From positions 34,464,001 to 34,528,000 of the forward strand of contig NC_091667.1 of assembly GCF_042453785.1 (NCBI RefSeq): a DNA stretch of 64,000 nucleotides, given 5' to 3'. The notes beneath the pieces were generated by a model that ran no database searches, was not told the origin of the DNA, and worked only from the letters and a program-made list of their open reading frames with translations. The position numbers and the translations under genes were made by a program. This document shows, piece after piece, positions 1 to 64,000 of the stretch; within the stretch, counting starts at the first letter, position 1, and every line of letters begins with the position of its first letter. This DNA is from Malus domestica. Its lineage: Eukaryota > Streptophyta > Magnoliopsida > Rosales > Rosaceae.

Positions 1-44
1 AAACATTTTTCCTACAAAATTGTAGAAGTTATCATTTACTTTAC

Positions 45-541
45 GAGTAAACTGTCAATTTGCCCCCTGAACTATCACCCAACTTTCGATTTGCCCCCTG
101 AACTTTTTAATTGGAAAATTAAGGACTTAAACTAATTTTTTTGGCCGATTTCCCCCCTACCGTTAGTTTTTCATAAATTTCATCCAAATTAACGTTAACT
201 CTTATCATGTGCAAACCACGTAACTCTCATTTGTGGACAAAAACGTCATTTCACTAGACCTTCAGACAGAAAAGCTATAGAATCACACATATTTGCATAG
301 GTTTATATTTTAGAAATCTAAGGTTTTCAATTATTTTAAAGAATGAAGTGACCGAACTACCCACACATGTTGTGCATATGCTTCCATTTAACAGAAATTT
401 GGATGGAATGAATGAAAAATTAACAGCAGGGGGCAAATCGGCCAAAAAAATTAGTTTAAGTCCTTAATTTTCCAATTAAAAAGTTCAGGGGGCAAATCGA
501 AAGTTGGGTGATAGTTCAGGGGACAAATCGGCAGTTTACTC
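45..541. mobile_element. MULE-type MITE, 497 bp, with 10-bp target duplication
   Basis: Terminal inverted repeats of ~125 bp begin GAGTAAACTG and end CAGTTTACTC. Both arms carry the same GGGGGCAAATCG blocks. The element is flanked by a perfect 10-bp direct repeat, TTTACTTTAC, at 35-44 and 542-551. A 9-11 bp duplication with long TIRs is the hallmark of Mutator-like elements. There is no coding capacity. It is inserted in the left arm of the larger palindrome, so it is the younger of the two. Confidence 0.85.
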
Positions 542-777
542 TTTACTTTACCTGAGTTGGTCATTCACGTCAAAAAAATAAACATATATTCATTTGGATT
601 GAAATAAATTTCTTAGAATCTAGCTCTTTCGATTTCTCTTATGAAAATAATTATTAAAATAACATGATTATGTACAATTTTATTAGCAATACACCGTTTA
701 ATTTTTATTTTCTTTTGATAAAGAAACAATAATACCAATTAAAATGTATTCAATATAAACGTACCAATAAAAAAATA

Positions 778-930
778 GGAAAACTAATGAAAAGGGCTTG
801 AAAACTTTGAGTTTTAATGATAAAGACAAAATAAAGGGTAAAGTGAATAGTACCATGATTGACTTTTTAGTGTAAAAATGTGGTTTTTCGTTAAAGTGAA
901 CAGTACCGGGAGCTTTTCGTTAAAGTTCCC
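778..930 (+). mobile_element. ~150-bp TA-flanked MITE, copy 1
   Basis: The unit starts GGAAAACTAATG and ends GTTAAAGTTCCC with TA on both sides, as expected for Stowaway/Tc1-mariner-type MITEs. It contains the diagnostic TAAAGTGAATAGTACC and TTCGTTAAAGTGAACAGTACC blocks. Further copies lie at about 4,971-5,125 (-), 8,556-8,680 (+), 19,420-19,572 (+) and 23,200-23,349 (-). This copy sits at the centre of the 1-1,270 palindrome. Confidence 0.75.
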
Positions 931-1270
931 TAAAAAAATACGTATGAAAACCTACCAACCAACGATATCTACAAAATTAAATGTATCAATTGTAACATAA
1001 ACATAATTTGTTGTATCTAATAATATTGGTACGTTTTCATATATATTTTTTATTGGTACGTTTATTATTGTTTCTTCATTAAAAAAAAAATTGCTAATAA
1101 ATTGTATATAATCACGTTATTTTCATAATAATCTTTAGAAGGGAAATCGAAAGAGGTAGATTCTAGGAAATTTGTTTCAATTCAAATGACTGTGTAATTT
1201 TTCTGGACATCAAGAACTAAACTCAGGTAAAGTAAATGAAAACTCCTACAATTTTGTAAGAAAGATGTTT

Positions 1271-2119
1271 AACCAATCTTTAAAGGGAAAATATGTAGTT
1301 TAAAATATTCAATGCTAAGGCATTTATTTCAAAATATCTTTTTTTATTTTTTTTTGTGGGCATACATTTTCCATAAGAGAAAATTCCTTAAAAAATTAGA
1401 TAATTTAACATATTGTTTTATTATTAAATAATTTAACACTCTCATATAAACTAGCCGTGGAGCTTGGAAGATATTACTTTTGATCAAACCACTGTAAGTA
1501 ATGAAAATCACATTGTTAAAACAACATTAAGAACTTAACATTCAACATAAGCATGAGTGTTTATTGACCAATAAAGGGTTTATAGATGGGCGGGAGGAAA
1601 CTATTGGGTGTATTACTGCTAATTTTCAACAATTTAGAATTGTTAAATGTGATGGTATGTTAGTATTGACTTTTGCTGAACTGCCCTGATAGTCAAAATT
1701 ATGATATTCCCCGGAGCTCCTTGTCTCGAGTTCTTATGTGGATGGAGTTCTACTGATGCCAACTTATTTAATGACTTGTGGATTTGTTATTTTTATGAAT
1801 GTTTTATGGTAGCAAATAAATGGGATGTTAGTTATTTGGTTAAAGGTATCAATGTGCTCTGGATTGTGTTTCTGGAGCTGTTAATCATGAAGAGTTCTAG
1901 TAGTGTAGGACAAAGTTATGATGCATCTAGCTGGGCAGCTGAGGTGGTGATAAGTGATAGGCCAACTGTAGTCCAAGGAAGCGCATCCAAGAGGAGGTTG
2001 TAGCAGAAGCTAAAGGAAGTTGTAAGTATTGTCTTGAGCTGAATTAATGAAGTGTTTTACGGGGAATTGTATGGGCCTTTGTAGGCCGAACTTTAGTGGC
2101 AATTTCAATTTTTTGTGTT
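1271..2119. other. Intergenic, no supported gene
   Basis: AT-rich sequence. An open frame of 100 codons occurs at 1,701-2,003 (+), but it has no recognisable domain, no codon-level signal that I can see and no partner exon. I treat it as chance or as an old transposon remnant. Confidence 0.5.
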
Positions 2120-2460
2120 CGTAAGTGGAGATCAAGGTTGTAACTCATAAATGTTTCTCTCTTTTAATCCCCTGGGGTCTGTATTTAGCTATTGTAATGC
2201 AAGGGAGACGAATTCCTTGGATTAAATTGAGTAAACCATATAATGCGGTTATTGACAATTATAAGTATGGATTAGTGTGTTTATTTTCGGTTTATGACAT
2301 ACCATATATTTTCGGTTTAAAGGAAAGTTAATATCAAGATGAATTACCTCAAAATTAATTTTGAAACAATCATACGCGACATGATAACATCATTTCAAAA
2401 TACACAGGAAAATTTAGGGTTTGTGTTAAGTCTTGTTGAATGGAACTTGAGAGATTAGAC
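2120..2460. repeat. Copy of the DCR-gene upstream flank
   Basis: The stretch matches 24,570-25,010 with small indels. Shared landmarks include CATAAATGTTTC, CTCTTTTAATCCCC, ATGCGGTTATTGACAATTAT, AATATCAAGATGAATTACCTC and AAAATTTAGGGTTTGTG. At 24,570 this sequence lies just upstream of the intact DCR-like gene. This copy therefore points to a third, older duplicate of that locus, with its gene body lost or to the left of the window. Confidence 0.7.
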
Positions 2461-3439
2461 GGGGTTTGTCTCCATCCACTTCATGAGGAATTTTGATCAT
2501 ATCTAAAGAAAAATATGAGATCAGTGTTGTCAGTGTCCCGGTCCTCTTTTTCTCTTTCATTTTTCTCTTCTGCGGATGACTACCCTTTTCTGTCTTCTAT
2601 GGCTTCGACTCCTTCGGTACACTTTGTACCGGCTGTACCTCCACCTTTGCTGCCCGCTGTTCCTGACGGTCACCCAGGTGCCTCGTGCTGATGTGACTAC
2701 ACCGGATAGCTTTCCAGCTGTGCCTCTGATACGGGCTCGGTGGTACCTCCCCCTTTATTTATACAGATAGTTTTGTTTCTATGAAGATTATGCTTACTTT
2801 CAAGATATACATTTTTGTAATCGAATTTTCAGTAGTTTCAATAATACGAATGACATATCAATTTGATATGGATGTCGAACATACTTAAGCGATTAAGCTG
2901 TCTAATCCTTAAAAGATATGCGCATATATTTTTTTCTTAAAACAAGGTCTTCTCACACCACAAAAAATATCTGCCATGCTCACAAGGTAAAGATTTAAGT
3001 CAAAAATGGACTTCATTTTTCTCTAACCCAATACAATTTATTTTCTTATCTCCAGACTCCATCTAATCAGAAAGTTTGTCCATACATACAATAGCCGCTG
3101 CTCTCTCTCCCTTCATTTCGTCCGAAGACACCCTACCCTCCTTCCCATTTTTCCCTTAGTGAGGTAGATTGCTTTTACTTTAGTACAAAGGTACGGTGTG
3201 GTAAATGACATCGATAACAAGTAGAATTCTCTCATCTCCTATTACCATCCTATTAACAAGTAGAATTCTTTTTGTCTTATTTTTTATATAAAAAATTCAA
3301 AACAAGATGTAAACGTTGCGTAATCGCAACCGTTTAAATAGAAGGGGATAGAAGGGAAGAGAGATTAGAAGGAGAGAGAATCCTACTCCAATGTTATTTC
3401 CTGCAAAAAGCTGGCAAGCCACAAATTCTATCGTAGCAA
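2461..3439. other. Intergenic, no supported gene
   Basis: Pyrimidine-rich and AT-rich non-coding sequence. Around 2,596-2,690 a short open stretch beginning MASTPSVHF followed by a proline-rich run resembles the start of a retrotransposon gag or a random PVP-rich frame. It is interrupted by stops after about 30 codons. I do not call a gene. Confidence 0.4.
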
Positions 3440-3530
3440 TGGGATTGTATTAAGTCATATGATTTTTCGGTCTAAAAGAGTAATGTGAAGTGTCCGTTTT
3501 TCATTTTTCATGTGATAATATATTATTAAA

Positions 3531-3651
3531 GGAAAATGTTATTGGCATTTCAAAAATTTTATTTTACACTTCTTATAAGTGTATTTTTCTTTATAAATAT
3601 AGAAATTTAGAAGTGTAAAGTGAGAATTTTGAAGTGCTAATAATAATTCCC
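3531..3651. mobile_element. 121-bp hAT-type MITE, copy 1
   Basis: Imperfect ~43-bp TIRs (GGAAAATGTTATTGGCA at the left, TAATAATTCCC at the right) flank a short centre. An exact 8-bp target duplication, TTATTAAA, occupies 3,523-3,530 and 3,652-3,659. The homologous block at 19,880 has a single uninterrupted TATTATTAAATCGTG, which confirms the insertion. A sister element of the same 121-bp length lies at 32,798-32,918. Confidence 0.85.
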
Positions 3652-3782
3652 TTATTAAATCGTGAAATCGCTATAACAATTTATCAAGTTCCATATAAGT
3701 TGATCAGGCTATTTAGAACAAATTATATTTACTTGATGCTACCCCTGCAATGATACAAAAGTTGTATAGGCCTATTATAAAA

Positions 3783-4000
3783 GACTTGGATTGTCTGTCC
3801 TCCCATTTCGGTGCCCTCCTCGTGCCCTCCTGTTTGTGTGGCCACGGCTAAATCACGTCAATATTTTATATTACTATTTCTTTTTGTTTTATTATTTTTA
3901 TAAAAAAATAATATAAAATATTGACGTGGCTTAACCGTGACCACACAAAACAGGAGGGCACGTGAAGAGCATCGAAATGGGAGGGCATACAATCCAAGTC
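3783..4000. mobile_element. 218-bp MULE-type MITE
   Basis: The ends are GACTTGGATTGT and its exact inverse ACAATCCAAGTC. Internal arms share GGAGGGCAC and GACCACACAAA. It is flanked by an 11-bp direct repeat, CTATTATAAAA, at 3,772-3,782 and 4,001-4,011. The paralogous block C lacks it near 19,995-20,010. It belongs to the same family as the interrupted element at 6,675-8,087. Confidence 0.85.
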
Positions 4001-4065
4001 CTATTATAAAAGTCATCCTTAGCAAATAAAAAATGAAGTCGTTATATAGGATGGGTGGATATATA

Positions 4066-4213
4066 GGGGTGTGCTATCTACACATCCCTTCTTACTTCTC
4101 ACACACCCTTTATTAATTTTTGTCCATTGATTTTCTTCAATTCATCCGATCCGACGGCCGAAAACCAAAAATGTGTGGAAGAAGTAAAAAAAGGTGTGTG
4201 GATATCACACCCC
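4066..4213. mobile_element. 148-bp TIR MITE (GGGGTGTG...CACACCCC)
   Basis: TIRs read GGGGTGTGCTATCTACACA at the left and the inverse of GGGGTGTGATATCCACACA at the right, with ATATA-rich flanks. It is absent from block C, where GGGTGAATATATCGTCACC is continuous near 20,050. There is no coding capacity. Confidence 0.75.
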
Positions 4214-4728
4214 AGATATATATTGTCACCTTTTTTTTTTTTTTTTTTGCACAATTTCATAGCAACATTATAAATATTGAGAAAATGCTTTCTTTTGGCA
4301 GGGTCGAGAGAGTCTCACAATCCTCGAAAAATGACTCTTTTATTGACGTGGAAATCAAAATGAATCCAATGCAAGTAAAATAAAACAAGCTTGACCATAG
4401 AAAGAGGTAGTTTATTGCTTAATGTGAAACGCAACCGCAAAAAAAAAAAAAAAAGATGACAGGCAGTTCATGAGAAATTCCACTTTTAATAGATTTCCTT
4501 AACATTTCTCTTGCTGCTCAAGATTACAGCTCTCTCTCTCCTCTGTTCTTCAGCTCACATCTCTCTCCTTTCTCTCTCAGACACTCTTCCCAACTCTCTA
4601 GCCCTAACTTCAGCCAAAATCCCCAATAGGATTTCACCAATCCAAACCCCTGTCTGCAAAATCCAACGTCACACCATTGTTGAATATTTCAAGAATATAT
4701 GTACATATAATATAACATATATAACATG

Positions 4729-4734
<6 letters not shown>

Positions 4735-4766
<32 letters not shown>
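4735..4766. repeat. (AT)n microsatellite
   Basis: A run of TA/AT dinucleotides of about 30 bp lies in the duplicated block. The equivalent place in block C (~20,343-20,375) is a GT/AT/AC compound repeat, so the tract has changed sequence since duplication. Tyr-Ile-rich open frames on both strands here are artefacts of this repeat. Confidence 0.9.
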
Positions 4767-4769
<3 letters not shown>

Positions 4770-4970
4770 TCTGTTTGCATTGGCAGAGTAGGGAGTTGGG
4801 TCATTGCCCTACGGTCATCTTTCTTCAAATTAAACACTGCTTCTTTTCATGTTTGGTGAAAACACAACATGATTGATGGACAACAAGTGTATTTCTTTGG
4901 CTAACAAATATGACATTTGGGTAACTGGTGCTCTGCAGCAGGTAATAAGCATTGGAATGCTTTTGGATAA

Positions 4971-5125
4971 GGGAATTTTAACAAAAAAATTTCAGATACT
5001 GTTTATTTAATGAAAAATAACATTTTTTACACTAAAAAATCATTCATGATACTATTCACTATATTTTTTATTTTATTCTTATCATTAAAATTGAAAGTTT
5101 TAAATCTTTTTTTTATTAGTTTTCC
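4971..5125 (-). mobile_element. ~150-bp TA MITE, copy 2
   Basis: Reverse-oriented member of the family seen at 778-930. It runs from GGGAATTTTAAC to ATTAGTTTTCC, with the characteristic TACTGTTTATTT and ATACTATTCACTATA blocks. It is not present at the matching place in block C (~20,560-20,580), although that region also carries a deletion. Confidence 0.7.
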
Positions 5126-5352
5126 TTTTGAATAATTCATCATATTATGTTCAAACAGACATGATTTCTTTTAACCAATGTGACTTTATAAGTCTTGTAA
5201 CTTTGATTAATTTGAACATGTTTAATTCTCTCCATACATTGATAACTTTGGCAAAAAAAAAACATTTATTATCGTATTGATTCGTTGAGTAGGATTGTGT
5301 ATAGAAAGGTTTCAAATGGTGGATTTTAATTGTGTGTTTTTGTTTTGTTTAG

Positions 5353-5577
5353 AAAGAGAGAAGTCTTGACCAAGTTCCTATGGACAAGTGGTGAAGAATC
5401 GAAACAAGAAAATTGGAGGTACCGAGTAGCATGGGACGCCAATGACCGCAACTTGCTGTTAAGCAAGATGCAGCAAGTGCCAGCGATATGGGCAACGTGG
5501 AGGGATCAGAGTGTGGCAATGTTAAGTTGACGAAGGAAGAAGTCGAGGCATTGTTGGTTGAGAAGTTAAAAGTGAAG
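5353..5577 (+). pseudogene. Exon-like gene fragment, copy in block B
   Basis: A segment bounded by a good acceptor (TTGTTTAG before 5,353) and a donor-like AAG/GTGTGT after 5,577. One frame carries a protein-like sequence: SLDQVPMDKW, stop, RIETRKLEVPSSMGRQ, stop, then QLAVKQDA and LTKEEVEALLVEKLKVK. The copy at 21,314-21,540 keeps the same frame and shares the first stop but not the second. It looks like a captured or decayed exon of a plant gene that I do not recognise. The other frame gives a 66-codon ORF that I regard as a shadow. Confidence 0.6.
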
Positions 5578-6242
5578 GTGTGTTTCGCACCCAATTGTTT
5601 CAACATTTGAGCATCATTTTGATGATTCTACTAGCTTTGTATATGTTGAATAATGTGAAAGTCCGACATCGGCAAACTTAATTACAAAATAACTGCAACT
5701 TGTATTAAATGATTCAACTCGTATGAGGTTCGGTATGATTGGCAGTGGGCTGCACCCCCATATTTTTGATATAGTCCTTCACACCTTGTTTAGATGAGAA
5801 AATTCAAAATTGCTGAGGAATTTTAAAATGACGAAAATTGAAACAACAAAATTTTAATTTTTAGAATTTATGAATTTTCTTATTTGGTTAACTTAAAAAA
5901 AATTAAATTTGAATACGAACTTTTTTATATTTAAAATCTCACTCATAGAAATTTTAAAATAACATTCATTTATATAGAATTTAAATTTGAGAATTGAAAG
6001 GTCCGAAATTCCAATTAAGTGAAAAATAAATAAAAAAAGAAAATTAAATTAAAGTCCAACAAAACACTCACTCTCCCACACAAATCTAAATAAAAAGTGG
6101 TCCTTATGTGACTCCAGTAATTATTAAAGGCCCGTCTCAACTAAACCCACACACGAACCAATTAATTAATTATAATCCCATAGTTAACACTACTAATTAA
6201 ACTGCCTTCAAATTAACCCAAATCCATGCTTAATTAATTAAG

Positions 6243-6504
6243 CTCAATTAACTAGTTTTCAACGACCAGAAAACCAGTGTCCTGCTCGAGCTTCTCCATC
6301 GTCGGAGCCTCCAAGCTAATCTCCACATCGATGCTCCTCCCGCCGCTCTTCCCTCGGTACAAATACACGGTACACCATCCCGTCGAACCGGTTGTTCGAC
6401 CCGCTTCTCACCCCCTCGGGTTTTCCCCACCCGAAATCCACCTCATAGACCTGGAACCTCGGCGAGCTCCCCATCGCCACGCAGTTCACTCCCGCGTCCT
6501 TGAT
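6243..6504 (-). pseudogene. DCR-like BAHD acyltransferase pseudogene B, 3' part of exon 2
   Basis: This stretch is near-identical to the end of the intact gene's exon 2 (22,216-22,470). Read on the minus strand it contains the C-terminal GCVAMGSSPRFQVYEVDFGW-type region including the DFGWG-motif area, and then the LVVEN-like terminus. A short insertion (ACACGG...TACACC around 6,365-6,375) disrupts the frame relative to the intact copy. Homology stops abruptly at ~6,504. The rest of exon 2, including the HXXXD active site, is missing. The matching exon 1 remnant is at 18,406-18,683, so one pseudogene has been split by about 11.9 kb. Confidence 0.85.
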
Positions 6505-6674
6505 TGTATCAGTTAAATTTCTTATTTATTTGAATCTCTGGATGGGTATCTATGTTTTGTAAAATCTAAGACTAGATTTACTGGCATTCGAAAAGATGAC
6601 ATGAGATTCTTTAGGTCACATGATTTTGGATGATTTAATGAGCTATAGAGGCTCCAATTAGGCTGTATTTTCAT

Positions 6675-8087
6675 GGACAAGGATTGTCTGCGCCCTTCCG
6701 TGCTTTTCTGTTTTGTGTGGTCACGGTTAAGTCACGACAATATTTTATATTATATTTTTTTATAGAGATAATAAAACAAAAATGAATAGTAATATAAAAT
6801 GTTGATGTAGCTTAATCGTGACCACACAAACAGTGGCGAAGCCAGGATTTGCCGAGGGGAGGAGCGAAATTTAAAACAGTGCAATGTTCAATTGAATCAG
6901 TTGCTTTCATTGGAGAGTGCAAAGTTTTGAGTCAATATTCATAGCAGAAAAAAATCTCTCCACCGAAGCGTTTGTAAGCAAAAATATCAAAGTCAATGTA
7001 AGAATCTTAAATTGGCTAGGATTAGATCCTAAAAAATGTTAAGCGCTAGTCAAATAGCGGATTAGAACCTAGCAGCTAGGTGCCTAGGTGAGATCTAGGC
7101 AGAAGCCCAAATGGATTTAAATTAGGGAGTCTTATAACGAAACACTCCTGGTACTGTTGATACTCTAAAAAGTCACTCTTAGTACTATTCTCTTACAACA
7201 CATTTTTGTTCTTTTGGTTAAAACTAAAAAAATTTCAAACCATTTCCATTGATTTTCATATTACTTGAAACATGAAACAAGTCCTCAAATTCACATTGGA
7301 AATTCATTGAAAATAGTGATGGCTAGAAAAAAAAAATACAAATTTGAGTATGAAATAACCTCTTCCATATTGTATTAACAACATTAAGGTAATTTTAGTA
7401 TTGAAAGTCTTATTTTATGTGGTATTTTGTGGGTATAGTTTATCTAAAATATTTCATTGAAGCACTTATGTTTTTAAAGTATAATTAGGGACCAATCAGA
7501 AGATCAAACCAAAAGAACGAGAGACCAAGCCAAACCATTTAACCAAAAACAAAGGTACCAAGTCAAACGGAAAAAAGATAAAAGGAAAAAAACAAAAAAA
7601 AATAGGAAAGGAAAAACAAAGAAAAACAACAAAAGAAGGATAGAAGAAAAAGTAACAAAACGGAAAGTTTCATTTAAAAGGAGTGCTGAAACGACGTCGT
7701 CCGGTTCAAGATATTTTTAGAACAACTTTTCTTTTCCGTTCTTCTTCCTCGCGCATGACTTGCCCTCCTGTACAATAGGCAGCCCAGGCTGGCGCGGTAG
7801 CAAAGGGCCAAACGGTGGCCCGGTGTGTGCTGACTGCTGGGATTTTTCTACTGGGAATTTGAATGCAGCTCTGCTGCGCGTAGAGCAGAACCAGACAGCA
7901 CCGGAGGAGGCGAAAAGCAGCGGCGCTGCAGCAGCAGGAGGGGAGGGGCTGGCCAGCGCTCCAGTCTTGTTTTTCCGGCGAGGGGAGTGGCGTCCGCCAC
8001 TCCTCGCCCTCACGTGGCTTCGCCACTGCACACAAACAAAAAGGCACAGGAGGGCACCGAAAATGGGAGGTTAGACAATCTTTGTTC
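6675..8087. mobile_element. MULE-type MITE interrupted by a hAT element
   Basis: Outer TIRs are GGACAAGGATTGTCTG at the left and the inverse of GAACAAAGATTGTC at the right. The 9-bp target duplication TATTTTCAT lies at 6,666-6,674 and 8,088-8,096. Without the nested insert it is ~215 bp and resembles the 218-bp element at 3,783-4,000, sharing GTGACCACACAAA and GGAGGGCACC. Confidence 0.85.
6831..8028. mobile_element. Non-autonomous hAT element, 1.2 kb
   Basis: The element begins CAGTGGCGAAGCCA and ends TGGCTTCGCCACTG, a perfect 14-bp TIR of hAT type. A perfect 8-bp target duplication CACACAAA is present at 6,823-6,830 and 8,029-8,036. The right part (7,740-8,020) is GC-rich and open in several frames on both strands, but none encodes a recognisable transposase or host domain. 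It is inserted inside the MULE-type MITE, and is therefore younger. Confidence 0.9.
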
Positions 8088-8096
8088 TATTTTCAT

Positions 8097-8929
8097 ATGT
8101 GATCATTTAGAACTCTCCTTCATTCCGCCATAATTTACTGCAAAAAACTGAATTTTTGGTTGGTTTATGTTTTAGTATCCTTAATATACTACTGTTAGTC
8201 ACATAATTTGGCTAAATATTGAACCAGATAAACCAAATTGATATGTTGTTTCCCTATTTGAAGTTGAAGAGTCTGATATAGATTTTCATTATTTAATATG
8301 GATAGTGTCCTTGAGAATTCGGGTAGCATAGAGCAGTTCCAGCGTGTAAAAAATGATTCAATCATCTCAAGTAATTAGTAACTGCCTTTAATAAATAATA
8401 ATTGCATATTGCATCTCCATCCTTAAACTGAATAGCCCAAACAATTTGTATTAAAATATTAATTTTATAAAATAATTAAAAAAAAGATTTTATATGTAAT
8501 TTTGGATATGATTTTTAACCGATTTCGTTGCGTCACGTGTCATTCTCCAAAAGTACAATTTTGAGTTTTAACATAACGACAAAATAAAGAGTAAAGTAAT
8601 AGTATTAAGATTGACTTTTTAATGTAAAACAAAATTTTTCGTTAAAATGAACAGTATCGAAATTTTTTTGTTAAAGTTCCTTTATTTTTGTGCGTTCAGG
8701 CCGCTTCCAAGGATTTCAGAAGGCACGCATGATGGATCCAACATAAACTGGACGTCAGGTTCGACACTTTAAGACGCTCCTTTTGCACAAACTTGAAAAG
8801 GGAGACCCTAAAATTGTTAATGGTTTCTTGTATTTTATTTCTTCTTTCCTGAAGATTGGTCCGATCTTAGCACTTCATTTATATTTCTCGTTGGTGAGTG
8901 TATGATCAATTCACTTGTGATTTCATCTG
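8097..8929. other. Intergenic with a MITE at ~8,556-8,680
   Basis: No gene seen. A copy (+) of the 150-bp TA MITE family occupies ~8,556-8,680 and ends GTTAAAGTTCC. The stretch after it (8,690-8,930) is unassigned. Confidence 0.6.
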
Positions 8930-9045
8930 TACGTTAATGGGGCTAGATTTGTTGATTCTCTGAAATAATTTTGGCAGATCTTCACAACGGTTTCAAGAAA
9001 GACGGAATAAAAACAAGAAGTAAGCTTTCACACACAACCTATTCT
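8930..9045. repeat. Outer arm of the kinesin inverted structure
   Basis: The segment with AATAATTTTGGCAGATCTTC and ACGGTTTCAAGAAAGACG reappears inverted at ~16,990-17,085. It marks the outer limits of the compound inverted region 8,930-17,085. I see no coding content in it. Confidence 0.75.
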
Positions 9046-9524
9046 TTTCTTCTTTCTCTATATAACTCACCATCTATCCTAATAAATCACACACCAAAAT
9101 CAAAATCTCTATCCTTCTTCATAGTTTATAAATCTTGAGCTCTTACCTTGTCTTCTTCAAAAAAATTTACATTGAAGCATGAGCTGCAAATGATAAACTT
9201 CAAGTAATATTAGGGTTCTATTTTGTTTGCTTTCTTGGTTGGGTTTAATTAGCTCATTGGTCTATATATATATATCGTTATATGCCTATTGAATCTTCTA
9301 TTTACTTAGATGTTATTTTGGTGTAATGCGGCATTACACATAAATAACATAAAAGAAAATAGGTAAATAAAAGATTCAAGAGGCCTATAACATAAAAGAA
9401 AATGTTTTTTTTTTCTTATCTAGTTTAAAATCATAGAGACAAATTATTTGGATCTAATTTCATCATAAATGTTTTATTAACTTTGTAGGCCAAAAATATA
9501 ATTTTACCACCACAAGGCTTTCTA

Positions 9525-10277
9525 GGAGGATGTTTTTGTGGAAGTATCGCAACTTGTGGAGAGTGCACTCGATGGCTACAAGGTAGAGTGATTTTCTTTT
9601 CTAAGCATTTTAAACAGTGATACTTTTCTTTCTTCCATTATTTTGGTTTCGGAATCCATATTCGAGCATAACTTTTGCCCTTGGCAATTGCCTGCCAGTG
9701 CCTTAATATTGCGTATTTTTGTTATGTACTGATCCTTTTTCTTTCCCCTTTTAAGTGTATTTCTGTTTGTAGAATTAGAACTGCTCATAATCCCTTTGGT
9801 GAATTCGTTTACCTTTCATACACGCAAATGCATGCACTAAAAAGAACATGATTGTCTTTTTTCAAGTTTGCTTATGGTCAAAGAGGTTCTGGGAATACTT
9901 ATACTATGATGGGCATACCATATGCTCCAGAGCAGAAAGATTTAATATCTCGTTCACTCGAGCAGATATTCTAAACAAGTCAGTCCCTTTAGGCCCAGGG
10001 TTGGACATACAAGATGTAGGTATTATTAACTTATTTTTTGTGTTAAGTTGTGCAAATTATAATGCATTTTAATTATGTGCATGCCTTGATGCTCGAAATC
10101 TATTACAAAGAGATTCAAGACTTGTTATCCACAAGGGGTGCAGACTTGGCAAGGACATCACACAGAAAGCAGTACACGATACATCATGATGCAGATGGAA
10201 ACGCACACGTTTCTGGCCTAACAATCGTGGATGTCTTTATAAACCAAACCTCATTTCTATGTGCAGCCTGTTGTAGA
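9525..10277 (+). pseudogene. Kinesin-14 motor-domain pseudogene, arm F1
   Basis: Exon-like pieces of a C-terminal-motor (kinesin-14, ATK-like) motor domain occur in order. At ~9,528-9,582 DVFVEVSQLVESALDGYK is followed by GT. At ~9,866-10,015 is the P-loop exon, read as [16 protein letters not shown], so the canonical GQTGSGKT is broken at two positions. At ~10,082-10,277 is MLEIYYKEIQDLL with HHDADGNAHVSGLTIVDV. Introns remain between them. Frame breaks and the damaged ATP-binding loop make it a pseudogene. It ends at the centre of a palindrome. Confidence 0.85.
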
Positions 10278-11050
10278 AGAGGCTGCACATAGAAATGAGG
10301 TTTGGTTTATGCTAGAGACATCCACGATTGTTTGGCCAGAAACGTGTGCGTTTCCATCTGCATCATGGTGTATTGTGTACTGCTTTCCGTGTGTTGTCAT
10401 TGCCAAGTCTGCACCTCTTGTGGATAACAAGTCCTGAATCTCTTTGTTATAGATTTCGAGCATCGAGTCATGCACATAATTAAAATGCATTATAATTTGC
10501 ACAACTCAACACAAAAAATAAGTTAATAATACCTATATCCTGTATGTCCAACCCTGGGGCTCAAGGACTGACTTGTTTGAAATATCTACTCGAGTGAATG
10601 AGGTATTAAATATTTCTACTCTAGAGTATCTAGTTTGTCCATCATAGTATAAGTTTTCCCAAAACCTCTTTAACCATGAGTAAATATGCAGATCTGAAAA
10701 AAGAGAATCAATATTTTTTTTAGTGCATGCCTTTGCGTGTATGAAAGGTAAAATAATTCACTAGAGGGGTTAGGAGAAGTTCTAATTCAACAAACAGAAA
10801 TACACATAAAAGGGAAAGAAAAAAATCAATACATAACAAAAATACACAATATTAAGGCATTGGCAACCAATTGTCGAGGGCAAAAGTTATGCTCGAATAT
10901 GGACTCCAAAACCAAAATAATGGAAGAAAGAAAAGTGTCACAATTTAAAATGCTCAGAAAAGAAGATCACTTTACCTTGTGGCCATCGAGTGCACTCTGC
11001 ACAAACTCCGATATTTCCACAAAAACATCATCCTGGGAATCCTCGTGCTA
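10278..11050 (-). pseudogene. Kinesin-14 pseudogene, inverted arm R1
   Basis: This is an inverted copy of 9,525-10,277, joined head-to-head through a near-perfect dyad (CCTCATTTCTATGTGCAGCC / inverse) centred at ~10,280. On the minus strand it reads DSQDDVFVEISEFVQSALDG, then a decayed P-loop exon at ~10,540-10,690, then MLEIYNKEIQDLLSTRGADL at ~10,290-10,475. The copies differ at many positions, so the inversion-duplication is not recent. Frameshifts are present in the P-loop exon. Confidence 0.85.
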
Positions 11051-11139
11051 AGTAGGATTGTGTACATAAATGTTTCAAATGGTGGATTTTAATTGTGCGT
11101 TTTTGCTTTGGTTAGAAAGAAATGAGTCTTTGCCATGGA

Positions 11140-12350
11140 AATGTTGGCACATGGAAGCTCCAATCTTCCCACAAAGGTCAACATTGCCCCTGACATTCTT
11201 GAATATGTGTTCATTTGGTACATTTAGGCATGCACTAAAAAATATTGATTGTTTTTTTTCAGGTCTACATATTTGCTTATGATCAAATAGGTTCTGGGAA
11301 AACTTATACTATGATGGGCAGACGAAATGCTCCAAAGTAGAAATGTTTAATGCCTTGTTCACTCGAGCAGATATTTCAAACAAGTCAGTCCCTTATGACC
11401 CAGGGTTGGACATACAGGATGCATGTACTATTAACTTGTTTTTTGTTTGTTGAATTGTGCAAATTATAATGCCATTTAATTATGTGCAGGCCTCAGTGCT
11501 CAGAATCTATAACAAAGAGATTCAGGACTTGATACACCATGATACAGATGGAAACGAAAACGTTTCTGGCCTAACAATCGTGGATGTCTCTAACATAAAC
11601 CAAACCCCATTTCTTATACAACAGGTTGTATATAGCAAGTATACATTTTGGGTATGAATGTTATTGCTTTGGTGTCATTTTAGCATTACCTTCTAATTTT
11701 ACAGTACCATCAATTATGTAATTGTATGCAACTTATGATTTTGTTTTTTTAGTGTCGTCACAAATGATATCTTAGGTTTGTAGGAACGAGCAATCTTCGA
11801 GAAGCCATTTCGTGTTTACCCTATGTAATTTGGGTGAAAACGAAAACACAAAACAAGAAGTCAATTGGATCTTAAATCTTATCGACCTAGAATTGAGAGA
11901 TTGTCGAGGACGAGTGCAACCGGAGAGCGGTTGGAGAAAACCCAAGCTATTAACAAAAGTTTGAGAATTCCATTTGAGTGGCATCATGTCTGCTTTGGCT
12001 AATAAGGATGACCATGTTCCATTTGAGAATTCCAAGCTTATTTATCTTCTACAGTTATAATAATTTATGATAGTTTTACCATATGGTCGCTTGCTCTTTG
12101 CTCTCAAGAAATTGTAGTATTTACATCACATTTCTTTTAATGCATAATCAGCCTTGTCTAGGAGGAGATTGCAAGACGTTGATGGTAGTCAACGTCTCGC
12201 AAGATATCTTTTCCTTCGAGGAAACCCTTTGCTCGCTCAGATTTGCTTCTACAGTTCACACGTGTGAAGGGATTCCTCGAAGGCAAATGACTAAAACTTT
12301 ACAGTTAGCTAGTCCATCTCGGTTTGTTATCTAGAGGACCACCAAAAAGC
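11140..12350 (+). pseudogene. Kinesin-14 pseudogene, arm F2 (most of the motor domain)
   Basis: A second direct copy, longer than F1. The P-loop exon starts at ~11,263 (VYIFAYDQIGSGKTYTMMG, one substitution in GQTGSGKT, then a stop). Next come ASVLRIYNKEIQDL at ~11,490 and the Switch I region [13 protein letters not shown] at ~11,790. The Switch II region is frameshifted at ~11,880 (LNLIDL, then a lost AGSE). At ~12,150-12,300 is [18 protein letters not shown]...[10 protein letters not shown], the C-terminal motor helices. The order matches a kinesin-14 catalytic core. Multiple stops and indels show decay. Confidence 0.9.
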
Positions 12351-12699
12351 TTGTGTAGCCAGTTAGTGCTCAGTCTAGTGTGAAGAGGACAACCGTGAAT
12401 ACCTTACATCTAGGCGTGAAGAACTTAAAGCTAGATAGTCCAGCTCCGTCTGGTATCTAGTGAAAAATTATGAGGTTTAGAACATGAACCATTAGTAGGA
12501 AAAAAAACAAATGCATATAGTTTCTTATCTCTTTAAGAAATCTGGCCATGTCATCTAATGCCTTTTGGAAGCTGTGGTGAAGCTGTGAATACCTCATCAA
12601 ATTTTGGAATTTCAAATCAAAGTTGATGTGATTGAGATCCAAACTAAACCTATAGCTTACGGAAGGGCAGAATCAACATCCAAGGTGTGATGTGATTAG

Positions 12700-13490
12700 A
12701 CAATTGACAGCTCATGATTTCTTAAATAGATAAGAAACTATATGCATTTGTTTTCTTTTCTACTAGTGATTTATATTCTAAACCTCATAAATTTTCACTA
12801 GACACCAGACGGAGCTGGACTGTCTAGTTGTAAGTTCTTCATGCCTAGATATAAGGTATTCACGGTTGTCCTTTTTACACTAGAATGAGCAGTAGCTGGT
12901 TGAGCAAGCTTCTTGGTGGTCCTCAGAATACCAAACCGAGCTGAACTAGCTAGCTGCAAGGTCTTGATCATTTACCTTCGAGAAATCCCTTCACACGTGT
13001 AAACTGTAGAAGCAAATATGAGCGAACATAGGGTATCCCCGACGAAAGAGGAAAATTGCGAGACGTTGACTACCATCAACGACTTGCAATCTCCTCCCAG
13101 ACAAGGTTGTTTATGCATTAAAAAGATGTGAAGTAAATACTATAATTCCTTGAGAACAAAGCAAGCATCCATAATGGTAAAACTATCATAGATTATTATA
13201 CTTGTAGAGAGGTCAACTTGGAATTCCTAAATGGAACATGGTCCTCCTTATTCGCCAAAACATACATTACGCCGCTCAAGGATGAAAAACTTTTATTAAT
13301 AGCTTGGGTTTCCTTAAACCGTTATCCAGTTGCACCCATCCTTGACAATCTCTCACTTCCAGCAAGGTCGATAAGATTTAAGACCCCATTGACTTTTTGT
13401 TTCTTGGTTTTGTTTTCCCCCCGATATATGCAGGGTAAACACAAACTGGCTTCTCGAAGATTGCTTATCCATATCAATCTTGCATATTGT
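12700..13490 (-). pseudogene. Kinesin-14 pseudogene, inverted arm R2 (part 1)
   Basis: Inverted relative to F2 around a centre near 12,600. On the minus strand the Switch II motif is intact here, [20 protein letters not shown], followed by a stop and [11 protein letters not shown], at ~13,300-13,385. The C-terminal core with the CEG-like end is at ~12,960-13,110. The arm is interrupted at ~13,490 by an LTR element and resumes at ~16,630. DLAGSE is diagnostic for kinesins. Confidence 0.85.
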
Positions 13491-16400
13491 TGTACCATAT
13501 ATTAGGTCTTAGTATTTGGGCATCACACCCTAGCCCATGAAACATGTAGGAGGTGAATGGAACCTTTATTCTATAAAATGATCCTTCACATCATTTTAAA
13601 GGGGGGCAAAGAAAAGCAAATAGAGCAAACCCTAGCCTATATCTCCATGTACATTAATTTACATAGTGAAACCAAATCGACACCAATGTGAACGTAGCTA
13701 GGGGTGGTTCGGTATGGGATCCCATACCGAAACCCTTGTCCCGATTCCCAAACCGAAATTTTCGGGAATCCCAATTGCAATACCGATCCCAAACCAAATT
13801 TTCGGGAATCCCAATTTTCGGGAATCCCGAAATAGTTTCGGGATTTCGGAACAAATCGGGAATCCCGAAATGATTTTGGGCTTTTGGACTAAAATTTGAC
13901 ATATTATGCTTTTGGGCTAAAATTCAATCTTTTATATTGAAAAATTGACATATAGGCCTATTAAAAAGAAATCTGCCTATTCAATACTTTCATAGCATCT
14001 GCCCAATCTGCCAATTTGACATAGTTTCATACTTTCATTGCATCTGCCTATTCAAAAGCAATCTGCCAATCTGTCTGTGCACAATAGCATCTGCCTATTC
14101 AATTTCTACTACACATGCATGCAATAAAAATAAATTAAGTACCAAATCCAAAAGCAAAAATATTAGCATTCAACATAGAAATATATTCCGAGCAAATAAA
14201 AACCAGCTCGTTTCTAATATAGAGGATGGCAAACCTACAGACTTTGTAACGTCATGTCTTTTTTCTACTAATCTGTGCACAAATATGCCAATTAAATGGC
14301 AAGGCCCAGTTAAGTATCTGCCTAGAATATGCCAATCTGTGCACAGAATTACAAAACTTGATTTGCTATCAAACATTAAAGCAAGACCATGTATCTAAGA
14401 TTCTATAGCCAAAACAAAAATATTACCTGACGCAGCGTGTGACTAATTTGAAGTTTGAACAGGTGAAATGATTAACTCCTCAGTTGCTACAGCAGTGCTA
14501 AACCTGCTAACACTTCTCCCTGAAGATAACCAGGAAATCAGTCAGCATAGATAATCACTTGTAGTAGTGCTTAATAATTTTCTTTGTTGATTAATGATCA
14601 ATGATAGCGGTTTAATTTATTACATGTAAAGGTGCACCAGTGAACGCTTAATTCAATGATGTGTGTGCAGGTGTAAAGAGATTTACTTATTGTCGCAAGT
14701 AAGACTCCAAGAAAAAAGTATAACTTCAATCTATTTCTCCAGAGTGTAAACTCAGGGGTATTATTCTCATTAAACCCTTTGTTAGTTAAGGTATCGCAAC
14801 AAAAGTGCAGTTCATTAAGAATTGAGTTGAAATTCTCCACTTCCAAGCTATGATATTAGAGCCTAACAATTTGAACTAGCCATCTAGAAAGTTGAAGAGT
14901 TTCCCTGTAAGTATTATGTGAACATGAAATTAATGGACTAACACAGCGCCTAGTACCAACATTCTGAATGAAGCGAGCAGGATGCAACCAGAAACAACTT
15001 TAACCCCCCTACAACCCGCCAAAACCAAATACATAGCATCAAACACGGGTGCCGCAGCGCATCATCAATAAAAGAAACGATTTTTCAAAAAGAATACGAC
15101 AAACTCAATCAAACATCATTTTAATTATTGAATGACTACTAACTAACAGATGAAGATGGAAGAAATGTATAAGTTATTAACACACAAACAAAAAAAATTG
15201 CCAACAATCCCTACTTTGGATGAGTGTCAGAAATTAGATTTCAAAACACTAAATTAGTTACCTAATTTGGGGTGAGAGTGAGACTCGGACTCGGTGCTAG
15301 ATCGAGAGTTCTGTCCGTGAGAGAGAGATCGCAAGAGTCGGAGACGATTCGTGAAGGAAGGCTGGAGAGTTCAGTCTTTGATGCTTTGGCGTGGCGGTGG
15401 CTGGGTGGTGATTCATGAAGGAAGGCTGGGCGGCTGGAGAGTCAGAGACGATTCGAAGGAAGGCTGTCGGTGTTGGAAGACTCAGTGAGAAATCAGAAAT
15501 GAAACTAGACTGGGAGAAACCTAACAAGGAATGGATGGCATGGATTAATTTGAAGCAATCCAACGGTTCAAATTAACTCTAACTATATTAAAAAAACAAT
15601 ATATATTATTATCTATATATATATATATATAAAATAATTAAAAATATATATTTTCGGTTCGGTATGGGAATACCGAAATTTTGGGAAAATCGGTTTGGGA
15701 CATTTTTGGTTTGGGATCGGTATTTTTTTGGTTTGGTTTGGGAATTTTGGGAATTTTTTCCACCCCTAAACGTAGCCCCAATTTTGGGTGAACCATGATA
15801 TATCTTTGTGTGTCTTGTACGTTTGTGTGATTCATGGTCGGACTTACTAGATTGGACACACTTGAGCTCGGAACTCGACTCATTGACCCAACTTGTGGCC
15901 CCAACTCAAATCCCCTACATATGGCCCCGACTTAGAGACCCGACTTGTGGACCCGATCTGTGGAGCAGACATATAGACCCATATGCGAACTCGACAAGCA
16001 AACCCGAGTCATATCGAAAGTTAACTCATAATGAATGCATGCTGACTTCGAGTGCACGAGGAACACCACGAGTCGAGCTGCCTTGCAACGAGCACTGTCT
16101 CCAGCAGAGCAACTGCCTTGCCTCGAGCATTTCCTCTAGTCGAGCAACCTCGCAATGTGTGCTACCTGTAGTTAAGTATTGCTTGAGAATGGGCACCGCC
16201 CTATGTCGAGTATTGGTTTCAGGACCACTTTTAGTCACTTCGACTTACACATGGATTGGATTTAAAGTCTTCAACCAAAAGACTCTATTGACTGAAGAAT
16301 TAAGGAAGTCATGTTGTACCATATATTAGGCCTTAGTATTTGGGCCTCACGACCTAGCCTATGAAGCATGTAGGAGGTGAAGGGAACCCTTATTCTATAA

Positions 16401-16602
16401 ATGGATCCTTCACCTCACTTTAAATAGGGGCAAATAGGAGCAAAGAGAGCAAACCCTAACCTCTATCTCCATGTACATTGTAACCCTCAATTTACATAGT
16501 GAAACCGAATCGACACCAGTGTGGACGTAGCCCCAACTTGTGGTGAACCCCAATATATCTTTGTGTTCTTATGCATTTGTGTGATTCACGATCAGATTTA
16601 CA
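13491..16602. mobile_element. Short LTR retroelement (TRIM-like), its 5' LTR split by a hAT element
   Basis: Two direct repeats of ~270-290 bp start TGTTGTACCATATATTAGG and contain CATGTAGGAGGTGAA, AGAGCAAACCCTA and TTTGTGTGATTCA. One spans ~13,491-13,698 plus 15,769-~15,835; the other spans ~16,313-16,602. The ~475 bp between them has no gag or pol. Small size, LTR pair and no coding make it TRIM-like. I could not fix the LTR 3' ends, a primer binding site or a clean 5-bp target duplication. It lies within the kinesin R2 arm. Confidence 0.65.
13699..15768. mobile_element. hAT-like element, 2.07 kb, TAGGGGTGG...CCACCCCTA
   Basis: The ends TAGGGGTGG and CCACCCCTA are inverse of each other, and both sub-terminal regions are rich in repeated GGGAATCCCGAAA / TTCGGTTTGGTTTGG units. 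The perfect 8-bp target duplication AACGTAGC lies at 13,691-13,698 and 15,769-15,776. It sits inside the left LTR of the TRIM-like element. The interior (14,000-15,560) is AT-rich and shows no transposase. The related 626-bp element at 20,686-21,311 has the same ends. Confidence 0.85.
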
Positions 16603-16629
16603 TTGGTCCAAAATCGACCCAATTTTGTG

Positions 16630-17085
16630 CATGAACGCCTACAAATCTAGGATATCATATGTGACGGGACCGAAAAACATAATCATATATCAAAAGTTGC
16701 ATACAAAAATATCATTGATAGTACCTACTATGTATCATAGATGACTAAAATGACACCAAAACAATAACATTCATACTCATAATGTATACCTACTATGTGC
16801 AGCTTGTTGTAGAAGAAATGAGGTTTGGGTAATTTTTTTATGTAACGAGAGAATTTTAGAAAGAAAAAAAAAACTACGTAACATTATTATGGTAATTTTA
16901 TTATGCTTAACATGTTTTATTTGCGTTCGAAATTGATGAAAAATGTGAGAAATATGAGTTATATAAAGAAAAAAGAAGGGACTATGTTATGTGTGAAAGC
17001 ATACTTCTTATTTTTATTTCGTCTTTCTTGAAACCGTTGTGAAGATCTGCCAAAATTATTTCAGAGAATCAACAAATCTTACGAG
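16630..17085 (-). pseudogene. Kinesin-14 pseudogene arm R2 (part 2) and outer arm
   Basis: The inverted kinesin arm continues after the LTR element. Matches to 11,600-11,780 include the inverses of GGTATGAATGTTATTG, GGTGTCATTTTAG and ATGATATCTTAGG. From ~16,990 to 17,085 it is the inverse of 8,930-9,045. Between 16,840 and 16,990 there is AT-rich unmatched sequence. Confidence 0.75.
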
Positions 17086-17149
17086 CTTTTCTTCATAAGT
17101 TTATCGATAGGTTAATAATAACTAGCACTGATTCTTGTTATAGAAAAAT

Positions 17150-17290
17150 AAGAAGAAGATGGACACAACCCTAAAAAGAAGTTGGAGACAACCCGTGATC
17201 AATTATCAGAGGCATTGTACCAGAAAGGACTGGCATTGGCAGAGATTGAATCTTTGAATCTTTCAAGGTTGGAAATAGCACTGATTCTTT
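17150..17290 (+). pseudogene. Coding-like fragment, unrecognised
   Basis: A short open segment reads KKLETTRDQLSEALYQKGLA followed by LAEIESLNLS. It looks like a real coiled protein fragment (possibly from the C-terminus of a large peptidase such as TPP2, from memory and unverified). It is not joined to any other exon that I can find and probably arrived with the same rearrangements as the kinesin pieces. 17,290-17,760 has no gene; around 17,310-17,475 there is a small dyad (AGATCCTCTCC / inverse). Confidence 0.35.
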
Positions 17291-17759
17291 TGAAGCACTT
17301 TGATAGTCGGAAAGAGATCCTCTCCAGATCTCTTCCACCAAATTTTCCTAATTATTTAATTGAGACCCTTAAAATTTGATCCAACGGTTAAAATGATTAT
17401 AACTTTTAAAGGATTGTAGTCGTTGAATCAAATTTTAAGGGTCCAGATTAAATGATTAGGAAGATTTGGTGAAAGAGATCCGGAGATGATCTCTTTCTTT
17501 CGTAGTCATCTAAGGTTAATCTTCTGTTTTTAAAGGTTGGTATAAAGTATGTGAAAGTTACACGGTCAGATTTTAGTTTGGTCTAATTTGAAATTTCTAA
17601 CTAATTTGAGTATGTGAAAGTTACACGATCAGAGTCTCTCAGCAGAATCATTTATACTACAATATCATTGTCATTCTTGTAAGCATTATAGATGTTTTAA
17701 TCATTTTGTGCGTGTGGTAAAAATCCTATCATAACACTACCCTACTTTTTGGGCAAAAA

Positions 17760-18405
17760 AAGATATGTTAAAACGCCTCTAGCACATATAAATCGAGCTT
17801 GAAGTCAAGTTAACAGACAACGAACATATTGTTCTGACCAACCGATCAGTTCTCAAACAGTGATAACACTTGGATATGCTGATTCAGCTACAAGTAAGAT
17901 ACTAAAAATTGAAATTCAAGAAAAAGACGGATGCACTGTCATGACCAACTGACTAACTTTTCAACCATGGCTTTACTTGCTCGCATAATGTTTTTGATAA
18001 ATTATTGGATATATATAGACAATAGCTTTTACTTGCTCGCATATCTTTGCTCAATAATTGCAAGTAAGGAATCTAAAACTAAATCATTATATTGCCTTTC
18101 AAAAAACAATGTCAGTTCGTGGGCCTTGCTTGTACCCTTTCAAGAGGCAAGAAAAAGTGTACCAAGATGAGATTGTCACATTATATTCGGAAAGTTTTTT
18201 TCAAAGTGTCATTCAAATTATATAATGATATGTAAAATAGCACATAAGTAGATTTCACAGAGAAATTAGAAACTAAATCGAGGCCAACTACCGGAATGAA
18301 TACGCTTCATGTCACATAAAATGCAGGTGAGTAGATTTCGCAGAAAATGATCGTATTTTTTCATGTAGGTTACTTAGTATTAATTGATTAATTACCTGCA
18401 CGCTA
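17760..18405 (-). pseudogene. Intron of DCR pseudogene B
   Basis: Collinear with the intron of the intact gene (23,350-23,980). Shared blocks include ACGAACA(T/C)ATTGTTCT, GGATGCACTGTCATGACC / GGACACATTGACATAATC, and the TTACCTGCA donor at ~18,403. It confirms that exon 1 remnant B and the intact gene descend from one duplicated unit. Confidence 0.75.
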
Positions 18406-18683
18406 GCAGTGGCCTGTGAACGCCCTCCAAGTTCAAGACCCCATTGTAGGGTATGAAGTCCTTCAAAGCCCTGGTGCCTTCCTCAACTGCCAGATCAGCT
18501 ATACCGATCTCCTCCGCCGCCGCCTCGGCCACCTCCACACCCTCCATCTCATCCCCATACTCAACCCTAAACACTCCCTCCTCTTCCTTCCCGAGTTTCC
18601 GACAGCTGGTAAAACTCCACCAGAACAACCTTCGAAATATCCGCCACTGTTGGTGGTGATGGGGAGGAGCAGAATCTAACAAG
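18406..18683 (-). pseudogene. DCR-like BAHD pseudogene B, exon 1 remnant
   Basis: On the minus strand it encodes GKEEEGVFRVEYGDEMEGVE followed by the conserved DLAVEEGTRALKDFIPYNG and NLEGVHRPLL. This equals residues ~78-140 of the intact enzyme. Comparison with 24,215-24,411 shows two lesions. A precise internal deletion joins the LVEFYQLAGK-coding region directly to the first codons and removes ~60 residues, and the initiator ATG is now GTG. The 96-codon ORF here starts at an unrelated ATG in the former 5' UTR. The upstream flank is also deleted just beyond CTAACAAGGGAGGAG. Confidence 0.9.
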
Positions 18684-18689
18684 GGAGGA

Positions 18690-19260
18690 GAACGTTAATA
18701 TCGGGATGAATTACCTCACAGAGATCAGACTGCTGCACTTTCTGAACAAGAACAAAGATGAAAATCGTGGGTTATACCTTGAGATTACGGATCTGAGCTG
18801 GGAGGAACTCCGTAGTTCCTTTCTTGCATTGCGAGTTGGGGTTGGGCCCGTAGCGCCATCTTCATGTCTCTTTTTGGAAACCCAGTCCCTGAAACAGACC
18901 AACACATGCATGAGGTTTCACATATTTCCACCATTAAATGCCAATGGACCAGAAAATTTTCAGACAGAATGAGGATTCTCACTTTTCAGTGAGGGTTGGG
19001 GCTGTGATTTCAAAGGTTTCAGAGATGAGCGGAGAAGAAATGGGGCAAGGGTTTGTGGTGGTGTTTTTTTTTACAAGAATGGAGAGAACTGAGGGAGTCT
19101 GCGGCTTGGTTGAGAGGCGGAGGGTTTTGAAAATGTGCAGGTGCTACTAGATTAGGGTTTGATGTACTCATAAGCTCCATAAGAAACGATGAGGAAGTAA
19201 GAGAGAGCGCGCTCTTGGCTCTGGGCTCGAGGTTATGAGCTCTCAACGGCTAAGGGTTAG
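18690..19260 (-). pseudogene. Possible fragment of a multi-exon gene, unrecognised
   Basis: On the minus strand a gene-like layout is visible. An ATG-led serine/proline-rich stretch (MELMSTSNPNLVAPAHFQNP) begins near 19,183. A candidate intron ends in TCTGTTTCAG at ~18,893. An exon-like piece runs to ~18,780, then a GTATAACC donor, and a last piece ends at GTAATTCATC near 18,712. Frames do not join without shifts. It could be a transduplicated 5' gene end carried by an element. No function can be assigned. Confidence 0.3.
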
Positions 19261-19819
19261 GTTGGAAATGAAGAACGAAGCTGTTAAGCAACTTATATAA
19301 CTGAAAGTCCTAGGGTTTTCCCACAAGTCCTCTTGCACGTGCAAAGCTCAACCCTTTCAGGCTCCCAGGTCACGAGTTCGATCCCAGCGCCTGGCAAATT
19401 TGTACCTTATTTTTCTATAGGAAAACTAATGAAAATAGCTTGAAAATTTTGAGTTTTAATGATAAGGACAAAATAAATGGTAAAGTGAATAGTACCAGGA
19501 TTGACTTTTTAGTGTAAAAATATGATTTTTTGTTAAAGTGAACCGTACTAGTTGCTTTTCGTTAAAGTTCCCTTTTTCTATATATCCATTCCTTTTTTTT
19601 TTTTTTCTTATTTTGTATTCTGTTTTATTTTCTAGTTTTATTTCTTTATTTGTATCGTATTTTTTCTAGTCAAGTGAAAGTTTATGTATTATTTTTGTTT
19701 ATTTTTGTTTTATTTTCCACACTTTGAGGGTAATGTGTGATTTAAGTTTGAGGGTGGGGAATAAGAATTTTTAGTTTTTTTTTTTTTTTTGTCGATAAAA
19801 ATTTTCAAATTTTAAGTTA
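19261..19819. other. Intergenic with a MITE and T-rich sequence
   Basis: The 150-bp TA MITE copy (+) occupies ~19,420-19,572. Just before it, GGTCACGAGTTCGATCCC at ~19,368 resembles a tRNA B box and suggests a SINE remnant. After it comes T-rich low-complexity sequence. No gene. Confidence 0.6.
19420..19572 (+). mobile_element. ~150-bp TA MITE, copy 4
   Basis: Runs from GGAAAACTAATG to GTTAAAGTTCCC with TA on the left. It is the copy closest to that at 778-930 and shares AAAGTGAATAGTACCA and GATTGACTTTTTAGTG. Confidence 0.8.
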
Positions 19820-20685
19820 ATATGATTTGTTGGTCTAAAAGTGTAGTGTCCGTTTTTCGTTTTTCACGTGATAATATATTATTAAATCGTGAGGCTACTA
19901 TAACAATTTGTCAAGTTCCATATAAGTTGATCAGGCTATTTAGAGCAAATTATATTTACTTGACGCCACCCTGGCAATGATACAAAAGTTGTATAGGCTT
20001 ATTATTAACGTCATCCTTAGCAAATCAAAAATGAAGAAGTTATATGAGATGGGTGAATATATCGTCACCTTATTTTTTTCGCACAATTTCGTTGCAACAT
20101 TATAAAATATTATACAATAAAAAATGATAAATAGTTCATGAGAAGTCCCACTTTCGTAGACATTTCCTTTAACAACATTTCTCTTACGGCTCAGGAATAC
20201 AGCTCTCTCTCCTCTCTCACTCGGACACTCTTCTCAACTCTCCAGCCCAAACCTCCGCCAAAATCCCCAATAGGATTTCACCAATCCAAACCCCAATCTC
20301 TGACAATCCAACGTCACACCTTGTTGAATATTTCAGGAATATATGTGTGTGTGTATATATATATACACACACGCGTTTGGTTGCATTGGCAGAGTAGGGA
20401 GTTGGGTCATTGCCACAATCATCTTTCTTCAAATTAAACACTGCTTCTTTTCATGTTTGGTGAAAAGACATGCATGATTGATGGAAACAATTGTATTTCT
20501 TTGGCTAACAAATATAACCTTTGGGTAACCAGTGCACTCTGCAGCAGGTAATAACCATTCGAATGCCTCTTGGACATGTGCAATTCTCTTTACACATTGA
20601 TAACATTGGCAAAAAAGAGCATTTATTCTCGTATCGATTCCGTTGAGTAGGATTTTAATTGTGCATTTTTGTTTTGTGTAGAAAG

Positions 20686-21311
20686 TAGGGGTGGTTCGGT
20701 ATGAGATCCCATACCGAAACCCTTGTCCCGATTCCCAAACCAAAAATTTCGGGAATCCCAATTTCAATACCGATCCCAAACCAAATTTTCGGGAATCCCA
20801 ATTTTCGGAAATCCCGAAATGATTTTGGGCTTTTGGACTAAAATATTATGCTTTTGGGCTAAAATTGAACCTTTTAACACTTTTGAGTTGCAATCTGCTA
20901 AGAATCCCGTTGCAATATGTGCCAATTGCAAGTTATGTCAATTTAAATGTAGATGCTACAATTGCAAGACTTTGCCAATCTGGATTCAAATGTAGATGCT
21001 ACAATTGCAAGACTCTGTCGATTTAAATCATTCATACAGAAATATGTGCAACTATTGAAGCCTTCATTTTCTATGGACTCTATCGATCTAAATATATATT
21101 TAAAAATTAAATCATATATATTTTTTTTTTCGGTTTGGTTTGGGAATACCGAAATCCCAAAAACTTGAGACCAATTCCCGTACCGAAATTTCGGGATCGG
21201 TTCGGTATTGGGTACCGAAATTTTCGGAAATTTCGGTTTGGGATTTTTTCGGTTTGGTTTCGGGAATTTTTCGGTTTGGTTTGAGATTTTTGGGATTTTT
21301 TTCCAGCCCTA
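20686..21311. mobile_element. hAT-like element, 626 bp, TAGGGGTGG...CCAGCCCTA
   Basis: A shorter relative of the element at 13,699-15,768 with the same GGTTCGGTATG(A/G)GATCCC start and GGTTTGGTTT-rich right side. A perfect 8-bp target duplication GTAGAAAG lies at 20,678-20,685 and 21,312-21,319. Block B has the unoccupied site (TTTAGAAAGAGAG at ~5,349), so this insertion postdates the duplication. No coding capacity. Confidence 0.9.
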
Positions 21312-21313
21312 GT

Positions 21314-21540
21314 AGAAAGAGAGGAGTCTTGATCAAGTTCCTCTGGACAAGTGGTGAAGAATTGAAACAAGAAAACCGGAGGTACCGAGTAGCATGGGAC
21401 GCCAACGACCGTCACTTGCTGTTAAGCAAGATGCAGTAGGTGCCAGAGATATAGGCATCATGGAGGGATCTGAGTGTGGCAATGTTGAGTTGACGAAAGA
21501 AGAAGTCGAGGCATTGTTGGTTGAGAAGTTAAAAGTGAAG
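21314..21540 (+). pseudogene. Exon-like gene fragment, copy in block C
   Basis: Counterpart of 5,353-5,577. In the consistent frame it reads SLDQVPLDKW, stop, RIETRKPEVPSSMGRQRPSL, then AVKQDA and ELTKEEVEALLVEKLKVK, followed by a GTGTAT donor. Only one stop remains, shared with copy B, so the fragment was already dead or was never read in this frame before duplication. The hAT insertion lies right at its acceptor side. Host gene unknown. Confidence 0.6.
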
Positions 21541-22215
21541 GTGTATTTTGCACCCAATTGTTTCAATATTTGAGCGTCACTTTCTTGATTCTACTAGTTT
21601 TGCATGTGTTGAATAATGTGAAAGTCCGACATCGGCCATCTTGATTACAAAATAACTGCAACTCGTTTTAAATGGTTATACTCATTGTATGAGGGCCAGT
21701 ATGATTGGTAGTGAGCCACACCCCCATATTTTTTATATATTCCTTAACATTTTGTTTGGAAGAGAAAATTCAAAATTATTAAAGAATTTTAAAATATTCA
21801 AAAATAAAACAATGAAATTTTATTTTTTTAATTTATGAATTTTCTTATTAAGTTAATATAAAAAAAACTGAATTTAAGTACGAACTTTTTTATATTTAAA
21901 TTCTCACTTATGAAAATTTGAAAATAACATCTATTTTATATATAATTTAAACTTCAGAATTGAAAACTCGAAATTCCAATTAAACAAAAAATAAAATAAA
22001 ATAAAAAATAAATTAAGGTCCAACAAAAAACTCAAACTCCCGCACAAATCTAAATAAAAATTGGTCCGAATGTGACTCCAGTAATTATTAAAAGCCTGCC
22101 TCAACTAAACCCACACACGAACCAATTAATTAATTATAATCCCATAGTTACCACTACTAATTAAACTGTCTTCCAATTAACCCAAATCCATGCTTAATTA
22201 ATTAAGCTTAATTAA

Positions 22216-24411
22216 CTAGTTTTCAGCGACCAGAAAACCCTTGTCCTGCTCCAGCTTCTCCATCGTCGGAGCCTCCAAGCTAATCTCCACATCGATGCTC
22301 CTCCCGCCACTCTTCCCCTGGTACAAATACACCATCCCGTCGAACCGGTTGTTCGACCCGCTTCTCACCCCCTCGGGTTTTCCCCACCCGAAATCTACCT
22401 CATAGACCTGGAACCTCGGCGAGCTCCCCATCGCCACGCAGTTCACTCCCGCGTCCTTGAACTCGAAAATCTTCGGCGAGATCTCCCACTCCGTGTTCCT
22501 CTGATCGATCGCTTTCGCGTTGTGCCCCTCAATCTCCTTTTGGATCATCGATGCGCCGAACTCCGGCGGGTTCGCCGACAGCAATCCGGCGGCCGTGACG
22601 GTGAACACGGCCTGGATTAGGTTCCCGAAGTAGGCGTCGGGCATGGGCGGGTCGACCCGTTTGCGGCAGTCAGCGAAGACGGTGAACACCGTGTAGTCAT
22701 TGGGTTTTAGTTGGCGGGCTTGGGTGACGTGGCGCCAGATGTGGACGGAGAGAGACTGGAATGTGGAGAACGGTTTTGAGCCGTCGGATGGTGGGTTTGC
22801 ATTGACCGTTGACTTGATCTTGTCGATTGCTGCTTCAGAGAATTTGAAGACTCTCTCTCTCAGGTTCGGGTCCTTTTTGCCGTTGGCGGGAACGTCGCCG
22901 TTTGATGGTGGCGGGGAGTGATCGAGCTTCACGCGCCTGTTTCGGGCCTGGGTCCGGTCCAGAAATGGTTTGGTCGAGATGGATTTGGATCCGTTGCAGA
23001 TCTCGGCCCATGAGCTCATGAAGTGCCACGTGGAGGTCCCGTCTAGGATTGCATGGTTGAAGGCGCACCCTATCGCCAGTCCATCTTTCAGCTTGGTCAA
23101 CTGCCAAACCAATGAGAAAAAAGAAAAATTAATCATCGTAAATAGTAATTAAAAATCAGCCAACAAGTGCAATTCTTTTTTGGAGGAAAAAATATAGAGA
23201 GTTTTAACAAAAAGCTCACGGTACTGTTTATTTTAACGAAAAATCATATTTTTATACTAAAAAATCAAACATGCTACTATTCATTTTACCCTTTATTTTG
23301 TCCTTATCGTTAAAACTCAAAGTTTTCAAACATTTTTCATTAGTTTTCCTAAAAATATATGTAATGTTATGAAAATCGAGCTCGTGTCAAGGTAACAAAT
23401 AACGAACACATTGTTCTTACTAATTGATTAATTCTAAACAATTATAACAATTGGATGCTTATTCATCTACAGGCAAGAGACTATAACTCGAATTTCAAAA
23501 AAATGGGCGGACACATTGACATAATCAACCGCCTAACCTAGATAATAGTTTTTTTGCCTCAATAACTGCAAGTATGGAAAGTTGTTTCATTCATATGCGG
23601 GACTATCCTTGCTTGGATCCTTTAAGGGGCAATAAAAACCGTACCAAGACACAATATAATATGATGGGATTGCTACATTATGCTTGGAAAATTTTCTTTT
23701 CAAGTTGTCTCTAATTATATTATGACATGTAATATTCTGTCACTTATTCAGAACATACTAAAAACCTCTTATGATTTTAGATGAGTGAACATTTATTTAT
23801 CTCTCAAAGAAATCAGATATTAAATCGAGACTAACTTTGAAATGAATAAATTTCATGATGCCACATAAAGTAACATGTAAATTTTTATGTCAAATAATAA
23901 ATTTTATTAGATTAGCAATTTCACATGTAATTAGATTTAAGTATTTTTCATGTAGCTTAATTAGTATTAATTAATTAATTACCTGCACTGCTAGGAGTGG
24001 CCTGTGAAGGCCCTCCAAGTTCAAGACCCCATTGTAGGGTATGAAGTCCTTCAAAGCACTGGTGCCTTCCTCAACTGCCAGATCAGCTATACTGATCTCC
24101 TCCGCCGCCGCCTCGGCCACCTCCACACCCTCCATCTCATCCCCATACTCAACCCTAAACACTCCCTCGTCGTCCTTCCCGAGCTTCCCCGCCAGCTGGT
24201 AAAACTCCCCCAGAACCACCTCCAAACCCTCCTTCAGTTTCTTCACCCTTTCCTCGAACTCACCCCCCTTGTAAAAAAGGAGCTTTTGGTTGTAGTAAAA
24301 AGCCAGGTAGGGTAGGTCAAATGTGACTAGTTGACATTTTTGGCTGCCTATCTTCTTGTTGGGCTTCACATGTGTTTTTCCGGTGACTTTCACCTTCGAT
24401 ATATCCGCCAT
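22216..24411 (-). CDS. DCR: BAHD acyltransferase, DCR-like (cutin biosynthesis)
   Basis: Two exons on the minus strand: 24,411-23,983 (start ATG, 143 codons, donor GTAATT) and 23,100-22,216 (acceptor TTTGGCAG, stop TAG), giving 437 residues, a normal BAHD length. The catalytic HXXXD motif is HAILD at ~159-163, and the structural DFGWG motif is at ~379-383. The N-terminal QLVTFDLPYLAFYYNQKLL and the GTSTWHFMSSWAEI stretch after the active site are, from memory, typical of the DCR (DEFECTIVE IN CUTICULAR RIDGES) clade. That clade transfers acyl groups from CoA in the cytosol and is needed to incorporate dihydroxy-C16 acids into cutin. The ~880-bp intron carries a 150-bp MITE. A TATA-like TATAAGTA lies ~105 bp upstream. 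The family is sure; the clade is fairly sure; the substrate is inferred. A duplicate is wrecked to the left. Confidence 0.9.
23200..23349 (-). mobile_element. ~150-bp TA MITE, copy 5, in the DCR-like intron
   Basis: Reverse-oriented member running from GTTTTAACAAAAAGC to ATTAGTTTTCC, with GGTACTGTTTATTTTAACG inside. It lies in the intron of the intact acyltransferase gene, near the acceptor side of exon 2. Confidence 0.8.
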
Positions 24412-24514
24412 TGTTGGTGGTGATGGGAGGAGAAGAATCTAACAAGGGAGGAGGACAAGGTGGAGATGTTTGAAGATAGAAGAGTGTGTGAGTGGATTGA
24501 TGAGATTTAGGAGA

Positions 24515-24522
24515 TACTTATA
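24515..24522 (-). promoter_or_regulatory. TATA-like box of the DCR-like gene
   Basis: TATAAGTA on the minus strand, about 105 bp before the start codon at 24,411. Positioning suits a plant core promoter with a 70-80-nt 5' UTR. Pseudogene B has lost this segment by deletion. Confidence 0.5.
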
Positions 24523-25420
24523 ACCTAGTTGCTTGATGTAGTTGGGGTGCAATTATGGGTGTCACCGTCGTTCAATGTTGCGACCCATAAATGTTTCACT
24601 CTTTTAATCCCCCCAGTCGGTGAATTATGCAGTGGGGGTAGACTGAGCAGTCGAAAGTGGGGTGTGTATTTAACCATGGTAGGGAGAAAAATTATTTAGG
24701 TCAAATTGAGTAAATCATATGATGCGGTTATTGACAATTATTAGTGTTGATTAACGTATTTAAATATGTTGATGACACATTACTTAGTTTGCAAATTTGG
24801 TCTAAAAAAATGATTTTCATAGCATTACTTTTTAATTGTATATTAATCAATATAATCAGGCAACACGTAAAACTTGTTTAGAGGAAAACGTTAATATCAA
24901 GATGAATTACCTCGAAGTTAATTTTGACAAAATCATACGTGAATATTATTCAAATACACATAGGAAAATTTAGGGTTTGTGCTAAGTCTTGTTGGATGAA
25001 TTCATATAAGGTTGGCAGTTGTACGTGAGAGTTCTTAAGTTTGAATATCGTAAGTAGTGAATTCGACACCCATTTATTCTTCAGTCTATTATTTTATCCA
25101 CACACACACACAAAGGTTTCAAATAACAATACCACCACAATATCTTTATGGTCTATACTTTATTGTCATGGTAAATTACTTGAAATGAGATAAGTAACTA
25201 ATGGGAACGCGATACTTGATGATCTAATACATGCATGGTTGCTTATGTATAAAATGAACCACGTATCCTCTTGCATACTCATTCATGTTTAGTAAACGTA
25301 GTCTAATTTCCTAGATTCTTTGTATGATTCCCTAATAATTATTTCGTACCCAAGTCAATGACAAGGGACTACTACAACCTGTAAAATTAGTTGAAAATGT
25401 TTATGGAAGATGACTCCTTA
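24523..25420. other. DCR-like upstream flank with a SINE-like remnant
   Basis: 24,570-25,010 is homologous to 2,120-2,460. Around 25,030-25,100, GTGAGAGTTCTTAAGTTTGA followed by ATCGTAAGTAGTGAATTCGA resembles the tRNA-derived unit at 63,625-63,660 (GTGAGAGGTCTTAGATTCGA, ATCTCGTGGATGGCGAATTC), so it is probably an old SINE. No gene is present. Confidence 0.55.
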
Positions 25421-26134
25421 GGCCATCTTCAATCGAATGGTTCAGAGTGTTAGATAGTCGAAAATAACCCAAAAATCGTCTTCAACCAAGGGCCAGGTCA
25501 AAGGGCTCATGGGCCCCACTGGACAAAAAAGGGCCAAAGGGGCAACCGGCTGGCTCAACCTAGCCAGCCTCAGGCGGGGGCATATGCTGACATCATATTT
25601 GATTTTTATTTTTTTTTTACAGTTTTTTTTTTTTTACAATTTTTTTTTTTAATTTAAAAATTCTATTTTTTCCCTATAACTTCCTAAGTCATTAAATAAC
25701 ATTAAGTAACATGAAACAACATTAAACAATATTAAATATTAAACAACATTAAATAGCATTAAGTAACATGAAACAACATTAAACAATATTAAACAACATT
25801 AAATAACATTAAGTAACATTAAACAATATAAACAAAATTTAACAACATGAAAATTATTGACAATCCATAACATAAAAATATTGAGGTAATTTAATTCAAG
25901 TAACCACAGTAATTCAATTAAAATAATAAATTATTTTTGGCACTATTACCCTTTGGCTTTCGGTTGGAGATGATATTTTTTTTTTCACAGGGCTATGTTT
26001 GGCCTATGGCTTTCTGGCCCATCGGTTGGAGATGGTAAAAAATATGACCATACATTATTCATTAAAATATTAATTTATTGGAGAGTCAAAGGACTAAAAC
26101 AAGCCCTCTGGCCCTCTTTCGATTGGAGATGGCC
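25421..26134. mobile_element. PIF/Harbinger-like non-autonomous element, 714 bp
   Basis: TIRs are GGCCATCTTCAATCGAA at the left and the inverse TTCGATTGGAGATGGCC at the right. The flanking trinucleotides are TTA and TCA, an imperfect match to the TWA preference of PIF/Harbinger elements. There is a second, sub-terminal inverted pair (GGTTGGAGATG / CATCTTCAATC-like). The centre holds T-runs and a minisatellite. No coding. Confidence 0.7.
25690..25850. repeat. Minisatellite of AACATTAA(G/A)TAAC units
   Basis: Repeated ACATTAAATAACATTAAG, TAACATGAAACAACATTAAA and CAATATTAAACAACATTAAA blocks give about two and a half copies of a ~60-bp unit made of smaller ~10-bp steps. It lies inside the Harbinger-like element. 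Confidence 0.75.
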
Positions 26135-27420
26135 TCATGTACCATTTTAGGCTCTTTGTTACTAACTTAGACCAACCCATACGCAAAAAAGGTATATGAA
26201 ACCACTAAGAAGTCTTTCATAAATTTGTTGGGGATTGTTGAGATAGATCCAACAATAAAATATGACTATTAATTTGCAACACCTCTATTAGAGCCGTAAC
26301 TAGTGCAGCCTAGTTTTTGGGAGTTTTTCAGTGTGTCGGGACACTCACTTTGTTGGAAGAAAAAAAATCTAATTGATTGTATTATTTTTCTAGAACAAGT
26401 ACGATATTTATTGATTAATGAAATAACACGTACAAAGGATGACAAGATACATAAAATGAGTCTCGATAAAAACCTTACCGGGAATTTCTAATTAATCGTA
26501 TTATTAAACTTAGTATATTGGGTCAACTTCCCATAGACTAAAAATTTTCCGCTAGTTATTATAGTTGTGTGACTAATTATTAATGAATTGTGACAAATTA
26601 ACCAAGTTATGAACTAAGTTGGGTGGATAGTCGATTTTTTGCAAGGGTAGGAGGAGAATGTACCTCGCGCAGAGTTTTACTTCTTGTGTGATTAAAGTGA
26701 GGTGTGAAATAGGCACGCTGTAAATATATATATCAAGTGATGTAATAACACGTAAGTTTATTAATACGTGTTAATTAATAACAAAAATCACAAAGAAATC
26801 ATACACAAAATGAGTGCAGCAGATTTACGTTCAGTGAAATGGAATCAGAAGCTAGGTCAAAGTCTTCATTTACCACACTGTGCATTATAATTAAATCAGA
26901 GTCCGAAGCGATCCCAAATCCCAATGAAATTTCAATAAGATGATTAGTATTTTTATTTTTATTTCTGGGAAATTACCGCGTTAAGATCAAGTAGTTCACT
27001 TCACACTTAGAAATCAGGTTGATGAAGACATGTGCCAGGAATTTATGTTAGGGAGGAGGGTGGTGTTAGTTGGCATTGAATGACCGCCAGCCAGTTCTGC
27101 CCACTCTATTTCAAGAGGAACATAAACGTACCATAATGATAAAAAGGGTCATTTTATGTTGACTTGAAGTCGGTATATCCTTTTTATCACATGATTATGG
27201 ATCATATGACAGAAGTAATCGAGAGAATGAGTTATATTTCCGAATGTATGACGGAATCTCTCTACTTAACACTGAATATATTTTGATGCCAGTATTTATT
27301 GGTTTCTAATGGTCTTCAAACTTGAAAATGACTATGCATGACACCGAGTCAAGACAATAATTTCGAGATGCCGTGCGGTTGCGGGCAAATTAAGGTGTCG
27401 ATATTTCCAACTATATCAAA
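26135..27420. other. Intergenic, nothing recognised
   Basis: AT-rich sequence with only short chance ORFs on both strands. I see no domain, RNA gene or clear element boundary. Confidence 0.5.
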
Positions 27421-27935
27421 AACATTAAGGTCTAAAATATTGATGATATCGGAAATATCGGTAGTTCAAAAACATGGAAATTTCAATGGAAATATCGGGA
27501 TATTATCGATATCGATAAAAATTGAATAAAAACCACGGAAATTGTAAGAAAAACTTGGAAATTTTTATTGAAACTTTGCATGATGTTTATTTAGTCAATT
27601 ATCTATTAGTTTATCACAAAAAATTGGAAGGAAATGCATTGCATGATGGATTTAACTGATTTAAGTTAATTATATAGCGAGCTGGCAAACATTGTGAGTA
27701 TAGAAAATATGTAGTAATTAATGAAAGAAGTTTAAACACACCATAATCATTTATATATAATGAATTAGTACAATATTTTACATTTTATACATTGCAGGGT
27801 AAGATACATAAGTGACTTAGTACCACATAGAGTTCCTATCAGGGTCTAAAATATCGATGATATCGGAAATATCGGTAGTTCAAAACACGAAAATTACGAT
27901 GGAAATATCGAGATAATATCGATATTTTAGACCTT
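27380..27935. repeat. Pair of GATATCG-rich direct repeats
   Basis: An ~85-bp unit at ~27,429-27,513 recurs at ~27,841-27,933. Both carry GGTCTAAAATAT, GATGATATCGGAAATATCGG and TAGTTCAAAA. The units are dense in the short palindromes GATATC and ATCGAT. They may be the two ends of an element with direct or partly inverted termini, but no target duplication is evident. Confidence 0.6.
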
Positions 27936-28126
27936 AATCAAAACCATCATCGTCAATGTAAAATATTTTGACAAATTTTTATCTTTAAAGTACAAGTTTA
28001 TTTTCCTTATTTTATGTCACATGTACGGCAAATTCTTCCACAAATAACATAATTCATATGATTTACGAACACTGATGCACCGTATAATCCACATTGGTGA
28101 GTTTGTCTACAAAACAAAAGGTAATT

Positions 28127-28472
28127 TAGCCAAAATGGTCTCTGATAACTCTTTATTTTGGTTTTTGATATTTGAAATCGATAAAAGTGGTTTATGAGTT
28201 TGTCCAATTTCAATCATTTTAGTTATTCCGTGAAAATCTTTGTTAAATTTAAATAGACCTAAATGACAAAGACCCTCAATTTAATAAACAATTGGCTAAA
28301 ATAATTTGACAAAAATTGAGGGTATATTTATCATTTTGATCCTTATTTAACAAAGATTTTTTACGGAATGAATAAAATGATTGACAATAGACAAACTTAG
28401 GAACCATTTCTATCGATTTCAAATCTCAAAAACCAAACTTAAGAGTTATGCTAATCGAAACCATTTTTGCTA
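28127..28472. mobile_element. Long-TIR MITE, 346 bp
   Basis: Arms of ~150 bp are inverse of one another. The left starts TTTAGCCAAAATGGTC; the right ends ACCATTTTTGCTAAA. Inner paired blocks include CAATCATTTTAGTTATTCCG and its inverse, and a pair around ACCCTCAATTTA. A related foldback is at 46,078-46,402. It lies about 55 bp beyond the stop codon of the UPF0496 gene, so it may contribute that gene's 3' end. Confidence 0.75.
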
Positions 28473-28527
28473 AAAAGCTTAAAACAAAATAAACTAGAGA
28501 AGCAAAACAATTATTGAGTTTTTATTT

Positions 28528-29538
28528 TTATAATGTATCATGGGTCAGAGTGATTTGACCCGGATCCAGAATCTCCTTCACCACGAGATTTCTAGCTCTG
28601 TTAATGGTCATGAAACACAAATACAAATGCTCCTCTAGCTCATCAAGCTGCTGCCTAAAGCTACAGTCATTTTTCTTCAGCTGGCGCGCCAGTTCTCCTC
28701 CGGCTTGGCTCCAATCCTCCTCCCCACGCTCCACCCAAAACTTGACCATGCGACGCATGTGCTCAAGCTCATCGTTTAGGCGAGCCACGAGTCGGCTCAC
28801 GGTCTCCAAATCCCTGTTTAGTATGTAAGTCCCTTTCGTGGCGGCATCGAGCTGAGATGTCATCTTAATCAGCCTCTTCGGCGAAGCCAAGTCAAGCGAA
28901 GCTGCTATAAAAGCCGGCATTGCCACAACTAGCGCAATAGCATGCGTGACAACTATTACGCTCAACGAAGCTGTTAACGCAACTAAGAAAATGGTTGAGC
29001 CAACTCGAAGCTTTTTTACGAGTTGGAGCTTGGCTCGAGCCTTGTCCCGAGTTGATTCAAGTCGTTTCAGCAAGTTGGAGCATCCGGCTTGAGTGGCTTG
29101 GATGCGAATTAGAGATAAAATCGGGGTGAATCTGATTAGACGGATTAGTGTTTTGGGAGCAGAATGGTCATTTAAGGATTGTAAGGTGGATTTGATGGAC
29201 TGATATTTGACACGTGTACGATTGATGTCATTTAGTAGGAGGCCACATAGGATGGAAGCATCGGCGGTTTGGGTGAAATAGTCAGATAAAAGTACGTGGT
29301 TGATCGGGTGGTTGCAAATCAACGATAAGATCCGAGTAACCATGGGTTGATCCGGATCCAATAGATGTTCCGCGAAGAGCCGATAGGATGGGAGCCGAGC
29401 TGCGGTCGTCGACTCCATCGACTTGCACGTCGGTTTGGTGGATTCACTATTGGATAATGCAACGACACGTGTCCAGAAGTCAAGGTACGATTCGGTGCGG
29501 AAAGCATTAGCATATTCTTCTGTAACATCCACTCCCAT
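28528..29538 (-). CDS. UPF0496 (DUF677-type) family protein
   Basis: An uninterrupted 336-codon frame on the minus strand. The product has an N-terminal helical region (EEYANAFRTESYLDFWTRV), basic helices, a hydrophobic double segment at ~181-216 (STIFLVALTASLSVIVVTHA, then VVAMPAFIAASLDLA), and a C-terminal helical part with RLVARLNDELEHMRRMVKFW and DELEEHLYLCFMTINRARN. This layout matches plant UPF0496 proteins of the At3g19330 type. Their role is poorly known; relatives are membrane-associated and linked to cell-surface or stress functions. The frame stays open nine codons upstream of the ATG to an acceptor (GATGCAG at 29,568-29,574), reading STPTTSTAT as in longer homologues, so an N-terminal exon may exist further right. 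I chose the first in-frame ATG. Family fairly sure. Confidence 0.85.
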   Translation of the reverse strand: MGVDVTEEYANAFRTESYLDFWTRVVALSNSESTKPTCKSMESTTAARLPSYRLFAEHLLDPDQPMVTRILSLICNHPINHVLLSDYFTQTADASILCGLLLNDINRTRVKYQSIKSTLQSLNDHSAPKTLIRLIRFTPILSLIRIQATQAGCSNLLKRLESTRDKARAKLQLVKKLRVGSTIFLVALTASLSVIVVTHAIALVVAMPAFIAASLDLASPKRLIKMTSQLDAATKGTYILNRDLETVSRLVARLNDELEHMRRMVKFWVERGEEDWSQAGGELARQLKKNDCSFRQQLDELEEHLYLCFMTINRARNLVVKEILDPGQITLTHDTL

Positions 29539-30026
29539 TGTAGCAGTTGATGTAGTGGGCGTAGATCCTGCATCAAAATAGTAGTTATATCAGAAATTCA
29601 GCCCAACTCAATAATGATTGTGATAAGATTACAAATCCAACGTGTTATAAGAACTTCAAAATGGTAATTTGTGTTTGAGGTGCTAATAACAATTTTCGAG
29701 AAGATTACCGGTAAATGGAATAAATTTTCGGATGCATGTACTTATTCTTTTCCCCATTCTGTCTCGTCAAATCTTGAATTTGAATGATGTAAAGTACGTA
29801 ACGAGCATGTAACTCAATTGATCAACAGAATTTATCTTTGCACTCAAAGTCCTGTATTTGAACAAACCTCCCCAATAATGCTTGTATGAAAGATTGATGA
29901 CCCGAAAGAAATAGATAAGGGATAGAGAAGAGAATAAGAAAGGATGAACCTGTGAGTGCAGAGATTGTAATTTGCAAGCGTCAGTAGAAAATGATTTGAA
30001 GGAAAGGGAAAAGAGGAAGGAGGGGA

Positions 30027-30034
30027 TTTTATAT
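30027..30034 (-). promoter_or_regulatory. TATA box candidate for the UPF0496 gene
   Basis: ATATAAAA on the minus strand ~490 bp before the start codon. It is followed by a pyrimidine-rich leader (TTCCTCTTTTCCCTTTCC) that looks like a plant 5' UTR. This implies a long leader or a 5' intron ending at the acceptor at ~29,568. Confidence 0.4.
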
Positions 30035-30323
30035 TTGGGTTTGTTCTTGCTTGTAAGAAACAAAGGGTGATACGGAATATGTGTAGAATTTCAATCCAGG
30101 CCTTGTAGTGCACGTGAAGGCTCATAAGAATTGTTTAGAAGCTTGGCAACAACAACAACAAGGTGTAAATTTTTTTTCCAATCCTCACTCAAAATTACGT
30201 TACAACGATCAGGAACGCACCTAGACCTTAACCTTCAATTACACTTGAGAAAACAAAATTCATCCAGATAGTAGAATTTCTTCTGTAAATTTCACTGCTT
30301 TTCGTTTTCTTCTCAAATTTTAT

Positions 30324-31471
30324 GGTAAATTACATAAAACTATCTTAGCTATTAGGTCAGTTATAGTTACACACCTTATTTTTTAAAAATTTCAATGTCA
30401 TACCTCATCTACTAATTTTTTACAATTTCATACATTCAGTCAATTTTCTATCAATTCTTCTGTTAAAGTGACGTGGGGTCGAGAAGGGATCCACTCTTCT
30501 ATTAAAAAATTAATAAAATATTAAAAAACTTAAAAAAAAAAAATCATTTAATAGTTTTTTTATTACATATCCCCACAGCCTTTTCCCCCTACCGTCCTCC
30601 CCAAAACTAAACCCAGACCCTACCCCATTTCCCCCGATCTTGTCCTTCACCCCCACCGCCGCCGCCCCCCGTCTTCCCCAAACCCAAAACCACCCAGATC
30701 CCACGCCATCGCTTGACTCCCTCCCTCCCGCCCTCCCCGTCTTCCCCCAACCCAAAACCAACCAGATCCCACGCCATCGTTCGACTCTCTCTCTCCCACC
30801 CTCCTCATATCGTTCGACGATCTGAAACCGTCGTCGTCCCAACAATCCCACCCCCCATTATTCCCAGAACCACTCCCCTCCTTGTTGCCGCCGGCCTCCA
30901 TCTTCTTCATTCCTCCCCTGCTCGTTGCCGCAAGTCACGGAGCCGTCGAGATGCTGCCATTTTTTTCCTGCGATTGCAGGTCCCAAAGCCGTGCCCTCGA
31001 GATTGCAGGTCCCGTCTGTGATTGGAAAAATTAAAATCGAAAATAAAAAAAATAAAAAAAAGAAAAGAAAATAATTGGGGAATGAATTGAGATGGGGAGG
31101 TGGGAGGAATGTGGGGAGGAATTAATTGTGCGGCAGTAGGGTGGTGAACGACAGGAGCGGGGAAGAAGGTGGGGTAGGGTCTGGGTTTAGTTTTGGGGAA
31201 CACGGGAGGGGCAAAAGGGTGAGGGGATATGTAAAAAAATATTAAATGAATTTTTTTTTTAGTTTTTTAATATATTTTTTAAATTTTTTAATAGAAAAGT
31301 GGGTCCCGTCTCATGCTACATCACTATTTAACGAAAGAATTGACAGAAAACTGACGGAATGTATGAAATTGTAAAAAATTGGTAGATGAGATATGATATT
31401 GAAATTTTTTAAAGATGAAGTATGAAACTGTGATTGACCCAATAATTGAGGTAGTTTTATGTAATTTATCC
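30324..31471. mobile_element. Pack-MULE-like element, 1.15 kb, GC-rich centre
   Basis: TIRs of ~200 bp begin GGTAAATTACATAAAAC and end GTTTTATGTAATTTATCC. Flanking 10-bp sequences CAAATTTTAT (30,314-30,323) and CAAATTTATT (31,472-31,481) look like a diverged Mutator target duplication. The centre (30,580-31,020) is strikingly GC-rich, with a repeated CCAGATCCCACGCCATCG segment. It resembles captured 5' gene sequence. Several frames are open but none is recognisable. Host-gene capture is inferred. Confidence 0.7.
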
Positions 31472-31481
31472 CAAATTTATT

Positions 31482-33600
31482 AAGCCAACTTGTAGACATT
31501 TTTTTTCACAATGATAGTTTATTATACCTATTATTTGAAACTTTCAACTAATCAATTAAAGTACTTAAATACGATAAACTCAAATTCTGTAACTATAGTG
31601 ATTTTTTTCCCATGCACAAAGCTTCAATGGGGGCAATGCTCCTGATGGGCCTTAACGACCTCCGTCCTTACCAACAATGCAGAATTTTCTTTCAGTCTTT
31701 ACTTAAATTATTTGGTATGGATGTGAGTTTTTTGTTTTCTTCTTTTAATGGATATGAAAATACGTACTTAAGACATATTTCATCATTTTGAATATATCAT
31801 TAAATTAATAGCTAATTGATATGAGTTAAAAATGATTGATTTGGTCGGTGCAAAAATTGCAACCTGATGCCATGGTGAACCAATCATAGGTGATGGAGAA
31901 AGGAGGTGGCCAAATATTGGTATATTGTTTTTCATGTTTTAAAAAATTATTTTTCATATTGTACAAAAAAAGGGACAGAAAAAAAGAAGGGAATTCCAAT
32001 CTGATGCCCTATTTGAGCGTGTTGAGTGGACGTCAAACAGAATGGGCTTATACGACATACCTGAATAAAACATCGTCCAATCGTATGACACTCTAATATT
32101 ACTGTGACACAAAATATATCTTGTTTTCTAATACAAGCAACCTCCGTGTATAACCAGTACATATCTATTAGAGAATGTATCAGAGCGGTTTGGTTCACAT
32201 AAGTTATACCATTTACACTTGTAATAAGAAAAAAAACTTAAATTGATATGCACTCGTGCAAAGTAACGAGTCTCTCTATATCAAGAACACAATTAGACTT
32301 TACAGATGGACCCATTACTTACGAGAATAGTCTAATGATCAGCTGCCCTACTGAATTTGCATCCTTGCAACACACAATTCTGACCACAAGCAACAGCACA
32401 TTATTGATCCGATTAGGGGTGAACGCAAATTGGTTTGATTTGGTTTGACACCAAGAAAAAAACCGAACCAACTCTTATTCAACGGTTCGGTTCGGTTTAT
32501 TTGGTTCAACACATAATAAATAAAAAAAGTTCAACGTTTCAAGAGTTTTTATCTTCCAACATCCATACATCTCATGCATTTCAATTTAATTGAAATATTA
32601 AGTTTTTCAGAACATAAAAAGTTAATCAAGTCAAATAGAACAAAATTTCAAATAAATAAAATCTCATAAAGCAAACAATTTATTAACTACAACTTCACAT
32701 AAGCATAAAATACATATAAATCTTCTAATGGTTAATAAGGCATCTAAATAATCTAAAATAGACTGACATGTGTAAAATAAATAAATTAATAAATGAAGGG
32801 AATTGTTATTGACACTCTAAAAATCTCATTCTACACTCCAAACCTTTTATATTTGGAAAGAAAAATACACGTATGAGGAGTGTAGAATGAAATTTTTGAA
32901 ATGTCAATAATACTTCTCTAAATGAAATGCATATAGTCAGTACGGTTTAGGTTTGATCGATTTCAAAAATATTAAAATCGAATCAACAATAATTCAGTTC
33001 AAATTTTGAATTGTTTGACTTTTTCTTTGATTAAAATCAACTGATCAATATGATTCGAATAGATTGGTTGAGTCATTTTGATGCACCGCATGCGCATTGC
33101 TTCAATATGATTCGATACATTTCTTTATCTTTCTGCCGCATGCGCATTGCTTCACATTCTGACGCTCAACTTATCCTATCACACGAGAGATTTTAGGTAC
33201 ATATGTGGTACATTACGTGTCATTATAAAAATAATGAGATACGTGTGTTAAAAAAGTTCATAATTTAAAAAATAAATTTTTTTATCATTTATATAAAAAC
33301 ACGTAACACCTCCCGTATTCCGATCACAATAAAAAATTTATCCAACCACACGATTCTCACATGCCTGTGAAAAAACGCACGCATACACTTTGTTGGTAAC
33401 GTATGCGTTTTTGACTTGGACTACCATCATGTCCCATTCGATATAATATAAAGTCCATTCATTTTTCTCAATGCAAAAACAAAAATAAAATGCAAATTAA
33501 TTAAAAAGCATGGCCTGCAAGCCACGCCACGACTAACAATTGGATATCAGAGACTTCATAGTATCTCAAGACCCTCTCGAAACATCGGAAAACAACAGAA
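31482..33600. other. Intergenic with MITEs, no gene
   Basis: Contains the 121-bp MITE at 32,798-32,918. From ~32,416 there is a GGGGTGAACGCAAATTGGTT start followed by GGTTCGGTTCGGTTTATTTG, like the start of a degraded hAT-type repeat whose right end (~33,040) is unclear. The GCATGCGCATTGCTTCA motif occurs twice, at ~33,089 and ~33,139. No coding sequence found. Confidence 0.5.
32798..32918. mobile_element. 121-bp hAT-type MITE, copy 2
   Basis: It has the same length and ends as the element at 3,531-3,651 (GGGAATTGTTATTGACA at the left; TTTTTGAAATGTCAATAATA near the right). A perfect 8-bp target duplication TAAATGAA lies at 32,790-32,797 and 32,919-32,926. Confidence 0.85.
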
Positions 33601-33605
33601 ACAAC

Positions 33606-34484
33606 CTAGTAGTCATCGCCGTCGTACAGATCATCCTCCACTTTCTCAGCAGCGTCATCTGCAATTTTGTCCTCCATGTACTCAAAACCCTCCGCCAATG
33701 CCAGCCCACCCAGCACTCCCGCCACCGCTCCCACCGCCAGTCCTGTCCCCGTCCCCATCCCCCCAAACTTGCTCTTCTTCTTCTCTTCCTGTCCGTACGA
33801 TCCCTGCCCATAACCCTGCCCCGGCTGCCCGTAACTCCCCTGTCCCGTCTGACCGTAAGGAGCCGGCTGACCGTACTGCGGCGGAGCAGCATTGTACCCG
33901 TTATACGGGTAACCAGACGGCGGAGCCGCCGGGTAGTAAGGATTGTATGGCGCCGGAGGAGCAGGTGCGCCGTAAGGTGCCCCGTAAGCCGGAGGAGGAG
34001 TCGGCAAATCCCGAGAGCCAGCTGGCGGTGGGACACCGTAAGGCGGAGCGTAGTAGGGATCCGCTACACGAGGGCGTGGCTTCCTAATAGTAACCTTAAC
34101 GTCAACCTTCCCGTGGGGCCTACCGGATGGTCGCTTGAGATGGAGAGTGCGGCTGGCGCGCTCGTCGAAGCCCACGTCATCGAGGACCTCGCGGAGTTTG
34201 AGCCGGGCCGACCCGATCAGGGGCTTGGTGTCCGGGTCGGATCCGGCGTGGACTATGTCGACGTGGAGAGTGGTGTCGCCGTCGACGGGGCCGGGTAAGG
34301 GGATGGTGAGGGTCTCGTCCCAGTAGGGTGATGTGTCGCCTTCCTCGTCGACGCGGCTGGAGCATTTTCTCTTGGGGTCCACCCAAACGACGGCGTAGGG
34401 CCTGACGGCGCCGTTTCGCCAGTTCACGTTCTTAAGGTCGTGGGCGGAGGTCAGCTTCACTTGAACTTCGTGACCGGACGCCAT
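33606..34484 (-). CDS. SRC2: C2-domain protein, SRC2-like
   Basis: A single-exon 292-codon gene. Residues ~5-130 form a C2 domain ([20 protein letters not shown] at the start, [25 protein letters not shown], and [16 protein letters not shown]). A Pro/Tyr/Gly-rich middle follows ([24 protein letters not shown] repeats). A glycine-alanine hydrophobic segment comes next ([18 protein letters not shown]), and the C-terminus is acidic ([13 protein letters not shown]). This order is that of plant SRC2 proteins (soybean SRC2, Arabidopsis SRC2). They are cold- or stress-related proteins of the ER/vacuole route, and the Arabidopsis member binds and stimulates the NADPH oxidase RbohF. The C2 domain should bind membranes. 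The gene is high in GC compared with its surroundings. Opposite-strand frames of 252 and 129 codons are shadows. Confidence 0.92.
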
Positions 34485-34554
34485 TGGTCGGTGATGATCG
34501 AGTGGTTTTCTGAGTGGTTTGTGGGTTGCGTATGGGAAAATATGGGCGGGTCTG

Positions 34555-34564
34555 CTATATATAG
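34555..34564 (-). promoter_or_regulatory. TATA box of the SRC2-like gene
   Basis: CTATATATAG on the minus strand about 75 bp upstream of the start codon at 34,484, a standard plant TATA placement with a short leader. Confidence 0.65.
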
Positions 34565-34927
34565 TAAGAAATGGGGAGAGTATTTCAGAAGCGAGAGTAC
34601 CGTACTGCCCTTGAGAATGGCAATCAGAGTGTTTGGTGGGAGGGTATTTTAGTAAAAGAAAAAATAAGGATAGATTAAGTAATTATCCGGGGAAGAATAT
34701 AATTAAGCAAAGTAGATCTAGCTTAGGGACTAAGCATATGTGAGGGAGGAAAATGCCAACATTTGGCGGGAATATCTGAGGCAGTGTTGTTTGGATGCTC
34801 TAATTAAATGCCTTTGCTTGAAAGGAGTGAGGTTGGATACGGGACAAGTGTGAACACCAAATTGCAGGCGGAGGGAGTTTTGGCACGGCAGATCTCAACT
34901 CCAAGATTGGATTGGATGCCGTAGTTG

Positions 34928-35360
34928 AGATTTTAATCTTTTTCATAAATTCAGGTATTCAATCAGAATTTTAAGTGATTATCTGAAATTCAATGTGTAT
35001 TCAATTAGGATTTTAAGATAGTTTACTAAAATTCTTAGAAATCCGAGTGTATTCAATTAGAATTTTATAGAAGTTTACAACATTTCAGGTGTATTCAATT
35101 ATAATTTGAATTTAAAGAATTTGGAAAAGTTGAGGAATTAGAGGGAATTAGAGATTTTGTAGTATATTTTAAGCATTCACAAATCTCACTTCTTCTTATG
35201 AGATTTCAAGGGAATTGAATCAAAATTTTACATGGAGTCTTTACAAAGCAGTTAAACTCCATAAAAATCTGTCTTTACAAAGCAGTTAAACTCCATAAAA
35301 ATTCATGAATTTATAAATCCATTAAAATCTCTCAAATTCCTAATTGAATACACCCCCCCT
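34928..35360. mobile_element. ~430-bp TIR repeat, copy 1 (GTATTCAATT family)
   Basis: Homologous along its length to 57,516-57,937, including GATTATCTGAAATTCAATG, TGAGATTTC(A/G)AGGGAATTG and the end TTGAATACAC(C/T)CCC. The two halves are loosely inverted relative to each other around GTGTATTCAATTAGAATTTT. Inside is a 32-bp tandem duplication (TCTTTACAAAGCAGTTAAAC, twice, ~35,239-35,300). The left end is degraded. Confidence 0.7.
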
Positions 35361-36300
35361 TAGGTTGTCTCCATTTGGAGGGCAGGAAACAAAAGAAAAA
35401 CAAAACTCAAAATTTTTGGGTCGAATCATCGTCTCCAAGGAATGTATTTCTTTTAACAAACGATAATATCTATACTAAGGGGGTGGACGAATGGGTTAAG
35501 CCTCATAATATGCCAGTAATAATATGATCCAAATATGCTTTTGGTGAGAATCGAACCTCATACATTTTATTTATCAGTGAAGAAAAATACCATTATAATG
35601 TAGTACTAAGTGGCCCAAATAATGATTTTAAGAGTTGGAAAATAGGATTTTTGGTTTGGGGTGGGTATTTGGGTCTCCTATCCCATGGATAAGGTTTCTA
35701 GTGGGCCGACGGCTCCCCGCAGCAGTGCTACATCCTTTGAAACCAGGCCACGCAGGCCCCGCGCAACATGATCAAGTTGGCAAAGGAATCCTCTACGGGT
35801 AAGCACATAGCAAGCACTTTACCTACGGCCTAGATGCGCCACCGTTCAGATCCAGTGGCTCAAATTCAATTTTACCCACGCCTGAAGTTCAAATCCAGCG
35901 CCCAGATAAATCCTTGTTAAATCCAACGGCTCAAATTCAATTTATTTAATTTCAACAGAATATAAAATGTTTAACAAATTATAAAGTGTGGGGACGGGGG
36001 AGGGGGGTTTTAGCATATTTTTTTTATTTTACCCCCCCTCCCCCCGCGTAATTCTTCCTCTGCCATGCTGGGGCAGAGTAGCAGAGGAGATTATAGATCC
36101 TCACCGTTGGATGAAAAAACTACCTAACCTCATATATATAGGTCAATAGTTAAAACTACGGCTAAAAATGAGATTTTAGCCCCTTATGTTGAAGATAGCC
36201 TTACGTTGAGAATCTCGAGATGAAAAAGATAGCCTTATCTTTGCTCAGTTCAAACCAGTAGTCGTCCCACCCGAAAGAGAGAGTTTAAGTCAAATTAAAT
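35361..36300. other. Intergenic with a tRNA-derived SINE-like stretch
   Basis: At ~35,465-35,625 the sequence TGGTGAGAATCGAACCTCAT, read in reverse, contains a B-box-like GGTTCGATTC and is followed by TAGTACTAAGTGGC, a pattern of tRNA-derived repeats. 35,640-36,290 has repeated AACGGCTCAAATTCAATTT and GTTCAGATCCAGTGG motifs but no gene. Confidence 0.45.
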
Positions 36301-36302
36301 CT

Positions 36303-36480
36303 TGGGCCGAATAAAAAAGAATATCGAAAACTTGTTTGGCCCATGTTATAATTACCGCAGTTACCGCACAGTAATTACCAACATCAAAACCCTAAATCCT
36401 AAAACGCAAACATTATAAAGTGCCTGCAGCCTCCCTCGTAAACCCACTTCGCCTCTCTCACTCCCTCTGATAAACCCTAG
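36303..36480 (+). promoter_or_regulatory. Fibrillarin promoter: TGGGCC elements, telo-boxes, TATA
   Basis: Two site II-type motifs (TGGGCC at 36,303-36,308; inverse GGCCCA at 36,338-36,343), two telo-boxes (AAACCCTAA at 36,387-36,395; AAACCCTAG at 36,472-36,480) and a TATAAAG at 36,414-36,420 stand in the 220 bp before the start codon. Site II plus telo-box is the known plant combination for ribosome-biogenesis and ribosomal-protein genes, driven by TCP factors in dividing cells. That fits a nucleolar gene. The motifs are seen; the regulation is inferred. Confidence 0.75.
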
Positions 36481-36522
36481 CAACGCAGGGTACTTCCCTC
36501 AGCTCTCTCTACTCTCGCAGCG

Positions 36523-39188
36523 ATGGCTCCTCCTCGAGGTAATTGAGAAAAATAAGCTTACCCCTCTTTGTAATCATCGTCTGTTTCTTTGTAAATTGTA
36601 TGAAAGTATGCATTTTTATTTGGGTTTTCTGGTATCTGGATGTTTTGATTTCTTTTTCTTCTGTTCCTGCTGAAAATATTGTCGACTTTTGTTCTTGGGT
36701 TAATTTGCTATCGACAAAATCACATGAAATTTGGTTTATTTTCTATGCATGCTGCAAAGAGTGTTGATTTTTGCGTTTGGGTTACTTTGGTTTCGACCAA
36801 ATTGATTAAAATTTCAGCTGTTTACCCTTATGTGTCGATTTTATGGGTACTTTGTGTTGTTTTTACTTTTCATGTTTAAGATTGTTACAAGATTTGGCAG
36901 AAGTCCTTATAAGTTGTTGGGTTTTGTTCAGGTCGTGGTGGTAGTGGTGGATTCAGGGGCGGTAGGGGTGACAGAGGTGGAAGAAGTGGGGGTAGGTCTG
37001 GTGGTGGTAGAGGGTTTGACAGAGGTGGTAGTGGCTTTAAATCCCGTGGGCGTAGTGATCGCGGACGTGGTGATCGCGGAAGAGGCCGTGGGAGAGGAGG
37101 AATGAAGGGTGGTAACAAAGTGGTGGTTGAGCCTCACAGACATGAAGGTGTTTTCATTGGTAAGGGTAAAGAAGATGCTCTTGTTACCAAGAATCTTGTT
37201 CCCGGTGAAGCTGTCTACAATGAGAAGAGGATTTCTGTTCAGGTGGGTTTCAATCATTTGCTAATTTTATTAAAATATCTGCTTTGAATCCGAATAAACC
37301 AAGATTTAAGCGATTTGTTCTTGCAAAATTATCTGTTTAATTGAAGTATCTAGACTAATTACTTGATCTTTATTTTTGTGGTATGTGAATATAATCGATG
37401 GTCACCTTAAAAGTGCATTTTCTTTCTTTCAGAATGAGGATGGAACAAAAGTTGAGTATAGGATTTGGAACCCTTTCCGTTCCAAGTTGGCTGCAGCCAT
37501 TCTTGGTGGTGTTGATAATATATGGATTGTAAGTCTTGATTTCATGTATTCTTGCATTTTGTTTGATGTTCATCGTCTGTCCACAATCGTTTTTAAATCT
37601 TTTATAACCGTCTGTTTAATGTAGAAACCTGGTGCTAAAGTTCTCTACCTCGGGGCTGCTTCTGGAACTACAGTCTCTCATGTGTCTGACATTGTTGGCC
37701 CTGTAAGTGTTCTTTCTGATTCAGTTTCTTCAAGCTGTTTATATTTCTTCTCCGAGAATAGCTTCTTAGAACCACCTATTGTTTTTGTAGACTGGAGTTG
37801 TCTATGCAGTTGAGTTCTCTCATAGAAGTGGCAGAGACTTGGTAAATATGGCTAAGAAGCGCACAAATGTCATACCCATTATTGAAGATGCTAGACATCC
37901 AGCTAAATATCGGATGCTTGTTGGCATGGTTGATGTGATATTCTCTGATGTTGCACAACCTGATCAGGTTTGTTTTTTGCAATTCATGTTTTTGCTAGTA
38001 AAAGAACCTAATTTTTCAAGTCTTTTTCTTATGGGTTATGAAAAGATCAAGGATTTTCAAGGGGATTTGTTTTTACATTTAAAGATTAACTAGTTAACCT
38101 GACCTGTTTTGCTATAGAATTTTGCAATTAGCTGAGCTTGAAATTTTGTGTTAATTGAAAATCGCAAACTATTGGTGTTCATTTTTGTTAGCTTCTCATA
38201 TTTTTTTCGCATATGATGAGATAATACTCGGATTCCCCTTCACGACATCATGGATGATGTGAACTCGAGTTTCTGATGCGTACTTTGTTCTGTATCACAC
38301 TCTGCATTTCTTTTGCTCCATAAATTTTGTTAGTATTTGTTTATGCTTTTTCGTTCTTGCAAGTTCAAACATCTTTTGTTGTACTCGTTCTGATTTTTTG
38401 TTTTCATAAAACTTACATAGTTTGGTTTTTTTCCTTCTTTTGTCTGCTGTGTGGTTTTTCGTGATTGTATTTTTAGAAGTTTTATCCTTTGCAATATATT
38501 GAGCATGTGACGAACAACTCGGACAATTATGGGTGATGCAAAGACCGAGTTTCTGATGCTCCTACACTTCAATATTTGATTTTGTAGTTTTAGTATTTTA
38601 TTTTTCCTAATGATTTCACCTCACGTCACCTCGCCAGCCCTTTCTCCCCTACTCTTTCATTATCTGGCGTTGCTGGTACCCTTAACACCAGTGTTTCTGA
38701 CGGTGTTGGTGTATTTGACAGAAGTCCTTGAAGGCATGGCCGTACTTAGCCTTCAAATGTTAGTTGCTTCAGAATTATGTTCACTCGGTCTAATTATATA
38801 ATGCAGGCTAGGATTGTTGCATTGAATGCATCATATTTTCTGAAAGCTGGAGGCCACTTCGTTATCTCAATCAAGGTTTGTTTCTCGAATTTTGCTAGAC
38901 CGTATAAAACATGAGGAACCTTTTGCTTGGGAAATACCTTTCACTTCGGTTGGAAATTTTCCTTTTGCCGCACGCTTCTTTGTTTTATGAATAAAATCTT
39001 GTTTTCAGGCCAATTGCATTGATTCAACATCACCCGCGGAAGCAGTGTTCCAATCAGAGGTCAAGAAGCTTCAGGAAGAGCAGTTCAAGCCTGCGGAACA
39101 AGTCACTCTTGAACCTTTTGAGCGCGACCATGCTTGCGTGGTTGGTGGCTATCGTATGCCAAAGAAGTCGAAAGCTGGCAACGCCTAG
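36523..39188 (+). CDS. FIB: Fibrillarin (snoRNP rRNA 2'-O-methyltransferase)
   Basis: Seven exons: 36,523-36,538; 36,932-37,242; 37,433-37,528; 37,625-37,702; 37,791-37,967; 38,807-38,875; 39,009-39,188. All junctions are GT-AG and the total is 308 residues. After MAPPR comes a Gly/Arg-rich domain (RGG and GGRG repeats to ~60). The fibrillarin fold follows: [20 protein letters not shown], the AdoMet motif [69 protein letters not shown] and a C-terminal [11 protein letters not shown]. Candidate catalytic Lys, Asp, Lys and His positions are all present. The protein is the nucleolar catalytic subunit of box C/D snoRNPs. Its fifth intron (38,0xx-38,806) carries two box C/D snoRNAs. All parts look intact. 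Confidence 0.97.
38208..38280 (+). ncRNA. Box C/D snoRNA (U60-type candidate), copy 1 in fibrillarin intron 5
   Basis: Terminal stem CGCA/TGCG, box C ATGATGA at 38,213-38,219, box D CTGA at 38,273-38,276, and an internal GATGATG C'-like box at ~38,253. The 73-nt size and ~525-bp distance from the next exon suit an intron-encoded plant snoRNA. Arabidopsis fibrillarin genes are known to host a U60-family snoRNA in the fifth intron, the same position as here. Candidate guide segments are ACTCGGATTCCCC (before D') and AACTCGAGTTT (before D). The rRNA target was not verified. Confidence 0.8.
38502..38562 (+). ncRNA. Box C/D snoRNA, copy 2 in fibrillarin intron 5
   Basis: A 61-nt unit with terminal stem GAGCA/TGCTC, box C GTGACGA at 38,508-38,514 (one change from RTGATGA), box D CTGA at 38,554-38,557, and a C'-like GGTGATG. 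It shares AACTCGGA near the 5' end and GAGTTTCTGATGC at the 3' end with copy 1, 290 bp upstream, but its middle is shorter. It is either a diverged paralogous snoRNA with an altered guide or a decaying duplicate. The 5-bp closing stem argues that it is still processed. Confidence 0.65.
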
Positions 39189-40042
39189 ACATTGTCCGGC
39201 TTCCCGTCCATGATCTGCTTTTATTGGGGAGGAGAAAAAGAACATTCAGTTTACAAAGTTTAAGAATGTAAACGTGACTCTGTCCTTCCTTTGTATATTT
39301 TCTGGTTGCTGGTTAGATTTGTCTTTCGATGTAGTAGTTCTGAACAGTTCAAACGTTGTAGAACGTTGTAGACATATATGTTTTTTTATATAATCGTTTT
39401 ATTTCGTACCTGTGTAAGTAGGCGGATAGAAATTATTTCTATCCGCCGCCACCTAATGTTGCTTTGAGTGTATGTCAAAGCAAAGATTGCAACTGCAGGA
39501 TTTTGCGCCATCGACACTTCGGTTGTTGCTCCGGCTGCATGCTTGTAAAGATACGGGCTACGCTTTCTCATCCTCCTCCTTGATGAACAAGCTCTTTACA
39601 AAAAGATTTTGGATGAAGAACAAACTCTTCAAAACCAAATTGATATTAACAGATAAAAGACAAACCAAATTATATATTTGAAATTCAACAGACTATCTTC
39701 ATTTTGTGCGAATTCAAAAGACAAACCTACTCTAACAAAGCCGAAAAACAAAAATAACAGACAAAAACAAATTCATGTAAAAGTAAATTGAACTGAACCT
39801 ATTTTAATCCTAACTCATTATTTCACTCTCCTGCACACTTAGCTTAAGGTGGTTACATTTTGATATTCACACTTAGCTTAAGGTGGTTACATTTTGATAT
39901 TCGTAAGTCGACAGCCCTTTTATTTTTGTTTGATAAAAGTGAAGAGTGGTAGAATGTGAAACCTACACTCACAATCACAAGGGAAAAAAAAAGGAAAAAA
40001 AAAATGATAAGATAAGGAAATAAAATAACAAGAAAAAGAAAT
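39189..40042. other. Fibrillarin 3' region and intergenic; 35-bp tandem repeat
   Basis: The fibrillarin 3' UTR probably extends to ~39,300-39,400. A perfect direct repeat of ~35 bp (ACACTTAGCTTAAGGTGGTT plus ACATTTTGATATTC) occurs back-to-back at ~39,834-39,902. A small dyad, GGCGGATAGAAAT / ATTTCTATCCGCC, lies at ~39,421-39,447. No gene is found before the tRNA. Confidence 0.6.
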
Positions 40043-40125
40043 GTCAGAAGTGGGATTTGAACCCACGCCCTCGTTAGAGGACCAGAACTTGAGTCTGGCG
40101 CCTTAGACCACTCGGCCATCCTGAC
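40043..40125 (-). tRNA. tRNA-Leu (anticodon CAA)
   Basis: The 83-nt cloverleaf on the minus strand has acceptor stem GTCAGGA/TTCTGAC, D arm GGCCGAGTGGTCTAAGGC (A box), anticodon stem CCAGA/TCTGG with loop CTCAAGT giving anticodon CAA, a long class-II variable arm (TCCTCTAACGAGGGC), and TPsiC arm GTGGGTTCAAATCCCAC (B box). No intron is visible. A T-rich tract (TTTCTTTTTC) follows immediately as the Pol III terminator. The long variable arm and anticodon make the leucine call firm. Confidence 0.95.
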
Positions 40126-40980
40126 AATCTTGATAATTGGACTAAACAAAATTTATTTAATTAAGTTCTGTTTTTCTTTCAATCGAAAGAATTTTTAGAC
40201 TAGCACAACTAAAATAAACCACAACATAACAAGTAAATAACCGTAGAAAAAAAAAAAAACCACCTCCGTATTTTTAAATAAGAGAAGAGTAAAAAAAATA
40301 GTGTGACTAAAATCAATCAGAACGAAACAAGTGATAATCGGAAGATTATTTTCTTCCAATTAAGCTCTTTCTTTTGGTCGAATTCTTCCAAGTAAGTTTT
40401 CGAAATGCTTTTTGTGCAAGTGTTTTGTTCCTTTTAATTTACTTATTTTATTGACCATATGTTCATAGAAGTCCTTTTCATGTAAGTCTTTTTCATTTAT
40501 GGTCAGATTGGTTTTCGCAGTTGGGTTTATAGACTGAGAACCAATAAAACATTTCTCTAATTATCTTTTGGATTTTTCAGTAGGGTAATGTGTCCGTCGC
40601 TTTTTCCTCGTGTTCAAAATTGAAACCCTCTTCTTGTTTCAGAGCAGCTCAATACATCGCATTGTCAAAACAAGCTCTCAATTTCTTTAACTAGGCACTC
40701 GAAATACTTTCTTGTGAAAGTAACGTTCAGAACAACTTTTGTTTACCTCAATTTTGATACATTATTGACGACGGAAAGATAGAAAAACAGAACTTTTAAA
40801 ATTTTATGGGAATTCAGATTAACCACTTGAACATTCAATTGATAGGTTAAAAAAATGAAAAATCTGTACCGATGGCAGGTAGTTTCCTGGCTAGAAAGTT
40901 TGAAAATTCTAACACAAAAAATTACAACTAAGCAGAGAGCTTAATTAGGAGATTTTATGCACTCGGTAGAAAACATGATT
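40126..40980. other. Intergenic, no feature recognised
   Basis: AT-rich spacer between the tRNA gene and the 3' end of the first MATE gene. It contains T-rich stretches and probably that gene's 3' UTR (just left of 40,981). No ORF or element is supported. Confidence 0.5.
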
Positions 40981-43849
40981 TCATACGCTAACAGCAGCTA
41001 TCTCCTCGTCGCCGTAGTCTTGCCCAGCCCACTTCTTCATCCGGTCCGTTGTTTGTTCAACCTGCCACGAAAAGTTACGATTTAGCATAAGCGTTTGTGC
41101 AAGAAGTGTTGTTATTAGAAACACGTCAAACTTTGTATTAAGAATTCAGGTGCTTTTCTAAAAAAACACTTCTACAATCCAGAAGTGTTAGGGAAGCGCT
41201 TTTAAACCCTTACGAAAGCAGTCTCAAAACAAGCACTTGATAGAGAATTTAACTTACCTCCTTGTTCCAGTTGGTTCTGTAAAGTACAATCATAAGCAGC
41301 AAGGTTTGAAGAGCAGTCCCGCATATCATGCCTCCCCAAATTCCCTACAATGGTGAAGAAATTTTGGGACTATGATTGTCGAAGACATTCGAGGAAAGGA
41401 AAAAACCGAGCTAGCCAGGCATCGAATCATATAGTAGTGGAACTGAAACCAAAATGATTTACCTTCACTCCCCATTTTGCTACATAGCCAAGAAGGATAC
41501 CGAGCGGGAGCCCGATAATGTAGTAACAACCCAAGTTTACATAAGCCACCAGTCCCTGCCATCCGCCTCCGATAGCAACACCTGAAGCATGAACCCAGAA
41601 CAAAAAGTTACAAGGGGACGGGGTCAGAGATGGAGTGGAAGTTACGTGGTTATCAAACGAGTCCTAAGTAACTCGATTGTTACCTGAAATAACTGGTTGG
41701 ACGCTATTGAGAAGCATAGTCACTCCGAGAAGAATTGCTAGATTGGAAACTGAATGTTGCAATTCCTCGTTGTTTGTGTACAGGACAGAAAAGTAGTCTT
41801 TGGTTATCAAGATCACAACCATGCAAACGATTCCGATGAGCAGAGACTGACCAACCGTCACGTAGACTGAATATTTAGCTGCTCTTGGACGTGCCAATCC
41901 AAGTTCGTTGGAGACCCGAACACTGAAAACGCGTGAGACACAAATTAAAATCAGGTCTAGAACATCTTTAACTAATGCCTCAAATTGTTTCTTGCGTTAC
42001 AAGATTGCACATATGAATCTTGGGCACTTACCTTATAGCAGCATTGATTCCAATGAACAGCATTGCTTCCAAACCGTTGAAATTTAAGCTGAAACATCAA
42101 TTGGTCGAGTAAACAAACTGAGTAAAGTATCGGAATTCGAGTACAGAAACGAACGAAAATCACTGTAAGAAAAAATGAGGGGGAGTTATGGCCTTACCAA
42201 ATAGCGAGCGAGTCAATAGAAAGTACGGCATTACTAAGGTGGCCTGTAGCAAGGATAAGAGTCATCATATACCAAATCTCCAGGCAAAGCATCACGGCGG
42301 ACTCAAGTGAAAGCCGGACAAACGCCCATATGTCTTTGAACGCCAACCACGAAAACCCTGTCCACCCTTCCTTGCACCATTTCATTATGTAAATATTTTG
42401 AGCAATCACAATTACCCAACCTGTGATGCCAAATGCAATGCCTGCACCATATATACCCCAATCGAACACGTAAATGAAGAGAGAAAGCATTCCAATTTGT
42501 ACAAGAAGCGAGATAAATCCAATCCACGCAAGCACGAGAACTTTGCTTTGAGCCTGAAGGAACTTCTGGGCAGGGAAGTTGAAGGCAAGGGAGAACAACT
42601 GCGGTATGCAATATATGGTGAATGTTCCAGCAAGATTAGCCACGTCATCATCCTGCCCGAGAAGCTTCAAAATCGGGGCGGAGAAGATATAGATTGGCGT
42701 GAGGATAACACAGCTGGTGAACAGAATGATCCATGATCTTTGCATGTAAACGCCGAGCATGTTAACGTGTCCGGCTCCGAAAGCTTGGCCACAAAGCGTC
42801 TCTAACGCACTCCCCATGCCAAGCTACAAATTTTTGTACATAATATGCATTAGCTCCTTTAGTTGAATTTAATCATGCTGTGTGAACATATTTTCATTTT
42901 GCAATTACATTTGATGGATGACGAAGCTTTTTATCAGAGTACTGATTTTTACACCCTCGTTTTCTCGTTTTGCACTTCTGTTTTTGTTTGTGTCTCTCGA
43001 GCAGTAATAATAATAGTAAAAAACAAAAGTGGGCTTTTACCATTTTGTGCAAATTCATTTTGGGCTAACTACATTTACACACTTAAAGTTTGAAATGGTT
43101 TTCAAATGGACTATTATGAGGTTTCAATTTTTTGAAATGGTATCCCAAAGTTTTGTCATTTTATTAATTTACATATTTTGTCTATTTAAATCAATGTGGG
43201 AAAGGACGTAATTTTGACTTTTTACCTCTTTCTTTTCTTGTTTGAGGGAAATGAACAAGATTAACCCTTTAATTAAATTAAAATAGTAAATAATAATTTA
43301 ATTAGATTTTATAATTATTTAGATATAAGCCATTGAATTAGATTTTTTTAAAGAAACTGATTTATCCAGTTCTGTGTCATATATCTTCCTCTCGATCTCA
43401 ATATCACGCACACAATTTTCATCTTTTCCTAGATTTTCTCAAGTATGAAACAAAGTATGAAATATCCAAATTTAAACAAGAAACACTGATAAAATATATA
43501 TAGATATTTGGTAAAAAAATAAAAAATATATATAGATATATCTGAATAACTTTGAGCAGTGGTACCTAACACTTAGAAAAGAAGAAAAGCAATGCAGAAG
43601 AATATAAAAGAAACAAAGTATGAAATATCCAAATTTAAACAAGATACACCGATAAAATATATATAGATATTTGGTAATATATATATATATATATATATAT
43701 TAAATAACTTTGAGCAGTGGTACCTAACACTTAAGAAAAGAAGAAAAGCAATGCAAAAGAATATAAAAGCAAAAAATACAAAGTAAAATTAAACACAAAA
43801 AAACGCAAAGTTAGAAATCTGAATCAGAAACACTACAAATATAAATGTG

Positions 43850-43886
<37 letters not shown>

Positions 43887-44721
43887 TGAATAAAGATCTA
43901 TACTTTAAGCAAGTGTTTAAAATATCCATGAAATTGTGAAAAATTAAGGATCTAAGTTCACTTATATTAGAAGGATATAGGAAAAACAATGAGTATTTAC
44001 CAATATTTACCAATATTTACCGATTCATCACAAAAAATTTGCAAACTTTTGAATTTTTATAAGAAATTTCTCTCTAATTTCGACTAAATTTAAATGAGTT
44101 GATACACTCATCTCATTATATATTTTCATAATTTCCTTCGAATGCAACTAATATTAATATGTATCCAACGATATTTTCAGAAATTTACGTATTGATATTT
44201 TCACTCATATTTTAAACCATGCTTTAAACACATAAAAAGACGCGACTTCCATGTTTTGAAATGCGAAACAATGAATGCAGACGCGAGTTAGTCTGATTCC
44301 GTATCGGAATCCTACGTCTGAATTTGAATGTCCCTTCCCGTAAATTAAATCATTTAAAATCGAATACCGCATTTTAAAACTAATGAAATGTAAATGAAAG
44401 CTGAAAATTATGAAAGGAAATTACCATGAAGCCGAATGAGAAGGTGCAGATGACGGAGAGAGAGATGGAAACGGCGGAGAGCTGGAGGTTTCCGAGATGG
44501 CCGACAAACATGGTGGTAGCTGTGTTGTTGCCAAAGTTGCAGATGATAGTGAAGGCGATGGGCCCAGCAATTTTCCACAGCTTCTTGGTTTCATTCCACG
44601 CCACCGACCGGGCATCCCTGAAGTTCCTCACCGGCTCGTAGTCATGGAACTCGCCGCCGTTCACTGCGTGAAGCAGTGGCACTGGCGTCACCATTTGAGT
44701 CTGTAGTTGTTGCAGGGACAC
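40981..44721 (-). CDS. MATE efflux transporter (DETOXIFICATION, DTX27/29-like), gene 1
   Basis: Seven exons on the minus strand: 44,721-44,425; 42,823-42,198; 42,088-42,032; 41,922-41,684; 41,581-41,463; 41,344-41,258; 41,061-40,981. All are GT-AG and total 501 residues, the normal size. Twelve hydrophobic segments are expected. Family marks are [110 protein letters not shown] and the C-terminal VEQTTDRMKKW. MATE proteins are cation-coupled antiporters that move flavonoids, alkaloids, hormones or xenobiotics across plasma or vacuolar membranes. The clade comes from sequence memory and the substrate is unknown. The 1.6-kb first intron holds a 160-bp tandem duplication and AT repeats. It is the left member of a three-gene tandem cluster. 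Confidence 0.94.
43448..43771. repeat. Tandem duplication (~162 bp x2) with AT microsatellite
   Basis: 43,448-43,610 and 43,611-43,771 are direct copies. Both begin AAACAAAGTATGAAATATCC and end with AAGCAATGCA(G/A)AAGAATATA. They differ mainly in the AT tract, which has expanded in the second copy (~43,676-43,702). Another AT run is at ~43,853-43,880. All lie in intron 1 of MATE gene 1. Confidence 0.9.
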
Positions 44722-44843
44722 GTGTACGGACCCGACGAAACTGGAGGTCGCTGCCTACCGGAGAAGATGGTGGCTTTGGGTGTTTGGTTTGGTTTAGGTT
44801 TGGTAGTGGAAAATGGAAATGCAAAGTGTTGGGGTTTCTGCGT

Positions 44844-44851
44844 TACTTATA
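44844..44851 (-). promoter_or_regulatory. TATA-like box of MATE gene 1
   Basis: TATAAGTA on the minus strand ~125 bp upstream of the start codon at 44,721. Reasonable core-promoter position; no other element was identified. Confidence 0.4.
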
Positions 44852-45192
44852 TTGCTTTGCTGCATGCTCTTCATATTGCTTTGCTTTTACTTTTCAAAAC
44901 AAACTTCCTTTGTGACAAAGAGTTCAAGGAGACTTGAAGAGTCTCATTCTCAGAGAATCTCGTTGGAATTTCACTTCTTGTTATCTTTACAAAATTACAA
45001 GTATGATATTTGGATTACTGTCAACAAATTGATAAATAACCACCAGATAAGGATACATACAATTATCCAGTAACTAAAAAATAAATTTAGAATTGAAATT
45101 ATATTAACTAAAAATGATATGTAACTTAAATAAATTGAAAAATAACAACGTGTCAAGTGTGCAGCAAAAAATAATTAAGAAAATTATGGAGG

Positions 45193-45695
45193 TGACACGT
45201 GGATTTTTGTGTGAAAATAACAAAATTACCCTTGAGACACATCGGGATTTCCACGTGCATGCAACGGACAATAATGACTCAATCAAGGAAGAGTCAAAGG
45301 TGATGAAAATGATATTTATTCAAATCCCTTTCATCATTCCTCATCAAATCCTTATTCAAAATGTAACTCTCAAATTTTCTATTTAAATTAGGATTAATTG
45401 CAAGATATTATTTCACATAATATCTGGCAATTATTCACCTAATTACACCATATATGGCTGGCCACTATTCTCCAAATAGGGCCGGCCACTCTTCGATAAA
45501 TAGCCTTATTATTCCTCTAAAAAGCTGAGTCATTTACTACCCATAAACTCTTAAACACATTCTTTTCAAAATTCTAAATTTGAGCATTGGAGATTCTTCG
45601 GCCAAAGCCCCCTATTCATCATGGGATCGTAGGATCGTGGGCGTGTGAGGCTTTTGGCCTTAATCTTAAATGTTATTATTTTGCAAGTACATTTT
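45193..45695 (+). mobile_element. Possible solo LTR
   Basis: Sequence from TGACACGTGG to TTTTTGTCA starts TG and ends CA. It carries a TATA-like CGATAAATAGCC near 45,500 and a downstream CATTGGAGATTCTTCGGCCA/AAGCCCCC region typical of plant LTR R/U5. No second LTR is found in the window, and I cannot show a 5-bp target duplication, so this is a weak call. 45,700-48,236 contains no gene apart from the MITE and microsatellite listed. Confidence 0.4.
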
Positions 45696-45999
45696 TGTCA
45701 AATGAGAAGGACGGCGAAAATTTACATCTACATCAAGCACATAAAAAATGAATAAGAATGTGTGTAAAGTAAAAGTGAGTCTTTTTTCGGCGTAAAATTC
45801 AAGTTGAGAAATCCATTCATGCAACATTTCCTCATAAAATAAAGAGGAAATTTAATCAAATTAATTAGCTACCTAATGCTTGGTCAAGTCTCCTTATCAT
45901 GTCATAAGTCATCGGTGCTTCATTGTCCACTAATGTCTCCTCTAGAAAAATTATATACATGACACGATCAACGTACGTCGATGACTCTATAATATATAC

Positions 46000-46004
<5 letters not shown>

Positions 46005-46041
<37 letters not shown>
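46005..46041. repeat. (TA)n microsatellite
   Basis: TATACA units pass into a pure TA run of about 28 bp. Confidence 0.9.
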
Positions 46042-46044
<3 letters not shown>

Positions 46045-46077
46045 TAAAATACTACTTGCCTATAAAGGGGGAAAAAA

Positions 46078-46402
46078 GTTTTTTAGTCAACATGATTCTT
46101 GATTGACGTAACTACTCATTTTGATTTCTGAAATTTAAAATCAATAGAAGTAATGCATGAAATTGTCCACGTCAATTATTTTGGTCATTTTATGAAAAAT
46201 TTCTATTATATTAAATCTATTATATTAAAGAAACCACCAGTTTAAGTAGAATGATTGATTTGAAAAAAATACTCTCAATTTAAGGTAGACTTTTCACGAA
46301 AAAATCAAAATGGTTGACGATGGATATCTCGGGATTACTTCTTCGATTTTAAATCTCAATGATGAGTTATGTCAATTTCAAAGACCATTTTAACTAAAAA
46401 GC
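46078..46402. mobile_element. Long-TIR foldback MITE, ~325 bp
   Basis: The left arm GTTTTTTAGTCAACATG and the right arm's inverse GGCTTTTTAGTTAAAATGG pair along ~120 bp. Both arms contain ATTTTGATT and TTTAAAATC(A/G)A. It is structurally similar to 28,127-28,472 and probably a diverged member of that family. Confidence 0.65.
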
Positions 46403-48236
46403 CAAGGAAAAAAAATGGATATATGTTGCTAGATGCTAGTTTTAATTCTTAATCATTCCTTATTATCAAGAGTGAATCCTACATCACAAAAAAGAAAGAA
46501 ATTGTATGTGCCTATAACTAATTAGGCTACTCTTTGTATTATTTATTAATTTTATGGTAGAACATCAAATTTCTTCACTTATTAATTAATTTGTATCAAT
46601 TACACCAATCCATTGTTTAGCAAAGTTTTTTTTTAGGTCGAAATTGTTTAGCGAAGTTGGTGGTGCGATAGTGTGGGATGAAATTCTGCTTGATCTTATC
46701 CAGGACGTTATCTTTTATAATTATATTTGTGTTTGAATTTCAGTTTCTAATATGGTCTTTACATCAAAATATAGAGTATTTTAACTGATAGATAAGCTTA
46801 ACCGTTCCTTATGAATTTGAACATCGGCGGAGCCATATGGAGGCCACAATAGGCCATATGACTCATCCTGAATTTCACCCGCTTCTGTATATTGTGCGCT
46901 AGTTTGTACAATAAAGAGTATATAGTCTAGTCGTTGAAATGGTTTACATATTTTAGCGAGTCACAAGTTTGAGACTTGCTTATCCCAACAATCTTCTGAT
47001 TTTCTCCTATGGCAGCGACTCATTCTTTCGGAAAAAGAATGAAAATGCCTATGGACAGAAGATATTATTTGTTCTTCCACTTTTTCATATTTACTTTTAT
47101 TGCAAACGATATTATGATGTATTTTACTCTATATTAAGAGAGAAGAGAATTGTTTGAATTTGAAGCACAGCGAATTGAAGAGAAAATTTACATGCACCAT
47201 AGCAATCTACAAGTTGCTTACGTCTTTGATCATCAGAAACGTTGTTTTAAAGTTTTGAGCTGAACAACTTGAGAATTCTTGTCCCTGAAGGCTAATATTA
47301 ATGGACGATTTTATTCCACAAAACAAATAAATGGATGGTTTTTTTTTATTAAAAATTAGGAATATTGTTATTACAACGTCCTACGTGCGAAGAACAAAAA
47401 GCATCAGTAACTTTTCTTTAGGAGGAAATCGAACATCATCACTTCAAATTTACGAGTAGATAAAATGAACTACTAAAACTATAAACTGCTTACTGCTAAG
47501 AATAAAATGATAAAATAGAACTCTGAAAATCACCCTACATATGTTATTTTCTCATCCTCGAGCCAGAAACCCTACACAAATTCAATTCAGGCGCATACAT
47601 GGGTTGTAATATTGTTGTGATTAGGGGGCAACAGGTGTTAGAAGATCTAAGGATTAGTTCAACTGCTAATTATATTGAAGCTTTTTGGTTAAGATCTCAC
47701 ACCCATTGTTATGTAGATGCAACTAAGTTATAAATTTGATTAGTAGTGGCTCGTTAAACCGCCTCTAGAATGTTACCAAAAACTCAAAAAGCTTAAAACC
47801 AGAGCAAAACCTACACAATATCCTTGCTAGTACGAGGCGGAAACATGATGCAACAAGATTTTGTTACTGTGGGAAAGTTGATAGTTTCTCGTTGTATTGG
47901 TAACCGCATAAGGTCTTCAAGGTGAACGAGTTGTGGTCAATGTAAGCGGAGGAGTCGGATAAACGATAAACTTGTAACCTAGAGAAAAAGGATTGAGTTT
48001 GAGAAATGGAGAAGAAGATCCCATCAGCTCGGAACCTGTTGGCCGTCTCATTGTGACCTTTTCGTTCTTTTTGGTCGGAATAGATGATTGAGTAGCGGAG
48101 ACAGAACGCCTCAACTTTGACGACAATAAGAATTCAATGTTGCGGAAGTACATAAAACATTGGCACATAAAGCCTCACATTACCCAAATAGACAGATACA
48201 AATGCATGAGTTTTCTCTAATTTCATGATATATTTA
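46403..48236. other. Intergenic, no gene supported
   Basis: Around 46,870-46,975, GTCTAGTCGTTGAAATGG and GTCACAAGTTTGAGACTTGC resemble a degraded tRNA-derived A/B-box unit. An 83-codon minus frame at 47,917-48,168 lies just beyond the last MATE 2 exon and has no domain; it is probably 3' UTR or chance. Confidence 0.45.
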
Positions 48237-51200
48237 TCAGCTACATATCTCGTCAGTTATTGTTTCTTTGCTTCTCCACTTCTTTATGCGCTTTGTTGTT
48301 TGCTCCACCTGCATTATAAACAAGAATTTCAATCACGAATCCGAATTATTTTAGTCGGTTAGGGTAGTGTGTTAGTCTCGTTGCACTCTGGTTTGTATCC
48401 ACAACAACAACAACAACAACAACAAAGCCTTTTCCCACTAAGTGGGGTTGGCTATATGAATCCTAGAACGCCATTGCGCTCGGTTTTGTGTCATGCCCTC
48501 CGTTAGATCCAAGTACTCTAAGTCTTTTCTTAGAGTCTCTTCCAAAGTTTTCCTAGGTCTTCCTCTACCCCTTCGGCCCTGAACCTCTGTCCCGTAGTCA
48601 CATCTTCGAACCGGAGCGTCAGTCGGCCTTCTTTGCACATGTCCAAATCACCAGGGCCGATTTTCTCTCATCTTTCCTACAATTTCGGCTACTCCTACTT
48701 TACCTCGGATATCCTCATTCCCAATCTTATCCTTTCTCGTGTGCCCACACATCCCACGAAGCATCCTCATCTCCGCTACACCCATTTTGTGTACGTGTTG
48801 ATGCTTCACCACCCAACATTCTCTGCCATACAACATCGCTGGCCTTATTGCCGTCCTATAAAATTTTCCCTTGAGCTTCAGTGGCCTACGACGGTCACAC
48901 AACACGCCGGATGCACTCTTTCCATCCAGCTCGTATTCTATGGTTGAGATCTCCATCTAATTCTCCGTTCTCTTGCAAGATAGATCCTAGGTAACGAAAA
49001 CGGTCGCTTTTTTGTGATCTTCGCTAGATTGCTCCGGTCATTAGTGTGGATAAGTATATAAATGGATAGAGATAGGAAAGCAAACACAAGATGTACGTGG
49101 TTCACCCAGATTGGCTACGCCCACGGAATAGAAGAGTTCTCATTAATTGTGAAGGGTTTACACAAGTACATAGGTTCAAGCTCTCCTTTAGTGAGTACGA
49201 GTGAATGATTTAGTACAAATGACATTAGGAAATATTGTGGGATAATGATCTCGTAATCACGAAACTTCTAAGTATCGGAGTGTGGTGTCGTCTTGACTTG
49301 CCTTATCTGTCTCATAGGTAGATGTGGCATCTTCTCTGGAAGTACTCTTCCTCCATCCAGGGGTGGTATCTTTAACTGGTGGAGATGCACAAGGTAATGT
49401 ATCAATTTCACTTGAAGCTTACTTGTAGTTTCAGGCTTGGTCAAGCGCGATACAAACCATGTAGTAGGAGTCCCCCAAGTCGCCGAGCTAGGGGGTCTGC
49501 TGAAAGAGGTGACAGACAAGGTAAGCAATCAGAGCTCCGACTGATTGTTCACCTTCTCCCCATCTTGCAGCAGCATGAAGGATAAAGAGAAGAAAAATGA
49601 GAAGAGATGATATGAGATACTTTTGCTTTTGAAGAAGTAACTTTCCACAGGCTTATTCTTGAACTGAGCTGGAGGGTTTTCTGGTTTCCTCCAGAGTATA
49701 AGGCCGACTGAAGAATTTGAGGGTCAAAACAAGTCCATCAAATCTAGAGTACGTTCCACCCTGCTGATATGGGATACTTTTGCTTTTGACAGAGTAATGG
49801 ATGTATCGGCACGTGTGCTGTTACGCTTGTCTCCACATGCTTCCTTGTATCCTTCGCACTTGCCCTATCTGTTCCTCAAGCAGATGCGGAATCTTCCCTG
49901 GAAACATAAGATGATGAAGATGAGTACTCGAGAGCAATGCCAGGTAGGTAATCAGGTAAGGGATTCCAGGCGGTCAGTTCCTGGCTGGAAGCTTGATTCC
50001 AAGTACTGACTGATTGCTCTCTTTCTCCTTGTCTTGCAGGTAAAAACAAGGCCAAAAGAAAAAACAGGGAAAAAGCATGATATGGGATACTCTTGCTTTT
50101 AACCCTGATGATATGAGATATTCTTGCTCTAGTATAGCTTGTTTGCAGAGGTATTATCGGGGGGAAAGAAAGCTGAATATTTCGAAAGGCTTTGTTGGGA
50201 GTGCCCTCTCAGATATGATGAAGGGTTGAGCATTTTTGCAGGTCTGCCTGTCCGTTGGGGATGGAGGTCGACATATATAGGAGTCTCCCTAACAACAAGT
50301 AGTAATGCTATTCCTTTACCCTGCTTGGTCATAGCACGGTAGTGGGAGCTGCCAGTTTCACATGTTTTAACTCTGTCAGAGCACTTTGAAAAAGTGGTCT
50401 GTGGTATCTGGCTCTCGAGATTCGGAGAACGATGCCTCTTCGATTTTTGAGAAAGCAATCATGCTGGGGGTCTGACTCTCGAGATTCGGAGAGCAGTGTC
50501 TCTTCGATTTTTGAGGAAGTAATCATGTTGGGAGTCTGGCTCTCGAGATTCGGAAGGCGATGCCTCTTCGATTTTGGAGCAAGCAATCTTGTTGGGAGTG
50601 TTGTCTCGAATGTGAGTAAAGGTTGGACATGTTTGCTAGTCTACCTTGCCACGAAGCACAAAGGTTGACACACAGGGACTTTCCAATTATCCAGCAATGG
50701 TACTGTTCCTTTACCCTCTCTTCGATTTTGAGAAAGTAGTCATGTTGGGAGTCTGGCTCTCGAGATTCGGAAGACGGTGCCTCTTCGATTTTGGAGCAAG
50801 CAATCTTGTTGGGACTGTTTTCTCGAATGTGAGTAAAGGTTGGGCATGTTTGCTAGTCTACCTTGCCACGAAGCACAGAGGTTGACACACAGGGACTTTC
50901 CAATTATCCAGCAGTGGTACTGTTCCTTTACCCTTGTGGGTAATAATATGGTAGCTAGACCTTCAAAATTTATGTGTCTAAACTTTGTTAGTGCTGTTTC
51001 TTTGCTATTCTTTTACCTTTCTTGGTCAGAGCGATGTAGTGGGAGCTGCAAGCTTCACGTGCTCAACTTTGGCAGAGAACTTTGGCAAAGTGATCTGTGG
51101 TACCCATGAGTTATTGTTGCGTGTGGGAAGTGGGTGATTGAACAGTAAGATTCATGTGCTTTCTACTTCACCAGAAGTCTTCGACAAAATGCCCATAATT

Positions 51201-54200
51201 TCTGCAAAGCTGAGTGTGCGTGTGACAGGTGCTGACAAGGCTAGAAAAGTAGGTGCCTCTTCGATTTCTGAGATCGGCCCTCGTGGTCTCTGAGCAGCCC
51301 AGCTTTTGAGAAAGCGAGCGCCTCTTCGATTGATTCGGAGAACGGTGCCTCACCGATTTTTGAGAAAGCAATCATGCTGGGGGTCTGGCTCTCGAGATTC
51401 GGGGAGCAGTGTCTCTTCGATTTTTGAGAAAGTAATCATGTTGGGAGAGTGGCTCTCGAGATTCGGAGGGTGGTGCCTCTTCGATTTTGGAGCAAGCAAT
51501 CTTGTTGGGAGTGTTTTCTCGAATGTGAGTAAAGGTTGGGCATGTTTGCTAGTCTACCTTGCCACGAAGCACAGAGGTTGACACACAGGGACTTTCCAAT
51601 TATCCAGCAATGGTACTGTTCCTTTACCCGCTCTTCGATTTTTAAGAAAGTAGTCATGTTAGGAGTCTGGCTCTTTAGATTCGGAGGACGGTGCCTCTTC
51701 GATTTTGGAGCAAGCAATCTTATTGGGAGTGTTTTCTCGAATGTGAGTAAAGGTTGGGCATGTTTGCTAGTCTACCTTGCCACGAAGCACAGAGGTTGAC
51801 ATACATGGACTTTCCAATTATCCAGCAGTGGTACTGTTCCTTTACCCTTGTGGGTAATAATATGGTAGCTAGACCTTCAAAATTTATGGGTCTAAACTTT
51901 GTTAGTGCTGTTTCTTTGCTATTCTTTTACCCTTCTTGGTCAGAGCGATGTAGTGGGAGCTGCAAGCTTCACGTGCTCAACTTTGGCAGAGAACTTTGGC
52001 AAAGTTATCTGTGGTACCCATGAGCTATTGTTGCGTGTGGGAAGTGGGTGATTGAACAGTAAGATTCATGTGTTTTCTACTTCCCCAGAAGTCTTTGACA
52101 GAATGCCCATAATTTCCGCAAAGCTGAGTGTGCGTGTGACAGGTGCTGACAAGGCTGGAAAAGTAGGTGCCTCTTCGATTTCTGAGATCGGCCCTCGTGG
52201 TCTCTAGGGAGCCCAGCTTTTGAGAAAGCGAGCGCCTCTTCGATTTCTGAGATCGGCCTTCGTGGTCTTTGAGCAGCCCAACTTTTGAGAAAGCAAACGG
52301 CTCTTCGATTTCTGAGATCAACCCTCGTGATCTCTAAGCAGCCCAACTTTTGAGAAAGCAAACGCCTCTTCGATTTCTGAGCAGGCGCCTCTTTGATTTC
52401 TGAAGCTCCGTCGAGTGCAGATTTTTATAGAGGCTGGCATTAAGTTCCAAAGCACACTTGAATCTCCACCAGTAGAAGCTTCATTCTTGCACTTCTAATA
52501 TCTTGATTTGTCCGACCACTTCTCTCTTCAACACCTTTGAAAATGTCTGGCCCCTCCGACCGTCGTTTTGACTTGAACCTTGTTGAAGAGGCAGCCCCGC
52601 CTTCTCCAGACAACATATGGCGCCCATCCTTCGTCTCCCCAACTGGTCCTCTTACTGTTGGGGATTCCGTGATGAAGAATGATATGACCGCTGCAGTGGT
52701 GGCCAGGAACCTTCTCACTCCCAAAGATAACAGACTACTTTCCAAACGGTCTGATGAGTTAGCTGTTAAGGATTCGCTGGCTCTCAGTGTTCAGTGTGCA
52801 GGTTCTGTGTCTAATATGGCCCAACGCCTATTTGCTCGAACCCGCCAAGTTGAATCATTGGCGGCTGAAGTGATGAGTCTCAAACAGGAGATTAGAGGGC
52901 TCAAGCATGAGAATAAACAGTTGCACCGGCTCGCACATGACTATGCTACAAACATGAAGAGGAAGCTTGACCAGATGAAGGAAACTGATGGTCAGGTTTT
53001 ACTTGATCATCAGAGATTTGTGGGTTTGTTCCAAAGGCATTTATTGCCTTCGTCTTCTGGGGCTGTACCGCGTAATGAAGCTCCAAATGATCAACCTCTG
53101 ATGCCTCATCCTCCTAGGGTTCTGTCCAGTACTGAGGCTCCAAATGATCCCCCTCCGGTGCCTTCTCTTTCTGGGGCTCTACCGACTGCTGAGACTTCTC
53201 CTAAGCAACCTTTGTGAAGGCTCCCTCTTGTGTGTTTATTTTGACTCATGTATATGTACATATTTGTAGCTTATCGGGGATATCAATAAATAAGCTTTCC
53301 TTCATTTCAACGTATTGTGTTAAATACACCAAAGCCTTCTTCGCTAAGTTCTTTGAATTTTCTTTTGTTGAAGCTTGTATGTTGAAGCTTTCTGAGTGGA
53401 GCATGTAGGTTGGGGTAGTATTCCCTTAATTTCCCGAGTGAGGAAAACTTCTTGGTTGGAGACTTGGAAAATCCAAGTCACTGAGTGGGATCGGCTATAT
53501 GAATCTTAGAACGCCATTGTGCTCGATCCTGTGTCATGTCCTTCGTTAGATCCAAGTACTCTAAGTCTTTTCTTAGAGTCTCTTCCAAAGTTTTCCTAGG
53601 TCTTCCTCTACCCCTTCGGCCCTGAACCTCTGTCCCATAGTCGCATCTTCTAATCGGAGCGTCAGTAGGCCTTCTTTGCACATGTCCAAACCACCGTAAC
53701 CGATTTTCTCTCATCTTTCCTTCAATTTCGGCTACTCCTACTTTACCCCGGATATCCTCATTCCTAATCTTATCCTTTCTCGTGTGCCCACACATCCAAC
53801 GAAGCATCCTCATCTCTGCTACACCCATTTTGTGTACGTGTTGATGTTTCACCGCCCAACATTCTGTGCCATACAGCATCGCCGGCCTTATTGCCGTCCT
53901 ATAAAATTTTCCCTTGAGCTTCAGTGGCATACGGCGGTCACACAACACGCCGGATGCACTCTTCCACTTCATCCATCCAGCTTGTATTCTATGGTTGAGA
54001 TCTCCATCTAATTCTCCGTTCTTTTGCAAGATAGATCCTAGGTAACGAAAACGGTCGCTCTTTGGTATTTCTTGATCTCCGATCCTCACCCCTAACTCGT
54101 TTTGGCCTCCATTTGCACTGAACTTGCACTCCATATATTCTGTCTTTGATCGGCTTAGGCGAAGACCTTTAGATTCCAACACTTCTCTCCAAAGGTTAAG

Positions 54201-57200
54201 CTTTGCATTTACCCCTTCCTGAGTTTCATCTATCAACACTATATCGTCTGCGAAAAGCATACACCAAGGAATATCATCTTGAATATGTCCTGTTAACTCA
54301 TCCATTACCAACGCAAAAAGGTAAGGACTTAAGGATGAGCCTTGATGTAATCCTACAGTTATGGGAAAGCTTTCGGTTTGTCCTTCATGAGTTCTTACGG
54401 CAGTCTTTGCTCCTTCATACATATCCTTTATAGCTTGGATATATGCTACTCGTACTCCTTTCTTCTCTAAAATCCTCCAAAGAATGTCTCTTGGGACCCT
54501 ATCATACGCTTTTTCCAAATCTATAAAGACCATGTGTAAATCCTTTTTCCCATCTCTATATCTTTCCATCAATCTTCGTAAGAGATAGATTGCCTCCATG
54601 GTTGAGCGCCCTGGCATGAACCCGAATTGGTTGTCCGAAACCCGTGTCTCTTGCCTCAATCTATGCTCAATGACTCTCTCCCAGAGCTTCATTGTATGAC
54701 TCATTAGCTTAATACCCCTATAGTTCATGCAATTTTGTACGTCGCCCTTATTCTTGTAGATAGGCACCAAAGTGCTCGTTCGCCACTCATTTGGCATCTT
54801 CTTCGTTTTCAAAATCCTATTGAAAAGGTCAGTGAGCCATGTTATACCTGTCTCTCCCAAAACTTTCCACACTTCGATTGGTATATCGTCTGGGCCTATT
54901 GCTTTTCTATGCTTCATCTTCTTCAAAGCTACAACCACTTCTTCCTTCCGGATTCGACGATAAAAGGAGTAGTTTCTACACTCTTCTGAGTTACTCAACT
55001 CCCCTAAAGAAGCACTCCTTTCATGTCCTTCATTGAAAAGATTATGAAAATAACCTCTCCATCTGTCTTTAACCGCCGTTGCAGGTAAATTAGAGTAGAG
55101 TAGAAGAGAATATCGCTATATACTGATGATTACCTCTCTGTCCCAGTTGGTTCTACAAGTCAGAATCAGCAAGAAGAAGATCTGAAGAGCGTTTCCACTC
55201 ATCATCCCACCCCAAAGTCCCTATGCATCACATAAAATCTCGATTCACTAAAAACGAAAGATTAAAGTAATTAAACTGAAATGAAAATTAATAGATAGGG
55301 GTAGGATTGTTTATTACCACAGCTCCCAGATCTGCTTTGAAGCCAAGAAAGATTGCTAATGGGAGCCCAACCAAATAATAACTACCAAAATTTATATAAG
55401 CCACCATCACTTGCCATCCACCTCCAATAGCAACTCCTACAAAAAAATTGATCACCAATTAGGGCTACAAACTAAGTTAAATAAGGAGACTGATGAGCTC
55501 ATTAGGGATACTAATTGGAAGGTTAAAACTTATTGAAGCAATTAATACCTGTTAATACTTGTGTAGCACTGGTAAGAAGCATCGTTACACCAAGAAGGTA
55601 AACTAAACGAGAAACGGCGAGTTGCATATCTCCACTGCTGGTGAAAATCATGGCAAAGTAGTCTCTGCTTACGAAGATAGCAACCATGGCTAAAGACCCA
55701 ATGACGAGAGCTAGCAAGACTGCAACACAGACGGAGTATTTGGCTGCTCTTGGACGCCCCTTTCCAAGTTCGTTCGAGACTCGTGTGCTATGTGCAGATG
55801 GCAGACCATTAACAATGTTATACTACTTAGCAACACCAGAAAAATGGAATAGCACATTACTTGACACATAAAATAACAGAAGTATTTACCTTACAGCAGC
55901 ACTTATTCCAAGCAACAACATAATTTCCCAATTCTGAAAATTCATGCTGAAAGAAAAAGAAAAATGAAGCAATAAGCACCACCTCGTCACTTATTTAAGT
56001 CGTTTTCAAGGGATTATAATAAATTGTCTGCAAAGGATTCTATCCGCAGCTTAGTAGAAATTGTAATAATCTTACCATATAGAAAAGGAACCAACAGAAA
56101 TGACTGCATTTGGAAGCAGACCGGCAAGAATGCTTATACTCATCGAATACCATAAATCTAGGCAAACCATCATACAAGAGGCAAGTGACAGCTTAGCAAA
56201 ATCCCAAATCTCTCGAAACGCCAACCATGAAAATCCAGTCCACTCCTCTTTGCAGCAGACCATAACATAACCAACTTGACCAATTGCAACTCCCCAGTTT
56301 GTGATGTCATAAGCTACAGCCGCACCAGTTGTTCCCAAGCCAAACACATTGATGAAGAGATGAAGCAACCCGGTTTGTATGATTAGAGCCGCGAATGCAA
56401 TCAACGTGATCACGAGCACCTTGCTCTGGGCCTGGAGGAACCTCTGAGTGGGCAAATTGATGGCATAGGAGAACATTTGAGGGATTATCTTTAGACTGTA
56501 TACTCCAGCAGGATCAGCTATGCCATGTTCCTGGCCTAAAAATTTTAGGATCGGAGCGGCGAAAATAAAAACTGGCGAAAGGATGATACAGGCGATGAAT
56601 AACACAATCCATGAGCGCTGCATATAGATTCCTAGCTGCCCTACTTGGCCTGCTCCATATGCTTGCCCACAAAGGGTTCCCAATGCAGTTGCCATACCTA
56701 GCTACATATATAATATGTACAACAGTTATTAGAATGTGGGCTTGCCTTCTGGCAATGTAATGCTTCTGATTATATTTGACATAAGTATTTATGAGTCATA
56801 CAAGCACTCTTTGAAGGTGTTTTTTTAGAAAGCACTTGAAAATGCTTTTCCAAGAAGCACAGTTGGAATTTTTAATAAACATTTCGTGGTGTTACTACTT
56901 ACAGTACTTACAATAAAATGTTTTATGAGTAGAAGTACTTATAAAAATATTACACCATTACCAAATTCCAGAGATATATACTATACAGAAACAAGGTAAA
57001 TACGCAGCAATAGAACCGATTACAAACTTTTAATCGAAAACATAACAGACCGACACCAAACTGACAGTAAAAGGTTTATATACGGCTTAATCTGTGTAAT
57101 GTGGTTACCAGGAAACCAAAAGGGATGTTGCAAATGACACCGAGGGAAAGGGAGACGGCAGAGAGCTCGACATCTCCAAGATGACCGACGAAAACGGTGG

Positions 57201-57375
57201 TTATGGACTGAACCAGGTACTGAAACAGAGAAGTGCAGGCCACCAGAGTTGCAACCCTCCAGAGCTTCACCGCCTCTTTCCAGGAGACCTTCATGGCCTC
57301 CCCAAAGCTCCTCACTGGAGCATAATCAGCAGCTGCTGCCGCCTCTGCTTTGATTGTCAGCAATGGCGTTTCCAT
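48237..57375 (-). CDS. MATE efflux transporter (DETOXIFICATION family), gene 2, with a 6.8-kb last intron
   Basis: Exons on the minus strand: 57,375-57,109; 56,701-56,076; 55,946-55,890; 55,787-55,549; 55,436-55,318; 55,220-55,134; 48,308-48,237. The total is 488 residues. The five middle exons have exactly the same lengths as in genes 1 and 3. Motifs include [69 protein letters not shown] and [20 protein letters not shown]. The last exon ([11 protein letters not shown], then [11 protein letters not shown] and stop) is found only beyond 6.8 kb of LINE and repeat DNA. If that intron is not spliced, translation would run into it and stop after ~14 codons. Two family positions differ from the siblings (G for E in the ALETLCGQ motif; AV for VK before the exon 5 donor). 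Frame is intact throughout; function as a MATE is likely and the substrate is unknown. Confidence 0.85.
48401..49010 (-). mobile_element. RTE-type LINE, 3' fragment with (TTG)n tail
   Basis: On the minus strand this is the C-terminal region of an RTE-clade RT ORF ([40 protein letters not shown]), its 3' UTR, and a tail of about eight TTG units at 48,401-48,425. It is homologous to 53,474-54,050 and diverges after GGTAACGAAAACGGTCGCTT at ~49,005. Frameshifts separate the pieces. It lies in intron 6 of MATE gene 2. Confidence 0.85.
50370..52410 (+). repeat. Higher-order tandem repeat array
   Basis: Monomers of ~217 bp carry TCTCGAATGTGAGTAAAGGT, GCCACGAAGCACA(A/G)AGGTTG, TCTGGCTCTCGAGATTCGGA and TGCCTCTTCGATTTTGGAGC. 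They start near 50,604, 50,821, 51,517 and 51,735. A larger unit, including CCCTTGTGGGTAATAATATG and the GCTGAGTGTGCGTGTGACAG block, repeats with a period of 914 bp (50,931 to 51,845). A third layer of ~65-bp GCCTCTTCGATTTCTGAGAT units fills 52,170-52,410. Frames of 78-94 codons through it are repeat by-products. Confidence 0.9.
52543..53217 (+). CDS. Element-encoded coiled-coil protein, unknown function
   Basis: A 224-226-codon ORF follows the tandem array. I prefer the second ATG ([16 protein letters not shown]). Visible regions are an acidic/proline N-terminus ([20 protein letters not shown]), a basic middle ([20 protein letters not shown]), a predicted coiled coil at ~95-150 ([32 protein letters not shown]), and a Pro/Ser tail with repeated [10 protein letters not shown] / [10 protein letters not shown] / SGALPTAE units. 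No enzyme motif is present. It may be a structural gag-like protein of a non-autonomous element, but that is a guess. It is uninterrupted, which suggests recent insertion or selection. Confidence 0.6.
   Translation: MSGPSDRRFDLNLVEEAAPPSPDNIWRPSFVSPTGPLTVGDSVMKNDMTAAVVARNLLTPKDNRLLSKRSDELAVKDSLALSVQCAGSVSNMAQRLFARTRQVESLAAEVMSLKQEIRGLKHENKQLHRLAHDYATNMKRKLDQMKETDGQVLLDHQRFVGLFQRHLLPSSSGAVPRNEAPNDQPLMPHPPRVLSSTEAPNDPPPVPSLSGALPTAETSPKQPL
53474..55083 (-). mobile_element. RTE-type LINE, 5'-truncated, intact RT ORF
   Basis: On the minus strand the frame is open from the 5' break ([20 protein letters not shown]) through 506 codons from the first Met (54,998-53,478). Reverse transcriptase blocks are [81 protein letters not shown] and the catalytic MLFADDIVL (FADD in place of the commoner YADD). 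The C-terminus ends [20 protein letters not shown]. The endonuclease domain is missing, so the copy is 5' truncated as usual for LINEs. The TTG tail seen at 48,401 is not present here. It sits 50 bp from exon 6 of MATE gene 2. Confidence 0.9.
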
Positions 57376-57515
57376 TTGAGATATTCAGAAGGGTTACTGC
57401 TACTGACTGATTCTTTGGCTCCAGCAAGTTATAATCGGAGTTGTGGTATTATGCTCTCGCGTGATTTTTGTTTCAATATTTGTGACCACCGGTTTTCTAT
57501 TTTAAACTAATATGA

Positions 57516-57937
57516 GGGGGTGTATTTAACTGTGATTTTTAAGGATTTTAATTCTTTTAATAAATTTAGAAGTATTCAATCAAGATTTTAAGTGATTATC
57601 TGAAATTCAATGTCTATTTAATAAATTTTTTAAAATAGTTTATTAAAATCCTTATAAATCCGATTCAATTAGGATTTTAAAGAAATTTATAACATTCCAG
57701 GTGTATTCAATTAGAAATTGATTTTAAAGAATTTAAGAAAGTTGAGGAATTTGAAGGAATTTGAGAGATTTCGTAGTGTATTTTAAGTATCCGCAAATCT
57801 CATCTCTTCAATGAGATTTCGAGGGAATTGAATCAAAATTTTATATGGAATCTCTACAAATCAATTAAACTCCATAAAAATCCATGAATTTATAAATCCA
57901 TTAAAATCTCTCAAATTCTCAATTTGAATACACTCCC
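57516..57937. mobile_element. ~420-bp TIR repeat, copy 2 (GTATTCAATT family)
   Basis: Begins GGGGGTGTATTTAACTG and ends TTTGAATACACTCCC, an imperfect inverted pair. Homologous to 34,928-35,360. It lies ~140 bp upstream of the MATE gene 2 start codon, so it may form part of that promoter. Confidence 0.75.
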
Positions 57938-59148
57938 ATAAACTGTTTAACTCGGGTGATACGGCTTTAGCCATGGCCAACAGGACAACGATCACGTCCG
58001 CAACTAATCAACAGGTACTAAGAAAGACAAGATTGGGAGGAAACAGCCAATCGAGTCCTTCCTCCTCCAGCTATATAAGCAGTACAATCCTCACTGCTTA
58101 AAAGCACTTTTTCTATTTTTTGGGTCCGTGTGTTTAAAGCAAAGTAATCAGTTGGATTCCATGGCATTAGCATTGAGCTGCATTAGTACAAAATCTAGTG
58201 TGTGGTCTGAATTTGAAAGAGTACTCAAACTGGTACCTTTTTGTTTAGCAGGTCCTACAATCATAAGTCTGTCCATTTATTGTCCCTGTGTATTGTCCCT
58301 GTGTGCCTTCCGTCTAGATCCTTACAACAACCAAGCATTATACAATCGTTGTGCTTGGTTTTTCTTTAGACCCCTAAATATCTAATTTATATAAATAATC
58401 CATTGAGGTATCTGTCTTTTATTATTATTATTATTATTATAACAACGAACATACTTTCCCCCTTTTTATTATATTTATTTTATTATTTTTTTGTTGTTGA
58501 CATTTCGAGATAAAGGTAATGTTAGATAAATTAAATTTGTAGAATAAATCTTATAAACTAAATAATATAGAAGTTGATGATTAGATTGTTACTTAGATGT
58601 TAATTAATGACTTATTTTTTATTAGTGACAAATCATTTAGTTTACAAATTTAGTTTACCTAACATTATTCTCGAAATAATTAGCGTGCACAGTTTACATT
58701 TCTATTGTTTACATTACAGAGAAGTACAACATGACTATTTTATAGTGTCAATAAACAATTCCTTTTTCTTTAGATCGGAATTTTGTCTATTTTATTTGGT
58801 AACCAACTAACCGATCGATTGTTTATCTTGAAACCTTTCCAAGTGTTTTTTTTTTTTTTAAATTCAAAACTTAACTAGCAGAAGGTGATTTTCTTATAAG
58901 CACAACTTACCAAACTAAGCCTAAATACGTAATGCAACAATATTTGGCATGCTAATGAATATTGGATTCTTGACATTACCATTTTACAAGTTAAGAGCTT
59001 GCATGAAATCTCAAATTAGTAAGGATAATTTGTATTCAATACATGGAACGGAATTATGGGAATATGATGGTCTCTTCCCCTTCGGAATTGAGGCTTATAA
59101 GCACTAATTTACCTAATCCTTTAAACTAACACTGATGAACTTATTTAC
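57938..59148. other. Intergenic between MATE genes 2 and 3
   Basis: AT-rich. An (ATT)n microsatellite lies at ~58,420-58,440. Plus-strand frames at 58,128-58,385 and 58,607-58,810 have no recognisable content. No gene is called. Confidence 0.5.
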
Positions 59149-61586
59149 CTAATCCTCTATACTTTCAGTTCCATTCTCAGTTTTGATGCCTTGCCCGCCC
59201 CACTTCCGGACGCGCGTTGATGCTTGCTCCACCTGCGATTTGGTTTTGATATGAACAAACAATGAAATGCAAAAACCGAAGTTGAAGTTTTGAAACAAAC
59301 TATGGATTACCTCTTTGTTCCAGTTGGTTTTGTAAAGTATAATTAGCAGAAGTAGGGTTTGAAGAACAGTTCCACATATCATGCCCACCCAGAATCCCTG
59401 CAACATGAGTCGCATAGCTCATCACAAACACTTTATATATATAGGCTTGTTGAAAGGAAAAAAACCATTTAATTACCTTGACTCCCCAGTTTGCAACATG
59501 GCAAAGAAGGTATCCAAAAGGAAGACCAAAAATGTAGTAACAACCCAAGTTTATGTAGGCAACCATTGTTTGCCATCCACATCCAACTGCAACACCTTCA
59601 AGAACAAGCAAGTCAACATGGGATTAAAATATGCTCGCGTGCGCACGTACGAATACACATCTATTATCGATTTGATGTGCATGTTCGATTTTTGTTATTA
59701 TGTATATATATGACATGCATAATGCCATGGACGTAAAATTGATACCTGAGATTACTAGTTGGACACTGTTGAGCACCATAGTTATACCAAGAAGATATGC
59801 CAACTTAGAAACCGCTTGTTGCAACTCCTTGTCACTTGTGAAAATCATGGCGAAGTCATCTTTAGTTATCAAAATAATAGTCATGAAAAGAATTCCAATT
59901 AGGAGAGACTGAAGTACTGTCACATAAATAGAGTATTTTGTTGCCCTAGGACGTCCTGACCCAAGCTCATTGGAAACACGAACACTGCATAAAAAAATAA
60001 AGATATTATAAACACTACAATAATCAATGAGAAGTGCAAAATAAATATCAGAGACCTACTAGTCTAATGCATTACCTTATTGCAATATAGATTCCAACAA
60101 ACAACATTGCCTCCCACCCGTTGATGTTCATGCTGTGGAGACACAAAAGAGAAAGAATGCTATTAGAAATCAAAATCTATCATGTAACATAAAAAGGATA
60201 ACTTACCTGCCATATATGAGCATTGTCACGTATATTAACTTTTACAGACAACAGTGCATTATTACCAAGTAACATCTATTTATAAAAAGGATATTACTTA
60301 CCAAATAGAAAGGGAACCAAGAGCTATAACTGCGTTAGGAAGACGGCCTGTGAGAATGAGTATACTCATCATGTACCAAATCTCAAGGCAGAGCATGGCC
60401 GCAGACGCAAGAGAAAGTCTCACAAACGCCCACATCTCATTCAATGCCATCCATGAAAATCCAGTCCAACCCTCTTTGCACCAACCCATAATATACACAA
60501 CCTGTGCAATTGCAATCGCCCATCTTGTGATGTTAAATGACACAGCTGCCCCCAATGTGCCCCAATTAAACACATACATGAAGAGCGCTATCATTCCAAT
60601 GTGTATGACCAGGGCCAACATTGCAATCCATGCCAGCATCTTCACCTTCCTCTGAGCCTGGAGGAACTTCTGAGCTGGGAAATTTATGGCAAGTGAGAAC
60701 AATTGGGGGATTATTTGGAGTGTGAATTTTCCTGCTAGATTCGCTATGTCGTCTTCTTGGCCTAGCAACTTTAAAATTGGTGCCGCGAAGATGTAAATCG
60801 GCAAAATGAAGAGGGTGGTTACAAATAGGATTATCCAGGATCGTTGCAGGTAAATCCCAAGCATATGAACTTGTCCAGCGCCAAATGCTTGTCCACACAA
60901 GGTCTCTAGAGCACTCGCCATCCCAAGCTAAAAGTTCATTTCGTACAAAAAAGATTTTGTATTTAACCATTGATAATTTGGCAACATATAACATATACTA
61001 TGTAGGGTTATTAGGACAATTTCAATAATATCACATATATACAGTATAGTACTAATTTCGTTGTTAGATTTTCGGCATTGGGACGTTTCAATGCGTCAAT
61101 ATGTTCTTGCCAAATATACAGTATAGTACTATCTTGACGTATATAAAGTCGTACCATATATAACATAAATCTACATAATTATTAGGGCAATAGTTCTACG
61201 AAAATTTAACAACATAACATGTCAAGTAACTTTGCGTGCATGAGAGAAGAGGAATTACGGGGAACAAGATTAAATACCATCAGTCCATCAGTGAATGTGG
61301 AAATCACGGCTAAAGAAATAGAGATAGCGGAGAGCTGGATAGTTCCTAGATGACCGGCAAAGAGCAGGATGACTGCGTTAGTCCCGTACATACATATGAT
61401 GGTGATCACTGCCGAACCGGCCATTTGCCACAACTTCACCGTCTCTATCCAAAACATACTTCGGAGCGCATCAAAGCTCTTCACCTGCGCATAGTCTTCG
61501 TTCCCGCCTACATAAAGAGGAGGTTTATTGCTCAACTCAGTGGCGCCGGCAGCAGCTGTGTGAAGCGGCGGCTCCTGCTCCTCCAT
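59149..61586 (-). CDS. MATE efflux transporter (DETOXIFICATION, DTX27/29-like), gene 3
   Basis: Exons on the minus strand: 61,586-61,278; 60,927-60,302; 60,132-60,076; 59,984-59,746; 59,595-59,477; 59,397-59,311; 59,232-59,149. All are GT-AG; the total is 506 residues. Motifs: [128 protein letters not shown] and [11 protein letters not shown]. It is the most compact of the three and, by the ALETLCGQ region, closer to gene 1 than to gene 2. Twelve membrane segments are expected from the family. A TATATA box lies ~70 bp upstream. The substrate is unknown. Confidence 0.95.
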
Positions 61587-61656
61587 TAGGTTAAGTGTAA
61601 GATTAAAGTTTGAGAGTTTTCGCTGTGTTCAGGAGTCACACACACACGGTCTTAAA

Positions 61657-61662
61657 TATATA
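61657..61662 (-). promoter_or_regulatory. TATA box of MATE gene 3
   Basis: TATATA (in CTATATATTTAAG on the minus strand) ~70 bp before the ATG at 61,586, next to a CA microsatellite at ~61,638-61,648. Confidence 0.6.
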
Positions 61663-63594
61663 GATTTGGAAATTGTGAAATTTACTTCAACTGTATTAAT
61701 CTGATTGTATTATTAATACAAGAATCTCTATAATATATCTGATTGGTACAAAATAAGCAAGTAATCCATGATTCTCGCCCTTATTAAGGTTGATTAAAGG
61801 GTAACAAGGGAAAGTATCGTAGAAAAATCGTTGATTTTCTCAACGCATGGACCATGGATTCATGATCGAACTATTGTAGAAATTATACAACTTAGATTTC
61901 ATTGATGGAAAAGGTGAAAATACATACACGTCTGACTTGGTGTACAAGTATAGTTAACTTAGAATACAAGAGTACATTCACAAGAAAGATACAATAATAA
62001 CTCATAAACCTAACGGGGAACGGTTTACTTGGACGGCAATAATCATTTGAACATCACTAACTAATGGCCCTAATTAGGATGGAAAGTAGCCACTTAGTAC
62101 TACAATCTCATGTACAGTCTCATGGTATTTGATAGAGATTTTACCTTCTGCAAAAGTAGGAATAAAAACACTTAAAAATACTACAAGGTAGTTGTAGTAT
62201 AAATGGCTCAAGTAAGGTCGTTTTCCGCAGGGATTGAATGAATAATTTGTATTTAAACTAATTCTTAATTAAATGTTTGAAAACAAAGTTTAAAAGAGGT
62301 TGATTTAATGACCTAAAATATTAAAAACGAATTTAATTAAAAACAATTAAATAAATTGACAAAGTAAAGAAAACAAAAGAAAATAGTTTTGCAAAACAAA
62401 TTGTAAAAGCCTAGGGTTCCGCCGTTTCCTCAACAATCCTATGTAAATTTATCAATACTTAATGAATTACCCATGCAACTTTGAATGTTAGGTTTTCCTA
62501 ATGCATATTCTACTCGTGGTATTCAAGCTAGAACGTATATCAAACATGCAATTTGTCTGTGGTGTTCAGATCAAAAATAAACATGCATGACTCATTACAC
62601 TTTGTGAAAACCCTTTGAAAAACCATGCAACCCCTAAGACGTGGTATTCATCCTAGGTGAAACTACAACTATTAATCACAAGAAGCAATACTCAATTCCC
62701 CAGTGGTATTCCGACCGAATTGCATCCGATTACTTATCTAAACATCCTAATGGTAGCTAAGCATTAAGATATAGAGACTATTTAAAGTACAGTGATTAAA
62801 AATTCAAAGTATACATGCATAATATCATAAGCAATTAAATAAAAACTACATATTCATGCTAAGGCTCAAGGCATCGTTCTAGCAAACGTAAATTAGTTAC
62901 AAACAACCATAAAACAAAAGGAATTTATTAAAAATATGGATAGAAAACACCTTGAAAATAAACTTGAATCTTCAAAACCTAGCAAAGTATTGATGCGTGT
63001 GTTCCCCCCCCCCTCCTCCTTCTAATGGCTAAAAAGTCTTATTTATACTACTATAAAATAAAACCCTACCTTGAAAAAGTCTTAAAATAAACTAGGAAAC
63101 ATAATTAAATTATAAAACAGAAAATAAAAGGTTTCCTATTTAAACTACAATTTGGAGTTCACAGAAATTCAAACTTTTGACTGACCAAATAAACTCATTT
63201 GGTCCCAAAAGGTCTCTTTTGAAAGTTGGAGACGTCCCCTACAAATCCTCAGAATGAATTTTCCTCAAAATATGCCATCTTGACCTTCAAAATACCCAAA
63301 ACGTCTAGAAACGTCAATCTAGAAAAGTTGTGCACTGAGTCTTTATTTCATCGCCACAGTCAAACGGCTTGGTAGAAAAATCTAGAATTTTGATACAATC
63401 ATCTTGAAAGACTCACAAACATCCTCCAATTGGAATTACTCCAAAATTCATCCGTTTGGTTACTTTTTGCTCCAAAGGAAATCGAATGTCCTACATTGAA
63501 AATATATAATAAAGTATCAAATTTCTACCAAAATAACCAATAAATTAATACTAAGAATAGGGTAAAATATATAGTATAATATCACTTCATAAGT
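61663..63594. other. Non-coding, repeat-like
   Basis: From ~62,130 to ~63,560 the sequence has the look of a dispersed non-coding plant repeat: TTGTAGTATAAATGGCTCAA, GTCGTTTTCCGCAGGGATTG, multiple '(T/C)GTGGTATTC' segments (62,515, 62,560, 62,642, 62,704), a C9 run near 63,005 and short TTATTTATA boxes. No ORF of note on either strand. Its class is not determined. Confidence 0.4.
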
Positions 63595-63735
63595 ATTCCT
63601 CTTCACTTAAAAGTGAGAGGTCTTAGATTCGAATCTCGTGGATGGCGAATTCAATACTAAATTAGGCTGCCAATTGTATGCCTTTGCCAAACTCCCCATC
63701 CCCTTAGTGTAAAAATATCGATGTACTAAAAAAAA
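63595..63735 (+). mobile_element. tRNA-derived SINE-like unit
   Basis: GTGAGAGGTCTTAGATTCGA followed by ATCTCGTGGA provides a B-box-like GATTCGAATC. The body GGCGAATTCAATACTAAATT and AGGCTGCCAA leads to a 3' end TATCGATGTACTAAAAAAAAA with an A-rich tail. That is the structure of a plant tRNA-derived SINE. The remnant at ~25,030-25,100 is related. 63,736-64,000 holds nothing recognised. Confidence 0.6.
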
Positions 63736-64000
63736 AATTAGGATGGAAAGCAATTAAGATTAAGGCACCATGTTCTATAAGTGAAAAGTTGTAGGGTTTA
63801 TATGTGATGAGCCTTGTTATTTAGTGAATAATATGTGAACCCTTATTAATACTTTAAAATAGTCATTATGTATTAAAAAAGAAGGATGTGATAATTGTAT
63901 TGAGGTGACAATACCGTTTTTATGATTTGTGCTTATTTGTAATTATGGAGAAGTTTGTTGGTGTTGGTTGTCACTCCGTATGTGGTATCAGTATTCACTC

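Follow-up and report, generated by a model that had tools for sequence, protein, structure and literature searches.

Why does the intron of a fibrillarin gene house two U60-type box C/D snoRNA units, and what has become of the one whose guide is altered? The gene in question lies in a 64-kb stretch of the Malus genome (contig C7), the whole of which was analysed and is here called the window. The answer that we favour, to which we give a probability of roughly 0.8, is that intron 5 carries a tandem U60 pair, the second unit of which was disarmed by a 13-nt deletion and is now redundant and guide-less.

The host gene has an open CDS of 927 nt, and all of its introns are GT/AG. Its protein matches both the Pfam family Fibrillarin (PF01269, E = 1.1e-110) and a fibrillarin chain in the PDB (7mq8_SC, E = 4.2e-132).

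36523..39188, + strand: fibrillarin host gene, a 7-exon CDS encoding 308 aa (spliced open frame)
36523-36538, 36932-37242, 37433-37528, 37625-37702, 37791-37967, 38807-38875 and 39009-39188, + strand: exons of the fibrillarin CDS
37968-38806, + strand: fibrillarin intron 5 (GT..AG), which houses both C/D units

When the window was scanned against 4227 Rfam families, two units in this intron, both on the + strand, exceeded the gathering score of RF00339 (snoR60; 40 bits): unit 1 with 82.8 bits (E = 8.5e-17 for the 64-kb window) and unit 2 with 45.0 bits (E = 2.6e-6 on the same scale). The only other match at the Rfam gathering threshold anywhere in the window is a tRNA. The original prediction of two box C/D units in fibrillarin intron 5, closed by the stems CGCA/TGCG and GAGCA/TGCTC, is thereby borne out; the lengths of 73 and 61 nt that it assigned to them become 74 and 60 nt by the Rfam bounds.

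38207-38280, + strand: unit 1, an intact snoR60/U60 box C/D snoRNA gene (by its RF00339 score and motif positions)
38208-38211 with 38277-38280, + strand: terminal stem of unit 1; 38213-38219, box C; 38273-38276, box D
38228..38240, + strand: D' guide of unit 1, TCGGATTCCCCTT, making 13 bp with AAGGGGAATCCGA in L004 LSU rRNA
38241-38244, + strand: D' box of unit 1, CACG, degenerate and placed from the published site
38501-38560, + strand: unit 2, a guide-deleted U60 paralogue (by its RF00339 score; C1 unit 2 minus the deletion)
38501-38505 with 38557-38561, + strand: terminal stem of unit 2; 38507-38513, box C variant GTGACGA; 38533-38539, C'-like box GTGATGC; 38553-38556, box D
38521..38524, + strand: junction of the 13-nt deletion in unit 2, from the alignment to C1 unit 2, its exact spot being ambiguous within a GA repeat

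The boxes and the stem of unit 1 are complete (ATGATGA, CTGA, CGCA/TGCG). Unit 2 has a perfect box D and terminal stem, and its box C, GTGACGA, is one base away from RTGATGA; the same variant occurs in a full-length, constrained homologue, unit 2 of the C1 gene described below. The two units had been said to share both of their ends, and this holds for GAGTTTCTGATGC, which is present in both; AACTCGGA is found in unit 2 only, unit 1 reading ATACTCGGA there, so that the string in common is ACTCGGA. A possible third relic at 38029-38051, 83% similar to unit 2 over 23 nt, was dropped: neither Rfam (E up to 1, positions 36500-40500) nor a model built from eight such units (whole window) finds a unit there.

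If unit 1 is a working U60, its guide would be expected to pair with LSU rRNA at the published site. The guide forms 13 bp, without G-U, with the L004 LSU, and 12, 12 and 11 bp with those of L003, L002 and L001; in all four, D'+5 falls on a G. These targets are eukaryotic rRNA in metagenome contigs, L002-L004 being eukaryotic LSU by Rfam and L001 by pattern and reading only. The scan for rRNA targets gave 14 loci, of which 13 were set aside as non-rRNA by the context of the match alone. Among shuffled guides, 12 bp was reached in 1 of 60 and 13 bp in none; in a rerun with rDNA of the plant's own genome added, the corresponding counts were 2 and 0 of 40. By its sequence unit 1 is therefore a normal U60, the pairing site of which fits Arabidopsis 25S G2125.

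According to the accessible part of PMC8053127, the Arabidopsis U60 target is 25S G2125, and U60.1F resides in FIB1 and U60.2F in FIB2; this agrees with the original statement that Arabidopsis fibrillarin genes carry a single U60 each. The same portion reports that methylation of G2125 drops in fib1-1, which is without U60.1F, and does not drop in fib2-1, which still makes U60.2F, although fib1-1 lowers methylation generally and its result at G2125 is confounded to that extent. A2127 appears in the same table as G2125 and fits the spacing in AAGG(G)GA (PMC8053127, same part). A study of nucleomorphs, in its accessible part, gives U60.1F a D' guide at G2114 (PMC6461891), which we take to be the U60 site in another numbering.

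An exact search of the plant's own genome for the U60 target site with its context returned 0 places. One long own-genome 25S copy was reached, on contig C16; it is decayed and reads AAAGGGAATCCGA, with one mismatch to the unit 1 guide. This decayed 25S/5.8S rDNA copy (L043) corresponds to C16:33014970-33017939, and no 18S match was found in the 9 kb fetched around it. Two further observations came with these scans. The eukaryotic LSU rRNA gene of L003 contains a group I intron (L003:5392-5807) that starts little over 100 bases past the U60 target site, and its contig is filed as a Chloroflexota MAG. A scan of a viral collection for the core of the U60 guide gave four loci.

Three of the eight units in the fibrillarin introns of this genome form a duplex of up to 13 bp with the U60 site, namely unit 1 on C7 (the window) and both units on C1. 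Unit 2 of the window has no guide to this site, its longest duplex there being 5 bp, and neither do any of the four units on contigs C3 and C11, where the longest is 6 bp. Judged by its sequence, unit 2 is a U60 by descent and not a functional U60.

The search of the plant's own genome for snoR60 took in 651 Mb on 19 contigs, and since 61 of 88,500 first-look candidates were scored, its counts are lower bounds. At least four snoR60 units exceed the threshold, two in the window and two on C1. Those on C1 are both full length (77.4 and 74.8 bits), start 335 nt apart and sit in intron 5 of a duplicate fibrillarin gene, the protein of which is identical to that of the window gene in 304 of 313 aligned columns, stop included (dS 0.18-0.20, dN 0.006 for the gene pair). 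Unit 2 of the window matches its C1 counterpart at all 60 aligned bases, apart from one gap of 13 nt. The missing bases fall between two GA dinucleotides and comprise the guide and the D' region, and the differing middle and altered guide that had been noted in unit 2 are explained by this deletion relative to the full-length C1 copy.

The remainder of the intron allows the conservation of the units to be gauged. Unit 1 of the window matches C1 unit 1 at 71 of 73 bases, and the flanking intron of C1 and C7 matches at 507 of 612 positions (105 differ), with 147 gap columns. At the mismatch rate of the flank, the probability of no difference in 60 bases is 1.2e-5, and that of two or fewer in 73 is 1.4e-4. 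Because both units are far below the flank mismatch rate, both were constrained after the gene duplication, unit 2 including its box C variant. As read from one assembly, unit 2 is a formerly full-length, constrained U60 that ended with a single small deletion, and at least three intact U60 units are left in the genome.

The same comparison bears on how long ago this happened. By a hand estimate, neutral evolution of unit 2 on the C7 branch ever since the duplication should have produced about 6 substitutions, and the probability of none would be near 0.003; neutral decay confined to roughly the later half of that span is compatible with the data. The lack of any substitution therefore means that the deletion is rather recent, or that what remains of unit 2 is still constrained, or that a short gene conversion renewed it. 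Selection on the guide-less form and a short gene-conversion tract could each, then, account for zero changes in 60 bases.

Four fibrillarin loci were found in the genome (C1, C7, C3 and C11), and every one of them has two units in the intron. The original prediction of two U60-type units, one with a changed guide, is upheld; a second unit is not peculiar to this gene. The C3 intron gives two sub-threshold snoR60 hits (26.1 and 24.9 bits) at a loose Rfam cut-off; the C11 intron gives no snoR60 hit at that cut-off, and its two like units were recognised by reading the sequence. All four of these units have a box C off the consensus (GTGATGT or GTGGTGT). Box D and the terminal stem are kept in three and lost in C11 unit 2, and the core of the internal stem is kept in all four. 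Between C3 and C11, unit 1 differs at 8 of 69 positions and unit 2 at 8 of 73, against 130 of 854 in the flank within the compared part of intron 5. On these sequences the divergence of the units seems not far below that of the flank, i.e., not far from neutral, and because of this and of the missing box D in C11 unit 2, the guide-less units of C3 and C11 look like decaying relics. The C3 gene itself is probably a pseudogene, since by tblastn it seems to be without exon 4. The model built from the eight units necessarily finds every one of them again, and it gives one weak extra match in the window (15.8 bits, E = 0.06, 27134-27197).

Because each of the four loci has two units, and because the C1 and C7 introns align over most of their length, the U60 pair predates the C1/C7 duplication. 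Outside the units, no homology between the introns of C1/C7 and those of C3/C11 was detected, at least 12 of 100 shuffles reaching the real score in each of the 12 segment comparisons. Units are equally alike within loci and across loci, which fits either one tandem duplication or two, for C1/C7 and for C3/C11. The accessible parts of PMC3033827 and PMC3694884 describe Malus chromosomes 3 and 11 as homeologues and chromosomes 1, 2 and 7 as standing in more complex relations, and date the genome duplication of Malus to 30-45 million years. We infer that the contig numbers in C1/C7 and C3/C11 are chromosome numbers.

The history that we propose for the window is as follows. Unit 1 would direct 2'-O-methylation of the G in 25S rRNA that corresponds to Arabidopsis G2125. 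Unit 2, once a full-length U60 that carried the same guide, lost this guide and the D' region to the deletion in this gene copy and kept the boxes, the terminal stem and the internal stem. Unit 2 would now at most be processed to an orphan snoRNP that does no guiding at G2125, and its loss would be tolerated because the intact U60 units, at least three in number, buffer it. The proposal draws on homology, the deletion, the lost complementarity, the intact units and the past constraint on unit 2, all of which are read from sequence; expression, methylation and tolerance through redundancy are its presumptive parts. The suggestion that unit 2 may have lost its function fits, in that a deletion removed the guide to the known site.

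A different explanation for the persistence of the guide-less unit is that it has been retained as a cis element, bound in the pre-mRNA by C/D core proteins, fibrillarin included, and tuning how intron 5 is spliced, in the manner of SNORD86 in NOP56. As a cis-acting C/D sensor, it would titrate or report core proteins in fibrillarin pre-mRNA and feed back on fibrillarin, as a plant counterpart of SNORD86. We consider the element improbable, and its role as a sensor equally so, although the setting is suggestive: the host encodes the C/D methyltransferase itself, unit 2 is located in intron 5 of this C/D core protein gene, and two C/D units occupy the same intron at all four fibrillarin loci. 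SNORD86 also sets a precedent, being an orphan C/D snoRNA and a sensor of NOP56 in cis (accessible part of PMC11028025). Furthermore, unit 2 keeps its box D, its terminal stem and a 7-bp internal stem, with no substitution relative to C1.

38516..38551, + strand: internal stem of unit 2, with arms AACTCGG (38516-38522) and CCGAGTT (38545-38551), from the fold and from pair counts over eight units

This internal stem is part of the predicted best fold of unit 2; the like pairing in unit 1 (ACTCGG 38226-38231 with TCGAGT 38265-38270) is absent from the predicted best fold of that unit. Over the eight units, pair counts lean towards both the terminal and the internal stem (ACUCGG/CCGAGU), in rows that are related and from which the structure itself was drawn: 89.5% of cells are paired versus 82.6% when shuffled (1 of 500 as high), and the covariation score is 0.253 versus 0.137 (0 of 500 as high). 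Two pairs have changed on both sides in each of the two stems, and one such double change (G-C to A-U) is common to the four C3/C11 units. Other measures stay within the shuffles, both-side-changed pairs (4) being matched in 155 of 500 and pair types (6) in 391 of 500. The box D side of the units looks, on this modelled pairing, more structural than guide, which fits the finding that complementarity to rRNA does not exceed that of shuffles for any box D guide scanned, namely those of C7 unit 1, of unit 2 (identical in C1 and C7), of C3 units 1 and 2 and of C11 unit 1.

What speaks against a cis role, besides the structure measures that do not exceed the shuffles, is that the past constraint on unit 2 is already explained by its full-length C1 counterpart, and that the guide-less units of C3 and C11 have the look of decaying relics. 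This is for the most part ordinary decay of a gene, and the chance that the guide-less copy has a regulatory effect on its host is small.

It is very unlikely that the gap is an artefact of assembly or haplotype and that unit 2 is an ordinary full-length U60. The gap was seen in a single assembly, without reads; however, a small deletion leaves just such a single clean gap, which here falls between two GA dinucleotides of sequences that are otherwise identical, and Tandem Repeats Finder lists nothing at the gap. Least probable of all is the new target that had been proposed for unit 2, whether recognised through the altered middle or through the box D guide. A snoRNP could form, since box D, a C'-like box and a box C close to consensus are kept. 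The box D guide, however, the bases of which also make up the internal stem, pairs over 8 bp at best with the available rRNA (which is without own 18S, intact own 25S and snRNAs), no better than shuffled guides. The candidate D' guide before CGGA reaches 9 bp including one G-U in the L004 LSU (a figure without shuffle comparison); it was dropped, as no more than 6 bases are free between box C and the candidate D' box and its match extends 3 bases into box C.

Elsewhere in the window, the following features were recorded.

40041-40126, - strand: tRNA-Leu (anticodon CAA), located some 0.85 kb beyond the stop codon of fibrillarin on its downstream side; aligned to the Rfam model, it shows an insertion
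39834-39902: 34-bp sequence duplicated exactly and in tandem, in the interval that separates fibrillarin from the tRNA
53478-54998, - strand: reverse transcriptase frame of 506 aa (Pfam RVT_1, E = 1.6e-36), LINE-like by reading
50407-52381: several tandem arrays with units of 64-65 and 217-218 bp, sharing variants of a TCTTCGATTT...GAGAAAGCAA core
42194-42817, 56072-56695 and 60298-60921, - strand: three MatE transporter frames of 207 aa each, likely a local gene cluster
22216-24411, - strand: Transferase-family gene (Pfam PF02458), in two exon-like pieces

The locus shows how a single clean event, the 13-nt deletion, left a guide snoRNA as a C/D unit without a guide, with an intact neighbour and a full-length homologue in the same genome. 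It thus offers a natural test of what a guide-less C/D snoRNA can still do and of how far U60 copies are redundant, and it places the tandem U60 pair earlier than the duplication of the host gene. Tandem U60 pairs were not seen described among the papers listed on U60 and snoRNAs, apple and Malus included, or in the accessible parts of PMC8053127, PMC8351944, PMC6461891 and PMC5122169 (the last without the term U60), a search of mostly open papers that says little about print.

Three known systems invite comparison. The closest are the snoR60 genes U60.1F and U60.2F in the introns of Arabidopsis FIB1 and FIB2, which belong to the same family (RF00339) and the same type of host gene, and the site of which fits that of unit 1; in contrast to Arabidopsis, there are here two units per intron at four loci, the guide of window unit 2 is lost, and several units have a non-consensus box C. 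Human SNORD86, too, is a C/D unit with no known target, and its host gene, NOP56, encodes a C/D core protein (accessible part of PMC11028025). This likeness is one of gene position and architecture, with no claim of homology, and a cis effect, reported for SNORD86, would be hypothetical here. Finally, snoRNA pseudogenes and orphan C/D snoRNAs, the former of which have been reported in plants too (same part of PMC11028025), resemble unit 2, which is a copy of a genuine snoRNA that has lost its guide and has a box C off consensus. Unlike the decayed C11 unit 2, the second unit of the window retains its box D and both its terminal and its internal stem.
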